Source of the DNA: Candidatus Desulfolinea nitratireducens
Lineage (GTDB): Bacteria; Chloroflexota; Anaerolineae; Anaerolineales; Villigracilaceae
DNA length: 49,128 bases
Direction of reading: 5' to 3'
Assembly (NCBI GenBank): GCA_014382535.1
Contig: JACNJN010000113.1
Location: forward strand, 1 to 49,128
The notes under the pieces are model-generated. The model did not search any database and had not been told where the DNA came from. It saw nothing but the letters and a program-made list of their open reading frames with translations. How positions within the stretch are numbered: position 1 is the first letter of the stretch; each line of letters opens with the position of its first letter. Positions 1 through 49,128 of this stretch are shown here, piece after piece. The translations under genes were made by a program, and so were the position numbers.

Positions 1-55
1 CATCCGTGAAGGCGGTCTGACCGTCGGCGCTGGTGTGATCACCAAACTACTTTAA
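1..55 (+). CDS. tuf: Elongation factor Tu, 3' end only
   Basis: The frame from base 2 reads [17 protein letters not shown] and stops with TAA at 53-55. This is the conserved carboxyl end of EF-Tu, the GTPase that brings aminoacyl-tRNA to the ribosome. The rest lies upstream of the window. It is 11 bases from rpsJ, the usual str-to-S10 junction, with no terminator between them, so rpsJ is probably co-transcribed with tuf. Confidence 0.9.
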
Positions 56-66
56 AAGGTAATTCA

Positions 67-375
67 ATGGCTAAACAAAGAATCCGTATCCGCCTGAAGG
101 CATATGACCATCGAGTCCTCGATCAATCTGCTAAACGAATTGTAGATACCGCTGAACGAAGTGGTGCCCATGTTGTTGGCCCTGTACCCTTGCCAACAAA
201 GAAAGAACGGTTTACAATACGACGTTCGACGTTCATTGATAAAGATTCGCACGAACATTTTGAGATCCGCACGCATAACCGTTTGATTGATGTACTGGAT
301 CCCGAATCAAAAACGATTGATATGCTGATGCGGCTCAATTTGCCAGCAGGCGTGGATATTGAAATAAAGATTTAG
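67..375 (+). CDS. rpsJ: 30S ribosomal protein S10
   Basis: This 102-residue protein is full length for S10, a component of the 30S head that in other bacteria also serves as the antitermination factor NusE. It has the family opening [17 protein letters not shown], the central [14 protein letters not shown] and the [13 protein letters not shown] block. The start ATG follows an AAAGG Shine-Dalgarno. It is the first gene of the S10 cluster. Unusually, 218 bases follow before rplC, whereas most genes downstream are separated by fewer than 30 bases. Confidence 0.97.
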
Positions 376-593
376 CCTTTTGTAATTTAACATAGCATTA
401 TCACAATGTGCATTGCTGACCGTAAAACAAAAGCCAGCAATGCCGATGTGTGTAAGACGATAACGCAAGAGTTGTTTTGTGAGCAGACCAATAATAAATG
501 CTCTGCTCCAAGGTAACTGACTGCGTTATTCAGGAGATGATGCAGCCAAGCCCGGCTGACAGTCTTAAAAATTCTTTGAAGGAGAAAATTGAA
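376..593 (+). promoter_or_regulatory. Hairpin-rich leader between rpsJ and rplC
   Basis: This 218-base gap has no convincing gene; the open frame that begins at 498 is only an upstream extension of rplC. It holds three simple hairpins. The first is GCATTGCTG (410-418) with CAGCAATGC (435-443), nine perfect pairs. The second is GAGCAGA (481-487) with TCTGCTC (502-508). The third is CAGCC (543-547) with GGCTG (554-558). An AAGGAG ribosome site at 579-584 precedes rplC. In other bacteria r-protein operons are autoregulated through leader structures, such as L4 on the S10 leader of E. coli. A similar role here is inference from position and structure, not from a match to a known leader. Confidence 0.45.
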
Positions 594-1223
594 ATGTTGA
601 AAGGGCTGATTGGAAAAAAGATCGGTATGACCCAGATCTTTGACGAAGCCGGTGTAGCTTTACCGGTTACTGTCATCGAGGCTGGGCCTTGTTATGTTAC
701 ACAGGTGCGTACTCATGAAGTTGATGGGTATTCTGCCGTGCAACTTGGCTTTGGTGAGGTGAACCCGAAACGATTGACAGGTGGACAACGTGGGCATCTC
801 AAAGTGAATGATGTATCCCCCTTACGCTTTTTGCGTGAATTCCGTATTAAATCTCCAGAAGTTGGTGTAGGCGATAAGGTTACCGTTGAAAACTTTGAAC
901 TGGGTGAGCGTGTTGATATTTCTGGCACCAGCAAAGGTAAGGGTTTTCAAGGTGCTATGAAGCGCCACGGCTTTCGCGGTGGACATGCGACTCATGGTCA
1001 ATCTGACCGCCAGCGTTCCCCAGGTTCTGTTGGCGCAGGTACTACGCCCGGTCGAGTTCATAAAGGGAAGAAGATGCCTGGCCAGATGGGAAATGTTCGC
1101 GTAACCTCCCAGGGCCTCAAAGTTGTTCTTGTTGATGTTGAACGCAACCTGCTCGGCGTAATGGGATCTGTCCCTGGCGGAAAAGGTGGCGTCGTCATCA
1201 TCAAAGGGGCGCGCAAGCAATAA
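594..1223 (+). CDS. rplC: 50S ribosomal protein L3
   Basis: This 209-residue protein has the L3 opening [18 protein letters not shown] and the central [19 protein letters not shown] block that reaches the peptidyl-transferase centre. The frame stays open upstream to 498. The start at 594 is chosen because it matches the family N terminus and has AAGGAG nine bases before it. It ends 24 bases before rplD. Confidence 0.96.
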
Positions 1224-1247
1224 GCGCAGGTATTGGGAGCAAATATC

Positions 1248-1877
1248 ATGAAAGTAGATGTTTTAAATATTGAGGGCAAAAAGCTTCGCCAGGTTGAATT
1301 ACCTGCCGCTGTCTTTGAAGCTCCAATTAATATAGATTTGATGCACCAGGCTTATGTCCGGCAGATGGCGAATGCTCGTTTAGGTACGCACAAAACCAAA
1401 AGCCGTGGTGAGGTATCTGGCGGCGGTCGCAAACCGTGGCGTCAAAAAGGAACCGGTCGAGCCCGTCAGGGCACCATCCGTGCTCCTCAATTTGTTGGCG
1501 GCGGTAGAGTTCATACCCCGCGTCCTCGTAGTTATGAGAAACGAATGCCGCGTAAGATGCGTCAGGCAGCTTTACGCTCGGCCCTTTCTGTCAAAGCGGC
1601 AGAAGCCAGGATTGTTGTTGTTGACGATCTCATTTTGGCTGAATCCAAAACCCGCCTGATGGTAGAAGCTTTGGGACATTTGGTAGGTGAAGCAAGCGCA
1701 CTTCTTCTGTTGCCTGAGAAAAATCAGACTTATGAGGTTGCAATGCGCACCTCAGAGAATATTCCAGATACAAAGGTTTTATTGGCTAACTATATCAATA
1801 TCCGTGATCTTTTAGGCTTTGATAAAGTGGTGATTTCTCTAAAAACATTAGACGCCCTGAAAGCGCACTTAGGATAG
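1248..1877 (+). CDS. rplD: 50S ribosomal protein L4
   Basis: This 209-residue protein is recognised by the exit-tunnel loop GGGRKPWRQKGTGRARQGT and the following RAPQFVGGG. The ATG at 1248, seven bases after GGGAGC, fits the L4 start MKVDVLN; a TTG at 1233 would add five residues and has no ribosome site of its own. In E. coli L4 also represses its own operon by binding the S10 leader. Whether it does so here is unknown, but see the leader at 376-593. Confidence 0.95.
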   Translation: MKVDVLNIEGKKLRQVELPAAVFEAPINIDLMHQAYVRQMANARLGTHKTKSRGEVSGGGRKPWRQKGTGRARQGTIRAPQFVGGGRVHTPRPRSYEKRMPRKMRQAALRSALSVKAAEARIVVVDDLILAESKTRLMVEALGHLVGEASALLLLPEKNQTYEVAMRTSENIPDTKVLLANYINIRDLLGFDKVVISLKTLDALKAHLG

Positions 1878-1886
1878 GAGGCTACA

Positions 1887-2189
1887 ATGACCACAATTTA
1901 TGATGTCCTTCGTCGCCCGCTGGTTACTGAGAAAACCAATTATCAAATAAATACATTGAATCAGTACACTTTTATTGTTAGCAATGATGCAACCAAGGCG
2001 ATGGTAAAAGAAGCTGTCGAGACGATCTTTGATGTGGCTGTGACAAGCGTGAATATCATGAAAACCCCGGCGAAGCGCAGCGTTCGCGCACGCAGCCGCC
2101 GTTTGATGGTGCGTAAAGCTGGTATCAAGAAAGCGATTGTTACGTTAGCCGAAGGCAATTCAATTGAAATATTTGAAGGTGTACAGTAA
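1887..2189 (+). CDS. rplW: 50S ribosomal protein L23
   Basis: This 100-residue protein has the typical L23 start [17 protein letters not shown]23 sits at the exit of the peptide tunnel and is the docking site for trigger factor and SRP. The loop [24 protein letters not shown] lies inside the 23S rRNA. ATAGGAGG precedes the ATG. The TAA stop shares one base with the ATG of rplB, which suggests coupled translation. Confidence 0.95.
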
Positions 2190-3025
2190 TGGCTGTAAAA
2201 AAATATAAACCGACTACACCCGGTCAGCGTAATAAGACTGGGTATACGTTTGAAGAGATCACGAAGAAAACTCCTGAGCGTTCTTTGATCATCCCGTTGC
2301 GCAAAAGCGGTGGTCGTAATGCCCATGGACGTGTGACCGTTCGCCATCGTGGTGGTGGGCATCGTCGTTTTATCCGCATTGTAGATTTTAAGCGCGATAA
2401 GCTTGGCGTCCCCGCTCGAGTGGCAGCAATTGAATATGATCCGAATCGAACGGCTCGTTTGGCACTGCTTTTCTATGCAGACGGCGCAAAACGATATATC
2501 GTGGCCCCATTGGGTGTCAAGGTTGGCGATATGTTAATGTCTGGCCCTGGTGCAGAAATTCGAGATGGAAACAGTTTGCCGATTGCCAATATCCCGGTGG
2601 GGACGATGATCCACAATATCGAGATGAAAGAAGGCAAGGGCGCACAAATGGTGCGTTCGGCAGGAGCTTCAGCTCAATTGCTGGCAAAAGAAGGTGATTA
2701 TGCTCAAATCCGCTTGCCCTCTGGCGAGGTTCGCTTGATCCGCCAGGTTTGCTATGCGACGATTGGTCAGGTTGGCAATGTTGAGCGCAGCAATATCAAA
2801 CTGGGCAAGGCTGGGCGCAAACGCCACCTGGGCATTCGCCCAACAGTCCGTGGTTCTGCGATGAACCCAAACGATCACCCTCATGGTGGTGGTGAAGGTC
2901 GTCAACCAATTGGTATGCCTGGACCCAAAAGCCCGTGGGGTAAGCCCACTTTGGGTTTCAAGACCCGCCGCAATAAAGATACTGACAAGTATATTGTGCG
3001 CCGCCGCAATAAAGGCAAGCGATAG
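2189..3025 (+). CDS. rplB: 50S ribosomal protein L2
   Basis: This 278-residue protein is full length for L2, which is needed for subunit joining and peptidyl transfer. It shows the opening [13 protein letters not shown], the block [14 protein letters not shown], and near the C terminus the invariant [17 protein letters not shown] containing the functionally important histidine. It overlaps the rplW stop by one base and is followed 20 bases later by rpsS. Confidence 0.97.
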
Positions 3026-3045
3026 GGATAAGCGAGGAATTTATT

Positions 3046-3303
3046 ATGTCACGATCATTGAAAAAAGGGCCATTTATTGACCCGAAACTACTCGTAAAAA
3101 TTGATGCCATGAACCAAAAAGGTGAGAAGACAGTTATTCGGACCTGGAGCAGGGCGAGTGTGATCTTTCCCCAAATGGTTGGGCATACAATTGCCGTGCA
3201 CGATGGTCGCCGCCATGTTCCGATCTATATTACTGAAAATATGGTTGGACATCGATTGGGAGAATTTGCCCCCACGCGCACCTATCGTGGTCACGTAGGG
3301 TAA
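3046..3303 (+). CDS. rpsS: 30S ribosomal protein S19
   Basis: This 85-residue protein opens with [16 protein letters not shown] and has the central [23 protein letters not shown] and the closing [14 protein letters not shown], all diagnostic of S19. S19 pairs with S13 in the 30S head next to the A-site tRNA. Length is normal for the family. The gene lies in its conserved place between rplB and rplV with gaps of under 25 bases. Confidence 0.96.
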
Positions 3304-3320
3304 TGGCAGGAGTTTGAATT

Positions 3321-3668
3321 ATGGCTACTCAAGATATTCGCGCTAAATTAAGCTACCACTCAGTATCTGCTCAGAAAGTCCGCCTTGTAATCAACCTGAT
3401 TCGCGGCAAAGATGCTGTTTATGCGCTTGAAATGTTGCGCTTTGTTCAAAAACGCTCTGCAGAGCCTGTTCGTAAGTTATTGGCCTCTGCCGTTGCCAAT
3501 GCTGAGGAAAATTTTGGTCTAAACCGGGATGACCTGTATATTGCCAAAATTTATGCGGATGAAGCACCCACTCGTAAATGGCGTCGCTTTGGCGCGCGCG
3601 GTCGGTTTAAACCGCTTTTGCGCCGCTCTTCGCATGTAACCGTAATCTTGCGTGAGCGAGAAGTATAA
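3321..3668 (+). CDS. rplV: 50S ribosomal protein L22
   Basis: This 115-residue protein has the L22 features SAQKVRLVINLIRGK and, near the end, the long hairpin with ADEAPTRKWRRFGARGRFKPLLRR that lines the peptide exit tunnel. The arginine-rich turn is the site where macrolide-resistance changes occur in other bacteria. AGGAG lies just before the ATG. It is in the usual rpsS-rplV-rpsC order. Confidence 0.95.
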   Translation: MATQDIRAKLSYHSVSAQKVRLVINLIRGKDAVYALEMLRFVQKRSAEPVRKLLASAVANAEENFGLNRDDLYIAKIYADEAPTRKWRRFGARGRFKPLLRRSSHVTVILREREV

Positions 3669-3692
3669 AGAAAAGGACGCAAAGGAGATATT

Positions 3693-4442
3693 ATGGGTCG
3701 TAAAGTTCATCCCGTTGGATTTCGCCTGAAGATCACGCATCCGTGGAAAGCCCGTTGGTTTGCTAAAGGGGCTCAGTATCGGGAGCAATTGCAACAGGAT
3801 ATTGCTATTCGCAGTTTGCTGACAGGCGTTGCCGCAAAAGGTGGTACTCCAACTTATCGTAAAGTCGAAGAGCTTCGTAAGGAATTATCAGAATCTGTAT
3901 TGAACCAGCGTGCTGGTATTTCAAATATTGAGATTGAGCGTTTTCCTGGCAAAATCAAGGTCTCTATTCATACTGCCAAACCTGGTGTCTTGATTGGCCG
4001 CAAGGGCGAAAGCGTAAAGAAGGTTCGCGCAACGCTCGAAGAGCTGGTTGGGCAAATAGTTGATTTGGATGTGAAAGAAATTAAATCGCCAGACACCGAT
4101 GCTCACTTGATCGCGGTCAATATTGCTGATCAGTTGACCCGTCGAATTGCTTATCGTCGTGCTATGAAGCGTGCGATCCAAAATGCAATGAGGCAAGGTG
4201 CTGAGGGTGTAAAAATTGAGGTTTCAGGTCGCTTGAGTGGTGCTGAAATGGCGCGGCGTGTGTGGTTGCGCGATGGGCGTGTACCTCTGCAAACCCTAAG
4301 AGCTGATATTGACTTTGCTGTTGTCAAATCAATAACTGCTTATGGCGCAATTGGCGTCAAAGTTTGGGTTTACAACGGTGAGAAAATGCCTAAAGTTGAA
4401 GAAGAAGCTGAAACAACCGAAGGCGTCTACGTTAGTAGGTAG
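3693..4442 (+). CDS. rpsC: 30S ribosomal protein S3
   Basis: This 249-residue protein starts [24 protein letters not shown]. It contains the KH-domain signature [20 protein letters not shown] at about residues 94-113 and the C-terminal domain with [30 protein letters not shown]3 forms part of the mRNA entry channel and its helicase site. The acidic tail [14 protein letters not shown] is a normal variable end. AAAGGAG precedes the start. Confidence 0.96.
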
Positions 4443-4480
4443 GCAACTCTCAAGGTTGTTTGAGGAAAGAGGTTATTTTT

Positions 4481-4897
4481 ATGTTGATGCCGAAACGCTT
4501 TAAGTGGCGTAAACAAATGCGTGGTCGAATGCGAGGCAAAGCATTACGCGGAGCTGAGGTAAGTTTTGGAGACTATGGCATTCAGGCCTTGGAACCAGGT
4601 TGGATTTCAGCCAGGCAGATCGAAGCCGCACGCCGAGCAATTGTACGTTCGATGAAGCGCCGTGGTAAGGTGTGGATCCGAATTTTCCCAGACAAACCTT
4701 ATACCAAACGCGCGGCTGAGTCCCGTATGGGTAAGGGAAAAGGGTCAGTTGAATATTGGGTAGCAGTTGTAAAACCCGGTCGAATTATGTTTGAGATTGG
4801 CGGTCTCCCTGATGATGTGGCTGTAGAAGCTCTTAAGCTTGCGCAGTATAAATTGTCGATCAAAACAAAGATCGTTTCTCGAGACTTAGGAGAGTAG
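4481..4897 (+). CDS. rplP: 50S ribosomal protein L16
   Basis: This 138-residue protein opens [19 protein letters not shown] and carries [21 protein letters not shown], the L16 loop near the A-site tRNA elbow. The frame extends up to a TTG at 4460, but GAGGAAAGAGG at 4462-4472 stands eight bases before the ATG at 4481, so 4481 is preferred. The stop lies two bases before rpmC. Confidence 0.95.
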
Positions 4898-4899
4898 AC

Positions 4900-5112
4900 A
4901 TGAAAGCAAATGAACTACGCAAATTGTCTATCGACGAGATTGAAGCCAAAATATCAGATGCCCGTGAGGAGTTAATGAAACTCCGTTTTCAGCAGGTTAC
5001 CGGTCAGTTAACAGATACCAGCAGAATGCGTTTCGTGCGTCGTGATATAGCTCGGATGAGCACGATAGTAAATGAGCTTGATTCCGAAGTTGAATTGGAA
5101 GGTGAGGCATGA
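4900..5112 (+). CDS. rpmC: 50S ribosomal protein L29
   Basis: This 70-residue protein is a two-helix L29 with the characteristic [20 protein letters not shown] and the following [13 protein letters not shown]. It sits beside L23 at the tunnel exit. An acidic extension, [12 protein letters not shown], ends the protein. Its last four bases overlap the ATG of rpsQ (ATGA), which implies translational coupling. Confidence 0.93.
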
Positions 5113-5399
5113 ACGAGCGTCGTCGAATGAATGGATTTGTAACCAGCAACAAAATGATAAAAACTGTAGTGGTAGAGATTACACGGACTTATCAACATCC
5201 TCTTTACCGAAAAGTTGTTCATAGCAGCAAGCGTGTTAAAGCACATGATGAACTTGATTGCAATATTGGCGATGAAGTTCGCATCGTAGAAAGCCGCCCG
5301 ATTTCAAAAGATAAGCGTTGGGTTGTTGAGGCGATTATCAAGCGCGAAACGCGAACTGCTGATACAGGTGTAGGAGAAATAAGCAATGATACAAACTGA
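5109..5399 (+). CDS. rpsQ: 30S ribosomal protein S17
   Basis: This 96-residue OB-fold protein has [25 protein letters not shown] and [26 protein letters not shown], both typical of S17, a primary binder of 16S rRNA helix 11. It starts inside the rpmC stop (ATGA overlap). Its final 14 bases overlap rplN, an unusually long overlap for this cluster. The C-terminal tail from about residue 82 is not conserved and may exist only to reach that overlap. Confidence 0.93.
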
Positions 5400-5757
5400 A
5401 TCACGTTTAAAAATTGCTGATAACACCGGTGCACGCGAAATATTGGTGATCAATGTGACGGGTGGCTCAGTACGTAAGACAGGCGCCGTTGGCGATGTTG
5501 TCGTCGGTACTGTAAAAGTTGCCACACCGCAGGGTGCTGTAAAGAAAAGCGAAATTGTGCGCGCAGTTATTGTCCGCTGTTCTAAAGAATGGCGCCGTGA
5601 TGACGGTTCTCATATTCGCTTTGATGATAATGCCGCAGTTATTCTTGATACTGATGGAAAAAACCCCAAGGGCAGCCGTATTTTTGGTCCTGTTGCGCGT
5701 GAATTGCGAGAGCGTGGCTATACCAAGATCGTTTCGCTGGCCCCGGAAGCACTTTAG
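5386..5757 (+). CDS. rplN: 50S ribosomal protein L14
   Basis: This 123-residue protein is full length for L14. It starts [19 protein letters not shown] and contains [16 protein letters not shown] and the C-terminal [25 protein letters not shown]14 forms an intersubunit bridge and is the docking site of the silencing factor RsfS. TAGGAGAAA lies eight bases before the ATG, inside the rpsQ coding end. Confidence 0.96.
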
Positions 5758-5775
5758 GGTTTTGGGAGCAAAATA

Positions 5776-6105
5776 ATGAAAAACAAAATCCGCAAAGGTG
5801 ATACCGTTGAAATTATTAGCGGTCGCTTTGAAGATAAAGGCAAACGCGGTGAGGTGATTAACGTCATCCCTGATGATGATCGTGTCGTTGTGCAAGGTGC
5901 TAATTTGCGCACAAAACATCAGGCGCAAGTGCAAACGCAAGGGCGTACGATCAATCCTGGGATGATTAAATTTGAAGGAACAATGCATATCTCTAACGTA
6001 ATGCTTGTTTGTCCAAAATGTGATCAACCAACGCGTATCGCAGTGCAGCGTGACGAAGATGGTGCTCACCGTGTTTGCAAAAAATGCCAGGCGATCATCG
6101 AATAG
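5776..6105 (+). CDS. rplX: 50S ribosomal protein L24, with zinc-ribbon tail
   Basis: This 109-residue protein begins with a KOW motif ([24 protein letters not shown]) and continues with [26 protein letters not shown]. The C terminus holds two CxxC pairs, CPKC and CKKC, which look like a zinc ribbon. L24 is an assembly initiator of the 50S subunit. GGGAGC is seven bases before the ATG. Confidence 0.94.
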
Positions 6106-6121
6106 GCTAGGCTGGAGCGAT

Positions 6122-6667
6122 ATGAATAAGATGAAAGAGTTTTATCAGGAAGAAGCGGTACCATCACTAGTAAAAGACTTTGGTTTTACGAGTGTGATGC
6201 AGGTACCACGTATTGAAAAGGTTGTTGTCAATATTGGTCTCGGTGAGGCCAAAGATAACCCCAAAGTTTTGGGTGCGGCTTCTGGCGACCTTGCCATTAT
6301 CACTGGGCAAAGACCGGTGATGACCAAAGCCCGCAAGAGCATCGCGAATTTCAAATTGCGTGAAGGTTTAACAATTGGAACCAAGGTGACCTTGCGTGGT
6401 GAAAAAATGTGGGCTTTTCTGGATCGTTTGATCAACGTAGCGCTGCCGCGTGTCCGTGATTTTCGCGGGATTTCTGCCAATTCTTTTGATGGACGCGGAA
6501 ATTACACCCTGGGCCTCAAAGATCAATTGATTTGGCCCGAGATTGATTATGACAAAATTGATAAACTGCGCGGGATGGAAATCACCATCGTTACCACCGC
6601 TCAGAATGATGACCAAGCTCGTTCTTTATTAACATTGCTTGGGATGCCGTTCAAAAAGGAAGCATAA
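6122..6667 (+). CDS. rplE: 50S ribosomal protein L5
   Basis: This 181-residue protein has the L5 signatures [27 protein letters not shown] and [21 protein letters not shown]5 binds 5S rRNA and contacts the P-site tRNA. The open frame reaches back to 6005 inside rplX, but the family start matches the ATG at 6122, preceded by GGAG. A second ATG at 6131 is also possible. It ends one base before rpsN. Confidence 0.95.
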
Positions 6668-6668
6668 T

Positions 6669-6851
6669 ATGGCACAAAAATGTATGCATTATCGTGAGAT
6701 GAGGCGCAAGTATCCAACCCGTGTGCGTAACCGCTGCGAACGTTGTGGCCGCCCTCGTGGCTATATGCGCCGCTTTGGCTTATGTCGAATTTGCTTCCGT
6801 GAATTAGCGCTTGAAGGAAAAATCCCTGGCGTTACCAAAGCTTCTTGGTAG
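6669..6851 (+). CDS. rpsN: 30S ribosomal protein S14, zinc type
   Basis: This 60-residue protein is the short, zinc-binding form of S14. The four cysteines C23, C26, C39 and C42 lie in [20 protein letters not shown], and the C terminus [11 protein letters not shown] is invariant in the family. The correct start is the ATG at 6669, one base after the rplE stop; an upstream GTG-type extension lies inside rplE and is not family-like. The zinc-free paralogue used under zinc starvation elsewhere is not in this window. Confidence 0.95.
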
Positions 6852-6869
6852 TTGGGTAGAGGTGAAATT

Positions 6870-7283
6870 ATGAGTGTTTCTGATCCTATTGCTGATATGC
6901 TGACCCGTGTGCGTAATGCGGTCATGATTGGTCAAGCAACGGTTGCCATGCCTAGTTCCAAGATGAAAGTGGAAATTGCCAACATCCTTAAGGATGAAGG
7001 GTACTTGGAAAAGGTTGAAATCGTTGATGGGGAACGACCGAACCAGCCTGTACTGCGTGTACGGGTTAAATATGTAGGTAAGCGTCGCGAACGCCAATCC
7101 GTTTTGACCGGGTTGGAACGAGTAAGTCGTCCTGGACGCCGTGTTTATACCAAAAAACAGGATATTCCCTGGGTTCTTTCTGGTATCGGCATAGCAATAT
7201 TGTCCACTCCTAAAGGAGTAATGACCGGGCAAAAAGCTCGTTCATTGGGTGTCGGCGGCGAACTCCTCTGTAAAGTTTGGTAA
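6870..7283 (+). CDS. rpsH: 30S ribosomal protein S8
   Basis: This 137-residue protein starts MSVSDPIADMLTRVRNA, typical of S8, and ends with the rRNA-binding block KGVMTGQKARSLGVGGELLCKVW. S8 binds 16S helix 21 and in E. coli represses the spc operon. The ATG at 6870 has GAGGTG just upstream; a TTG at 6852 is a less likely start. The gap to rplF is 15 bases with an AGGAGG site. Confidence 0.95.
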   Translation: MSVSDPIADMLTRVRNAVMIGQATVAMPSSKMKVEIANILKDEGYLEKVEIVDGERPNQPVLRVRVKYVGKRRERQSVLTGLERVSRPGRRVYTKKQDIPWVLSGIGIAILSTPKGVMTGQKARSLGVGGELLCKVW

Positions 7284-7298
7284 CAGGAGGTACTGACT

Positions 7299-7844
7299 AT
7301 GTCTCGTATTGGACGTATGCCTGTCATCATCCCAGAGGGTGTGCAGGTAGATATTAAAGGGTCTTTTGTGAAAGTAAAAGGCCAAAAAGGTGAAATGCAG
7401 CGTCAGTTTTCCCACTTGATGGAAATCGCAATGAAAGATGGACAGGTTGTCATAAAAAGAAAATCTAACCATCCGACAGAGCGCGCCCTTCATGGAACGA
7501 CGCGGGCATTAATTGCAAATATGGTGCAAGGTGTCAACTCGGGTTTCGAGAAAACACTTGAAGTTCAGGGTGTTGGCTATCGAGCCGAAATGAATGGCAA
7601 GAACCTTGTATTGAACGTAGGCTATTCGCATCCTGTTGAGATTGAACCTGTGGATGGCATTAGTTTTGACGCGGATCCCAAAACCAAGCAAGTGAAGGTG
7701 ATGGGCATTGACAAGGAAACAGTTGGCAAAGTTGCTTCTGAAATACGCAAAGTTCGCCCACCAGAACCTTATCATGGTAAAGGTATTCGTTATCTTGACG
7801 AGTACGTTCGCCGCAAAGCTGGAAAAGCCGGGAAAGGAATGTAA
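7299..7844 (+). CDS. rplF: 50S ribosomal protein L6
   Basis: This 181-residue protein has the L6 opening MSRIGRMPVIIPEGVQV, the middle motif GFEKTLEVQGVGYRAEM and the C-terminal PPEPYHGKGIRYLDEYVRRKAGKAG. L6 lies near the sarcin-ricin loop and the GTPase-factor site. It is preceded by ACAGGAGGTACT, the strongest ribosome site in this stretch, and followed three bases later by rplR. Confidence 0.96.
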   Translation: MSRIGRMPVIIPEGVQVDIKGSFVKVKGQKGEMQRQFSHLMEIAMKDGQVVIKRKSNHPTERALHGTTRALIANMVQGVNSGFEKTLEVQGVGYRAEMNGKNLVLNVGYSHPVEIEPVDGISFDADPKTKQVKVMGIDKETVGKVASEIRKVRPPEPYHGKGIRYLDEYVRRKAGKAGKGM

Positions 7845-7847
7845 ACT

Positions 7848-8213
7848 ATGGGCGCTAAAAATCGTTCTGCCGCTCGCATTCGACGTCATGCTCGTGTGCG
7901 AAAACATGTTTCTGGAACTTCTGCACGCCCGCGATTGAGCGTATTTCGAAGTCTATCGGAAATTTACGCTCAGGTGATTGATGATGAGGCCGGTAAAACT
8001 CTTGTTTCTGCCTCCAGCATTGATGCTGAGTTGCGTGCAAAAATGAAAGGCCTGAAAAAGGTTGAACAAGCTCGTTTGGTTGGTGAATCTATTGCCGAGC
8101 GTGCAAAGGGAACGGGAATAACCAGCATTGTTTTTGATCGTGGTGGTTTCCGTTATACAGGGCGTGTAAAAGCCCTGGCAGATGCCGCACGTAAAGGTGG
8201 CCTGCAGTTTTAG
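7848..8213 (+). CDS. rplR: 50S ribosomal protein L18
   Basis: This 121-residue protein has [26 protein letters not shown] at the N terminus and [27 protein letters not shown] at the C terminus, both diagnostic of L18, a 5S rRNA binder. GGAAAGGAATG in the end of rplF serves as its ribosome site. Length and position are normal. Confidence 0.95.
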
Positions 8214-8231
8214 GCCCGAGTGGAGAATACT

Positions 8232-8759
8232 ATGCCAAACTTCGATAAAAATAAGAAATTTGAGAAAGATGATCTTGATGAGCGCATGATCGAGATCGCC
8301 CGTGTGGCAAAAGTGGTTAAAGGTGGTCGCCGCTTCCAATTCCGCGCAGCCATTGTGGTTGGTGATGGCAAAGGGAAAATCGGGATGGGAATTGGTAAAG
8401 CCAATTCTGTGCCCGATGCGATTCGCAAAGCCTCTGAGCGTGCACGTCGAGATCTGCACTTTGTGAATTTGTCTGACACGACCATTGCCCACGAGGTCCT
8501 TGGACGTGTTTCAGGCGCCAGAGTTCTTTTGAAACCGGCTTCACCTGGTACAGGCGTTATTGCTGCGGGCGGTGTTCGTGCTGTTTTGGAAGCCGCTGGC
8601 GTCAAAGATATTTTGACAAAATCTTTGGGCAGTAATAATGTCCTTAATGTTGTCAAGGCAACTTTTGATGCATTGGAACAGGTGAAATCGCCTGCTGAGG
8701 AAGCCGCCCGACGTGGTAAACCAGTCAAAGATCTGATGCCATTTTGGGAACGGAGGTAA
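8232..8759 (+). CDS. rpsE: 30S ribosomal protein S5
   Basis: This 175-residue protein has the double-stranded-RNA-like fold sequence ERMIEIARVAKVVKGGRRFQF, VGDGKGKIGMGIGKANSVPDAI and the C-terminal ASPGTGVIAAGGVRAVLEAAGV, all typical of S5, which shapes decoding fidelity. The ATG at 8232 is preferred over a GTG at 8220, because GTGGAG at 8220-8225 is the probable ribosome site. Confidence 0.95.
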   Translation: MPNFDKNKKFEKDDLDERMIEIARVAKVVKGGRRFQFRAAIVVGDGKGKIGMGIGKANSVPDAIRKASERARRDLHFVNLSDTTIAHEVLGRVSGARVLLKPASPGTGVIAAGGVRAVLEAAGVKDILTKSLGSNNVLNVVKATFDALEQVKSPAEEAARRGKPVKDLMPFWERR

Positions 8760-8765
8760 TCAGTC

Positions 8766-8960
8766 ATGGCGAAGAATGCAGCTGAAAAGAAATTACGCGT
8801 CACTTTGGTGAAAAGCCCGATTGGATATAGCAAACGGCAGAAAGCCACTGTACGTGCTTTGGGACTACGTCGCATGAACCATACTGTGGAGCATGTGGAT
8901 AACCCTGCTTTGCGTGGGATGCTTGTAAAAGTCAGCCACTTAATCAAAGTGGAAGAGTAG
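8766..8960 (+). CDS. rpmD: 50S ribosomal protein L30
   Basis: This 64-residue protein matches L30, with [34 protein letters not shown] and the terminal [15 protein letters not shown]30 is a small, non-essential 50S protein that some bacteria lack. CGGAGG of the preceding gene's end is its ribosome site. It lies in the standard rpsE-rpmD-rplO order. Confidence 0.94.
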
Positions 8961-8969
8961 GATTTTATT

Positions 8970-9425
8970 ATGAAATTACATGATCTTGCGCCAAATCCGG
9001 GCGCGAAGAAAAATCGAAAACGCATTGGGCGCGGTATTGCTGCAGGCCAGGGGAAAACAGCTGGTCGCGGTCAAAAAGGACAGAAAGCACGTTCCGGTAG
9101 CGGTGGCAAATTATATCGCCAGGGCGGTAACCTGCCTTTCTTCCGTCGTCTGCCATTTATGCGTGGTAAGGGTTTCACGCCGTTGAACAGGATTGAGTAT
9201 AACGAAATCAATCTTGATCAGTTAGATGAAGCATTCAAGGCTAATGCAGAAGTGACGCCTGAAAGTCTGAAAGCTGCCCGTTTGCTGCGCGATTCTCGTA
9301 ATCCAGTTGTTATTTTGGGGCGCGGCGAAATTAAAGCTGCCCTTAAAGTGCAAGCGCACCGTGTAAGTAAGGGAGCACAAGAGAAAATTGAAGCCGCTGG
9401 TGGTAGCGTAGAGATAATCAATTAG
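8970..9425 (+). CDS. rplO: 50S ribosomal protein L15
   Basis: This 151-residue protein has the flexible glycine-rich N-terminal arm (MKLHDLAPNPGAKKNRKRIGRGIAAGQGKTAGRGQKG) and FFRRLPFMRGKGFTP, diagnostic of L15, a late-assembly 50S protein. The C-terminal globular part AALKVQAHRVSKGAQEKIEAAGGSVEII is normal. secY follows after 25 bases with TAGGAGAG. Confidence 0.95.
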   Translation: MKLHDLAPNPGAKKNRKRIGRGIAAGQGKTAGRGQKGQKARSGSGGKLYRQGGNLPFFRRLPFMRGKGFTPLNRIEYNEINLDQLDEAFKANAEVTPESLKAARLLRDSRNPVVILGRGEIKAALKVQAHRVSKGAQEKIEAAGGSVEIIN

Positions 9426-9450
9426 CTTGTCGTAAGACTAGGAGAGTTAT

Positions 9451-10806
9451 ATGAAGCAGACTTTTTCTGGATGGCGTTACTTGTGGACCTCGATTGATAT
9501 TCGACGTAAATTGCTGTACACGTTGGGTTTCCTGGCTTTATATCGAGTAGCTGCAAATGTTCCCGCCCCCGGTGTGGATTTTGAGGCACTGGCGGCATTC
9601 CGTGCCAATCTTGGTGCCAGCGGAACTTTCTTTAACTTCCTCGATCTTTTGTCTGGCGGCACAGTCTCGCAATTTTCACTGTTATCAATGGGTGTCTATC
9701 CTTATATTACAGCCCAAATTATTTTGCAGTTGCTCACCCCAATCATCCCTGCTTTACAACAACGGATGAAAGATGATCCGCGCGAAGGCCAAAAGTGGAT
9801 GGAAAAGTGGACCTATATTCTGGCTGTACCTATGGCAGCGCTCTCAGCGATTGGCCAGGTCAATATCTTTAATTCTTATGCACAACAATTAGGCCTCAAT
9901 CAGATACTCCCCTTTGGGTTTAGTAGCGATCTTATCCTCTCGTCTATTACCGTCCTGGTGGCAATGACCGGCGGAACAATGTTCGCTATCTGGCTTGGTG
10001 AGTTGATTTCTGAATACGGGATGCGTAAGCAAGGTCTTTCTCTGATCATTTTTGCAGGCATTGTTGTCAACTTGCCCAGTAATCTAGTCCGTTTGATGAG
10101 CGATGAGCAGAACAGATGGGTTTTGTTGGCAATGACGATCGTTGTATTGGTATTGACTATCTTTGCCATCGTCTTTGTGCAGCAAGGGCGCCGAAATGTC
10201 CCCGTGATGTACCCTGGGCGGCGTATGGGAAACCGTATGTCCATGCCGGTTAAAGGCACTTTACCATTGATGGTCAATATGGCCGGAATGATCCCCCTGA
10301 TTTTTTCCAGTGCAATTTTGCAATTTCCAGCAATTGTTTCCAGCTATTTTGTTGGGTCTGAAACACCGTGGATTGCTAATTTTGCAAAGGGAGCCCAAAG
10401 TACATTTGATGGTTCGGGTGGCGTTTACTGGTTGCTCTATTTCTTAATGGTGGTTATCTTCACCTTCTTCTATACCGATGTTCTTTTCGCCCAGCAAAAT
10501 TATGGCGATAACCTGAAGCGGATGGGTGCACAAATTCCTGGTATTAGCCGGGGAGCCCCAACCCAGAAATATCTAACAAAAGTCCAGCGGCGCATTACCC
10601 TGCCGGGCGCGTTATTCCTTGGTCTTGTAGCTGTCTTGCCATATTTGATGCAGTTTATATTGCCGATTAGTTCTCAGGGCGCAGGATTGCTGCTTGTTTC
10701 ATCTGCCGGACTGCTGATTGTAGTTGGTGTTGTGCGCGATGTCTTCCAAAACATCGATGCTGAGCTAAAATTGCACGGCTACCAGGATTCAATTCTGGTC
10801 AAGTAA
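9451..10806 (+). CDS. secY: Protein translocase subunit SecY
   Basis: This 451-residue membrane protein is the pore subunit of the Sec translocon. About ten hydrophobic segments are visible. Family landmarks are RVAANVPAPGVD near the start, FNFLDLLSGGTVSQFSLLSMGVYPYITAQII with the plug and TM2, IWLGELISEYGMRKQGLSLIIFAGI, GRRMGNRMSMPVKGTLPLMVNMAGMIPLIFSSA, and the C-terminal DVFQNIDAELKLHGYQ. It takes its conserved place after rplO. SecE and SecG genes are not in the window. Confidence 0.96.
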   Translation: MKQTFSGWRYLWTSIDIRRKLLYTLGFLALYRVAANVPAPGVDFEALAAFRANLGASGTFFNFLDLLSGGTVSQFSLLSMGVYPYITAQIILQLLTPIIPALQQRMKDDPREGQKWMEKWTYILAVPMAALSAIGQVNIFNSYAQQLGLNQILPFGFSSDLILSSITVLVAMTGGTMFAIWLGELISEYGMRKQGLSLIIFAGIVVNLPSNLVRLMSDEQNRWVLLAMTIVVLVLTIFAIVFVQQGRRNVPVMYPGRRMGNRMSMPVKGTLPLMVNMAGMIPLIFSSAILQFPAIVSSYFVGSETPWIANFAKGAQSTFDGSGGVYWLLYFLMVVIFTFFYTDVLFAQQNYGDNLKRMGAQIPGISRGAPTQKYLTKVQRRITLPGALFLGLVAVLPYLMQFILPISSQGAGLLLVSSAGLLIVVGVVRDVFQNIDAELKLHGYQDSILVK

Positions 10807-10818
10807 AGGGCATCTGAT

Positions 10819-11475
10819 ATGGCAACCTACATTGTTTTGCTAGGCCCTCCCGGTGTTGGAAAAGGCACCCAAGCGAAAATTGTGGCCAACCAATCCGGTT
10901 TAGCACATATCTCATCCGGTGATCTCTTTCGAGAGAATATCAAGAATCATACCGAATTGGGTCAGTTAGCAGAGAACTTTATCAATAAAGGCGAGCTTGT
11001 GCCAGACGATCTGACCATTGCAATGATCAAAGATCGAATTACCCGTTCAGATTGTGAATCGGGAGCGATTTTGGATGGCTTCCCCCGCACGCCTGTACAG
11101 GCGGATGCCGCCAAGATAATGTTGAATGAAATCGGAGAAGATATTGATATCGTCCCCTTTATCACTGCTCCGGATGAAATACTTGTCGAACGCCTTAGTG
11201 GACGTTGGACTTGCCGCAAGAGTGGACATATCTTCCACACCGTATTTAACCCTCCGCTAAAAGAGGGTGTCTGCGATATTGATGGTTCCGAGCTTTACCA
11301 ACGTGATGATGATAAGGTTGAAACTGTAAAAAACAGGATCCAGGTTTATCTGAGGCGAACCTCACCGTTGATCGCATACTATCGCGAACAAGGGAAACTT
11401 GTGGAAGTGCAAGGCAATCAGGCCATTGAAGAAGTAACCAGAGATCTACTCGACGTCCTGGCGAAAGAATATTGA
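10819..11475 (+). CDS. adk: Adenylate kinase
   Basis: This 218-residue enzyme interconverts ATP plus AMP and two ADP. The P-loop is GPPGVGKGTQ at residues 9-18, the AMP site includes SSGDLFRENI, and DGFPRTPVQA is present. It has the long LID domain. The LID zinc-site positions read Cys, Ser, Cys, Asp (CRKS ... CDID), a mixture of the four-cysteine zinc form and the zinc-free hydrogen-bonded form, so zinc binding is uncertain. Its TGA stop shares a base with the map ATG. Confidence 0.95.
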   Translation: MATYIVLLGPPGVGKGTQAKIVANQSGLAHISSGDLFRENIKNHTELGQLAENFINKGELVPDDLTIAMIKDRITRSDCESGAILDGFPRTPVQADAAKIMLNEIGEDIDIVPFITAPDEILVERLSGRWTCRKSGHIFHTVFNPPLKEGVCDIDGSELYQRDDDKVETVKNRIQVYLRRTSPLIAYYREQGKLVEVQGNQAIEEVTRDLLDVLAKEY

Positions 11476-12248
11476 TGGACTGGGCACGACAAATTCATGT
11501 TAAAACCCCTGCCGAGATTGAAATTATGCGCGAAGCAGGGCATATTAATGCGACAGTTCATGCAACTGTCAGAGAACTTTTAAAACCAGGTGTAACCACG
11601 GCTGACCTCAACGCGGCTGCTGAGGAAGTGCTACGGAAACACAATGCTGTATCGCCCTTTAAAAACTATCCCGGCCCCTATCCATATCCGGCCTCCATTA
11701 CGGTCTGTGTGAATGAGGAATTGGTGCATGGGATACCAACGAAAAAACGAAAGTTGCAAGAGGGCGATATTGTTTCGATAGATTGCGGAACGATTTTTGA
11801 AGGTTTTGTTGCAGATTCTGCGTTTTCCGCAGGGGTCGGTGAAACCTCCTCCGCAGCAAAGAAATTACTCGATGTTACAGAAGGTGCTCTTGTAGCAGGC
11901 ATTGATAAAATGCGGCCAGGAAACCGGACGGGCGATATCTCTGCTGCAATACAGCAATATGTTGAAAGCCGTGGCTTCTACGTTACGCGAGAATACACTG
12001 GTCACGGCGTAGGTCGACAAATGCACGAAGGGCCTCAGGTGCCAAATTATGGCATCCCCGGGCGCGGATTGTTGCTTCGTCCTGGAGTTACCATTGCATT
12101 GGAACCAATGGTTCTTGTTGGGACCTCAAAGACAAAAGTCTTACCTGACCAATGGACGGTGATCTCTGCAGATAAGTCATTGACGGCTCATTTTGAACAT
12201 TCTATTGCCGTTACCGAAGGAGAACCTCTAATCCTGACTGTCCTTTGA
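11475..12248 (+). CDS. map: Methionine aminopeptidase, type I
   Basis: This 257-residue enzyme removes the initiator methionine. The metal-binding residues are recognisable in VSIDCGTIFEGFVADSAFS (two Asp), TGHGVGRQMHEGP (His), ALEPMV (Glu) and AHFEHSIAVTE (His/Glu). The catalytic outer histidine is in the segment ENELVHG-like NEELVHGIP. The ATG at 11475 overlaps the adk stop by one base. The usual next gene, infA, is absent and a new promoter follows. Confidence 0.95.
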   Translation: MDWARQIHVKTPAEIEIMREAGHINATVHATVRELLKPGVTTADLNAAAEEVLRKHNAVSPFKNYPGPYPYPASITVCVNEELVHGIPTKKRKLQEGDIVSIDCGTIFEGFVADSAFSAGVGETSSAAKKLLDVTEGALVAGIDKMRPGNRTGDISAAIQQYVESRGFYVTREYTGHGVGRQMHEGPQVPNYGIPGRGLLLRPGVTIALEPMVLVGTSKTKVLPDQWTVISADKSLTAHFEHSIAVTEGEPLILTVL

Positions 12249-12290
12249 CATAATTGCAAAGAAACCATCGTAAAAATAAAATCCGGGCAC

Positions 12291-12319
12291 TAGACGGAAA
12301 AGAAATCAGCAAGTATAAT
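12291..12319 (+). promoter_or_regulatory. Sigma-70-type promoter for the alpha operon
   Basis: TATAAT at 12314-12319 is a perfect -10 box. TAGACG at 12291-12296 matches TTGACA at four of six positions, and the spacer is exactly 17 bases. It lies in the 120-base gap between map and rpmJ, the longest gap in the middle of the cluster, and would start transcription near 12326 for rpmJ-rpsM-rpsK-rpsD-rpoA-rplQ. Confidence 0.7.
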
Positions 12320-12329
12320 CCAATGCTTT

Positions 12330-12349
12330 GGCTGTAATATTTGACAGCC
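12330..12349 (+). promoter_or_regulatory. Leader hairpin before rpmJ
   Basis: GGCTGT (12330-12335) pairs with ACAGCC (12344-12349) around an eight-base loop. It would lie in the first 25 bases of the transcript from the promoter above and ends seven bases before the AGGAGAG ribosome site. In E. coli the alpha operon leader is the target of S4 repression. Such a role here is only inferred from position. Confidence 0.4.
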
Positions 12350-12368
12350 GCCAAGTAGGAGAGCTAGT

Positions 12369-12482
12369 ATGAAAGTATCACCATCTATTCGCAAGCGCTG
12401 TGCGAAATGCAAGGTTGTTCGGCGCAAAGGCAGATTGTATGTGATCTGCGAGAATCCTAAACATAAACAGCGACAGGGTTAA
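12369..12482 (+). CDS. rpmJ: 50S ribosomal protein L36
   Basis: This 37-residue protein reads [20 protein letters not shown] and continues to [11 protein letters not shown]. The zinc ligands C11, C14, C27 and H32 are all present, so it is the zinc form of L36. AGGAGAG lies five bases before the ATG. It is the first gene downstream of the internal promoter and stands eight bases before rpsM. Confidence 0.93.
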
Positions 12483-12490
12483 TATATATT

Positions 12491-12877
12491 ATGGCGAGAA
12501 TTGAAGGTGTTGATCTTCCCCGTAACAAACGGGTTGAAATTGGCCTGACCTATATTTATGGGATCGGGCGAACGCGGGCAAAAAATATTTTGGCCGCTAC
12601 AAATGTGAGTCCAGACCAACGTATCCAGGATCTGTCTGAAAGCGATCTGGCAGCGTTGCGAGAATTCATTAATAAAAATTATAAACTCGAAGGCGATCTT
12701 CGCCGCGAGACGCAGATGAATATCAAACGGTTGATTGAGATCGGTTGTTATCGTGGTCTCCGGCATCGTCGCAGTTTGCCCGTAAACGGACAACGCACAC
12801 GCACCAATGCCCGCACCCGCAAGGGTACTAAGAAGACTGTTGCCGGACGCGGTCGTCGTCGCGGTGCATCCAAATAG
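12491..12877 (+). CDS. rpsM: 30S ribosomal protein S13
   Basis: This 128-residue protein begins [25 protein letters not shown] and has the C-terminal block [24 protein letters not shown] that contacts the P-site tRNA. S13 forms intersubunit bridges with L5 and 23S rRNA. The start lacks a strong ribosome site (the leader reads AATATATATT), so translation may be coupled to rpmJ, which ends eight bases earlier. Confidence 0.95.
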
Positions 12878-12895
12878 AATTGTAGCGAGGAACTT

Positions 12896-13300
12896 ATGGC
12901 TAAAAATGTACGTTCAACGCGTCGTAGTGGTGCTAAAAAGAAGGCTAAACGCAGTTTGTCCTCTGGGCAAGTGCATGTAATGGCCTCCTTCAATAATACG
13001 ATTATCACTGTGACGGATATGCAAGGCAATACTGTTGCCTGGGGAAGCGCGGGCTCTGCTGGTTTTAAGGGTTCTCGTAAAAGCACTCCTTTTGCAGCCC
13101 GACTGGCCGCAGAGGAAGCAGGAAATGCTGCCCAGCAATTAGGTATCCAGGAAGTTGATATATTCCTTAAAGGACCTGGCCCTGGTCGCGAGAATGCTAT
13201 CCGTGCCATTCAGACCCTGGGTATTAAAGTGCGCTCTATTGCAGATATCACGCCGGTGCCCCATAATGGGTGTCGGCCTCCAAAGAAACGCCGCGTTTAA
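12896..13300 (+). CDS. rpsK: 30S ribosomal protein S11
   Basis: This 134-residue protein has [22 protein letters not shown], the [21 protein letters not shown] block, [15 protein letters not shown] and the ending [16 protein letters not shown], all diagnostic of S11. S11 forms part of the 30S platform beside the E site. A basic N-terminal extension of about 20 residues is normal for the family. AGCGAGG precedes the start. Confidence 0.96.
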
Positions 13301-13322
13301 TTGAGAATAAGGAAAGAATAGT

Positions 13323-13961
13323 ATGGCGAAATATATTGGGCCGGTATGTAAATTATGTCGGCGTGAAGGCGAAAAGCTTTTTCTTAAAGGAGAGCGATGT
13401 TTCTCTCCAAAATGTTCATTCGATAAACGTGATTATGCTCCTGGACAACATGGGCGTAATATGAGCCGTCGAAGAGGCCGTGAATCAGATTACGGTCGTC
13501 AATTACGTGCCAAACAGCGCGCTCGTCGCGTTTATGGTGTGTTTGAGCGTCAGTTCAGCCGCTATTTCAAAATTGCTTCCCAGCGACGTGGGCTGACAGG
13601 TTTGAATTTGCTTCAAATCCTTGAATCTCGTTTGGATAATGTTGTTTACCGGATGGGATTTGCTTCCAGCCGAGCGGAAGCTCGTGTCTTGGTGACCCAT
13701 GGTCATTTTATTGTGAATGGCCGTCGTACCGACATCCCCTCCATGCTCCTTCGTGGTGGTGATGAACTTTCTGTACGCGAGAGCTCTCGAAAATTGACCT
13801 ATTTCAAAAACTTGGGTGACCTTGTAGAGAAGCGAAATGCTCCTGCATGGCTAGAGCGGGACGCTAAAACATTGGCTGGAAAAATTGGGCGCTTGCCTGA
13901 ACGATCCGAGATTGATGGCATTCTAAACGAACAGCTCATCGTTGAATACTACTCACGCTAA
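13323..13961 (+). CDS. rpsD: 30S ribosomal protein S4, zinc type
   Basis: This 212-residue protein is S4, a 16S rRNA assembly initiator. The N terminus carries four cysteines, C9, C12, C26 and C31, in the zinc-binding arrangement. The S4 domain is visible in [45 protein letters not shown]. In E. coli S4 represses the alpha operon. AAGGAAAG precedes the ATG. Confidence 0.96.
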
Positions 13962-14016
13962 TTGTGAGAAATTATTTCATTAGAGCTTTTTCTGCTATGA
14001 CTGAAAGAGGTGGACC

Positions 14017-15000
14017 GTGACGGGTATCACGAATATGGTTATGCCAAAAATTGAGAGAGAAGCTGAATCTCGCAATTACGGCAAGTTTATTATCAGCCCA
14101 CTGGAACAAGGCTACGGAGCCACCATTGGAAATGCCATGCGGCGCGCACTTTTATCGTCGCTAAATGGTGTTGCCGTTACCTCCATGCGGATAGCTGACG
14201 TTTTGCATGAGTTTACGGATGTCCCTGGTGTTCGTGAGGATGTTGTTCAGATCATGTTGCAGATCAAACAGATCCGCATGAAGTTGGATGGTGTGGACAG
14301 CACACGTATGCATTTGGAAGTCCGTGGCGAAGGTGTTGTTACAGCCGCAGATATCATTGCGCCACCAGAAGTGGAGATTGTTAATCCTGATCTCTATTTA
14401 TTTACGGTGGATAGCAATAATGCTAAAATGGATATCGAGTTTTCTGTGGCGCGCGGACGAGGCTACTCGCCTTCAAACGAACGTGGCGGGCATATGCCAA
14501 TCGGCGAAATGCCTGTAGATGCGTTGTTCAGCCCGGTAAAACGAGTGAATTGGGATGTGACCTCGGCTCGTGTTGGCCAAAGTACAAATTTCGATAAGTT
14601 GATCCTCGAAATCTGGACAGACGGCTCTCTGACACCTGAAAAAGCTTTGAGCATGTCTGGCAAAGTGTTGATTGAGCATCTACGCCATATTGCCGGTGTT
14701 AGCGAAGAGTCGCTGATGGCAGTGATCGAGGAAGTGGATGAAGAAAGCCGTGTTACCAGCGAAGTTGCTGAAACCCCGGTGGAAGCTCTTGATCTTTCTG
14801 TGCGCGTCTTTAATTCCTTGAAACGCACGGGTATTATTACGGTAGGCGATGTTCTGGATCTGCTTGAAAAAGGTGACCAGGCGATTATGTCGATCCGTAA
14901 TTTTGGTGAAAAGAGTCTTGACGAGTTGCGCCAAAAGATGCGTGAAAAGGGCTATATGGCCGACGAAGATGAAGTTGAAGTTGAAGATAACGCGGAGTAA
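14017..15000 (+). CDS. rpoA: RNA polymerase alpha subunit
   Basis: This 327-residue protein has the N-terminal dimerisation domain (FIISPLEQGYGATIGNAMRRALLSSLNGVAVTS) and the C-terminal domain with two helix-hairpin-helix motifs (SLKRTGIITVGDVLDLLEKG, IRNFGEKSLDELRQKM) that binds UP elements and activators. The GTG at 14017 follows GAGGTGG by six bases. In-frame ATGs at 14035 and 14041 are alternatives that would shorten the protein by six or eight residues. An acidic tail ends it. Confidence 0.94.
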   Translation: MTGITNMVMPKIEREAESRNYGKFIISPLEQGYGATIGNAMRRALLSSLNGVAVTSMRIADVLHEFTDVPGVREDVVQIMLQIKQIRMKLDGVDSTRMHLEVRGEGVVTAADIIAPPEVEIVNPDLYLFTVDSNNAKMDIEFSVARGRGYSPSNERGGHMPIGEMPVDALFSPVKRVNWDVTSARVGQSTNFDKLILEIWTDGSLTPEKALSMSGKVLIEHLRHIAGVSEESLMAVIEEVDEESRVTSEVAETPVEALDLSVRVFNSLKRTGIITVGDVLDLLEKGDQAIMSIRNFGEKSLDELRQKMREKGYMADEDEVEVEDNAE

Positions 15001-15005
15001 TTAAG

Positions 15006-15383
15006 ATGCGACATCAAATAGCAGGTAAAAGACTAAATCGCACGACAGGCGCGCGTAATGCGTTGCGCCGTAATTTGATCAAGCAGCTCTTTGAGCATGA
15101 GCGGATCAAGACCACAAAAGCAAAAGCAGCGGCCGTACGCGTGGATGCTGAAAAACTTATTACCCTTGCTCGCAATAGCATTGAGGCAGAAGATTCCAAA
15201 AAAGTGCATGCTCGCCGTTTGGCAGCAGCCCGTTTGGGTGGCAATGCGATTTTACCCAAACTCTTTGATGATATTGCCCCTCGCTTCGTTAATCGCAATG
15301 GCGGTTACACCCGAGTATTGAAGCTCGGCCCTCGCAAAGGCGATGGCGCCGAAATGGTTTTGCTTGAATTAGTTGAAGAATAG
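15006..15383 (+). CDS. rplQ: 50S ribosomal protein L17
   Basis: This 125-residue protein begins MRHQIAGKRLNRTTGARNALRRNL and contains ERIKTTKAKAAAVRVDAEKLITLA and GGYTRVLKLGPRKGDGAEMVLLEL, diagnostic of L17 at the tunnel exit. It lies in its conserved place after rpoA, five bases downstream. An inverted repeat rather than a compact junction follows before truA. Confidence 0.95.
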   Translation: MRHQIAGKRLNRTTGARNALRRNLIKQLFEHERIKTTKAKAAAVRVDAEKLITLARNSIEAEDSKKVHARRLAAARLGGNAILPKLFDDIAPRFVNRNGGYTRVLKLGPRKGDGAEMVLLELVEE

Positions 15384-15397
15384 ATCGCAGTGATCAG

Positions 15398-15471
15398 TTT
15401 TCGGTATTCAGGTATCAGTGAGCATTATCCAAGACACTGACCACTGGATACTGAACACTGAACACCGAAAA
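15398..15471 (+). repeat. Imperfect inverted repeat covering the truA start
   Basis: TTTTCGGT at 15398-15405 is the exact reverse complement of ACCGAAAA at 15464-15471. The arms continue imperfectly inward through the related words GTATTCAGGTATCAGTG and CACTGGATACTGAACACTG. The second arm includes the first base of the truA ATG. The 87-base gap between rplQ and truA is almost wholly made of it. It resembles small dispersed palindromic repeats, but only this copy is in the window. Confidence 0.55.
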
Positions 15472-16226
15472 TGGTACGTTACCAGATTATCATTGCTTAT
15501 GACGGGACAGATTTTGTCGGTAGTCAGCGGCAGGCGAAATCCCGCACTGTGCAGGGCGAGTTGGAAAAGGCCCTCCAGAAATTGGGATGGGATGGTAGTT
15601 CGGCCCTCATGGCTGGACGAACGGATGCAGGTGTTCACGCTTCGGGTCAGGTTGCAGCCTTTGATTTAGGCTGGGATCATAGTCTCGCAGATTTGAATAA
15701 TGCCCTAAACGCCAACCTGCCCGCCGATATGGCTATTTGCCAGGTTCAGATTGCTCCAGCGGATTTTCATCCCCGCTTTGATGCAAAAGCCCGGCTGTAC
15801 CGTTATCGCATCTTCTGTCAAAGGAATCGCGATCCATTGCGAGAACGTTATGCATGGCGCGTCTGGCCTGCGGTAGATGAGGCGACGCTTCACTCATTGG
15901 CAGCTTTGCTGCCAGGCAAATTTGACTTTGCCGCCTTCGGATCCCCCCCCCGTCCCGGAGGTAGCACAGAACGTCATTTGATGCGGGCGAGTTGGCATAA
16001 GCAGGAAGATGAATGGCGCTTTGAAGTGCAGGCAAATGCCTTCCTTTATCATATGGTGAGGAGGCTGGTTCACACACAGGTTGTGATCGCGCAGGGAAAA
16101 TTCCCGGCTGAGAACTTTGCCCGTGCTTTAGCCGAGCAAGTTGAGGTCCCGGGCGGGATCGCTCCATCCAATGGATTGAGTTTGGTCGAAGTGTCTTATT
16201 CTGATAATAAAAAATTAGAAAATTAA
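15471..16226 (+). CDS. truA: tRNA pseudouridine(38-40) synthase TruA
   Basis: This 251-residue enzyme makes pseudouridine at positions 38-40 of the tRNA anticodon arm. The opening YQIIIAYDGTDFVGSQRQ, the catalytic motif AGRTDAGVHASGQVAAF with its aspartate, and NAFLYHMVRRLVHTQV match TruA. The start gives the family N terminus, yet no Shine-Dalgarno precedes it: the bases before the ATG are AACACCGAAA, part of an inverted repeat. The gene lies between rplQ and rplM, a common arrangement. Confidence 0.94.
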   Translation: MVRYQIIIAYDGTDFVGSQRQAKSRTVQGELEKALQKLGWDGSSALMAGRTDAGVHASGQVAAFDLGWDHSLADLNNALNANLPADMAICQVQIAPADFHPRFDAKARLYRYRIFCQRNRDPLRERYAWRVWPAVDEATLHSLAALLPGKFDFAAFGSPPRPGGSTERHLMRASWHKQEDEWRFEVQANAFLYHMVRRLVHTQVVIAQGKFPAENFARALAEQVEVPGGIAPSNGLSLVEVSYSDNKKLEN

Positions 16227-16254
16227 AGTCTTACTTAGTTAGTGGAGAGTTGAA

Positions 16255-16695
16255 GTGTATAAATCTTATTATCCTAAAAAAGATGAGATCGAGCGCAGTT
16301 GGTATATCGTGGATGCCAATGGTGAAAATTTGGGCCGCCTGGCGACCAGAATTGCCACCGTATTACTGGGCAAACATAAACCGACCTTTACGCCTGGCGT
16401 AGAGATGGGTGATTATGTGATTGTGACCAATGCTGGTGGAATTCAGGTAACTGGTACGCGCACCAATTCAAAACTGGATACCAAGATGTATTATCGGCAC
16501 TCAGGGTATCCTGGTGGTTTCAAAGTGAAATCCTTACGTGAGCAACTTGCGACCTATCCCGACCGCGCTATTCGTTCGGCTGTTTGGGGAATGCTTCCTC
16601 ATAATCGCATGGGACGACATTTGCTCAAACGACTCAGAGTTTTCGCAACTGCAGAACACCCGCATGAAGCGCAAAATCCTGAGCCTCTGAAATAG
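16255..16695 (+). CDS. rplM: 50S ribosomal protein L13
   Basis: This 146-residue protein has WYIVDANGENLGRLATRIATVLLGKHKP, GDYVIVTNAGGIQVTGTR, YYRHSGYPGGFK and AVWGMLPHNRMGRHLLKRLRVF, all diagnostic of L13, an early 50S assembly protein. It uses a GTG start at 16255, five bases after GGAGAG. It is paired with rpsI as in nearly all bacteria. Confidence 0.95.
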   Translation: MYKSYYPKKDEIERSWYIVDANGENLGRLATRIATVLLGKHKPTFTPGVEMGDYVIVTNAGGIQVTGTRTNSKLDTKMYYRHSGYPGGFKVKSLREQLATYPDRAIRSAVWGMLPHNRMGRHLLKRLRVFATAEHPHEAQNPEPLK

Positions 16696-16711
16696 AAAAT
16701 AGGAAGGTATT

Positions 16712-17107
16712 ATGTCTGAACGATATTTTGAAGGAATTGGCCGCCGAAAAGAGAGCACTGCTCGTGTACGCGTATCGAGTGGAACGGGCAAGTTTATCGT
16801 AAACCAAAAAGAACTTGAGGCCTATTTCACACGTGCTGGTGATCCCGGTACCATTTTAGAACCCTTTGCTGCTGCTGGCGATAAACGCGAATCTTATGAT
16901 GTCAGCGTTCACGTCAAAGGTGGCGGTGTTACTGGCCAAACTGACGCAGTCTTGCTTGGTCTGGCGCGTGCGTTGGTGAAATTCAATCCTGAAAACCACA
17001 CCGCCATGCGCAAAGGCGGCTACCTGACCCGTAACCCATTGGTCAAGGAACGCAAGAAACCAGGTCTCAAAAAAGCCCGCAAGGCTCCGACCTACACCAA
17101 GCGCTAA
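16712..17107 (+). CDS. rpsI: 30S ribosomal protein S9
   Basis: This 131-residue protein opens with YFEGIGRRKESTARVRV and ends with LVKERKKPGLKKARKAPTYTKR. The C-terminal lysine/arginine tail is the element that contacts the P-site tRNA anticodon. GGAAGG precedes the ATG. It is the last gene of the ribosomal supercluster, and a terminator follows 24 bases later. Confidence 0.96.
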   Translation: MSERYFEGIGRRKESTARVRVSSGTGKFIVNQKELEAYFTRAGDPGTILEPFAAAGDKRESYDVSVHVKGGGVTGQTDAVLLGLARALVKFNPENHTAMRKGGYLTRNPLVKERKKPGLKKARKAPTYTKR

Positions 17108-17131
17108 GCCTTATTACTATAAAAGCCAGAG

Positions 17132-17173
17132 CCTAATGCGAATGAGCAATTTGTCATTTACGCATTAGGTTTT
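17132..17173 (+). terminator. Rho-independent terminator after rpsI
   Basis: CCTAATGCG (17132-17140) pairs with CGCATTAGG (17161-17169), and AATGA with TCATT extends the stem inward past a two-base bulge. TTTT follows at 17170-17173. It marks the end of the ribosomal cluster and lies 22 bases before the mazG start, so mazG must either have readthrough or its own promoter. Confidence 0.7.
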
Positions 17174-17195
17174 GCATTTAAGTTTGGGAGATCCC

Positions 17196-18287
17196 ATGCC
17201 GCTACTTGAAGAACTCGGTTCCATACTAACCGCGCTGGATTTAGAAGATATAACAAGATTGATTCTGCTTGATACCGGTGAGCTGCACGATGCCCATGTG
17301 CCACCCTTTCAACCAGATATGCCAGTCTTATTGTTGGGAAATACATCTCAGGATTTGGGGAATATTCGACAGATTTTACAAACTGTTTATCCGGACGCAC
17401 ATCTCCTGCGGATGGTTGATGCTGAAGAGGCCGTCACGGACCTGACCCTGGGCTTGCTCGGCGCGAAAAAAGATGATTCCCCTGTCAGCGCCATCTATAT
17501 CCCCGCCCTTGAAGCGGGAATCTCCCTCTCAGCATTTCAGGAAATTGTTGCCCACCTCCGCGCCCCAGATGGATGTCCCTGGGATAAAAAGCAAACCCAC
17601 CAAACTTTACGTCAGCATCTCCTTGAAGAATCCTACGAAGCCCTGGCTGCGATGGATGCAGAGGATACAGCGGGTATGGCGGAGGAGTTTGGTGACCTGT
17701 TGCTCCAGATCGTTCTCAATGCCCAGATCGCCAACGAGAGCGGTAATTTCTCTCTCAGTGATGTAATCAAGGGAATCCACGATAAGATCGTGCGCAGGCA
17801 TCCCCATGTCTTTGGGGACCGGCAGGTAGATGGGGTGGAAGAAGTGTTAAAAAACTGGGAGCAACTTAAGGAGCAAGAGAGACAATCAAATGGGGAGATT
17901 GAAAAGGGGATTTTAGATGGTGTCCCGCTTTCCTTCCCTGCGTTAAATCAGGCGCAGGAATATCAGGACCGTGCTGCCCGGGTTGGCTTTGACTGGCCTG
18001 AGATCAAAGGTGTGCTGGATAAACTCGTTGAGGAAATTGAGGAAATCCGTCGGGCATCCGATGGTGAAGAACGTGCTGCCGAAATTGGGGATCTTTTTTT
18101 TGTAATGGTTAATTTTGCTCGATGGCAGGGTGTGGATGCCGAGTCTGTGCTGCGTGAGGCTAATGCTCGCTTCAAGCGCCGCTTTAGCCATATAGAGCGT
18201 CGTGCCAGAGAAGAGAAACGCCCCCTGACTGAAATGACCTTGGAAGAAATGGAAGCGCTGTGGCAGGAAGCGAAGGGATTGAGCTAG
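17196..18287 (+). CDS. mazG: MazG nucleoside triphosphate pyrophosphohydrolase with a truncated methylase domain
   Basis: This 363-residue protein hydrolyses nucleoside triphosphates to monophosphates in its family, clearing aberrant nucleotides. Two MazG domains are visible. The first, at about 113-220, has GCPWDKKQTHQTLRQHLLEESYE and AEEFGDLLLQ with the metal-binding EExxE/ExxD pattern. The second, at about 250-350, has LVEEIEEI and AEIGDLFFVMVN. Residues 1-105 resemble the C-terminal half of the tetrapyrrole-methylase domain of YabN-type proteins (DAHVPPFQPDMPVLLLGN), but the SAM-binding N-terminal half is missing. The ATG at 17196 has GGGAG five bases upstream. Confidence 0.88.
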   Translation: MPLLEELGSILTALDLEDITRLILLDTGELHDAHVPPFQPDMPVLLLGNTSQDLGNIRQILQTVYPDAHLLRMVDAEEAVTDLTLGLLGAKKDDSPVSAIYIPALEAGISLSAFQEIVAHLRAPDGCPWDKKQTHQTLRQHLLEESYEALAAMDAEDTAGMAEEFGDLLLQIVLNAQIANESGNFSLSDVIKGIHDKIVRRHPHVFGDRQVDGVEEVLKNWEQLKEQERQSNGEIEKGILDGVPLSFPALNQAQEYQDRAARVGFDWPEIKGVLDKLVEEIEEIRRASDGEERAAEIGDLFFVMVNFARWQGVDAESVLREANARFKRRFSHIERRAREEKRPLTEMTLEEMEALWQEAKGLS

Positions 18288-18306
18288 GTCTTTAGCAAAC
18301 TTTGTG

Positions 18307-18927
18307 TTATTGATTACAGCGAAATTTACTGGCTGCCTCTTCAAAAAGACTGTAGGCGATCTCTTTGTTTGGTGCGTAGGCCATCCAGCCGAAGGCGCGA
18401 TCACCACAGATCCATGCCGCTGCTCCACCTACCGGTAGAACTGCGGAGGCTGTGGAAGTGGGGACGTAGAAAAATGTCAGGTCGCCGACCAGGTTTACGT
18501 CAAGGTTGCCAAGGCGGGAGCCCAATCCATCTTTCATAACAAGATCAAGCATAAATTGAGGGTCATCCGATCCATGGTTTAGCTGCCAAACGAGCAGGGT
18601 GAAGGTATCGGGGCTGTATGCGACGAGGCTTCCTTCGCTATAGAGACTGGGATTTTCCGCTTCACGCGCGTCAAAGAGGGCGATTTCGACGGGATGTCCA
18701 ATGCAAAATTGGTATTCGCAAAAGAGACCTTCTAAAGTGGGGGCGTGAGATGTGAGTGTTGGGTAGGGGGTATATGTTGGTTGAATGGTTGGCCCTGGTT
18801 GGGCAGCCAGTGTTTTTCCTACAGCGATGGCAATCAGGTTTTCATTGGATGTTGACGGTTTTGGCCTACATGCACTGAGAACAAAGAGCAGAAAGATTAA
18901 GGCAAGGATAGTTATTTTATTCTTCAT
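18307..18927 (-). CDS. Predicted lipoprotein of unknown function
   Basis: This 206-residue protein starts MKNKITILALIFLLFVLSAC, a type II signal peptide with the lipobox LSAC and the acylated cysteine at position 20. A Thr/Pro-rich linker (QPTYTPYPT) follows, typical of surface lipoproteins. The rest is a single domain with several cysteines that I do not recognise. The frame is open further upstream, but the ATG at 18927 gives the signal peptide. No Shine-Dalgarno precedes it; a TATAAT lies six bases upstream, so the mRNA may be leaderless. It is convergent with mazG and divergent from csoR. Confidence 0.75.
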   Translation of the reverse strand: MKNKITILALIFLLFVLSACRPKPSTSNENLIAIAVGKTLAAQPGPTIQPTYTPYPTLTSHAPTLEGLFCEYQFCIGHPVEIALFDAREAENPSLYSEGSLVAYSPDTFTLLVWQLNHGSDDPQFMLDLVMKDGLGSRLGNLDVNLVGDLTFFYVPTSTASAVLPVGGAAAWICGDRAFGWMAYAPNKEIAYSLFEEAASKFRCNQ

Positions 18928-18933
18928 GGGCGA

Positions 18934-18939
18934 ATTATA
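18934..18939 (-). promoter_or_regulatory. -10 box for the lipoprotein gene, possibly leaderless
   Basis: On the minus strand TATAAT stands six bases before the ATG at 18927, so initiation at the usual distance would fall on or beside the start codon. The -35 region is weak (GTTTCA, three of six matches, at a 16-base spacing). Confidence 0.45.
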
Positions 18940-19034
18940 CGCTGAAAAGAAGATATGAAACCATGCTCTTTCTCTTAGTAACTTCAGTTCCCTGATTTTG
19001 GGTCCATCTCTTTGCTGTATGCTATAAATATTTC

Positions 19035-19064
19035 TTGACATAAAAGAAAATCTTGTGGTATAGT
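19035..19064 (+). promoter_or_regulatory. Promoter of the copper operon
   Basis: TTGACA at 19035-19040 is a perfect -35 box and TATAGT at 19059-19064 matches TATAAT at five of six positions, with an 18-base spacer. The predicted start, near 19071, falls at the edge of the G/C-tract palindrome, so a repressor bound there would block initiation or early elongation. Confidence 0.8.
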
Positions 19065-19070
19065 ATGGCA

Positions 19071-19095
19071 ACCCCACCCCCCTAGGGGGGGGGGT
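19071..19095 (+). promoter_or_regulatory. Probable CsoR operator
   Basis: A 25-base G/C tract runs ACCCCACCCCCC, then TA, then ten G and a T. It is a near-palindrome centred on 19083/19084, with six perfect C:G pairs next to the centre and single mismatches outside. CsoR-family regulators bind such GC-tract pseudo-palindromes, and this one lies between the promoter and csoR itself. Autoregulation by copper-free CsoR is therefore predicted from position and pattern. Confidence 0.7.
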
Positions 19096-19108
19096 AAATG
19101 AGGCAGAA

Positions 19109-19378
19109 ATGAAAGAAAATAATGCTTTGCTAAGATTAAAAACAGTCGAAGGACACCTGCGCGGTATCACCCGTATGGTCGAAGAGGATGCCTACTGCAT
19201 TGATGTGATTCGCCAGATACAGGCAGTCGAAGCTGCGCTGAACAAGGTCAGCAGTATTATTCTCGAAGACCACCTGAATTCCTGTGTGATCACAGCCATA
19301 CAAGGTGAAGATCCGAGTGAGCGTGAGCGTGTGCTGACCGAGATCAAGGAAGTATTTGAGACAGCGACAAAGGTTTAA
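19109..19378 (+). CDS. csoR: Copper-sensing repressor CsoR
   Basis: This 89-residue all-helical protein belongs to the CsoR/FrmR family (KTVEGHLRGITRMVEEDAYC). The Cu(I) ligands C30, H55 and C59 are all present and spaced 25 and 4 residues apart, exactly as in the M. tuberculosis CsoR triad, which argues for copper rather than formaldehyde or nickel sensing. Family members release DNA when Cu(I) binds. It heads the operon with the CopZ-like genes, the cytochrome and copA, and sits 14 bases after its likely operator. Confidence 0.9.
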   Translation: MKENNALLRLKTVEGHLRGITRMVEEDAYCIDVIRQIQAVEAALNKVSSIILEDHLNSCVITAIQGEDPSERERVLTEIKEVFETATKV

Positions 19379-19382
19379 TTAA

Positions 19383-19871
19383 ATGGATTCTTGTGGATGT
19401 TCAATTTCGGAAGACACCATCAATGGCGGTGGCAAGTCTAAGGGGCAGGGCTTAAGTGGGGCTTGCCCAACGAATGGCGTGATCGGCAAAAAAGTCGATA
19501 CGCAGACCGTCAAGGCGATCCTGGCCCTTCCCCTTAATCTGCTAACCTCAGATGCTTATCGTTTTTGTGCAGATCCAGATTGCTCAACTGTTTACTATAG
19601 CGAGGATGGTCAGCAGCTTTTTGATGAAGCTGATTTGCGTGAGCGTGTTTATCAGAAACACGCCGATGATAAAGAGATTTCTATCTGCTATTGTTTCCGC
19701 CACACGGTGGGGAACATTGGCAGTGAAATTGCCGAAAGCGGAAAATCTACCGTTGTAGCGGAGATTACCGCTGGCATTAAAGCTGGTCAATGTGCCTGCG
19801 ATATTCGTAACCCACAAGGCGATTGCTGCCTGGGGAATGTGCGGGCTCTTGTAAAAGATTTATCAAATTAA
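19383..19871 (+). CDS. CopZ N-terminal-type [2Fe-2S]/zinc protein
   Basis: This 162-residue soluble protein resembles the N-terminal domain of Archaeoglobus fulgidus CopZ, which carries a [2Fe-2S] cluster and a zinc ion and can reduce Cu(II) to Cu(I). Landmarks are the zinc-type FCADPDCSTVYYS (C62, C67), ICYCFRHTVGNI (C102, C104) and GQCACDIRNPQGDCC (C137, C139, C148, C149). An extra Cys-rich start (C4, C6, C28) precedes them. In A. fulgidus this domain is fused to a heavy-metal-associated domain; here that domain is the next, separate gene. It starts four bases after csoR. Confidence 0.82.
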   Translation: MDSCGCSISEDTINGGGKSKGQGLSGACPTNGVIGKKVDTQTVKAILALPLNLLTSDAYRFCADPDCSTVYYSEDGQQLFDEADLRERVYQKHADDKEISICYCFRHTVGNIGSEIAESGKSTVVAEITAGIKAGQCACDIRNPQGDCCLGNVRALVKDLSN

Positions 19872-19897
19872 ACCTATTATTTTTTGGAGGCTTAACC

Positions 19898-20104
19898 ATG
19901 ACAACTGTAACTTATTCTGTACCCAATATTTCTTGCGGACACTGTGTCAACACCATTCAAACCGAAGTAGCTGACCTCGAAGGTGTCCAGACCGTTACCG
20001 CCAACCAGGGAACTAAAGAAGTCGAGATCATCTTTGATGCCCCGGCTGATGAGGTTGCTATCAAAAATTTGATGGCTGAGATCAACTATCCGGTTGCTGC
20101 ATAG
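19898..20104 (+). CDS. copZ: Copper chaperone, heavy-metal-associated domain
   Basis: This 68-residue protein is a stand-alone ferredoxin-like metal-binding domain. The metal loop is ISCGHC, with both cysteines present but isoleucine in place of the usual methionine before SC. It would hand Cu(I) to CopA. The ATG at 19898 has TGGAGG seven bases upstream; an upstream extension of the frame lies within the preceding gene and is discarded. Confidence 0.9.
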   Translation: MTTVTYSVPNISCGHCVNTIQTEVADLEGVQTVTANQGTKEVEIIFDAPADEVAIKNLMAEINYPVAA

Positions 20105-20113
20105 TTTATGCTT

Positions 20114-20156
20114 TACGGAGTACGCAACACTATCATAAAGTGCTGCGTATTTCGTA
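20114..20156 (+). repeat. Intergenic hairpin between copZ and the cytochrome gene
   Basis: TACGCA and CACT (20121-20131, one base between) pair with AGTG and TGCGTA (20139-20149) around a seven-base loop, with one A/C mismatch. TACG (20114-20117) and CGTA (20153-20156) can extend the stem past an internal loop. No T-run follows, so a processing or attenuation site is more likely than a full terminator. Confidence 0.45.
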
Positions 20157-20194
20157 GTATATAAACCATATTTTTTGTAATTAGGCAATATTGG

Positions 20195-20650
20195 ATGAGC
20201 AACCTCGCTCATAATCGCCGTAAACAAAAGCAGACCCAAGGTTTAAGGAAAACATTGGGTTTAGTTTTTGGGGGAGTGCTGATCATTGGGCTAGCTCTAT
20301 GGTTGGTTTCGCAAAGCAAGCGTTCGTCTGATGAAGTCTCAAAAACTGATCTCTTGGCATTGGGAGAAGAAGTCTATCTTGCTAATTGCGCAGCATGTCA
20401 TGGTATTGATGGCGGAGGTCACGAAGCGGTTGAAGCGGCCCCGGCATTGAATGCTACAGAACATGCCTGGCACCATGCGGATGGACATCTTCAACGCCTG
20501 ATTGTAAACGGTGGGCAGCTAATGCCCCCTTTTGGCGAAAGCCTGACAGATGATGAAATTGTGGCTCTGATTCGCTATTTCCAGACCTGGTGGGCCGAAG
20601 GCCAATTGAATTCACAACAATCTCTTAGTGGGCAAGACCCACTGCAATAG
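20195..20650 (+). CDS. Membrane-anchored class I cytochrome c
   Basis: This 151-residue protein has a basic N terminus and one hydrophobic segment at about residues 19-39, which should anchor it with the C terminus outside. The haem motif is CAACH (C65, C68, H69) and the probable axial methionine is M110 in QLMPPFGE. The domain follows the class I cytochrome c fold. A His-rich stretch (ATEHAWHHADGH, 87-98) could bind metal. It lies between copZ and copA with 12 bases to copA, so a link to extracytoplasmic copper or electron flow is plausible but not proven. Confidence 0.8.
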   Translation: MSNLAHNRRKQKQTQGLRKTLGLVFGGVLIIGLALWLVSQSKRSSDEVSKTDLLALGEEVYLANCAACHGIDGGGHEAVEAAPALNATEHAWHHADGHLQRLIVNGGQLMPPFGESLTDDEIVALIRYFQTWWAEGQLNSQQSLSGQDPLQ

Positions 20651-20662
20651 TAGGAGTCTTTT

Positions 20663-23128
20663 ATGACAGATACAAAACAACTTACTCTCCCGATCACAGG
20701 GATGACCTGTGCCAATTGTGTTGCCACCGTGGAGCGCAACCTGATTAAACTGGATGGCGTTGAAACCGCTGTTGTCAACCTCTCTTCTGAGCGGGCGACC
20801 GTTGAATTTGACCCCTCTATTCTCGGCATGGATTCAGTCATTGCCCGCGTTGAGCGTGCCGGATATGGCATCGCCACCGGTGAAGCGGAATTGGTCATCA
20901 AACGTCTTTCGGATGATAACGACGCCCGCCGTCTTGAAAAAGCGCTCCTCACCCTCGATGGGGTGCTGGATGCACAAGTCACTTTTACGACTGAGAAAGC
21001 CCGTGTCAGCTATATTCCGACGATGGTCACGCAAGCCGAACTGCGTCGCGCCGTCAGTGCAGCGGGATTTGACTCCCTCGAGCTGGGCGGCGACGCTGAA
21101 GATGCCGAAGCCAAAGCCAGAGCTGAAGAGATCGATCACCAACGATTTTTGCTTATTGTTGGGATAATCTTTACACTGCCTCTTTTTCTATTCTCAATGG
21201 CCCGGGATTTTGGTTTGCTGCCCATGTGGTCACATGGAGCCTGGGCAAATTGGCTGATGTTTGCCCTCGCTACCCCCGTCCAGTTTTATGTGGGCTGGCA
21301 ATATTATGTCGGTGGTTATAAAGCCCTGCGTAATGGCTCGGCGAACATGGATGTTCTCGTCGCGATGGGATCCTCGGTTGCGTATTTCTATTCGATCATC
21401 GTCATGCTGAATATCCTGCCCGGTCATGTTTATTTTGAAACAGCCGCTGTCATTATCACCCTGATCCGTCTTGGCAAATTTCTCGAAGCGCGTGCCAAAG
21501 GACGTACCAGCGATGCGATCAAAAAGCTGATGGGATTGCGCGCAAAAACCGCGCGTGTCATCCGTGATGGTGTAGAAACTGATATTCCACTCGAGGATGT
21601 TGTTGTTGGCGATATGCTCATTGTTAAACCAGGCGAAAAAATTCCTGTCGATGGCGTTGTCGTCGAGGGACGTTCAGCAATAGACGAATCCATGCTGACG
21701 GGGGAATCTCTGCCTGTCGAAAAGCAGGCTGGCGATCCGCTGATCGGGGCTACTCTCAACAAGTTGGGATTGCTCAAATTTGAAGCCACCAAAGTTGGCA
21801 AAGAGACCGCTCTCGCGCAGATCATCAAATTAGTGGAAGATGCCCAGGGATCGAAAGCACCTATCCAGAAGCTGGCAGACCAGGTATCGGCGGTCTTTGT
21901 CCCGATTGTGCTAGTTATCGCAGCGCTCACTTTTGCGGCCTGGTACTATCTTGTTCCCCTTCCTGTTGATTCCGAAGTCAGCCTTTTCACTCGTGCCCTC
22001 GTCAATTTGGTCGCTGTGCTGGTCATTGCCTGTCCCTGTGCGATGGGTCTCGCCACACCGACCGCGGTCATGGTTGGGACTGGCAAGGGTGCAGGAATGG
22101 GAATTCTTTTCCGCTCCAGTGCAGGGCTTGAAACCGCAGGGAAGACGGACGTTGTCGTCCTTGATAAAACGGGAACGATTACCAAAGGTCAGCCTGCCGT
22201 GACCGATATTGTCGTTGCAGATGGATGGGATGCGGACGATTTACTCCGTTTGGCAGCTTCCGTTGAAAAGGGGAGCGAGCATCCGTTGGGAGAGGCGATC
22301 TGGGCGGAAGCGACCTCGCGTGAGCTTGCCCTCGCTGATCTGGCCGGGTTCCAGGCTCAGGCTGGTCACGGTGTCTCCGCTGAAGTCGAGGGGAAGCAAG
22401 TCTCCGTTGGCAATTTGCGGATGATGGAGAATATAGTCAAGGAACCCATTCCTTCCAAAGGAACGGGTTCCTCAAAGATCGGAAACAAGTTCCTTAGCAA
22501 CGAGGTTCAACGTCTCCAATCTGAGGCCAAAACAGCCATGCTTGTAGCCGTGGATGGTGTGGTTTCGGGTGTCATCGCTGTAGCGGATACAGTCAAAGAT
22601 GGCTCTATCGAAGCGATTTTGGAGCTAAAAGAAATGGGACTGGAAGTGATCATGATCACCGGTGACAACCAGGCGACCGCCGAAGCAATTGGTGCGCAGG
22701 TTGGCTTAAGCAACGTTATCGCCGAAGTCTTGCCAGAAGGAAAGGTTGCTGAGGTTAAAAAATTGCAGGGCGAAGGGGATAAGGCACAAGTTGTCGCGAT
22801 GGTGGGTGATGGCGTTAACGACGCTCCAGCCCTCGCCCAGGCGGATGTGGGCATCGCCATTGGCACGGGGACAGATGTCGCCATGGCCGCCGCTCCCGTC
22901 ACGCTGATGAGCGGAGACCTGCGCGGCGTGGTGCGCGCTGTCAAGCTCTCCCGCAAGACACTTTCCACGATCAAGCAGAATCTCTTCTGGGCCTTCTTCT
23001 ATAACGTCATCCTGATCCCTGCTGCTGCGATGGGATTTATCAACCCCATGCTGGCGGCATTCGCGATGGCGTTCAGTAGCGTCTCGGTTGTGAGTAATAG
23101 TCTCCGGCTGAGAAAAGCAAAGATATAA
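20663..23128 (+). CDS. copA: Cu(I)-exporting P1B-type ATPase
   Basis: This 821-residue membrane ATPase pumps Cu(I) out of the cytoplasm. The first metal-binding domain has GMTCANC (C16, C19). A second domain of similar length at about 72-140 has lost both cysteines. The transmembrane CPC motif is at 457-459 (ACPCAMGL), the phosphorylated aspartate is D501 in DKTGT, the HP motif is H540, and [10 protein letters not shown] begins at about 715. The nucleotide-binding domain contains an in-frame palindromic insertion near residues 593-603. It closes the csoR operon. Confidence 0.94.
22440..22472 (+). repeat. In-frame inverted repeat inside copA
   Basis: AGGAACCCATTCC (22440-22452) pairs with GGAACGGGTTCCT (22460-22472) at 12 of 13 positions around a seven-base loop. 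A smaller stem-like word follows at 22481-22493. The encoded segment ([12 protein letters not shown] and on) makes the stretch between GNLRMM and EAKTAM about ten residues longer than I expect for CopA. It looks like a small palindromic element tolerated in a surface loop of the nucleotide-binding domain. Confidence 0.55.
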
Positions 23129-23136
23129 ATTACACT

Positions 23137-23170
23137 CTCCCCTAAATTCCGCTTGTAGAATTTGGGGGAG
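23137..23170 (+). repeat. 34-base inverted repeat, copy 1
   Basis: CTCCCCTAAATTC (23137-23149) pairs with GAATTTGGGGGAG (23158-23170), with one T:G wobble. The same 34-base element, 32 of 34 bases identical, recurs at 32974-33007; the differences lie in the loop. A short TGTCC-GAA-GGACA hairpin follows directly here. It begins nine bases after the copA stop. Confidence 0.8.
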
Positions 23171-23213
23171 ATGTCCGAAGGACAGAGGGAGTGGGAAGTG
23201 GATATAAACACAG

Positions 23214-23241
23214 AAAGCGTCGAGATTTTCTTGGCGCTTTT
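23214..23241 (+). terminator. Weak terminator candidate after copA
   Basis: AAAGCG (23214-23219) pairs with CGCTTT (23235-23240), extended by one wobble and one C:G pair to an eight-pair stem with an 11-base loop. Only four T residues end the structure. It could close the copper operon. Confidence 0.35.
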
Positions 23242-23317
23242 GATATATGAGGGGTGGAAATTAACCCATCCAAAAATTCTCATCCGTAATATATTCTGCA
23301 TAATTCCCAAATGCTCG

Positions 23318-23347
23318 TTGTCAGTGGTTGGTATTCAGGTGTATACT
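23318..23347 (+). promoter_or_regulatory. Promoter for the RarD-like gene
   Basis: TTGTCA at 23318-23323 and TATACT at 23342-23347 each match the sigma-70 consensus at five of six positions, with an 18-base spacer. The start would be near 23354, about 22 bases before the gene's ATG. Confidence 0.65.
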
Positions 23348-23375
23348 TTCCTTTCATCATAGGAGAAAATTACCA

Positions 23376-24272
23376 ATGAATTCTGGCATTCTTTATGCTT
23401 TAGCGACATATATTCTGTGGGGATTTTTCCCCATCTACTGGAAACAGCTACATCATATTTCGGCGGCACAACTCATCGGCCACCGTATTTTGTGGGCATT
23501 TATTATGCTTGTGCTTGTCCTCGTAACTACGCGGCAATGGGGAAAGTTTCGGGAAAAACTTAACGTCACCATCCTTAAATCGCATGGTCCGGCGGCAATA
23601 TTACTCGGTGTTAACTGGTTGACCTATGTCTGGGCAATCAATCACAACTATATCATCGAGAGCAGTTTGGGCTACTTCATCAACCCGCTATTTAGCGTGT
23701 TATTGGGCATGATCTTTCTTAAAGAAAGACTTCGCCCAATGCAGTGGATACCGCTTGGGCTGGCAACATTTGGTGTATTCTACCTAACATTCCTCTATGG
23801 GCGCCTGCCGTGGATCGCAATCATTCTTGCTTTCACCTTTGGCTTGTATGGCCTGCTTAAAAAGGAATCCACACTTGGGTCATTATACGGCCTGACCTTT
23901 GAAACCGGGATTATGCTCCTGCCTGCGTTGGGTTATCTACTTTATGAGATCAACCGGGGAAATGGGGTCTTCGGGCAAATCAGCGCTACAACTGACTGGT
24001 TGTTGATCGGGGCAGGAGCAGTGACGGCAATTCCCCTGCTGCTCTTTGCCAAGGCAGCGCAGCGAATTTCATTGACAATGATCGGGCTGATGCAGTATAT
24101 CGCGCCGACAATGCAATTTCTGATCGGTGTTTTGCTTTATAAGGAAGAATTTACTTCGTCTCAAGCGATCGGCTTTGGGATAATCTGGTTTGCACTATTT
24201 TTCTTCTGGGGTGAGGGCTGGTGGGTTCGCCGCCATAAAGCGATTGGATCACCCTTGAAGGCCAGTGGGTAA
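23376..24272 (+). CDS. rarD: EamA-family transporter, RarD type
   Basis: This 298-residue protein has about ten hydrophobic segments arranged as two EamA halves. The opening GILYALATYILWGFFPIYWKQLHHISAAQLIGHRILWAF and the NWLTYVWAINHNYIIESSLGYFINPL block are typical of RarD, named after chloramphenicol sensitivity but of unsettled substrate. The ATG at 23376 has AGGAG eleven bases upstream. It has its own promoter and stands alone between the copper operon and the phosphofructokinase run. Confidence 0.85.
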   Translation: MNSGILYALATYILWGFFPIYWKQLHHISAAQLIGHRILWAFIMLVLVLVTTRQWGKFREKLNVTILKSHGPAAILLGVNWLTYVWAINHNYIIESSLGYFINPLFSVLLGMIFLKERLRPMQWIPLGLATFGVFYLTFLYGRLPWIAIILAFTFGLYGLLKKESTLGSLYGLTFETGIMLLPALGYLLYEINRGNGVFGQISATTDWLLIGAGAVTAIPLLLFAKAAQRISLTMIGLMQYIAPTMQFLIGVLLYKEEFTSSQAIGFGIIWFALFFFWGEGWWVRRHKAIGSPLKASG

Positions 24273-24410
24273 TAAAAAATTTTTTTGCTATCAAAAAATA
24301 TTCTGTACTCTGTTCCCCTTGGAAATGATTGTAGGTGACTTTCATACCATTTATCATAGGTTGACGCTCCTAAAAGTTATTGCTTCCGCGATCCGCCAAT
24401 GATATTCAAG

Positions 24411-24416
24411 TATAAT
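24411..24416 (+). promoter_or_regulatory. -10 box upstream of the phosphofructokinase gene
   Basis: TATAAT at 24411-24416 lies 42 bases before the ATG. No good -35 box stands at 16-18 bases, so it may need an activator. It is the best start candidate for the pfk-selenoprotein-hyp run. The rest of the 185-base gap (24273-24457) holds an A/T tract and nothing else that I can identify. Confidence 0.4.
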
Positions 24417-24457
24417 TTTCTTTGTCGTCGAGATTGATTCATCGGAGGAGGTTGCCA

Positions 24458-25654
24458 ATGTCTGCAAGAAGAGGTGTGATCGCAATTCTAACTGGTGGGG
24501 GAGATGTCCCTGGTCTGAACCCAGCCATTCGGGCAGTCACGATTCGGGCGCTGCGTGAGGGATTTCAGGTAATCGGAATCCGGCGCGGCTGGGCGGGTAT
24601 GGTAGACATTATTCGCGATAAAAAAGCGGATAATAGTAATAATTACCAGATTCTGACGAGAGAAATTGTTAATAGGGCAGGCCGAACAGGGGGGACCTTT
24701 TTACATACATCGCGGACAAAGCCCAGTCATGTAAAAAAAGCGGATATCCCTGAGCATCTGCAAGATACGTATTTGGAAGATGATAACGACCTGACTGCTG
24801 AAGTCCTCAAGAATCTGGAATATCTCAATATTGATTACCTGATTCCTATTGGGGGGGATGATACGCTCAGTTATGGTGTCCGCTTATGTCAGGAGGGGGT
24901 TAAGGTTGTCGCCATCCCCAAGACGATGGACAACGATGTCCCCGGTACAGATTATTGCATCGGCTTCAGCACATGCGTAACCCGCACCATTGCCCTGACA
25001 AATAATCTGCGTACTGTTGCAGGTTCACACGAGCGCTTTCTTATTTTGGAGGTTTTTGGGCGGTATGCAGGCTTTTCCGCATTGCTCCCAACGATGGCTG
25101 GGGCAGCCAATCGATGTGTGGTCCCGGAGCATCGTTTCAATATTGAGAAACTTACTGAGCTATTATCTGAAGATCGGATGAATAACCCCAGTCGTTACTC
25201 AATCGCCTTGATCTCCGAAGGTGCGATGTTTGAAGGGGGAGAGATGATCTTTGAGAACAGGACAACAGATGCTTATGGCCATGCAAAATTGGGTGGCATC
25301 GGTGATCTGGTTTCTGATGAAATAAAAAAAATATCCCCAAAGTTCAATAATGGGAAGAAGGTCAGTGTGGTCAACCAAAAATTGGGTTATATGGTTCGGG
25401 GAGGCGACCCCGATGCAATCGATTCGATTGTTCCGATGGCATTTGGTAATCTGGCATTGGATTTGATCCTGAAGGGATTATATGGTCGCCTGGTGGTCTT
25501 GAAAAACGGACGCTACGACAATATGCCTATCGAAGTTGTGACCAGCTCAAAAAAATTGGTGGATGTGAAGCAGTTTTATAATACCGACCGATATCGCCCC
25601 AATTACGAGAGTTTTGAAATGAAACCATTATTCATTATGACCAGTGAGCTATAA
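24458..25654 (+). CDS. 6-phosphofructokinase, probably PPi-dependent
   Basis: This 398-residue protein is a phosphofructokinase (GVIAILTGGGDVPGLNPAIRA). Two positions that separate donors point to pyrophosphate: GGDD at 132-135, where ATP enzymes have GGDG, and PKTMDND at 154-160 with the lysine of PPi enzymes. The catalytic aspartate is D158. ERFLILEVFGRYAG matches the fructose-6-phosphate site. A PPi enzyme works in both glycolysis and gluconeogenesis and saves ATP. GGAGGAGG is six bases before the ATG. It is followed four bases later by the selenoprotein gene. Confidence 0.85.
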   Translation: MSARRGVIAILTGGGDVPGLNPAIRAVTIRALREGFQVIGIRRGWAGMVDIIRDKKADNSNNYQILTREIVNRAGRTGGTFLHTSRTKPSHVKKADIPEHLQDTYLEDDNDLTAEVLKNLEYLNIDYLIPIGGDDTLSYGVRLCQEGVKVVAIPKTMDNDVPGTDYCIGFSTCVTRTIALTNNLRTVAGSHERFLILEVFGRYAGFSALLPTMAGAANRCVVPEHRFNIEKLTELLSEDRMNNPSRYSIALISEGAMFEGGEMIFENRTTDAYGHAKLGGIGDLVSDEIKKISPKFNNGKKVSVVNQKLGYMVRGGDPDAIDSIVPMAFGNLALDLILKGLYGRLVVLKNGRYDNMPIEVVTSSKKLVDVKQFYNTDRYRPNYESFEMKPLFIMTSEL

Positions 25655-25658
25655 AATT

Positions 25659-26282
25659 ATGCTGGAAACCAGAATTACAGATCGAAAATCCGCTTCAAGA
25701 TGGCAAAAAAAATATGATCCCCAGGCCCCGCGTGTGGGCGACCTCGCCCCGGATTTCGAGTTGCGTGATGCGCATGGGCAGAATCCTGTCCGCTTATCTG
25801 ATTTCCGCAATAAAAAACCCGTTGCCCTGATCTTTGGTAGCTTTACCTGACCGCCCTATGTCAAAGGGACCGTAGGTCTCACAGAGTTATATGCTGAATA
25901 TCATGAACAAGTTGCTTTTCTGCCAATTTATATCCGTGAGGCACACCCCGTGGATGGCTGGTGGTTTGGCAAAGGGGTTCCGAAAAGGATGATGGGATTC
26001 TATTCGCCGAAGGTGGCAATGGATATCTACGATCCGAACACGATCGAGGAACGGCGGCAGGTTGCAGGCGCGTGCGAAAAATCCCTATCCTATGGTGTCC
26101 GGACCTATGTCGATGAGATGGATGATGCCGTCAACAAGGCCTATGCAGGTTGGCCGACACGCCTGTATCTAATTGATACGGATGGAGTAGTGGTCTATGC
26201 AGCGGGAGTAGGTCCTTATGATTTTCATCCAAAAAAACTTAAAGAAGCCATTGCAACATATTTGGTTAAAACAAAGAGCTAA
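25659..26282 (+). CDS. Iodothyronine deiodinase-like selenoprotein (UGA read as selenocysteine)
   Basis: Reading the TGA at 25848-25850 as selenocysteine gives one continuous 207-residue protein with U64 in GSFT-U-PPY. This matches the active site of the deiodinase family (GSCT-U-P in vertebrates) within a thioredoxin-like fold, opened by VGDLAPDFELRDAHG and LSDFRNKKPVALIFG. The family's conserved REAHPVDGWW follows with its histidine, then the closing GWPTRLYLIDTDGVVVYAAGVGPYDFHP. Both halves are in the same frame, and family similarity crosses the stop. Bacterial members have no known thyroid substrate, so a redox or reductive dehalogenation role is only inferred. The ATG at 25659 lacks a clear ribosome site and may be coupled to pfk; a GTG at 25644 is an alternative. 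Confidence 0.88.
25848..25880 (+). promoter_or_regulatory. Bacterial SECIS candidate just after the UGA
   Basis: GGGACC (25866-25871) pairs with GGTCTC (25875-25880), six pairs with one G:U, around the loop GTA. There are 21 bases between the UGA and the loop and the loop begins with G. These fit the usual description of bacterial SECIS elements: a small apical loop with an early G, some 16-37 bases from the UGA, inside the coding region where SelB can bind. Confidence 0.75.
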
Positions 26283-26288
26283 TTCTAT

Positions 26289-26645
26289 ATGCATGAATTA
26301 CCTGTAGCCGAGTCAATTCTTAGTATTGTTTTGAAACATGCAGAAGAGGCGCAGGCAACTCAGATCACTGATTTAAATATAGTGATCGGGCAACTTGCGA
26401 GCGTGATTGATGATTCGGTCCAATTCTATTGGGATATTTTGAGCAAGGATACCATTGCCGAGGGGGCACAATTGCATTTCCAGCGAGTGCCAACCCAGAT
26501 GCTTTGCCTGGATTGTAATCATGCGTATAAACCTGCCGATGGTGAAATGGCTTGTCCCTTATGCGATGGGGTTCTGATCAAGATTTTGAAAGGCGAAGAA
26601 TTTTACCTTGACTCGATCGAGATCAAGACGGAGGATGAGGAATGA
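26289..26645 (+). CDS. hypA: Hydrogenase nickel-insertion protein HypA
   Basis: This 118-residue protein delivers nickel to the NiFe-hydrogenase large subunit. The N-terminal MHELP with nickel-binding H2 is present, and the zinc site is formed by C73, C76, C89 and C92 (CLDC, CPLC). It begins six bases after the selenoprotein stop and overlaps hypB by four bases (ATGA). No strong ribosome site precedes it. Confidence 0.93.
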   Translation: MHELPVAESILSIVLKHAEEAQATQITDLNIVIGQLASVIDDSVQFYWDILSKDTIAEGAQLHFQRVPTQMLCLDCNHAYKPADGEMACPLCDGVLIKILKGEEFYLDSIEIKTEDEE

Positions 26646-27301
26646 CCAAAAAAGTATCTGTAGTAGAAAAGATACTCAGCGCGAATGACCAATTGGCTGT
26701 AGAAAATCGTTCTCGTTTGGACGAAGCCGGTGTTTTTGCAATCAATATTATGGCCTCTCCCGGTGCAGGTAAGACCTCACTGATCGAGCAAACCCTGCCC
26801 AGGCTGAGTGAGAAGTTTCGTGTGGCTGTTGTAGACGGTGATATCGCTACCAGCATTGATGCCGATCGTGCTTCTGAGGCTGGTGCGCTGGCCGCCATTC
26901 AGATCAACACGGGTGGAAATTGTCATCTGGATGCCGTTATGCTCAAACAGGCGCTTGACCAGCTTGACTTGAAGGATTTCGATCTTTTATTGGTGGAGAA
27001 TGTTGGCAACCTCGTTTGCCCGTCCAACTTTCCCCTGGGTACGCATAAAAGCATCCTTGTGGCATCTGTTCCTGAAGGCGATGACAAGCCTTATAAATAC
27101 CCCGGTATGTACAGGGGTGTGGACGCGCTGATCATTAATAAAATTGACCTGATGCCTTATATTCCCTTCAAAATGGATTATTTTCGACGTGGCGTTGAAA
27201 TACTCAATGCCGGTTTGATCACTTTTCCCATCTCCTGCACTACTCAAGAAGGTGTGGATGAATGGATTAATTGGATAATCGAAAACGTCGAAGATAAATA
27301 A
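26642..27301 (+). CDS. hypB: Hydrogenase nickel-incorporation GTPase HypB
   Basis: This 219-residue GTPase works with HypA in nickel insertion. The P-loop ASPGAGKTSL is at about 38-47, the metal-binding GGNCHLDA (C94, H95) is present, and NKIDLMPYIPF gives the guanine-specificity motif. It lacks both the N-terminal CxxCGC nickel site and the His-rich tract of some homologues, so it is the minimal form. GGAGGATGAGG before the start lies in the hypA end. Confidence 0.93.
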   Translation: MTKKVSVVEKILSANDQLAVENRSRLDEAGVFAINIMASPGAGKTSLIEQTLPRLSEKFRVAVVDGDIATSIDADRASEAGALAAIQINTGGNCHLDAVMLKQALDQLDLKDFDLLLVENVGNLVCPSNFPLGTHKSILVASVPEGDDKPYKYPGMYRGVDALIINKIDLMPYIPFKMDYFRRGVEILNAGLITFPISCTTQEGVDEWINWIIENVEDK

Positions 27302-27306
27302 AATAT

Positions 27307-27354
27307 TGTAGTAGCGACTTTAGTCGCTTATGAACGGCTGAAGCCGTGACTACA
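27307..27354 (+). repeat. Three-way-junction palindromic element between hypB and hypF
   Basis: TGTAGT (27307-27312) pairs with ACTACA (27349-27354). Between them stand two more hairpins: AGCGAC/GTCGCT (27313-27328, loop TTTA) and ACGGCT/AGCCGT (27334-27347, loop GA). Together they fold as a closed three-way junction of about 48 bases. It fills most of the gap and ends 13 bases before the hypF ATG, which has no ribosome site. It looks like a small mobile palindromic element rather than a terminator, as no T-run follows. Confidence 0.75.
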
Positions 27355-27367
27355 GTTTGTACTAGCT

Positions 27368-29656
27368 ATGACAAAACAAACGGGTCTCCGCATCCATATC
27401 ACAGGCGTTGTTCAGGGAGTTGGTTTTCGCCCCTTCGTGTATGGGCTGGCGACTCGTTTCCAATTAAATGGGTGGGTGCGGAATACATCTGCAGGGGTGA
27501 ATATTGAAGTGGATGGGGAAGCAGCTGTGTTGGATGAATTTACCAAAGCTCTGCTGGATGAAGCCCCGCCACTTTCCCTTATCGATGAACTTACCGCAAC
27601 GCCCCAGGCCCTAAATGGCTTCCGGGGATTTGAAATTGTCCACTCTGAAGCGATTGCGGACGCCTTTCAGCCTATTTCCCCGGATGTAAGCATTTGCCCG
27701 GATTGTCTCCGTGAACTCTTTGATCCCGAAGATCATCGCTATCGTTATCCTTTTATCAATTGCACCAACTGTGGCCCGCGTTTTACGATCATCAAAGATA
27801 TTCCCTATGACCGCCCAGAAACGACAATGGCGCCTTTCCCCATGTGCGGGACTTGCGCCAGCGAATACAAGGATCCGTTGGACAGACGTTTTCACGCCCA
27901 GCCGGTCGCCTGCCCAGATTGCGGGCCAAAGGTTTGGTTGGAAATCGTAGGGGCGAACGGCCGTTCGCCTTTACAGAGAAACGTAGCCATCCTCGAAACC
28001 CAAAAACTTCTGGGTCAAGGCAAAATCCTTGCCATCAAAGGTCTCGGTGGTTTTCATCTTGCCTGTGATGCAACAAATGCCGCTGCGGTCAGTGAGTTGC
28101 GTCGGCGAAAGTTACGCGTGGATAAACCTTTTGCATTGATGATGCCAGATATTGCCACCGTCGAAAAACATTGTTTTTTAGATGAGACTGAGCGTGAGCT
28201 GCTCAAATCCATTGCTCGACCGATTGTTCTCCTCCAACGCCGACCGGAGTCACCGATTGCGCGCGAAATCGCTCCCCGACAGGATTCGATTGGCGTTATG
28301 CTCCCTTATACGCCCTTGCATTATTTGATCTTTGACGAAAACGCACAATTTGATGCGCTCGTAATGACAAGCGGCAATTTGAGTGAAGAACCAATTGCCT
28401 ACACAAACGAAGATGCTCGTGAGCGACTTTCTTCTTTGGCCGACGCCTTCCTGATGCACGACCGTGATATTCATATCCGCTGTGATGATTCGGTTGCAAG
28501 GGTGGTTGAAAAGGGAATATATCCATTACGACGAAGCCGCGGCTATACTCCTTTCCCGATCAAATTGCCCTGGGAGGTACCAGCATTGCTTGCCACTGGC
28601 GCTGAATTGAAGAATGCTTTTTGTATCACCAATCAGAAATACGCATTCCTCAGCCACCATATCGGGGATCTGGAAAATTACGAAACCCTGCAATCCTTTG
28701 AAGAGGGCGTATCCCATTTTGAGAAACTATTTCGGGTAAAACCGGAAGCGATTGCCTATGACGCGCATCCCAATTACCTGACGACGCGTTATGCTCAAGA
28801 ACGGACGGAACGGGATAACGTAAAAACGGTAGCTATTCAACATCATCATGCCCATATCGCCTCCTGCATGGCAGAGAACGGCCTGGCGGGCGATGAGCGT
28901 GTAATAGGGGTGGCCCTCGATGGCACGGGCTACGGCGATGATGGCAATATTTGGGGCGGGGAATTTTTACTGGCAGATTATGCCGGTTATAAGCGTGTTA
29001 CTCACCTGGAATATTTCCCGTTGGCAGGTGGCGATGCAGCCACAAAACGCCCATCGCGTACCGCATTGGGCTTGCTCTGGCAGCTTGGCCTGGATTGGGA
29101 TGCAAACCTCGCCTCTGTACAGGATCAATGCTCAGAAGAACGGATGGCCTTACGCGTTCAATTGGAACGAAAGCTGAATACGCCGCTGACTTCGAGCATG
29201 GGCCGTCTCTTTGATGCCGCAGCGGCTCTGGCGGGCGTACGGCAACGAGTCAATTATGAGGCACAGGCCGCGATTGAGTTTGAGGCTTTGGCGGATGATA
29301 CCGAAATGGGTAGCTATAATTTTGATGGCAGCAATGCTGAGATTCGGGTGCGCGCCGCTATCGAATCGCTGATTGCAGATTCGCTGAATGATGTCCCCAT
29401 CCCGGTCATTTCCGCTCGATTTCATAATGGTATCGTCAATATGGTTGCTGAAATTTGTATCAGACTACGTGAAAAGAGCGGATTAAATACAGTTGCCTTA
29501 AGTGGTGGTGTTTGGCAAAATAGATACATTCTAACCCGCACTTTGAAAAAGCTTCGTGAGGATGATTTCGAAGTTCTCATTCATCGCCAGGTTCCGGCAA
29601 ATGATGGCGGGCTGGCGTTGGGGCAGGCTGCGATTGCGAGTTGGAAGTTGAAATGA
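27368..29656 (+). CDS. hypF: Carbamoyltransferase HypF
   Basis: This 762-residue protein makes the cyanide ligands of the NiFe site from carbamoyl phosphate, passing the carbamoyl group to HypE. Domains in order are an acylphosphatase domain (GVVQGVGFRPFVY, about 13-25), two zinc fingers (CPDC ... CTNC and CGTC ... CPDC, about 110-190), a YrdC-like domain (GKILAIKGLGGFHLACDATN, then RRSRGYTPFPI) and a Kae1-like domain (IQHHHAHIASCMAENG, SGGVWQN). A palindromic element is inserted in frame at residues 194-203, between the zinc fingers and YrdC. The start has no Shine-Dalgarno. Confidence 0.95.
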   Translation: MTKQTGLRIHITGVVQGVGFRPFVYGLATRFQLNGWVRNTSAGVNIEVDGEAAVLDEFTKALLDEAPPLSLIDELTATPQALNGFRGFEIVHSEAIADAFQPISPDVSICPDCLRELFDPEDHRYRYPFINCTNCGPRFTIIKDIPYDRPETTMAPFPMCGTCASEYKDPLDRRFHAQPVACPDCGPKVWLEIVGANGRSPLQRNVAILETQKLLGQGKILAIKGLGGFHLACDATNAAAVSELRRRKLRVDKPFALMMPDIATVEKHCFLDETERELLKSIARPIVLLQRRPESPIAREIAPRQDSIGVMLPYTPLHYLIFDENAQFDALVMTSGNLSEEPIAYTNEDARERLSSLADAFLMHDRDIHIRCDDSVARVVEKGIYPLRRSRGYTPFPIKLPWEVPALLATGAELKNAFCITNQKYAFLSHHIGDLENYETLQSFEEGVSHFEKLFRVKPEAIAYDAHPNYLTTRYAQERTERDNVKTVAIQHHHAHIASCMAENGLAGDERVIGVALDGTGYGDDGNIWGGEFLLADYAGYKRVTHLEYFPLAGGDAATKRPSRTALGLLWQLGLDWDANLASVQDQCSEERMALRVQLERKLNTPLTSSMGRLFDAAAALAGVRQRVNYEAQAAIEFEALADDTEMGSYNFDGSNAEIRVRAAIESLIADSLNDVPIPVISARFHNGIVNMVAEICIRLREKSGLNTVALSGGVWQNRYILTRTLKKLREDDFEVLIHRQVPANDGGLALGQAAIASWKLK
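27947..27974 (+). repeat. 28-base palindrome inserted in frame in hypF
   Basis: The centre, GGCGAACGGCCGTTCGCC (27952-27969), is a perfect 18-base palindrome. The pairing runs out to GTAG (27947) and TTAC (27974) with two G:T wobbles. It encodes VGANGRSPLQ in the linker between zinc-finger and YrdC domains, a place where insertion should be tolerated. Confidence 0.75.
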
Positions 29657-29660
29657 AATT

Positions 29661-29738
29661 ACCACAAAGACACGAAGTTCACAAAGGATTTCTCTGTGAA
29701 CACAAAGAATCTCTCTGTGCTTTTTGTGTCTCAGTGGT
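29661..29738 (+). repeat. Complex inverted repeat between hypF and hypC
   Basis: ACCACAAAGACAC (29661-29673) pairs with GTGTCTCAGTGGT (29726-29738) with two mismatches. Inside, GTTCACA (29677-29683) pairs exactly with TGTGAAC (29695-29701). The interior repeats the words ACACAAAGA and TCTCTGTG. It fills nearly the whole 100-base gap and resembles dispersed intergenic repeats. hypC follows 19 bases later with a GGAG site. Confidence 0.6.
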
Positions 29739-29756
29739 GAAAAATTGGAGATAATT

Positions 29757-30026
29757 ATGTGTCTTGGCGTTCCAGGAAAAATTATTGAAGTCACCGAAAA
29801 GAACGGTCTGAGGATGGCGCAGGTGGATTTTGGGGGTATTGTTCGCGAAGCTTGCCTGGAATATTTGCCCGAAGCCAATGTGGGCGATTATACGGTTATC
29901 CATGTTGGATTTGCGATCAGTCTTCTGAGCGAGGAAGAAGCCAAGGCCTCGTTGGAGATGCTGCAGGAAATTATTGATCTCGAAGATGAATTAGGCATAG
30001 GATATTCAACAGAAAAGATAAAGTGA
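29757..30026 (+). CDS. hypC: Hydrogenase maturation chaperone HypC
   Basis: This 89-residue protein has the essential N-terminal cysteine ([13 protein letters not shown]2), which carries the Fe(CN)2CO unit with HypD and binds the large-subunit precursor. [32 protein letters not shown] is typical. The start at 29757 is fixed by the family MCLG; an upstream frame extension is not used. GGAG lies ten bases upstream. Its stop overlaps the GTG of hypD. Confidence 0.94.
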
Positions 30027-31117
30027 AATATGTGACGGAGTATAGGGATGCGGAATTAGTGCGCGGGGTGATAGATGAGATCGCCCGCACAATAACGCGT
30101 CCCTGGACATTGATGGAGATCTGTGGGGGGCAGACTCATGCCATTGTTCGGCATGGGATTGATCAATTACTTCCACCAGAAATCGAATTGGTGCACGGAC
30201 CCGGATGTCCGGTTTGCGTGACACCACTCGAGCAGATCGATAGGGCCCTGGCGATTGCCGCCAAACCGGACGTGATCTTCTGCTCCTATGGGGATATGTT
30301 ACGTGTTCCCGGCTCGACGGTTGATCTCTTCTCCATTCGAGCGGCTGGCGGCGATGTGCGCGTAATTTACACGCCACTAGACGCGGTCCGCATTGCCAGG
30401 GATAATCCTGATAAACAGGTGGTATTTTTTGCGATCGGATTTGAGACCACCGCTCCCGCGAATGTGATGAGTGTTATCCAGGCAAAAAATCTCGGTTTGA
30501 AAAATTACAGTATTCTGGTCTCGCATGTATGCGTACCTCCAGCAACACATGCCATCCTAGGTTCACCTGATAATCGTGTGCAGGGTTTTTTGCTGGCGGG
30601 TCATGTTTGTGCCGTGATGGGATATTGGGAATATTCGCCCATTGCTGAGCAATATGGCATCCCAATGTCGGTGACCGGTTTCGAGCCGTTGGATATCGTG
30701 CAGGGCATTCTGGCAAATGTGCAGCAGTTGGAGGCGGGCAAAACGGATGTGGTGAATGCCTATCCGCGCGCGGTGACTTTTGACGGAAATAAACCTGCCC
30801 AGAAAATGATTGATAAGGTTTTTGTGGCATGTGACCGCAAATGGCGTGGCATTGGTACGATCCCCTCCAGTGGCTGGGAATTACGGCCTGAATTTGATGA
30901 ATTCAATGCCGAGAAGCGTTTTGATGTGGGTGAGATCACCACAGAAGAGTCACCCTTGTGCATTGCTGGCGAGATTCTACGCGGCTTGAAGAAACCGAAT
31001 GATTGTGTGGCATTTGGGAATGAGTGCAACCCAGAACACCCACTTGGGGCAACAATGGTTTCTACCGAGGGGGCTTGCGCAGCTTATTATAAATATGGAA
31101 GAGGGGTGGAGTTGTAA
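30023..31117 (+). CDS. hypD: Hydrogenase Fe-cofactor assembly protein HypD
   Basis: This 364-residue protein is the scaffold on which the iron-cyanide-carbonyl unit is built. It has [17 protein letters not shown] (C34), [11 protein letters not shown] (C62, C65), [12 protein letters not shown], and the C-terminal cluster region [29 protein letters not shown]. It starts with GTG at 30023 inside the hypC stop. No hypE follows; a bidirectional terminator ends the run. Confidence 0.95.
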
Positions 31118-31136
31118 AAGTATTGGGAGAGAAAAC

Positions 31137-31168
31137 AAAAAAGCCAGAATTCAAACTCTGGCTTTTTT
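31137..31168. terminator. Bidirectional terminator between hypD and the MFS gene
   Basis: AAAAAAGCCAGA (31137-31148) pairs exactly with TCTGGCTTTTTT (31157-31168) around an eight-base loop. Both strands end in a U-tract, so it serves hypD on the plus strand and the convergent transporter gene on the minus strand. Confidence 0.88.
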
Positions 31169-31171
31169 GTG

Positions 31172-32353
31172 TTATGTAATAACAGTTACCTGTTCTCGCT
31201 CTTTCCGCAGGAAGAATAATGTTGCGATAAATCCAAATGCCATGATGATTGCCCCCGTTATAAATGGGTAGCTCAAATTAATATCGAGCGCAGTCCCTGC
31301 CCAGATCGGTCCGACAATTCTCCCGAGACTCATAAAGGAATTATTTATGCCCATAGCAATACCCTGACCTTGTATGGTGCTCTTGGAGATCAATGAGGCA
31401 ATACTCGGGCGTAACATCGCATTACTCATGACGAAAAAACCAGTCGTCAGTATAACTGTTGATAGTTGTTCGGCTGTGAGCATCAACAGATATCCGAGAG
31501 CGCTGGCGATCAGTGATGTTTTGATGACCGCTGAATCACCCCACCGACGTATGGCTGGTCCCGTTAGTACGCCTTGTACCACCGCAGAAGTGATACCAAC
31601 AACAGTGAGTACAATGCCAACAGTTTTTGCATCGTAGCCAAAACGTAAATCAGCATAAAGTCCAAAAACACCTTCGAAATTGCTCATCCCAAAACTGAGC
31701 AGGAAAGCGAGCGCAAAAAGAAAACCGATTGGGCCGATGAGAGCCTCCCACAAGGTTTTTAATTGGGGGCCTTGAAATTTCCTGGCTCCTTTTTGGCGGT
31801 CTTTCAGCGCCAGGGATTCTGGAAGGGCAAACCAGATCAAAATCAAAGCCAGCGCAGATAAGCCCGTAGCCAGGAAGAATGGGGCGCTCAATGAAATATC
31901 GGACATCGCTCCACCAATGCCGGGACCTAAGACCATCCCAACGCCAAATGCTGCTCCGATGATCCCCATCCCGCCACCGCGATCTTTTTCATCTGTGCTA
32001 TCGCTGATATAGGCCATTGCAGTAGGCAATGTTGCCGAAGATAGAATTCCAGCCAGGGCGCGTGCAGCAAAAAGCATCCATAGCTCAGTGGCAAAGCCTA
32101 TCAGGAGCATCGTGATCCCATTGCCGAGTGCGCCCAGCATCAGAAAAGGTTTGCGCCCATATCGATCGGATAGATCACCCCAAAGTGGTGAGAAGAGAAA
32201 TTGCATAAAGGCGAATACGGCCATTAAGATGCCCATCGAGATACCGCTACCTCCCATATCTGTAACATAGAAGGGGAGGAGAGGAATGATGATCCCGAAT
32301 CCCATCATCACGACGACCAGGGTGAAAAATAAAATTGCAATATTGCGATTCAT
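31172..32353 (-). CDS. MFS transporter, drug-exporter-like
   Basis: This 393-residue protein has about 12 hydrophobic segments and the MFS signatures GDLSDRYGRKPFLMLG (loop 2-3) and GAAFGVGMVLGPGIGGAM (motif C of the exporters). It resembles TetA/Bcr-type H+ antiporters of the DHA1 family; the substrate cannot be told. It has its own -10 box and lies after the hydrogenase operon's terminator, so it is probably independent of it. AGGA precedes the ATG by nine bases. Confidence 0.85.
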   Translation of the reverse strand: MNRNIAILFFTLVVVMMGFGIIIPLLPFYVTDMGGSGISMGILMAVFAFMQFLFSPLWGDLSDRYGRKPFLMLGALGNGITMLLIGFATELWMLFAARALAGILSSATLPTAMAYISDSTDEKDRGGGMGIIGAAFGVGMVLGPGIGGAMSDISLSAPFFLATGLSALALILIWFALPESLALKDRQKGARKFQGPQLKTLWEALIGPIGFLFALAFLLSFGMSNFEGVFGLYADLRFGYDAKTVGIVLTVVGITSAVVQGVLTGPAIRRWGDSAVIKTSLIASALGYLLMLTAEQLSTVILTTGFFVMSNAMLRPSIASLISKSTIQGQGIAMGINNSFMSLGRIVGPIWAGTALDINLSYPFITGAIIMAFGFIATLFFLRKEREQVTVIT

Positions 32354-32384
32354 GAATTTATGTCCTGTTGATTAATATCAGGCG

Positions 32385-32390
32385 ATTATA
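32385..32390 (-). promoter_or_regulatory. -10 box of the MFS gene
   Basis: On the minus strand TATAAT lies 31 bases before the transporter ATG. The -35 region is only T-rich (TTTTTA) because it coincides with the U-tract of the upstream terminator. Confidence 0.45.
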
Positions 32391-32401
32391 ACATTGGCAT
32401 G

Positions 32402-32438
32402 GAAAATAAAAAGCGTCAGAATATTTTTTTCTGACGCT
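32402..32438 (-). terminator. Rho-independent terminator of the Etf-Hdr-Mvh operon
   Basis: On the minus strand AGCGTCAG pairs with CTGACGCT (32431-32438 and 32412-32419) around an A-rich 11-base loop, then a TTTTTATTTT tract follows. It lies 27 bases after the stop of the hydrogenase protease gene. Confidence 0.85.
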
Positions 32439-32465
32439 CAATTTAAGGGTTTTAAGGAAGAATTT

Positions 32466-32957
32466 TTAATGAACTATGATCTCTTTTCTAAGTGAATCCA
32501 GCACCATTTCTGTGACTTTGGGAATCGCCGCTGCCACGGCTGGTGTTGGATCTTCGCTAAAATCCATTACGTTTTCGACTTCTACGGCTATGATCTCAAA
32601 TTCTTTGGGCATGTGTAATCCCAAGTGTACGCCTGCGTCCAATGCGGTGATGAGAGATGTATCGTGAGCGGAGGCACTGTGCTCAGTGGGGGTGATTTGA
32701 CGCAGATCTTCCAGAGATAATTCGTGGATATGACCATAGTCGTGACCATTGCTCGTCATGATCGCATCGATTAAGATAACGCGGTCATAACCGATCATCA
32801 ACTCCATCAGGCGCAGGCCACCGACACTGGCTTCAGTAACAGTGATATTTTCGGGAATATTTGGTCCCAGTTCTTCTTCAACAGCGTAGGCAACTTTTAC
32901 GCCGACACCATCGTCTGTAAGAATAGGATTGCCGAGCCCAACTACTAGTGTTTTCAT
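32466..32957 (-). CDS. NiFe-hydrogenase maturation endopeptidase
   Basis: This 163-residue protease removes the C-terminal peptide of the hydrogenase large subunit after nickel insertion (HyaD/HycI/FrcD-type family). The opening VVGLGNPILTDDGVGVKVA has the nickel-probing acidic residue, and IDAIMTSNGHDYG and SAHDTSLITAL supply the second aspartate and the histidine. It is the last gene of the operon, separated from mvhA by two repeat elements. Its ribosome site is poor. Confidence 0.9.
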   Translation of the reverse strand: MKTLVVGLGNPILTDDGVGVKVAYAVEEELGPNIPENITVTEASVGGLRLMELMIGYDRVILIDAIMTSNGHDYGHIHELSLEDLRQITPTEHSASAHDTSLITALDAGVHLGLHMPKEFEIIAVEVENVMDFSEDPTPAVAAAIPKVTEMVLDSLRKEIIVH

Positions 32958-32973
32958 ATTTAAATTCTATCCC

Positions 32974-33007
32974 CTCCCCTAAATTCCGCTTCTGGAATTT
33001 GGGGGAG
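32974..33007. repeat. 34-base inverted repeat, copy 2
   Basis: CTCCCCTAAATTCC (32974-32987) pairs with GGAATTTGGGGGAG (32994-33007) with one wobble. It is the second copy of the element at 23137-23170 and differs only in two loop bases. It lies between mvhA and the protease gene on the minus strand. Confidence 0.8.
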
Positions 33008-33034
33008 GCTGGGTGGGGGCGATTCTTTTTAGAT

Positions 33035-33068
33035 AGTGGGTCGCACCTACTATTAGGTGCGACCCACT
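33035..33068. repeat. Perfect 15-pair hairpin after the hydrogenase large-subunit gene
   Basis: AGTGGGTCGCACCTA (33035-33049) pairs exactly with TAGGTGCGACCCACT (33054-33068) around CTAT. A short T-run follows only on the plus strand, whereas the genes here are read on the minus strand, so it is unlikely to terminate the operon. It may protect the 3' end of the mvhA message or be another palindromic element. Confidence 0.7.
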
Positions 33069-33082
33069 TTTGCGACTACTCT

Positions 33083-34576
33083 TCAATCTATATACTGGCT
33101 GACGGTTTCGATCACTTCACCATCTGCATTGATGATATTAACTTCCAATGGCATCTGTCCAGGCAGGGAGTGAGTTGCACAGGACATGCAGGGATCGTAG
33201 TTGCGGAAGGCCATCTCAATCGTATTGAGCAAGCCTTCGGTAATCACCGTTCCCTTGGTGATCAGCGACTGTGCCGCCTTCTTGACTGACATCGCTATCG
33301 GCGCGTAGTTATTGGTTGTGCCCACGATCAAGTTGACGTCGGTCAGAATACCGTTTTCGTCGGTTTTATAATGATGTGTCAACGTACCGCGTGGGGCTTC
33401 AACGGAACCAACTCCCTCGCGCGGGGTGGTGGTTATCGGCATCCGCACGTTCGGGTCAGTGATCTCGGGATCGGTAGCAAGCTCAAGCATGCGTTCGGCT
33501 GCGTAGAGCAATTCGATCAGGCGTGCCCAATGAGTCGCCAGGCGATGGTGAACGGGCTGATATCGTCCATCCACTTTCTTGCTGCCCAGTGTCTCATAGA
33601 AACGATCAAAATGTTCCTGTGCTTTGGGGGTTGCCATGCCATCTGCAGCATTGAGTCGCGAAAGTGGAGTGGCACAATAAACACCGCTGTCCATGCCATC
33701 TTCAAAACCCTTCCATCCCACAGCTTTGAGATAGGGGAATTTCAGATAGGTCCACGGCTCGACGCGCTCTGCGATATGCTCAGCGTAGTCTTTGGAATGG
33801 TATTTGAGAAATTCCTTCCCTTCGGGATCGACGACACGAATCATGCCATCATAGAAATTGACATGGTTATTTTCATCCACCGTGCCCATATAGTAGGTTT
33901 TGTGAGTGAAGGCATCCGAGACGATCAGATCGACATAGTCTTTATTCGCCAGGACAACATCGTCAAAAAGCTTTAGTGAAAATTCTGCAAAGGCGATGTT
34001 TTTGTGAGCGGCATCTTCAATTTCCTTCCGCATTTCTTCTGTGATCGCAACGCTCCATCCGCCGGGTAAACCTGATACGGGATGGATGCCGCGTCCGCCC
34101 AACATCTTGATGATGTCGTGATTGCGCTTGCGACAGTTGATCACTTCCATGCCAATGTCCACACCGACTTTGTGGATCACACCCAGGATATTGCGTTCTG
34201 CCGGATCGGACTCCGGACCGAGCACGAAATCCGGGCCGCCCAGGGCGTAAAAGTGGACGGTATGATCGGTGCAATAGAAGGATGCGTAGAATAATTCGCG
34301 GATCTTCTTGACAACCGATGGCGGTTCGACATCGAAAAGTGCATCGAGTGCCTTTGTGGCCGCCATATGATGAGCTTCGGGGCAGACACCACAAATGCGA
34401 TTGGTGATACGCGGCATTTCCTCCGCTGGTCGCCCAACAGTGAATTGTTCAAAACCACGCAATTCTGGAATTTGAAGATAGGCGTTTTCTACTTCACCCT
34501 CTTCGTCCAGGAATATTTCGATCTTGCCATGCCCTTCCAGACGGGTAATGGGATCTATAGTGATTCGTTGTTTCAT
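33083..34576 (-). CDS. mvhA: NiFe-hydrogenase large subunit, MvhA-like (group 3c)
   Basis: This 497-residue protein carries the NiFe centre. The two ligand motifs are RICGVC (C62, C65) and DPCMSCATH (C463, C466, H469). A 28-residue peptide after H469 should be cut off by the maturation protease at the end of the operon. No signal peptide is present, as expected for a cytoplasmic enzyme. The neighbours mvhG, mvhD and hdrABC place it in the Mvh group, which feeds H2 electrons to HdrA or takes them from it. The ATG overlaps the mvhG stop by four bases. Confidence 0.94.
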   Translation of the reverse strand: MKQRITIDPITRLEGHGKIEIFLDEEGEVENAYLQIPELRGFEQFTVGRPAEEMPRITNRICGVCPEAHHMAATKALDALFDVEPPSVVKKIRELFYASFYCTDHTVHFYALGGPDFVLGPESDPAERNILGVIHKVGVDIGMEVINCRKRNHDIIKMLGGRGIHPVSGLPGGWSVAITEEMRKEIEDAAHKNIAFAEFSLKLFDDVVLANKDYVDLIVSDAFTHKTYYMGTVDENNHVNFYDGMIRVVDPEGKEFLKYHSKDYAEHIAERVEPWTYLKFPYLKAVGWKGFEDGMDSGVYCATPLSRLNAADGMATPKAQEHFDRFYETLGSKKVDGRYQPVHHRLATHWARLIELLYAAERMLELATDPEITDPNVRMPITTTPREGVGSVEAPRGTLTHHYKTDENGILTDVNLIVGTTNNYAPIAMSVKKAAQSLITKGTVITEGLLNTIEMAFRNYDPCMSCATHSLPGQMPLEVNIINADGEVIETVSQYID

Positions 34577-35607
34577 GCTGCCTCTCCTTTCCCGTTAGAA
34601 CCGTTAACTTTTGCTCTTTGGAGCAATGAATGGGCCATGCTAAAGCGATAAAAAGTTCCAGCGGGATCGGCGATGGTATCGACGACGGTCTGGATCCGCT
34701 CTTCAAGTTCAGCTTCCTCCATGCTTTCATGGCCTGCACTAATAACCGATGCAATCGCAGAGAGCATTTTTGCTCCCTGGTCTTCTACGCCGGGCATCGG
34801 GCCATAACAGCCCCGGCATCCTATTCCTACACTTGGGCAGAGTGCACCGCATCCGCCACGTGTCGCCAGCCCCATACAGACGAGACCCTGTTCGAGCAAG
34901 CATACATCGGGTTCGGGGACGATTTCGTAAGGGCGGTAGAAGCGATCAATGGCTTTCTCACTTTTTTCCCGTTCGCATCCTTCGCATACAGCGACGTTGC
35001 TGGCGCCGACAATCGAGCCTTTGGGGGGCAGTGGAGCACCTTCAAGCAGCGCACCAACGATCACCTGTAGCACAGCCCAGATTTGTTCAGGCTCAGGTGG
35101 ACAGCCGGGCAGGTAGTAATCTACATCCACAACCTGATCCAGCGATTTGACCGTATTGTAGAATTCAGGGATCGTCAATTCGCCTTCGGGGACCTGTACA
35201 GATGTCAATGGGATGATACCCTCGGGGTTGTCTATCGTGGGATTATCCTTGTAGACTGTGTTAAAGGTTGCCTCTTTGGATGTCAGGTTCGAGAGGGCAG
35301 GGATGCAGCCCTCATAAGCACAAGAACCAAAAGCGACCATAAACGTCGATTTTTTCCGCAATAGATGAGCCATCTCTTCATTTTCTGAGTTGCGGATGGC
35401 ACCATTCCACAGGCAGACGGTGATATGGCCGTCCGGATATGCCTCCACATCTTTGGTTTTGAAATCAGCGATGCAGGGGAAAAAGGCTATGTCGAAAACC
35501 TCGTCTACGGTGAGAATTTTCTCGTGAATATTGAGTACTGAAACTTCACATCCTCCACAGGATGAGGACCAGTACATTGCCAGTTTCGGTTTTTCATTTT
35601 TAGTCAT
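34573..35607 (-). CDS. mvhG: NiFe-hydrogenase small subunit, MvhG-like
   Basis: This 344-residue iron-sulfur subunit has no twin-arginine signal, so it is cytoplasmic. The proximal-cluster motif SSSCGGC (C17, C20) opens it, followed by FGSCAYEGCIP and YLPGCPPEPEQI. A Cys-rich region with CEGCE and GGCGALCPSVGIGCRGCYGPMPG supplies the other clusters. It passes electrons between the NiFe centre and MvhD. GAGGAGG precedes the ATG. The C-terminal tail QRAKVNGSNGKGEAA is not conserved. Confidence 0.93.
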   Translation of the reverse strand: MTKNEKPKLAMYWSSSCGGCEVSVLNIHEKILTVDEVFDIAFFPCIADFKTKDVEAYPDGHITVCLWNGAIRNSENEEMAHLLRKKSTFMVAFGSCAYEGCIPALSNLTSKEATFNTVYKDNPTIDNPEGIIPLTSVQVPEGELTIPEFYNTVKSLDQVVDVDYYLPGCPPEPEQIWAVLQVIVGALLEGAPLPPKGSIVGASNVAVCEGCEREKSEKAIDRFYRPYEIVPEPDVCLLEQGLVCMGLATRGGCGALCPSVGIGCRGCYGPMPGVEDQGAKMLSAIASVISAGHESMEEAELEERIQTVVDTIADPAGTFYRFSMAHSLLQRAKVNGSNGKGEAA

Positions 35608-35609
35608 TG

Positions 35610-36086
35610 TTATGCCTCCTCAAGTACTGGGGCAACTTCAGCAGCTTTGTATCCGTTGCTTCGATTGACGACTTTTTCATCCCAATTAAGCGGGCCTAAA
35701 GCGCGTAGTGCTTCAGTCATCTGGTCAACTTTTTCGGCCAGTAAAATACCTTCTGAGGCCGATGCCCAGATCAACTGAACACGTTCTTCTTCAACGCCTA
35801 ATTGCGTGAGCATCTTCCTGAGAAGATAAAAACGGCGCATGGCTTTGATATTGCCGTTGACATAATGACATTCGCCAGGGTGACATCCAGCGATCATCAC
35901 GCCATCTGCACCTTCACGCAATGCCTTCATGACAAATTGGGGGTCTACCCGCCCACTGCACATCACACGGATCGCGCGCATATTTGGCGCATACTTTATG
36001 CGTGCAGTTCCAGCAAGATCAGCCGCGCGGTAGGAGCACCAGTTACACAGAAATCCGACGATTACGGGTTCGTATGTTTCACTCAT
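35610..36086 (-). CDS. mvhD: Hydrogenase delta subunit, MvhD-like [2Fe-2S] protein
   Basis: This 158-residue protein is the electron link between the hydrogenase and HdrA. It has the family cysteines at C14 and C17 (FLCNWCSYRAADLAG), C43 (RVMCSGRVDP), and C68 and C73 (IAGCHPGECHY). The ATG at 36086 is chosen because GGAG stands six bases before it; an ATG at 36098 adds four residues. All cysteines are encoded by normal codons, so it is not one of the selenoprotein forms. Confidence 0.93.
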   Translation of the reverse strand: MSETYEPVIVGFLCNWCSYRAADLAGTARIKYAPNMRAIRVMCSGRVDPQFVMKALREGADGVMIAGCHPGECHYVNGNIKAMRRFYLLRKMLTQLGVEEERVQLIWASASEGILLAEKVDQMTEALRALGPLNWDEKVVNRSNGYKAAEVAPVLEEA

Positions 36087-36102
36087 TGTTTTCTCCATTC
36101 CT

Positions 36103-38127
36103 TTACGCTGATGCCTTTTCAGCGCTCATATCCCACAACACACCTTCGATCTGGGCGAACAATTGATCGTTAGTGAAATGTGCTCCGGTGATAACGCCGC
36201 TGGGGCAGGCCGCTACGCAGGTACCGCAACCCTGGCAAAGGGCGGTGATGACTTCAGAAACCTTGCGGTCTTCATGGAAGATAATCGCGTTAAAGGGGCA
36301 CATATTATTGCAGATTTTGCACCCGGAGCAAGCCTCTTGATCGATGCTGGCCCGGACAGGTTCCATCATCACCGTGCCGCGGCTGATCAATCCAGCCACA
36401 CGGGCTGCTGCTGCGGCTCCTTGTGAAACGCTTTCAGGAACATCTTTCGGTCCCTGGCAAGCACCAGCGATGAGAATGCCATCCGTCATTGTGGCGACGG
36501 GATCAAGTTTGGGATGCCGCTCGGTGAAGAATCCGTCGAAGTCACAGCCCATCTTGAAGAGTTGCGAAACCTCCTTGGACCCGGCACGTGCTTCCATTGC
36601 CGAGCTCAGGATGACCATATCGACGGGGATACGGCGCTGTTTACCGATCAACGTATCCTCGACCTGGATGATAAGCTTGCCTTCTTCTTCCGGAATGCGA
36701 GCTGCGTCTGTAACTTCTGCTACCTTGCCACGAATGAAGTGAGTTCCCTCTTCAAGCAAGCGGTTGTAAAATTCTTCATACCCTTTGCCTGGGGTGCGCA
36801 TATCAATATAGAAATCATAGATTTCAGCATCGGGAATGCGCTCATGAACAAGATGGGCAAACTTCAGCGAGTACATGCAGCAAACTTTTGAACAATATTT
36901 GTGATAATTCTCGTCACGTGAGCCTACACAATGGACGATACCTACGCTCTTGGGAGTGCTTTCCTTATCACGTAAGACAATTTTGCCATCTGTGGGGCCG
37001 GCTGCATTTACCATCCGTTCAAATTCCAAACCGGTGAAAACATTATCCAATTTTCCGTAGCCATATTGCGGGATACGCTTGGAGTCGAAGAGATCATATC
37101 CGGTTGCGAGAATGATATTGCCAACATCGATTTGCAGGATTTCATCTTCCTGATCAAATTCAATCGAATTCGGCTCGGTAGGGCAGAATTTCTCGCAGGC
37201 TTTGCATTTTCCGGTTTTGAAATAGACACAGTTTTCTTTGTCGATCACCGGATATTTAGGTACGGCCTGAGGGAAGGGTCTATAGATCACTTTTCGTGTG
37301 CCCATGCCGGCTTCAAAGACTTCATCGACTTCCTTGAAGGGGCATTTTTCGATACAAATGCCACAGCCAGTGCAATGTTCTTCGTTGACGTAGCGCGCTT
37401 TTTTGCGGACAGTGACGCTGAAATTGCCCAGGTAGCCATCAACTTTTTCGACTTCACTCCAGGTGAGCAGTGTGATGTTGTCGTGTTGGGCAACATCAAC
37501 CATCTTGGGTGTCAGGATACAAGCTGAGCAGTCCAATGTGGGGAAGGTTTTATCGAGCTGTGCCATGTGGCCGCCGATGGAGGGTTCCCGTTCCACAAGG
37601 TAGACATGATAACCAGCATCTGCAAGCTCAAGCGCTGAGGTGATTCCAGCGATACCACCGCCCACAACCAGGGTGTTGGGATTGATCTCAACGGGGATCT
37701 GTTCGAGGGGTTCGTGGTGAATTACGCGGTCAATTGATCCTCTAACAAGAGATTTCGCTTTAGCGGTGGCAGCTACCTTGTCGTCCGTGATCCATGAATC
37801 ATGTTCGCGGATATTGGTCATTTCGAAAAGGAAGGGGTTCAAGCCTGCGCGCTCACAAGCTGTTCTAAATGTCTTCTCGTGCATGTGGGGCGAACAGGAA
37901 GCGCAGACGACTCGCGTCAATCCCTTTTCCTTGATATCCTGCTCGATCAATTCCTGGCCCAAACTGGAGCACATGAATTTATAGTCACGAGCAACTTCAA
38001 CATTGGGCTGTTCTCCAGCCCAGCGAGCGACTTCTTCTACATCCACCACTTTGGAGATATTTGTGCCGCAGTGACAGACGTAAACGCCAACTCGCTCTTT
38101 GTTCTCAGAATTACTTTTTTCAGTCAT
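36103..38127 (-). CDS. hdrA: Heterodisulfide reductase subunit A-like flavoprotein
   Basis: This 674-residue protein is the flavin-based bifurcating subunit. In order it has an N-terminal iron-sulfur domain (VYVCHCGTNI, C18/C20; VCASCSPHMHEKTF), an FAD-binding Rossmann domain (VVGGGIAGITSALELADAGY at about 154-173, then IGGHMAQLDKTFPTLDCSACILTPKM), inserted ferredoxin-like cysteines (CTGCGICIEKCPFK at about 252-265) and two C-terminal [4Fe-4S] motifs from residue 600 (CSGCKICNNMCP, CQGCGTCVAACP). In known complexes it splits H2 electrons between ferredoxin and HdrBC. TAGGAGAAAG precedes the start. Confidence 0.93.
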   Translation of the reverse strand: MTEKSNSENKERVGVYVCHCGTNISKVVDVEEVARWAGEQPNVEVARDYKFMCSSLGQELIEQDIKEKGLTRVVCASCSPHMHEKTFRTACERAGLNPFLFEMTNIREHDSWITDDKVAATAKAKSLVRGSIDRVIHHEPLEQIPVEINPNTLVVGGGIAGITSALELADAGYHVYLVEREPSIGGHMAQLDKTFPTLDCSACILTPKMVDVAQHDNITLLTWSEVEKVDGYLGNFSVTVRKKARYVNEEHCTGCGICIEKCPFKEVDEVFEAGMGTRKVIYRPFPQAVPKYPVIDKENCVYFKTGKCKACEKFCPTEPNSIEFDQEDEILQIDVGNIILATGYDLFDSKRIPQYGYGKLDNVFTGLEFERMVNAAGPTDGKIVLRDKESTPKSVGIVHCVGSRDENYHKYCSKVCCMYSLKFAHLVHERIPDAEIYDFYIDMRTPGKGYEEFYNRLLEEGTHFIRGKVAEVTDAARIPEEEGKLIIQVEDTLIGKQRRIPVDMVILSSAMEARAGSKEVSQLFKMGCDFDGFFTERHPKLDPVATMTDGILIAGACQGPKDVPESVSQGAAAAARVAGLISRGTVMMEPVRASIDQEACSGCKICNNMCPFNAIIFHEDRKVSEVITALCQGCGTCVAACPSGVITGAHFTNDQLFAQIEGVLWDMSAEKASA

Positions 38128-38193
38128 AGGTCTTTCTCCTATCCGTAGTGTTTGTCAGAATAAGTTGGAAGTTTGTGGGTAGGTGATATTGTT

Positions 38194-39078
38194 TCATCGG
38201 GCCTCCTTTTTAAGAAATTGGGATAGAACGGGGAGCGTTGAAACCAGTTCTGACCCGATTCCCAATTTTTTGGGAGCAATTCCCAAAGCCAGGCCCATCA
38301 GTTGCGTGAAATACAAGACGGGAGTAGAGAAGTCTGTGCCAAACTCTTCATTGACCTGAGTTTGATAAGCCTCCAGGTTGACCTGGCAAAGTGGGCAAGC
38401 CGTAGCGATGACATCTGCTCCACTGTTTTGGGCATTCTGAAGCAGGTGCCGAATCATATCGAGGGCGGCGGGGCGGTTTGTAAGAAGAAGTGATCCACCA
38501 CAGCAGCGGGTTTTGTAAGCAAAGTCGATTGGATTTGCGCCCATGGCTCTGATCAGTTCTTCAAAAAACTGCGGGTCTTCAACATTCTCGCCATTTTTTC
38601 TTGGCCTGACGATCTGGCAGCCATAATATGGTGCAATGCGCAGCTCTTTTAGAGGGTTGGTAACCTTCTTTTTGATTTCTTCTGGCCCAACTTCATTTGC
38701 GAAAACATCAATTAGATGATGGACATTTAAGTCACCCGAAAGTTGGAGATCGTCTGCTTCGAGCGCATAGTTGATATGCTCAGCAAGATCTGCATCTTCT
38801 TTCATATAGGTATTGGTGAAATAGGCGTTTTTGTAGCAGGCACTACATGGGGCGACAAAATCAAGCCCCTGTTTTTCTGCTATCGCCAGATTGCGAGCTA
38901 CGAGTGTATTCGCTAAAATCTCGTCGAGATGGAAGTAGGTGGTCGCGCCGCAGCAGTTCCAATCTTCCAATTCCTCAAGCTCCACGCCTAATACACGTGT
39001 GGTCTCCAGAGATGATTTATGGTAGCTCAGGGCCATTTTTTCCAGTGAGCAGCCCGGGAAGTAAGCGTATTTTTTCAT
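38194..39078 (-). CDS. hdrB: Heterodisulfide reductase subunit B-like protein
   Basis: This 294-residue protein has two complete CCG motifs: C10, C42-C43, C78 and C81, then C154, C192-C193, C228 and C231. In the methanogen enzyme such motifs hold two non-cubane [4Fe-4S] clusters that reduce the CoM-S-S-CoB disulfide. A bacterium should lack that substrate, so the acceptor or donor here is unknown. It begins two bases after hdrC, with GAGGAG inside the hdrC end. Confidence 0.92.
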   Translation of the reverse strand: MKKYAYFPGCSLEKMALSYHKSSLETTRVLGVELEELEDWNCCGATTYFHLDEILANTLVARNLAIAEKQGLDFVAPCSACYKNAYFTNTYMKEDADLAEHINYALEADDLQLSGDLNVHHLIDVFANEVGPEEIKKKVTNPLKELRIAPYYGCQIVRPRKNGENVEDPQFFEELIRAMGANPIDFAYKTRCCGGSLLLTNRPAALDMIRHLLQNAQNSGADVIATACPLCQVNLEAYQTQVNEEFGTDFSTPVLYFTQLMGLALGIAPKKLGIGSELVSTLPVLSQFLKKEAR

Positions 39079-39080
39079 GA

Positions 39081-39644
39081 TTACTCCTCATCTCCCATCG
39101 GGATAATGCGTTTGATCATGTTCTGGAAATTCTTAAGGCGTTTGATCCTTGGGGGTAAAACAGGGATACGGCCTTTGAGCATCATCTTGGTTGCGCCCTG
39201 AACCTCCTGGAAGAATTCCTTTGCCCCAAAACCGAAGATATAAGTTGGTGCCAAAATCGGCTCATATGATCTGCCGCTTCGGGCAATGGTCTTCATAAAT
39301 GTTTCAGAGAAGACCGGGCCAACCAGATCGTCGGCATAGGTTTTGTTCCACATTGAGTAGCGCTTTACGGCATACATCGCGCCGGCAATATCGATCCTGG
39401 ACGGACATCTGACTGTGCATTGATAGCAAGACGCGCAAACCCAATATGTATTTGTGTCAATTACATCTTCCTTGAGATCTGCGTTGATCATGCCGATAAG
39501 GCGTCGGGGCGTCTGATCCATGAATTCAACTGCCGGACAGGAACCTGAGCATGTCCCACATTGAATACATTCGTTCAGCGGACTCCCGTGTGCCGCGTAC
39601 ATGAGGTTGGAAATTTCCTGGCTAAAAGTAGGTTTGTCTGCCAT
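39081..39644 (-). CDS. hdrC: Heterodisulfide reductase subunit C-like ferredoxin
   Basis: This 187-residue protein holds two [4Fe-4S] motifs: CIQCGTCSGSCP (C26, C29, C32, C36) and CASCYQCTVRCP (C70, C73, C76, C80). It is the relay between HdrA and HdrB. The order here is hdrC-hdrB-hdrA. AGGAAAA precedes the ATG. It starts eight bases after the stop of the lone receiver gene, so the signalling genes and the Hdr genes share one message. Confidence 0.92.
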   Translation of the reverse strand: MADKPTFSQEISNLMYAAHGSPLNECIQCGTCSGSCPAVEFMDQTPRRLIGMINADLKEDVIDTNTYWVCASCYQCTVRCPSRIDIAGAMYAVKRYSMWNKTYADDLVGPVFSETFMKTIARSGRSYEPILAPTYIFGFGAKEFFQEVQGATKMMLKGRIPVLPPRIKRLKNFQNMIKRIIPMGDEE

Positions 39645-39652
39645 AGTTTTTC

Positions 39653-40066
39653 CTATACCGTCTTTTCTTTCGCCATTTCCAGCAGGGCGCTCACTTTCTC
39701 AAGCAACAGATCGGGTTCTACCGGTTTTTCAAGTAGTTCATCTGTCGGTAAGAAGCGAGGATGTACCGGCTGGCCTGGGAAGAGAAAAGCCATCTGTTCT
39801 CTGATTCCTGTAATAATGAGCACAGGAATTTTTCGCAGCTCTGGGTCTTTATTGATCTTGCGCGCCACCATTACGCCTTCAGCGCCGCGCCCCATCATGA
39901 TATCGAGCAAGAGCAGATCGAATGATTTCGACTCCAGGGCCTTGAAACCATCTTTCGGGTTGTAGGCAACTTCGACTTCGTAGTCAGCTTTAGTTAAAAT
40001 TGCCTTGATCCCATCAACATAATCGGGATCATCATCAATGATCAATATTCGTTTCCGTGGATCCAT
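39653..40066 (-). CDS. Stand-alone response-regulator receiver domain
   Basis: This 137-residue protein is a receiver without an output domain. The acidic pocket is D11-D12-D13, the phosphoacceptor is D55 in LLLLDIMMG, and the conserved lysine is K114 in LEKPVEP. A loop of about 20 residues rich in Phe and Pro (MAFLFPGQPVHPRFLP) stands between the threonine strand and the lysine. The ATG at 40066 follows a perfect AAGGAGGT. It may act by protein-protein contact or as a phosphate shuttle, as it cannot bind DNA. Confidence 0.88.
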   Translation of the reverse strand: MDPRKRILIIDDDPDYVDGIKAILTKADYEVEVAYNPKDGFKALESKSFDLLLLDIMMGRGAEGVMVARKINKDPELRKIPVLIITGIREQMAFLFPGQPVHPRFLPTDELLEKPVEPDLLLEKVSALLEMAKEKTV

Positions 40067-40094
40067 TGGAACCTCCTTGGTTATTGCCAATGAT

Positions 40095-41216
40095 TTAGTC
40101 AGGATCTATGAAATTATTTGTCATTTCTAGCGCGGGTAATTGAATGCTAAATGCACTCCCTTCACCCAGCGTGCTTTCTACTGAGATTGTTCCATCGTGA
40201 GCTTCAATAATTCTCTTTGTAATGGCTAGGCCAACTCCACTGCTCCTTTCACCTTCAGGTCTGGCTTTTCCAGAATAAAAATCGTTAAAGATATGCGGTA
40301 TATCTTCTTCGTCGATACCAACGCCATTGTCAGTAATATTGATTGAAATACTGCCGTTGCTTTTTATAGTACTGATCTCGATTTTTCCTCCCACACGGGT
40401 ATATTTGACCGCGTTGTTCAAAATGTTGGTGATTGCCTCAACCAGAGTGCCTTCATTTCCTGATACTTGCGGAAGAGAGGGATTCAGTTTGTGCTTGATC
40501 GCAATATCTTTTCGGATTGCGTGTGATTCCACGCTTCCTACTGCTTTCGTAACGATAGTATCAATGGATGTGGGTTTAAAATCTTCGCGGATTTTGCTGA
40601 TATCAACGGATATAACCCGTAACCAGGTATTGATCATTGTCACCATATCTTTGATACGGGTTTGGAGACGCTCCACCATTGTTTTTTGTTCATCCGTTAA
40701 TTTATCTGCCAGGTCGTCGGCCAGCACAAATAGATTTTGTTGTACGGCCCCCAATGGGGATTTCAATTCATGGGAGACGATGGCAGCAAAGTGTTCTCGC
40801 AAAAGCTCCTTCTCTTTGCGTAATGTAATGGTTTCGATTACCATTCTTCTTCTTTCCAGGCCTCGCTGGACAATCAGGCGCAATTCATCAGGTTTGAATG
40901 GTTTTGGTAAAAAGTCGTATGTCCCTTTTTTCATCGACTCGACAGCTGCATCCACGGTGGCAAAACCTGTGATAACAATAGTCACAATAGTGGGATCATA
41001 TTCATGGATTTTCTCAAGCACTTCGTACCCGGAGAGGCCTGGCATTTTGAGATCAACAAGGGCTAAATCTGGTTGGAAATCTTCGAGTATTTCCAACCCC
41101 TCTGCGCCATCCCGTGCTGTAACGATCTTATAATCACTCTTCGCTAAAATATGGATACAGGAATCTCTAACGATTTCCTCATCATCTATAATGAGAATCT
41201 TGGGTATCTCATGCAT
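40095..41216 (-). CDS. Receiver-histidine kinase hybrid
   Basis: This 373-residue soluble protein has an N-terminal receiver (D11-D12, phosphoacceptor D55 in VDLKMPG, K105), then a HisKA domain with H149 in AAIVSHELKSPLG and a HATPase domain (NILNNAVKYTR, ITDNGVGIDEEDIP, SSGVGLAITKRIIEAHDG). There is no membrane segment and no DNA-binding domain. It starts eight bases inside the sensor kinase gene; the ATG at 41216 has GAGGAA upstream, and the longer open frame is spurious. The receiver probably takes phosphate from, or is regulated by, the sensor kinase. Confidence 0.88.
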   Translation of the reverse strand: MHEIPKILIIDDEEIVRDSCIHILAKSDYKIVTARDGAEGLEILEDFQPDLALVDLKMPGLSGYEVLEKIHEYDPTIVTIVITGFATVDAAVESMKKGTYDFLPKPFKPDELRLIVQRGLERRRMVIETITLRKEKELLREHFAAIVSHELKSPLGAVQQNLFVLADDLADKLTDEQKTMVERLQTRIKDMVTMINTWLRVISVDISKIREDFKPTSIDTIVTKAVGSVESHAIRKDIAIKHKLNPSLPQVSGNEGTLVEAITNILNNAVKYTRVGGKIEISTIKSNGSISINITDNGVGIDEEDIPHIFNDFYSGKARPEGERSSGVGLAITKRIIEAHDGTISVESTLGEGSAFSIQLPALEMTNNFIDPD

Positions 41217-43221
41217 GTTTTGATTCCTCACCATTATTTTCAGTTGCTTTAGTCGGCAGGGTAACGATAAAGGTTGTGCCTCGACCCAATTCGCTCTGTG
41301 CCGAGATGCTGCCTCCATGCCCCTTAACAATTCCATAGCTGATAGCCAGTCCCAGACCAGTGCCATGCCCGACATCCTTTGTTGTGAAGAAGGGGTCGAA
41401 AATCTTTTTTAGGTTCTCTTCACTGATGCCTGAGCCGGAGTCGGAAAAAGCAATTTCAACGGCGTCCTTTCTTTTACTGTAACGGGTGCTGATATTTAAA
41501 TATCCGCTGCCCTCCATTGCTTCAGCAGCGTTGATGATCATGTTGATAAAAACACGCTCGATTTGGGCAGCGTCAATTACGGCCAGAGGCAGGCTGTTCT
41601 GGAAGAGTTTAATCACTTCAATGTTGTGGAACAGGGCTTGATGTTCAACAAGGGAAGCACATTCATGCAAGACCTCATTTATAGAGCATAGAGTTTTATC
41701 TGGTTTACGTTGGCGAGAGAAATCCAGCAAGCCGCGGATGATGTCTCTGCACCGATTGGCCTGCCCGACGATCTTTTCCAGCGGGAAAACAATGGAGGTG
41801 CCATCATATTTATGGTCTTCGAGCAACAGATTGGCGAAAGTAATGATGCCTTGTAGCGGATTATTCAATTCGTGGGCGATATTGGCGGATAACTGTCCCA
41901 CGAGCGCCAACCTTTCTGATTCCATGATTCTTTGTGTAGCAAAATCTTTAAATTGTTCATCCCTCCTCTTCAAAGCTTTGTTCATGATATTAAAAGAATT
42001 TGCCAAGGATTGAAGCTCGTCGTTGCTTGAAACCTTTACTTCAAAATCCAGGTTCCCCATGGCTACTTCCTGTGATGCATCAACCAACTTATTGATCGGA
42101 ACCAAAATCCGTTGCGCAATGAAATAAGAAAGTATTAGGGCGGCTGTTCCGCCCGCGAGTGTAATTCCTGTAAAGGTGATCAGTGTCTGCCTTTGGGTAT
42201 CGGTATATTTTTGCTCCAGAATGCCAACGTAGAGAATGCCAATAATCCTGTTATTGATATCCTTGATCGGTTCATATGCTGCTATATACCAACTGTTAAC
42301 TACAAACGCGCGTGCGATCCAGGGTTCTCCCTGAATAACAACCTGGTTATAAACCTCTTCAGACACGCGTGTCCCGATAGCTCTTGAGCCATCTTTGTTC
42401 TTTACGTTTGTTGAAATTCTGAGATCTTCCAGGAAGATCGTTGAGGTACCGATATCTTGCCCTTCATAGATGACATCCTGATAGACCGTTTGCTTGATCT
42501 TGTCGACAATTGAGTAATTTCTGCTTAACAGAACCCCGCCATATACAGTCCCGATCAACCTATTTTGATCATCAAAGATTGGTGCTGCTGCTTTTAGCAT
42601 CATCCCGGATCTTTCTTCAACCTCTTCCCGTTCACGGGCCAAGGGAGTATCAATAAATTTGAAATATGCTGCTTCTGCCAAAGCAGGGGACTCAAGATAC
42701 AGCTCATCAGCAGAAACGATAATTGTCGCGGCTTGAGGGGTTTTTCGATATAAAGCTGTTCTGACAAGCTCATCAGTTCCCTGGTTGTCGCCAAGAGAGC
42801 TATTGCTGTCCGTACGCAGGACCACATACCCATATTGATCTGTCACGGCTAATACATCAAGCCCAGCTTCTTCTTTTACTCTTACCAATTCGTCTGTAGC
42901 TTCTTCGATATTCCCAAATTGCAGTGCATTCCTTAGAAAGGAGCGATCTGCTGTGTAACGTACAGCATCGTTAATGTGATTTAGATTTTCAAGGTAGATT
43001 TCTCTTGCGGTATTGAGATCGTTACGTACCTTTTCCTGTGCTTCTACGACAAGTCGGTCGCCGATAAGACGATTCCCGACGAACATAAAAATAGTGCTGA
43101 TGATCGCGATGATGAGCAAAAAGCTCCACATTAACTTTGCCGCAATTGACAAACTGATGGAACGCAACCATGGGAAAGCACTTTTGGGCCAGCGAAGAGA
43201 TGTTTCCGACTTATTGGTCAT
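41209..43221 (-). CDS. Membrane sensor histidine kinase with Cache-type domain
   Basis: This 670-residue protein has a transmembrane segment at about 27-49, an external region of about 295 residues that reads as a Cache sensor ([39 protein letters not shown]), a second membrane segment at about 346-368, HAMP to about 420, HisKA with H450 ([15 protein letters not shown]) and a HATPase domain ([40 protein letters not shown]). The ligand is unknown; Cache domains usually bind small organic acids or amino acids. No clear ribosome site precedes the ATG, which lies ten bases after the membrane oxidoreductase gene. Confidence 0.9.
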
Positions 43222-43231
43222 GATGAATACT

Positions 43232-45205
43232 TTATAGGGCCTCGTAAACCAGTTCGATCAAATCTTTGATGACAAGGTTATTTTCTTCGCCTGTGGTTTT
43301 GACGGCATCCCTATACATGGTGATATCTTTGGGGCAGGCGACGATAAAATCAGTGACGCCTTTCAATTGAACGGCCTCACGGATGCGTGATTCGCTGGGG
43401 CGTTCATTTACCTCGCCCTCTTCCATCCAGATACGACCGCCCCCTGCTCCGCAGCAGAGCGCACAATCTCTGTTGCGAGGCATTTCTACGATTTCGCACC
43501 CGGTCGCTTCGATCACGCGACGTGGTGCATCGTAGACACCGTTATAACGCCCGAGATAACAGGGATCGTGATAAGTGACTTTGTAACCTAATTTATTGCT
43601 AAGCTTGAGTTTTCCGGAAGCGATCAGTTGGTCCAGTAATTCGCTGTAGTGCAACACAGGCTGTTCGCCATTAGGAGGATATTCGTTCTTGAGTGTGTTG
43701 TAAGTATGCGGATCGGTTGTGACGATGGACTGATAATCACATCGGCTCATCGCCTTGACGTTCTTCTCTACCAGCATCTCGAAAAGCCCCTCTTCTCCAA
43801 CGCGGCGCACGTCGTTCCCGGCGTGATTTTCGCCCTTATACATGATGCCGAAATCCAGGCCGATTTTTTGGAAAACTTCGGCCGTTCTCTGGGTGATCTC
43901 GGTTAGTGTAGGGCTGTAGGATGCATAATCGCCCACAAACCACAAGTATTCCACTGCTTCTTTGCCTGCATCTTTAACTTTTGGCTCAATCTCTTTCGAC
44001 CAGCGCGCCCGCATCCGTTCTGACTGACCAAAGGAATTGCCATACCGCCCAAGATTGGTCAATGCGTCCTGGAGCTCGGCATCGATCATGCCCTCGATGA
44101 CCATAGTTCGACGGAGATCAACAATGGTGTCTATATGCTCGATCAGCACCGGGCATTCCTGGATGCAGGCACCACAGGTTGTGCAAGACCAAAGTACCTC
44201 TTCTGGAATCGCTTCTCCCACGAGGTTTGGCTGGCCTCCGTTATGATGGAGAGCATCCCGAAGAGACAGGATCAATTTTTTCGGGGAGAGTGGGGTTCCA
44301 GCGCCAAAGGCCGGGCAGGCATCCTGACAGCGACCGCATTCAGTGCAGGCATCCCCATCAAGTAACTGTTTCCAGGTCAGGTCGCTGAGTTTGCTGACAA
44401 AAATAGGTTTTCCCTCGGCAGTTTCTGCAGCGGGAGCAAGTGCACCCATGGGACGGTCGAGTTTGGAGAAAAAGGCATTCAGTGGGCCGGTCAGAGTATG
44501 CAATAATGTGCCAGTCGGCAAGGTGATGAGAGTCACAGCTACGGTGAGCAGGTGGAATATCCAGATGCCGAGATGCCAATTGGTCAGGGTGGTTTCTGAT
44601 GCGCCGGTAGATATCCAAAGCTGGGCAAGCAGCCATCCAGCGGGGGACCAAGCCCCCCAGTCCGGGCGTTCCACAGCCAATCTCAGGGATTCAGTACCTA
44701 GTCCACCCAGCACGATGATTACGATCAGTGATAAGGTCCAGGTGAATCCGGGCTCCAGTGTTAGTCGCTCGGGTTTCTGGGCGTAACGTCGATAAATGGC
44801 CATCCCTGCCCCAATGATGAAAATGATCGTAAAAACGTCAAGAGTGAATTTGTAAATTACGAGGGTGTTTCCATAAAGAAATTCGAAGAAATGGTCATGG
44901 ACGGTTGCCAGCGCTGTGCCAAGGAAGAATACAAAAAAGCTCCAGGCGATGGCCACATGCATCAGACCAGGATACCGTTGACGGAGAACTCGGGTTTGGA
45001 TGATGGCATATTGAATTACGCGCCATACCCGCAAATGGAGTTTATCCCAGCGTGGTTCGGAGCGACCTATCCGCCACCACGGACTGGCCTGTCGATAGAA
45101 TCGGAAGAGCATGATCGCGGCCGCCAGAAACATGATCGTGTAGACATAAAGCTCCGGCTTGCCCCAGGTATGCGGTATTCCCCAGTAATTTAGTCGTTCA
45201 GGCAT
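43232..45205 (-). CDS. Membrane iron-sulfur oxidoreductase, ETF:menaquinone oxidoreductase-like
   Basis: This 657-residue protein has an N-terminal membrane part of about six helices with conserved-looking histidines (LMHVAIAW, HDHFFEF, NWHLGIWIFH) that could bind haem b, as in NarI-like domains. Two [4Fe-4S] motifs follow: CTECGRCQDACP (C287-C297) and CTTCGACIQECP (C341-C351). The CCG region comes last. Its first CCG motif is dead (D426, AGND at 462-465, DPHT at 498-501). The second has C549, C584-C585 and C624, with D627 in place of the last cysteine. This layout with etfBA beside it matches the proposed ETF:(methyl)menaquinone oxidoreductases of syntrophs and Geobacter. GAGGAGAAG precedes the ATG. 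Confidence 0.85.
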   Translation of the reverse strand: MPERLNYWGIPHTWGKPELYVYTIMFLAAAIMLFRFYRQASPWWRIGRSEPRWDKLHLRVWRVIQYAIIQTRVLRQRYPGLMHVAIAWSFFVFFLGTALATVHDHFFEFLYGNTLVIYKFTLDVFTIIFIIGAGMAIYRRYAQKPERLTLEPGFTWTLSLIVIIVLGGLGTESLRLAVERPDWGAWSPAGWLLAQLWISTGASETTLTNWHLGIWIFHLLTVAVTLITLPTGTLLHTLTGPLNAFFSKLDRPMGALAPAAETAEGKPIFVSKLSDLTWKQLLDGDACTECGRCQDACPAFGAGTPLSPKKLILSLRDALHHNGGQPNLVGEAIPEEVLWSCTTCGACIQECPVLIEHIDTIVDLRRTMVIEGMIDAELQDALTNLGRYGNSFGQSERMRARWSKEIEPKVKDAGKEAVEYLWFVGDYASYSPTLTEITQRTAEVFQKIGLDFGIMYKGENHAGNDVRRVGEEGLFEMLVEKNVKAMSRCDYQSIVTTDPHTYNTLKNEYPPNGEQPVLHYSELLDQLIASGKLKLSNKLGYKVTYHDPCYLGRYNGVYDAPRRVIEATGCEIVEMPRNRDCALCCGAGGGRIWMEEGEVNERPSESRIREAVQLKGVTDFIVACPKDITMYRDAVKTTGEENNLVIKDLIELVYEAL

Positions 45206-45229
45206 CGCGTCTTCTCCTCATCTACGGAG

Positions 45230-46192
45230 TTATCCTTCTTTAGCTTCTTCAACTTGCTCAAGCAAAGGATCGATCAGGTCAAAGAAATCAAATTCGACGC
45301 CGTAGGTCGCGATATCGAAGATGGGGGCATTGGGATCCATGTTGACGGCGACGATCACTTCGCTCTCAGCCATCCCCTCGACGTGTTCTGGTGCACCGCT
45401 GATACCCAGCGCCAGATAAAGCTTGGGTTTCACAGTTTGTCCGGATTTGCCAACCAACCGCGAGGTGGGCAGCCAGCCCTGATCGACGATAGGTCGCGAC
45501 GAGCAGACTGTGCCGCCTAAGAATTTAGCCAATTCTTCGGCCAGTTCGATATTATCTTCGGTTTGGATGCCGCGACCGATGGCGATCAGGATCGATTCTT
45601 TGCTGATATCCACGTCTCCGGCTTCAGGCTCAATATAGCCTTTGAGCGTCACGCGCAGATCATCTAACGCGGGAGCGTCGAATAAAATTACCTCAGGTGC
45701 GGTTTCGCTCTGACCGCTTTCTGGCTTGTAGCCTCCGGGAATCACGGTAATTAATGTAGTCGTTTCTGCTAATTCGCTTTCTGCCATGATCTTGCCGCCG
45801 CAAATCTGGCTGGTGAGTTTCCCTCCACTGGTCTTTACACATGAGCTTACTAATGGAAGGGATAAACGGGCGGATAAGACACTGGCGACATCTGCGCCGA
45901 TGGATGTGTTCCCAAAAAGCACTGCCCGCGGTTCATTTTCTCCAATCAGGCTTGCTACCGTTTTCTGATAAGCGTCGGAAGTGAATTCAGCCAAAGCCGG
46001 GTGATCTGCATAGAGAATACTGTCAGCGGCCAATGTGGAAGCCAATTCCTGCGCATTTTGCCCCAGGAGTACACCGAGGACCTTTCCACCAGTTTCCTGA
46101 GCCAAATCACGTGCAGCGGCCAATGTGATATAGGATATGTCGGCAACCTGGCCCTGTAGATGTTCTATGATGACATAAATATCCTGGTTCAT
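45230..46192 (-). CDS. etfA: Electron transfer flavoprotein alpha subunit
   Basis: This 320-residue protein has the EtfA/FixB N-terminal domain (YVIIEHLQGQ, AARDLAQETGGKVLGVLLG) and the C-terminal FAD domain with SSRPIVDQGWLPTSRLVGKSGQTVKPKLYLALGISGAPEHVEGM, the family signature. It pairs with EtfB to carry electrons, usually from acyl-CoA dehydrogenases. Its start overlaps the etfB stop by four bases. The motifs I can see do not settle whether it is of the bifurcating kind. Confidence 0.93.
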   Translation of the reverse strand: MNQDIYVIIEHLQGQVADISYITLAAARDLAQETGGKVLGVLLGQNAQELASTLAADSILYADHPALAEFTSDAYQKTVASLIGENEPRAVLFGNTSIGADVASVLSARLSLPLVSSCVKTSGGKLTSQICGGKIMAESELAETTTLITVIPGGYKPESGQSETAPEVILFDAPALDDLRVTLKGYIEPEAGDVDISKESILIAIGRGIQTEDNIELAEELAKFLGGTVCSSRPIVDQGWLPTSRLVGKSGQTVKPKLYLALGISGAPEHVEGMAESEVIVAVNMDPNAPIFDIATYGVEFDFFDLIDPLLEQVEEAKEG

Positions 46193-46956
46193 AGCGCACC
46201 TGCTTTCTTGAAAATCGCTACAAGTTTTGCAGCAATTTCCTCTTCATCCCCCTCGATCATTTCGGCCCGTTTGGCGGCCTCAGGCAAATACATGCGTTTG
46301 GCAATTACTCCACCATTGGGATTAAGTTCAGAAATCTCTTGCTCGTCAATTTCCGCGGTTTTCATCATTTGCCGAACCTTAGAGATCGCCACATAACGGG
46401 GAGGTTCTTCGCCAGCCTGAATGCCTAAAACAGCCGGCAAGGTGACCTCCATCTCGCCGATCAGCCCGCCCGGGTATTCCTTGCGAACGATGGCTTTGTT
46501 GCCCTCAATGGTGACACCTGAGATATAGCCGACATAAGGCATTCCCAGATATTCAGCGACCAAAGGACCGACTGGGCCATCCAGATCGTCATTGGCCTGA
46601 ACGCCTGTCAAAATCAGATCAGGTTGATAGGGCTTGGCAGCCTCGGCAAAGGCACGAGCCAGTGCATGGTTATTTGCGCCCTCTTCAAGATCACCAGCGA
46701 GTTTAATCATCCGGTCTGCGCCTTTGGCGGCTGTGGTGAAGAGCATATCTTCAACGCCTTCCGCATCGGGCGCAATTACTGTGACCTCACCAGCATCTCT
46801 TTCTTTTAACAGGATCGCCTGCTCAATGGCATGATTGTCGAATTCGTTGATGATCAAGCGCAGCCAATCCCTGTCCAAGCCGGTACCAGCCTCGTTGATT
46901 TCAAGTTCTTCAACGAGATCGGGCACCATCTTGACGATTGCTACAATTTTTGCCAT
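46189..46956 (-). CDS. etfB: Electron transfer flavoprotein beta subunit
   Basis: This 255-residue protein has the EtfB/FixA start KIVAIVKMVPDLVEELEI, the nucleotide-site region LILTGVQANDDLDGPVGPLVAEYLGMPYV and the LPAVLGIQAGEEPPRYVAISKVRQM signature. The ATG at 46956 follows GGAGGAGAC closely. It comes directly after the soluble CCG protein gene in the transcript (17-base gap), which suggests the two products interact. Confidence 0.93.
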   Translation of the reverse strand: MAKIVAIVKMVPDLVEELEINEAGTGLDRDWLRLIINEFDNHAIEQAILLKERDAGEVTVIAPDAEGVEDMLFTTAAKGADRMIKLAGDLEEGANNHALARAFAEAAKPYQPDLILTGVQANDDLDGPVGPLVAEYLGMPYVGYISGVTIEGNKAIVRKEYPGGLIGEMEVTLPAVLGIQAGEEPPRYVAISKVRQMMKTAEIDEQEISELNPNGGVIAKRMYLPEAAKRAEMIEGDEEEIAAKLVAIFKKAGAL

Positions 46957-46973
46957 CTGTCTCCTCCGTCGGA

Positions 46974-48176
46974 TTATTCCATGGCTCCGATAAGCAACTC
47001 CAAAATATCATTGACGATTATCTTCTCTGCTCCGGGAACGGTTTTCGTGGAATCTTCAAAGCGTGGGGGTTCATAAGGGCAGGCTACCGCCAGGATCTCA
47101 GCCCCGGAAGTGACCGCCTCCTTGACTCGCCAGTCAGATAATCGTACTTCTCCTTTTTCCCATTGGAAGCCATCCAGCCACATTCCACCGCCACCCCCGC
47201 CACAACATAGGCTGGTGCTCTTGGTATGGGACATCTCGACGATCTCCACGCCGGGAATTGCCTCGAGCAAAGTGCGTGGTGCATCGTATATGTTATTGGC
47301 ACGTCCCAGATAGCAGGGATCGTGATAAGTGACTTTCTTTTTTCCGTTATCTTTAAGCAACGGTTTGATCTCTTCAATCCGTTCTGTCAGGAATTCGGTA
47401 TAATGCCTGACCGGATATTCAATACCAAGTTGTGGATATTCATTTTTAATTGCGTTATAAGCGTGCGGATCAGTGGTGATGATTTCTTTGAATTCGTATT
47501 GAGAAAAAGCCTTGCCATTTTTTTCTGCAAGCATTTCAAAAAGCCCACGCTCTCCGGCTAAGCGCTGCGAATCCCCGTCACTGTTTTCTTCCGGCCCAAG
47601 AATGCCAAAATCAATGCCTAATTTGTGGAGGAGTTTTGCAAAAGCTTTTGTGGTCTTCTGCACTCGAGGATGGTAGGATGCATAGTCTCCAACAAACCAG
47701 AGCACATCTACTGGGCGTTTGGCCTTGCGCATAATTGGTACTTCGAAATCAAGATCGGCTGTCCAATCGGCGCGTTTGCGGGGGGATTCGCCCAATGGAT
47801 TGCCGTAGCGCTGGGAAAATTCCAGTGCACTTTGTAATTCTGTAGGGATATTCCCGGCCAAAAGCAATTCCTCCTTGGCGCGTGTCATCAGGCCAGGAGT
47901 CAGGGGTATATTTTTTGGGCAGACTTCTGTACAGGCGTAGCAGGAAACACACATCCATACAGAGTCGGTATCAAGCATCTTGTCAAGAATGCCAGCGCGC
48001 ATCCAGGCGATCATTCTGCCAGGAGGAAAATCCATTAGATAGCCAAAAGGACAAACCCCGCTGCAATCGGCACATTGCAGGCAGGTTTTTATCTTTTCAC
48101 CCTCGGCGACCTCAAAAAGACTATTATAGAACTTTGTGGTGAATCCAGCCTTTGCTTCGGTTACAGTATCTGCCAT
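46974..48176 (-). CDS. Soluble CCG-domain iron-sulfur protein, HdrD-like
   Basis: This 400-residue protein has no membrane segment. Two [4Fe-4S] motifs open it: CLQCADCSGVCP (C32-C42) and CVSCYACTEVCP (C76-C86). A CCG region follows whose first motif has lost its ligands (D164 in FVGDYASY, SDGD at 199-202, DPHA at 236-239). The second keeps C288, C324-C325 and C366 with E369 for the last cysteine. The same changes occur in the membrane oxidoreductase at 43232-45205, so the two are paralogues. As first gene of the operon and neighbour of etfBA, it may be an alternative, cytosolic electron acceptor for ETF. GGAGG precedes the start. Confidence 0.85.
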   Translation of the reverse strand: MADTVTEAKAGFTTKFYNSLFEVAEGEKIKTCLQCADCSGVCPFGYLMDFPPGRMIAWMRAGILDKMLDTDSVWMCVSCYACTEVCPKNIPLTPGLMTRAKEELLLAGNIPTELQSALEFSQRYGNPLGESPRKRADWTADLDFEVPIMRKAKRPVDVLWFVGDYASYHPRVQKTTKAFAKLLHKLGIDFGILGPEENSDGDSQRLAGERGLFEMLAEKNGKAFSQYEFKEIITTDPHAYNAIKNEYPQLGIEYPVRHYTEFLTERIEEIKPLLKDNGKKKVTYHDPCYLGRANNIYDAPRTLLEAIPGVEIVEMSHTKSTSLCCGGGGGGMWLDGFQWEKGEVRLSDWRVKEAVTSGAEILAVACPYEPPRFEDSTKTVPGAEKIIVNDILELLIGAME

Positions 48177-48635
48177 TATTGGCCTCCTGGGTTGCTTATC
48201 TTGAGTAGATGAGATGTTGTATAGCGGACGAACCGGTCGTTAATCGTACTGAAATAGACCCCAAGTTGATGTTTCTTATACGGACTCAAAAAACTGATCA
48301 TACGGCCCACCAATTTCTATATTATGACAAAGATCAATTTCGTAGGAAAAAATTGCTTAATTCTCCTCCTGTTAAGTATGTGAAAACAATCACATTTACG
48401 CCAGTATGCATTGCCATGACTAATGCGTGACATTTGTTATATTGTGAAAAAAAAGACAAAAGATAAGGTTTTTTGAGGGATTTTAATCTGAAAAAATTTT
48501 AATTTCAGGATGTTTAATTAATTGCATAAGCCCATGAATCGATGCCTATGAAAACCACTCTTAGGGTAATAAATAATTTGCCATCCTATTACGCATTATC
48601 AATATTTTCCCAATAGAACTGAAGATATCTGTAAT
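48177..48635. other. AT-rich intergenic region upstream of the operon
   Basis: This 459-base stretch holds no convincing gene on either strand. It must contain the promoter of the minus-strand operon. The best -10 candidate on that strand is CATAAT (48326-48321) with a poor TTTCCT at a 17-base spacing. A regulator-type palindrome is at 48378-48395. CTTAA (48356-48360) and TTAAG (48372-48376) form a small inverted repeat around GGAGGAG-like sequence on the minus strand. Confidence 0.5.
48378..48395. promoter_or_regulatory. Perfect TGTGA-N6-TCACA palindrome, CRP/FNR-family type
   Basis: ATGTGA (48378-48383) and TCACAT (48390-48395) are exact reverse complements separated by AAACAA. TGTGA-N6-TCACA is the consensus of CRP-type regulators. 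It lies about 200 bases upstream of the first gene of the Etf-Hdr-Mvh operon. Binding and the identity of the regulator are inferred. Confidence 0.5.
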
Positions 48636-49128
48636 CTAAGAATTACTTGGCAATTCGGTTTTCCGATATGGTGGGCCAATGATCTTGTCTCTATATTTTC
48701 TAAGCAACCAAGTAGTAAATGCCCAAATAACAAGAGTATTTGCCCAGCGCCCATCCCAATATGTTTGAATTGCCGTCACTGGAATTAACGAAATTTGATC
48801 TGACTTGGAAGTAGCGTAACACCTGAAACATTTGGAAGATGCCAACACCTGATCAGCATGATCAAGTGCCCATGTATTCAATATCTTGATAACGGATGAC
48901 AATTGTTCTAACTCCCCATAGGATATATGGCGGCCATCGTTTCGATTAAACTGCAATATTTTTGAGTATTCAGATCCCCAAGTGGGATCTGCCATTTTCC
49001 AATTTCCCTCTGCATAATATTCTACCCATGCATGACCTTCACCAGGATTATGGGTAAGAGATGTTTCATATTTGGGCGGAGGAAACACTATCCCAATCAT
49101 CATTTGTGAGGGTATGGATGATGCTCTA
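48636..49128 (-). CDS. Transglutaminase-like protein, 5' part outside the window
   Basis: The frame is open to the window edge and so the N terminus is missing; at least 163 residues are present. Visible are RASSIPSQMMIGIV, GEGHAWVEYYAEGNWKMADPTWG with the catalytic histidine and aspartate of the transglutaminase-like fold, and a hydrophobic stretch near the C terminus (WANTLVIWAFTTWLL) that may anchor it. The active-site cysteine would lie just upstream, beyond the edge. The codon use and AT-richness seem higher than in the neighbouring operon. Function is unknown: family members include proteases and peptidases. Confidence 0.7.
   Translation of the reverse strand, partial: RASSIPSQMMIGIVFPPPKYETSLTHNPGEGHAWVEYYAEGNWKMADPTWGSEYSKILQFNRNDGRHISYGELEQLSSVIKILNTWALDHADQVLASSKCFRCYATSKSDQISLIPVTAIQTYWDGRWANTLVIWAFTTWLLRKYRDKIIGPPYRKTELPSNS

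Follow-up and report, generated by a model that had tools for sequence, protein, structure and literature searches.

A probable deiodinase-family selenoprotein gene of Candidatus Desulfolinea nitratireducens with a conserved bacterial SECIS hairpin and a candidate resolving cysteine

The gene and its setting

The window analysed here is a 49,128-nt stretch of DNA from Candidatus Desulfolinea nitratireducens, in which a frame opens with the ATG at 25659 and closes with the TAA ending at 26282 (Table 1). The sole in-frame stop between them is a TGA, which lies within the motif GSFT-U-PPY, with REAHPVDGWW further downstream. The sequence-only reading had described two frames of the same phase parted by this TGA alone, and direct reading of the sequence confirmed it. 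A listing of open reading frames at a threshold of 80 residues shows the downstream piece from 25950 only; the upstream piece has 63 codons, and ordinary gene callers would split the frame. No hydrophobic leader or membrane segment was found by eye in the 63 residues ahead of the proposed selenocysteine (Sec), and the protein has no PHROG match at E ≤ 0.01. Six candidate read-through TGA frames, this gene included, are present across the window, and the remaining five have no family likeness by eye.

The gene lies between a phosphofructokinase (PFK) gene and the hyp genes, as the sequence-only reading had placed it. Among the loci examined, this arrangement is confined to the genus, so the neighbours give little clue to function. 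Within the genus, the gene is present in five of nine genomes, one of which holds two copies. In genome G008, for which contamination is 6%, the PFK-selenoprotein-hypA cassette occurs twice (L010 and L019), either by true duplication or by mixing of two strains.

Table 1. Genes and features at the locus, in positions of the window
Feature	Position	Strand	Remarks
Phosphofructokinase ORF (PF00365), upstream	24422–25654	+	4-base gap to the selenoprotein start; found in 6 of 6 genus loci
Deiodinase-like selenoprotein gene	25659–26282	+	207 codons, TGA counted as Sec; frame, PF00837, relatives
In-frame TGA, proposed selenocysteine codon (residue 64)	25848–25850	+	TGA in all 26 relatives; Sec machinery
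Bacterial-type SECIS hairpin	25866–25880	+	Arms 25866–25871 and 25875–25880, loop 25872–25874; conserved, covarying stem
Codons of E94, A95 and H96	25938–25946	+	E94 and H96 align with Glu200 and His202 in the Dio3 active-site network
Codon of Cys139, proposed resolving cysteine	26073–26075	+	Model helix 129–143; counts in Sec and non-Sec forms
hypA, downstream	26289–26645	+	6-base gap from the selenoprotein stop; found in 4 of 6 genus loci
hypB, hypF, hypC and hypD (hydrogenase maturation)	26642–31117	+	Same direction, after hypA

The in-frame UGA, its hairpin and the selenium machinery

To follow the TGA across species, we scanned one genome per species with six seed peptides, none of which covers the site. 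The scan yielded 27 loci, of which one (L057) was dropped for a match over 30 residues only, and all 26 remaining relatives carry TGA at the Sec codon. Thirteen of them are named as Anaerolineae, Anaerolineales or Anaerolineaceae, and a Chloroflexota name of some kind is attached to 19; the two nearest (77 and 73% identity) are Anaerolineae by name. In a sample of 100 genomes (the host's own and 99 relatives), which overlaps with the 26 relatives in that some genes are identical, 10 genomes had a match: eight carry nine TGA-bearing copies, and the other two gave weak, distant matches only, with Cys. The wider deiodinase-like family is sparse across genomes. A sample of 400 genomes from the phylum gave PF00837 matches in 11 (eight with TGA and three without). 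Matches were present in 9 of 398 genomes from the phylum of a Gammaproteobacteria record and in 10 of 84 from the phylum of a Poribacteria record, with none in 14 control genomes run beside the own-phylum and Gammaproteobacteria-record samples.

The close relatives read all have Sec at the site, rather than a sense codon other than Cys in a setting devoid of a selenium system, while more distant ones have Sec, Cys, Ser or Gly. The occurrence of the TGA in many different genomes makes a sequencing error there very unlikely. In L084 and L086 the Sec position holds Ser or Gly; some members of the wider family have therefore lost the redox residue. Four Cys forms from the Gammaproteobacteria-record phylum (L087, L089, L090 and L092; motif GSYSCPHH, open frames of 358–370 codons) are perhaps of the NF038285 type. 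Decayed copies were also observed: L067 (genome G378, contig C231) lacks the stretch of the UGA and hairpin and has a frame break and a TAG, and L108 and L109 have several stops each.

Bacterial SECIS elements are defined as hairpins right after the UGA, within the coding region, having a small apical loop with a G (PMC1088965). In the present gene the hairpin begins 15 bases past the TGA, with a GGGACC arm, a GTA loop and a GGTCTC arm forming six pairs (one G-U), and the loop G lies 22 bases past the UGA, in agreement with the earlier description of a six-pair hairpin with a GTA loop. That description had also called the hairpin a fitting SECIS, which is borne out across the relatives but is not significant in the single sequence, where the stability is unremarkable against dinucleotide shuffles (z -0.31, 70 of 200 equally stable) and synonymous recoding gave p 0.072. 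Among genes tested singly by recoding, 16 of 39 reached p < 0.05, and two fold less stably than their recodings do on average. When the stem was examined at a fixed distance in 35 main-clade genes, 193 of 210 stem cells were paired, compared with a mean of 98.3 (sd 5.9, maximum 117) in 2000 sets of synonymous recodings, and the full five-pair stem was present in 31 genes, compared with 0.8 on average in the recodings (maximum 5); none of these figures is a probability, because recodings and shuffles ignore the relatedness of the genes.

Analysis of the same 35 genes revealed a G within the first two loop positions (family frame) in every one. The fourth stem pair is A-U in 24, G-C in 8, G-U in 2 and broken in 1; four genes (L012, L019, L052 and L053) have one mismatch in the five-pair stem, and the outer sixth pair fails in 13. 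Five measures were compared with 500 shuffles. Three of them (paired cells, cells altered on both sides, covariation score) exceeded every shuffle; the count of pairs altered on both sides was reached by 11, and the fifth measure, further pair types, was not above the shuffles (234 of 500 reach its value). The Gly at +6 is encoded by GGG in 29 of 30 cases, though GGC is the commonest Gly codon elsewhere in the 240-base stretches used. The codons are thus locked at stem-required positions, and the SECIS stem is conserved and covarying beyond the protein code. A chance hairpin was rejected on this conservation and covariation, although the single sequence is not significant. A second Sec clade (L068–L071, motif TUPPFRRQ) has its own hairpin of different sequence, which starts 11 to 13 bases after the UGA compared with mostly 14 to 16 in the main clade; none of these four hairpins reached p 0.05 singly.

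The host genome (3.65 Mb in 223 contigs, 97.9% complete) was searched for the selenium machinery, and selA, selB, selC and selD were all found above their curated cut-offs. The tRNA-Sec on contig 213 scored 65.2 bits, with ARAGORN in agreement (anticodon tca), and the next seven matches to the tRNA-Sec model are tRNAs for Ser, Leu, Arg, Met and Tyr, none above 44.2 bits. The selA match (540.8 bits) is on the same contig as the tRNA-Sec, and selB (325.6 bits) covers positions 2–580 of a 581-position profile. The selD gene (245 bits) has an in-frame TGA of its own (ASCAGU), making it a selenoprotein gene itself; at genome contig C178:49636-50277 (L029) the assembly has a run of N inside it. Other long tRNAs come close to the tRNA-Sec cut-off of 47 bits, and we therefore counted scores of at least 63 bits as clear. 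Of the 26 genomes behind the 26 relatives, 25 reached the cut-off and 23 had at least 63 bits, leaving G744, G749 and G754 without a clear tRNA-Sec. In a sample of the class, 13 genomes matched the protein at E ≤ 1e-30 (one by the decayed L067), of which 11 reached the tRNA-Sec cut-off and G192 and G280 did not; such co-occurrence weighs little because most genomes of the class (239 of 298) reach that cut-off. Taken together, the conserved TGA, the sel genes and the conserved hairpin support the earlier reading as a selenoprotein very strongly, and the decoding of UGA codon 64 as selenocysteine is close to certain.

Family, fold and active-site residues

The joined protein matches PF00837 (T4_deiodinase) over residues 24–197 with 84 bits, against a cut-off of 27 (E 1.3e-23), so the family similarity crosses the TGA, as had been proposed from the sequence. 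A profile of 23 relatives searched against solved structures gave Dio3 (E 5.8e-29) and Dio2 (1.5e-22) as the sole matches at E ≤ 1e-5. Dio3 Sec170 stands opposite U64, in line with the statement that iodothyronine deiodinases have Sec at this place. The AlphaFold model has a mean pLDDT of 76.7, with values under 50 at residues 66–68 and 95–103. Foldseek placed Dio3 and Dio2 as its first two matches, and VIA-align gave Z scores of 17.1 for Dio2 (3.4 Å, 170 residues), 15.9 for Dio3 (3.4 Å, 166 residues) and 15.2 for AhpE (2.6 Å, 146 residues), Dio3 and AhpE being tied under its rule. Redoxin (40.4 bits, cut-off 26.6) and AhpC-TSA also match. The NCBIfam family NF038285 (deiodinase_rel), 'deiodinase family protein', reached 179.9 bits, below its curated cut-off of 250; its C-terminal half is matched (positions 175–344 of 347, on residues 23–202) and its N-terminal half is missing. 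A deiodinase-family fold is thus assigned with very little doubt.

Comparison with Dio3, numbered by counting along alignments to 4tr3 and in agreement with the residues named in PMC7506546, revealed that Ser167 (S61), Thr169 (T63), Sec170 (U64), Tyr197 (Y91), Glu200 (E94), His202 (H96), Trp207 (W101), Arg225 (R132) and Arg260 (R168) are kept, while Cys168, His219, Cys239, Phe258 and Arg275 are replaced by F62, P126, V147, P166 and V184. We examined these positions in a group of 36 rows built by motif, which includes L082 and L085 from elsewhere on the tree and is without L042, L062 and L068–L071. S61 is present in 35 rows, W101 in 34, and R132 and R168 in 33 each, and the other kept residues occur in all 36. 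Position 126 is Pro in 31, His in 4 and a gap in 1, and position 184 is Leu in 20, Arg in 5, Gln in 4, Trp in 3, Ile in 2, Val in 1 and Lys in 1. In deiodinases, the Glu, both His, Ser, Thr and Tyr have been proposed as a proton relay (PMC11592359), with Glu200 and His202 of Dio3 placed in the active-site network (PMC7506546). The latter source ascribes a structural or substrate-binding role to His219 and a gating role for the amino-acid end of the hormone to Arg275, which is Lys in Dio2, and reports that Phe258Pro, the state found here at position 166, lowers Dio3 activity. Most of the relay is therefore kept, and His219 and the hormone-holding side are not. From these residues, deiodinase-like chemistry may be inferred for the bacterial protein.

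The protein thus shares with the animal deiodinases (4tr3 Dio3 and 9h48 Dio2) a thioredoxin fold with an insertion loop, the motifs S-x-T-U-P-P-F/Y and EAHPxDGW, and the two Arg counterparts. It differs from them in the five replaced residues, in a SECIS within the coding region, theirs being in the 3'-UTR, and in having no membrane segment by eye before Sec. Proteins of this kind have been known since 2005, when Sec and Cys forms with bacterial SECIS elements were reported from the Sargasso Sea and a redox function unlike that of animal deiodinases was proposed (PMC1088965), and they appear in later surveys (PMC2398784, PMC9312934 and PMC13188914). The present gene is a further member; it shares with the 2005 family the PF00837 domain, an active site with Sec or Cys and a bacterial SECIS with a loop G. 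The motif is given as UxxC in PMC9312934 and PMC13188914, and the portions of PMC2398784 consulted give none. In contrast to UxxC, the residue three after Sec is Tyr67 here, and among 50 Sec rows it is Phe or Tyr in 48 and Cys in none. The newest survey describes the functions of such proteins as still largely open, and the matches listed, as judged by titles and abstract openings, included no study of what a bacterial member does.

Cys139 and candidate functions

Cys139 is located on helix 129–143 of the AlphaFold model and is present in 49 of the 53 Sec forms read and in none of the 11 Cys, Ser or Gly forms. The tree set of distinct proteins counts L052 and L101 as the same protein and excludes L055 (frameshifted after Sec) and L095; within it, 48 of 51 Sec forms and none of the 10 others have Cys139. 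The larger counts add L107, L072 and L095, read by eye. Both counts were made outside the fragments and decayed copies (L067, L094, L108 and L109), another thioredoxin (L075) and the homologues L091 and L105. The Sec forms lacking Cys139 are the distant L072 and L074, together with L099 and L100, which have apparent signal peptides by eye; L099 reads SCTU, with a Cys at the position of Dio3 Cys168. The Cys form L095 has no Cys at 139 and has one four residues, or one helix turn, earlier. The tree contains one independent pair of Sec and non-Sec forms on well-supported branches and four on the best tree. In 200 pairings, Cys139 went with Sec in 0.6, showed no difference in 0.4 and never went the opposite way, and the sign test is without power. 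We therefore keep the link between Cys139 and Sec as a proposal, the tree being too poor in independent changes for proof. In PtGPX5, the resolving Cys92 lies in the matching helix (PMC7506546). Resolution of the oxidised Sec by Cys139 is a tentative assignment, somewhat short of an even chance. It is put forward here as a new and testable idea; the text, figures aside, of the papers on the bacterial deiodinase-like family makes no mention of this residue in the portions consulted.

On this basis we propose a mechanism for the product, which belongs to the deiodinase family and has a predicted thioredoxin fold. There is good support for the reading of codon 64, a UGA, as Sec by the host's own SelA, SelB, SelC and SelD, with the hairpin 15 bases downstream directing the insertion. 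The protein may act as a selenol oxidoreductase. In such a cycle, Sec64 would attack an oxidised or halogenated substrate, while the network of Thr63, Tyr91, Glu94 and His96, common with animal deiodinases, would activate Sec and relay protons. The helix that follows the insertion loop carries Cys139, which could then attack Sec64; the resulting selenenylsulfide would be reduced by thioredoxin or a similar thiol. Thyroid hormone is unlikely as the substrate of the bacterial protein, and the candidates are a peroxide, a disulfide or a small organohalide. As a whole, the account of a real selenoprotein gene working as a Sec64 selenol oxidoreductase appears likely to us, the Cys139 step being the more tentative part.

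Several more specific or opposing explanations were weighed. The strongest is that the protein is a Sec peroxidase, a peroxide remover like peroxiredoxins or glutathione peroxidases in which the deiodinase similarity reflects ancestry only. The Redoxin and AhpC-TSA matches, the tie between AhpE and Dio3, the Pro at 166 in place of Phe258, and the shared fold with a possible resolving Cys in the helix that corresponds to that of PtGPX5 Cys92 (PMC7506546) all agree with it, but E94, H96, W101 and the deiodinase insertion loop with EAHPxDGW, which sets the protein apart from those families, are kept, and the sequence profile matches deiodinases only among solved structures; we regard this role as a serious contender that does not quite reach an even chance. 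That the protein is a Sec-dependent reductive dehalogenase, applying the chemistry of animal deiodinases to a small organohalide, is suggested by identical counterparts of Dio3 Ser167, Thr169, Tyr197, Glu200, His202 and Trp207. It is nevertheless unlikely, given the change of His219 to Pro and of Arg275 to Val and the lack of any gene neighbour hinting at organohalides. The fuller version, in which such a dehalogenase keeps most of the deiodinase relay and turns over through an internal Sec64-Cys139 selenenylsulfide, is more doubtful still; if it were true, animal deiodinases would have lost the helix Cys and either gained Cys168 beside Sec or come to rely on outside thiols.

A part in hydrogenase maturation or sugar metabolism might be read from the seat between the PFK gene and hypA, where the short gaps suggest one transcript and the genus loci keep the neighbours as listed in Table 1. 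However, the PFK and hypA neighbour clusters were joined to the gene in none of 33 other loci (ORFs of at least 100 residues; flanks of 1.5 to 6 kb, some ending at a contig edge), which makes this role very improbable, and a function read from gene neighbours was rejected. On the pseudogene reading, translation would really end at the TGA, leaving a broken gene or a peptide of 63 residues. This would fit the split expected from gene callers and the decayed copies in relatives, but we give it almost no weight, since the same TGA in all 26 relatives speaks against a nonsense mutation or sequencing error, the downstream protein and SECIS are conserved, and the genome holds the Sec genes.

The selenol oxidoreductase is our preferred reading. 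How the oxidised selenium is recycled in animal deiodinases is debated between Cys168 and Cys239 (PMC7506546). With no membrane anchor and one nearly invariant candidate resolving cysteine, the bacterial branch may make the chemistry of the family easier to study, and it could reveal the job of this fold before thyroid hormone.
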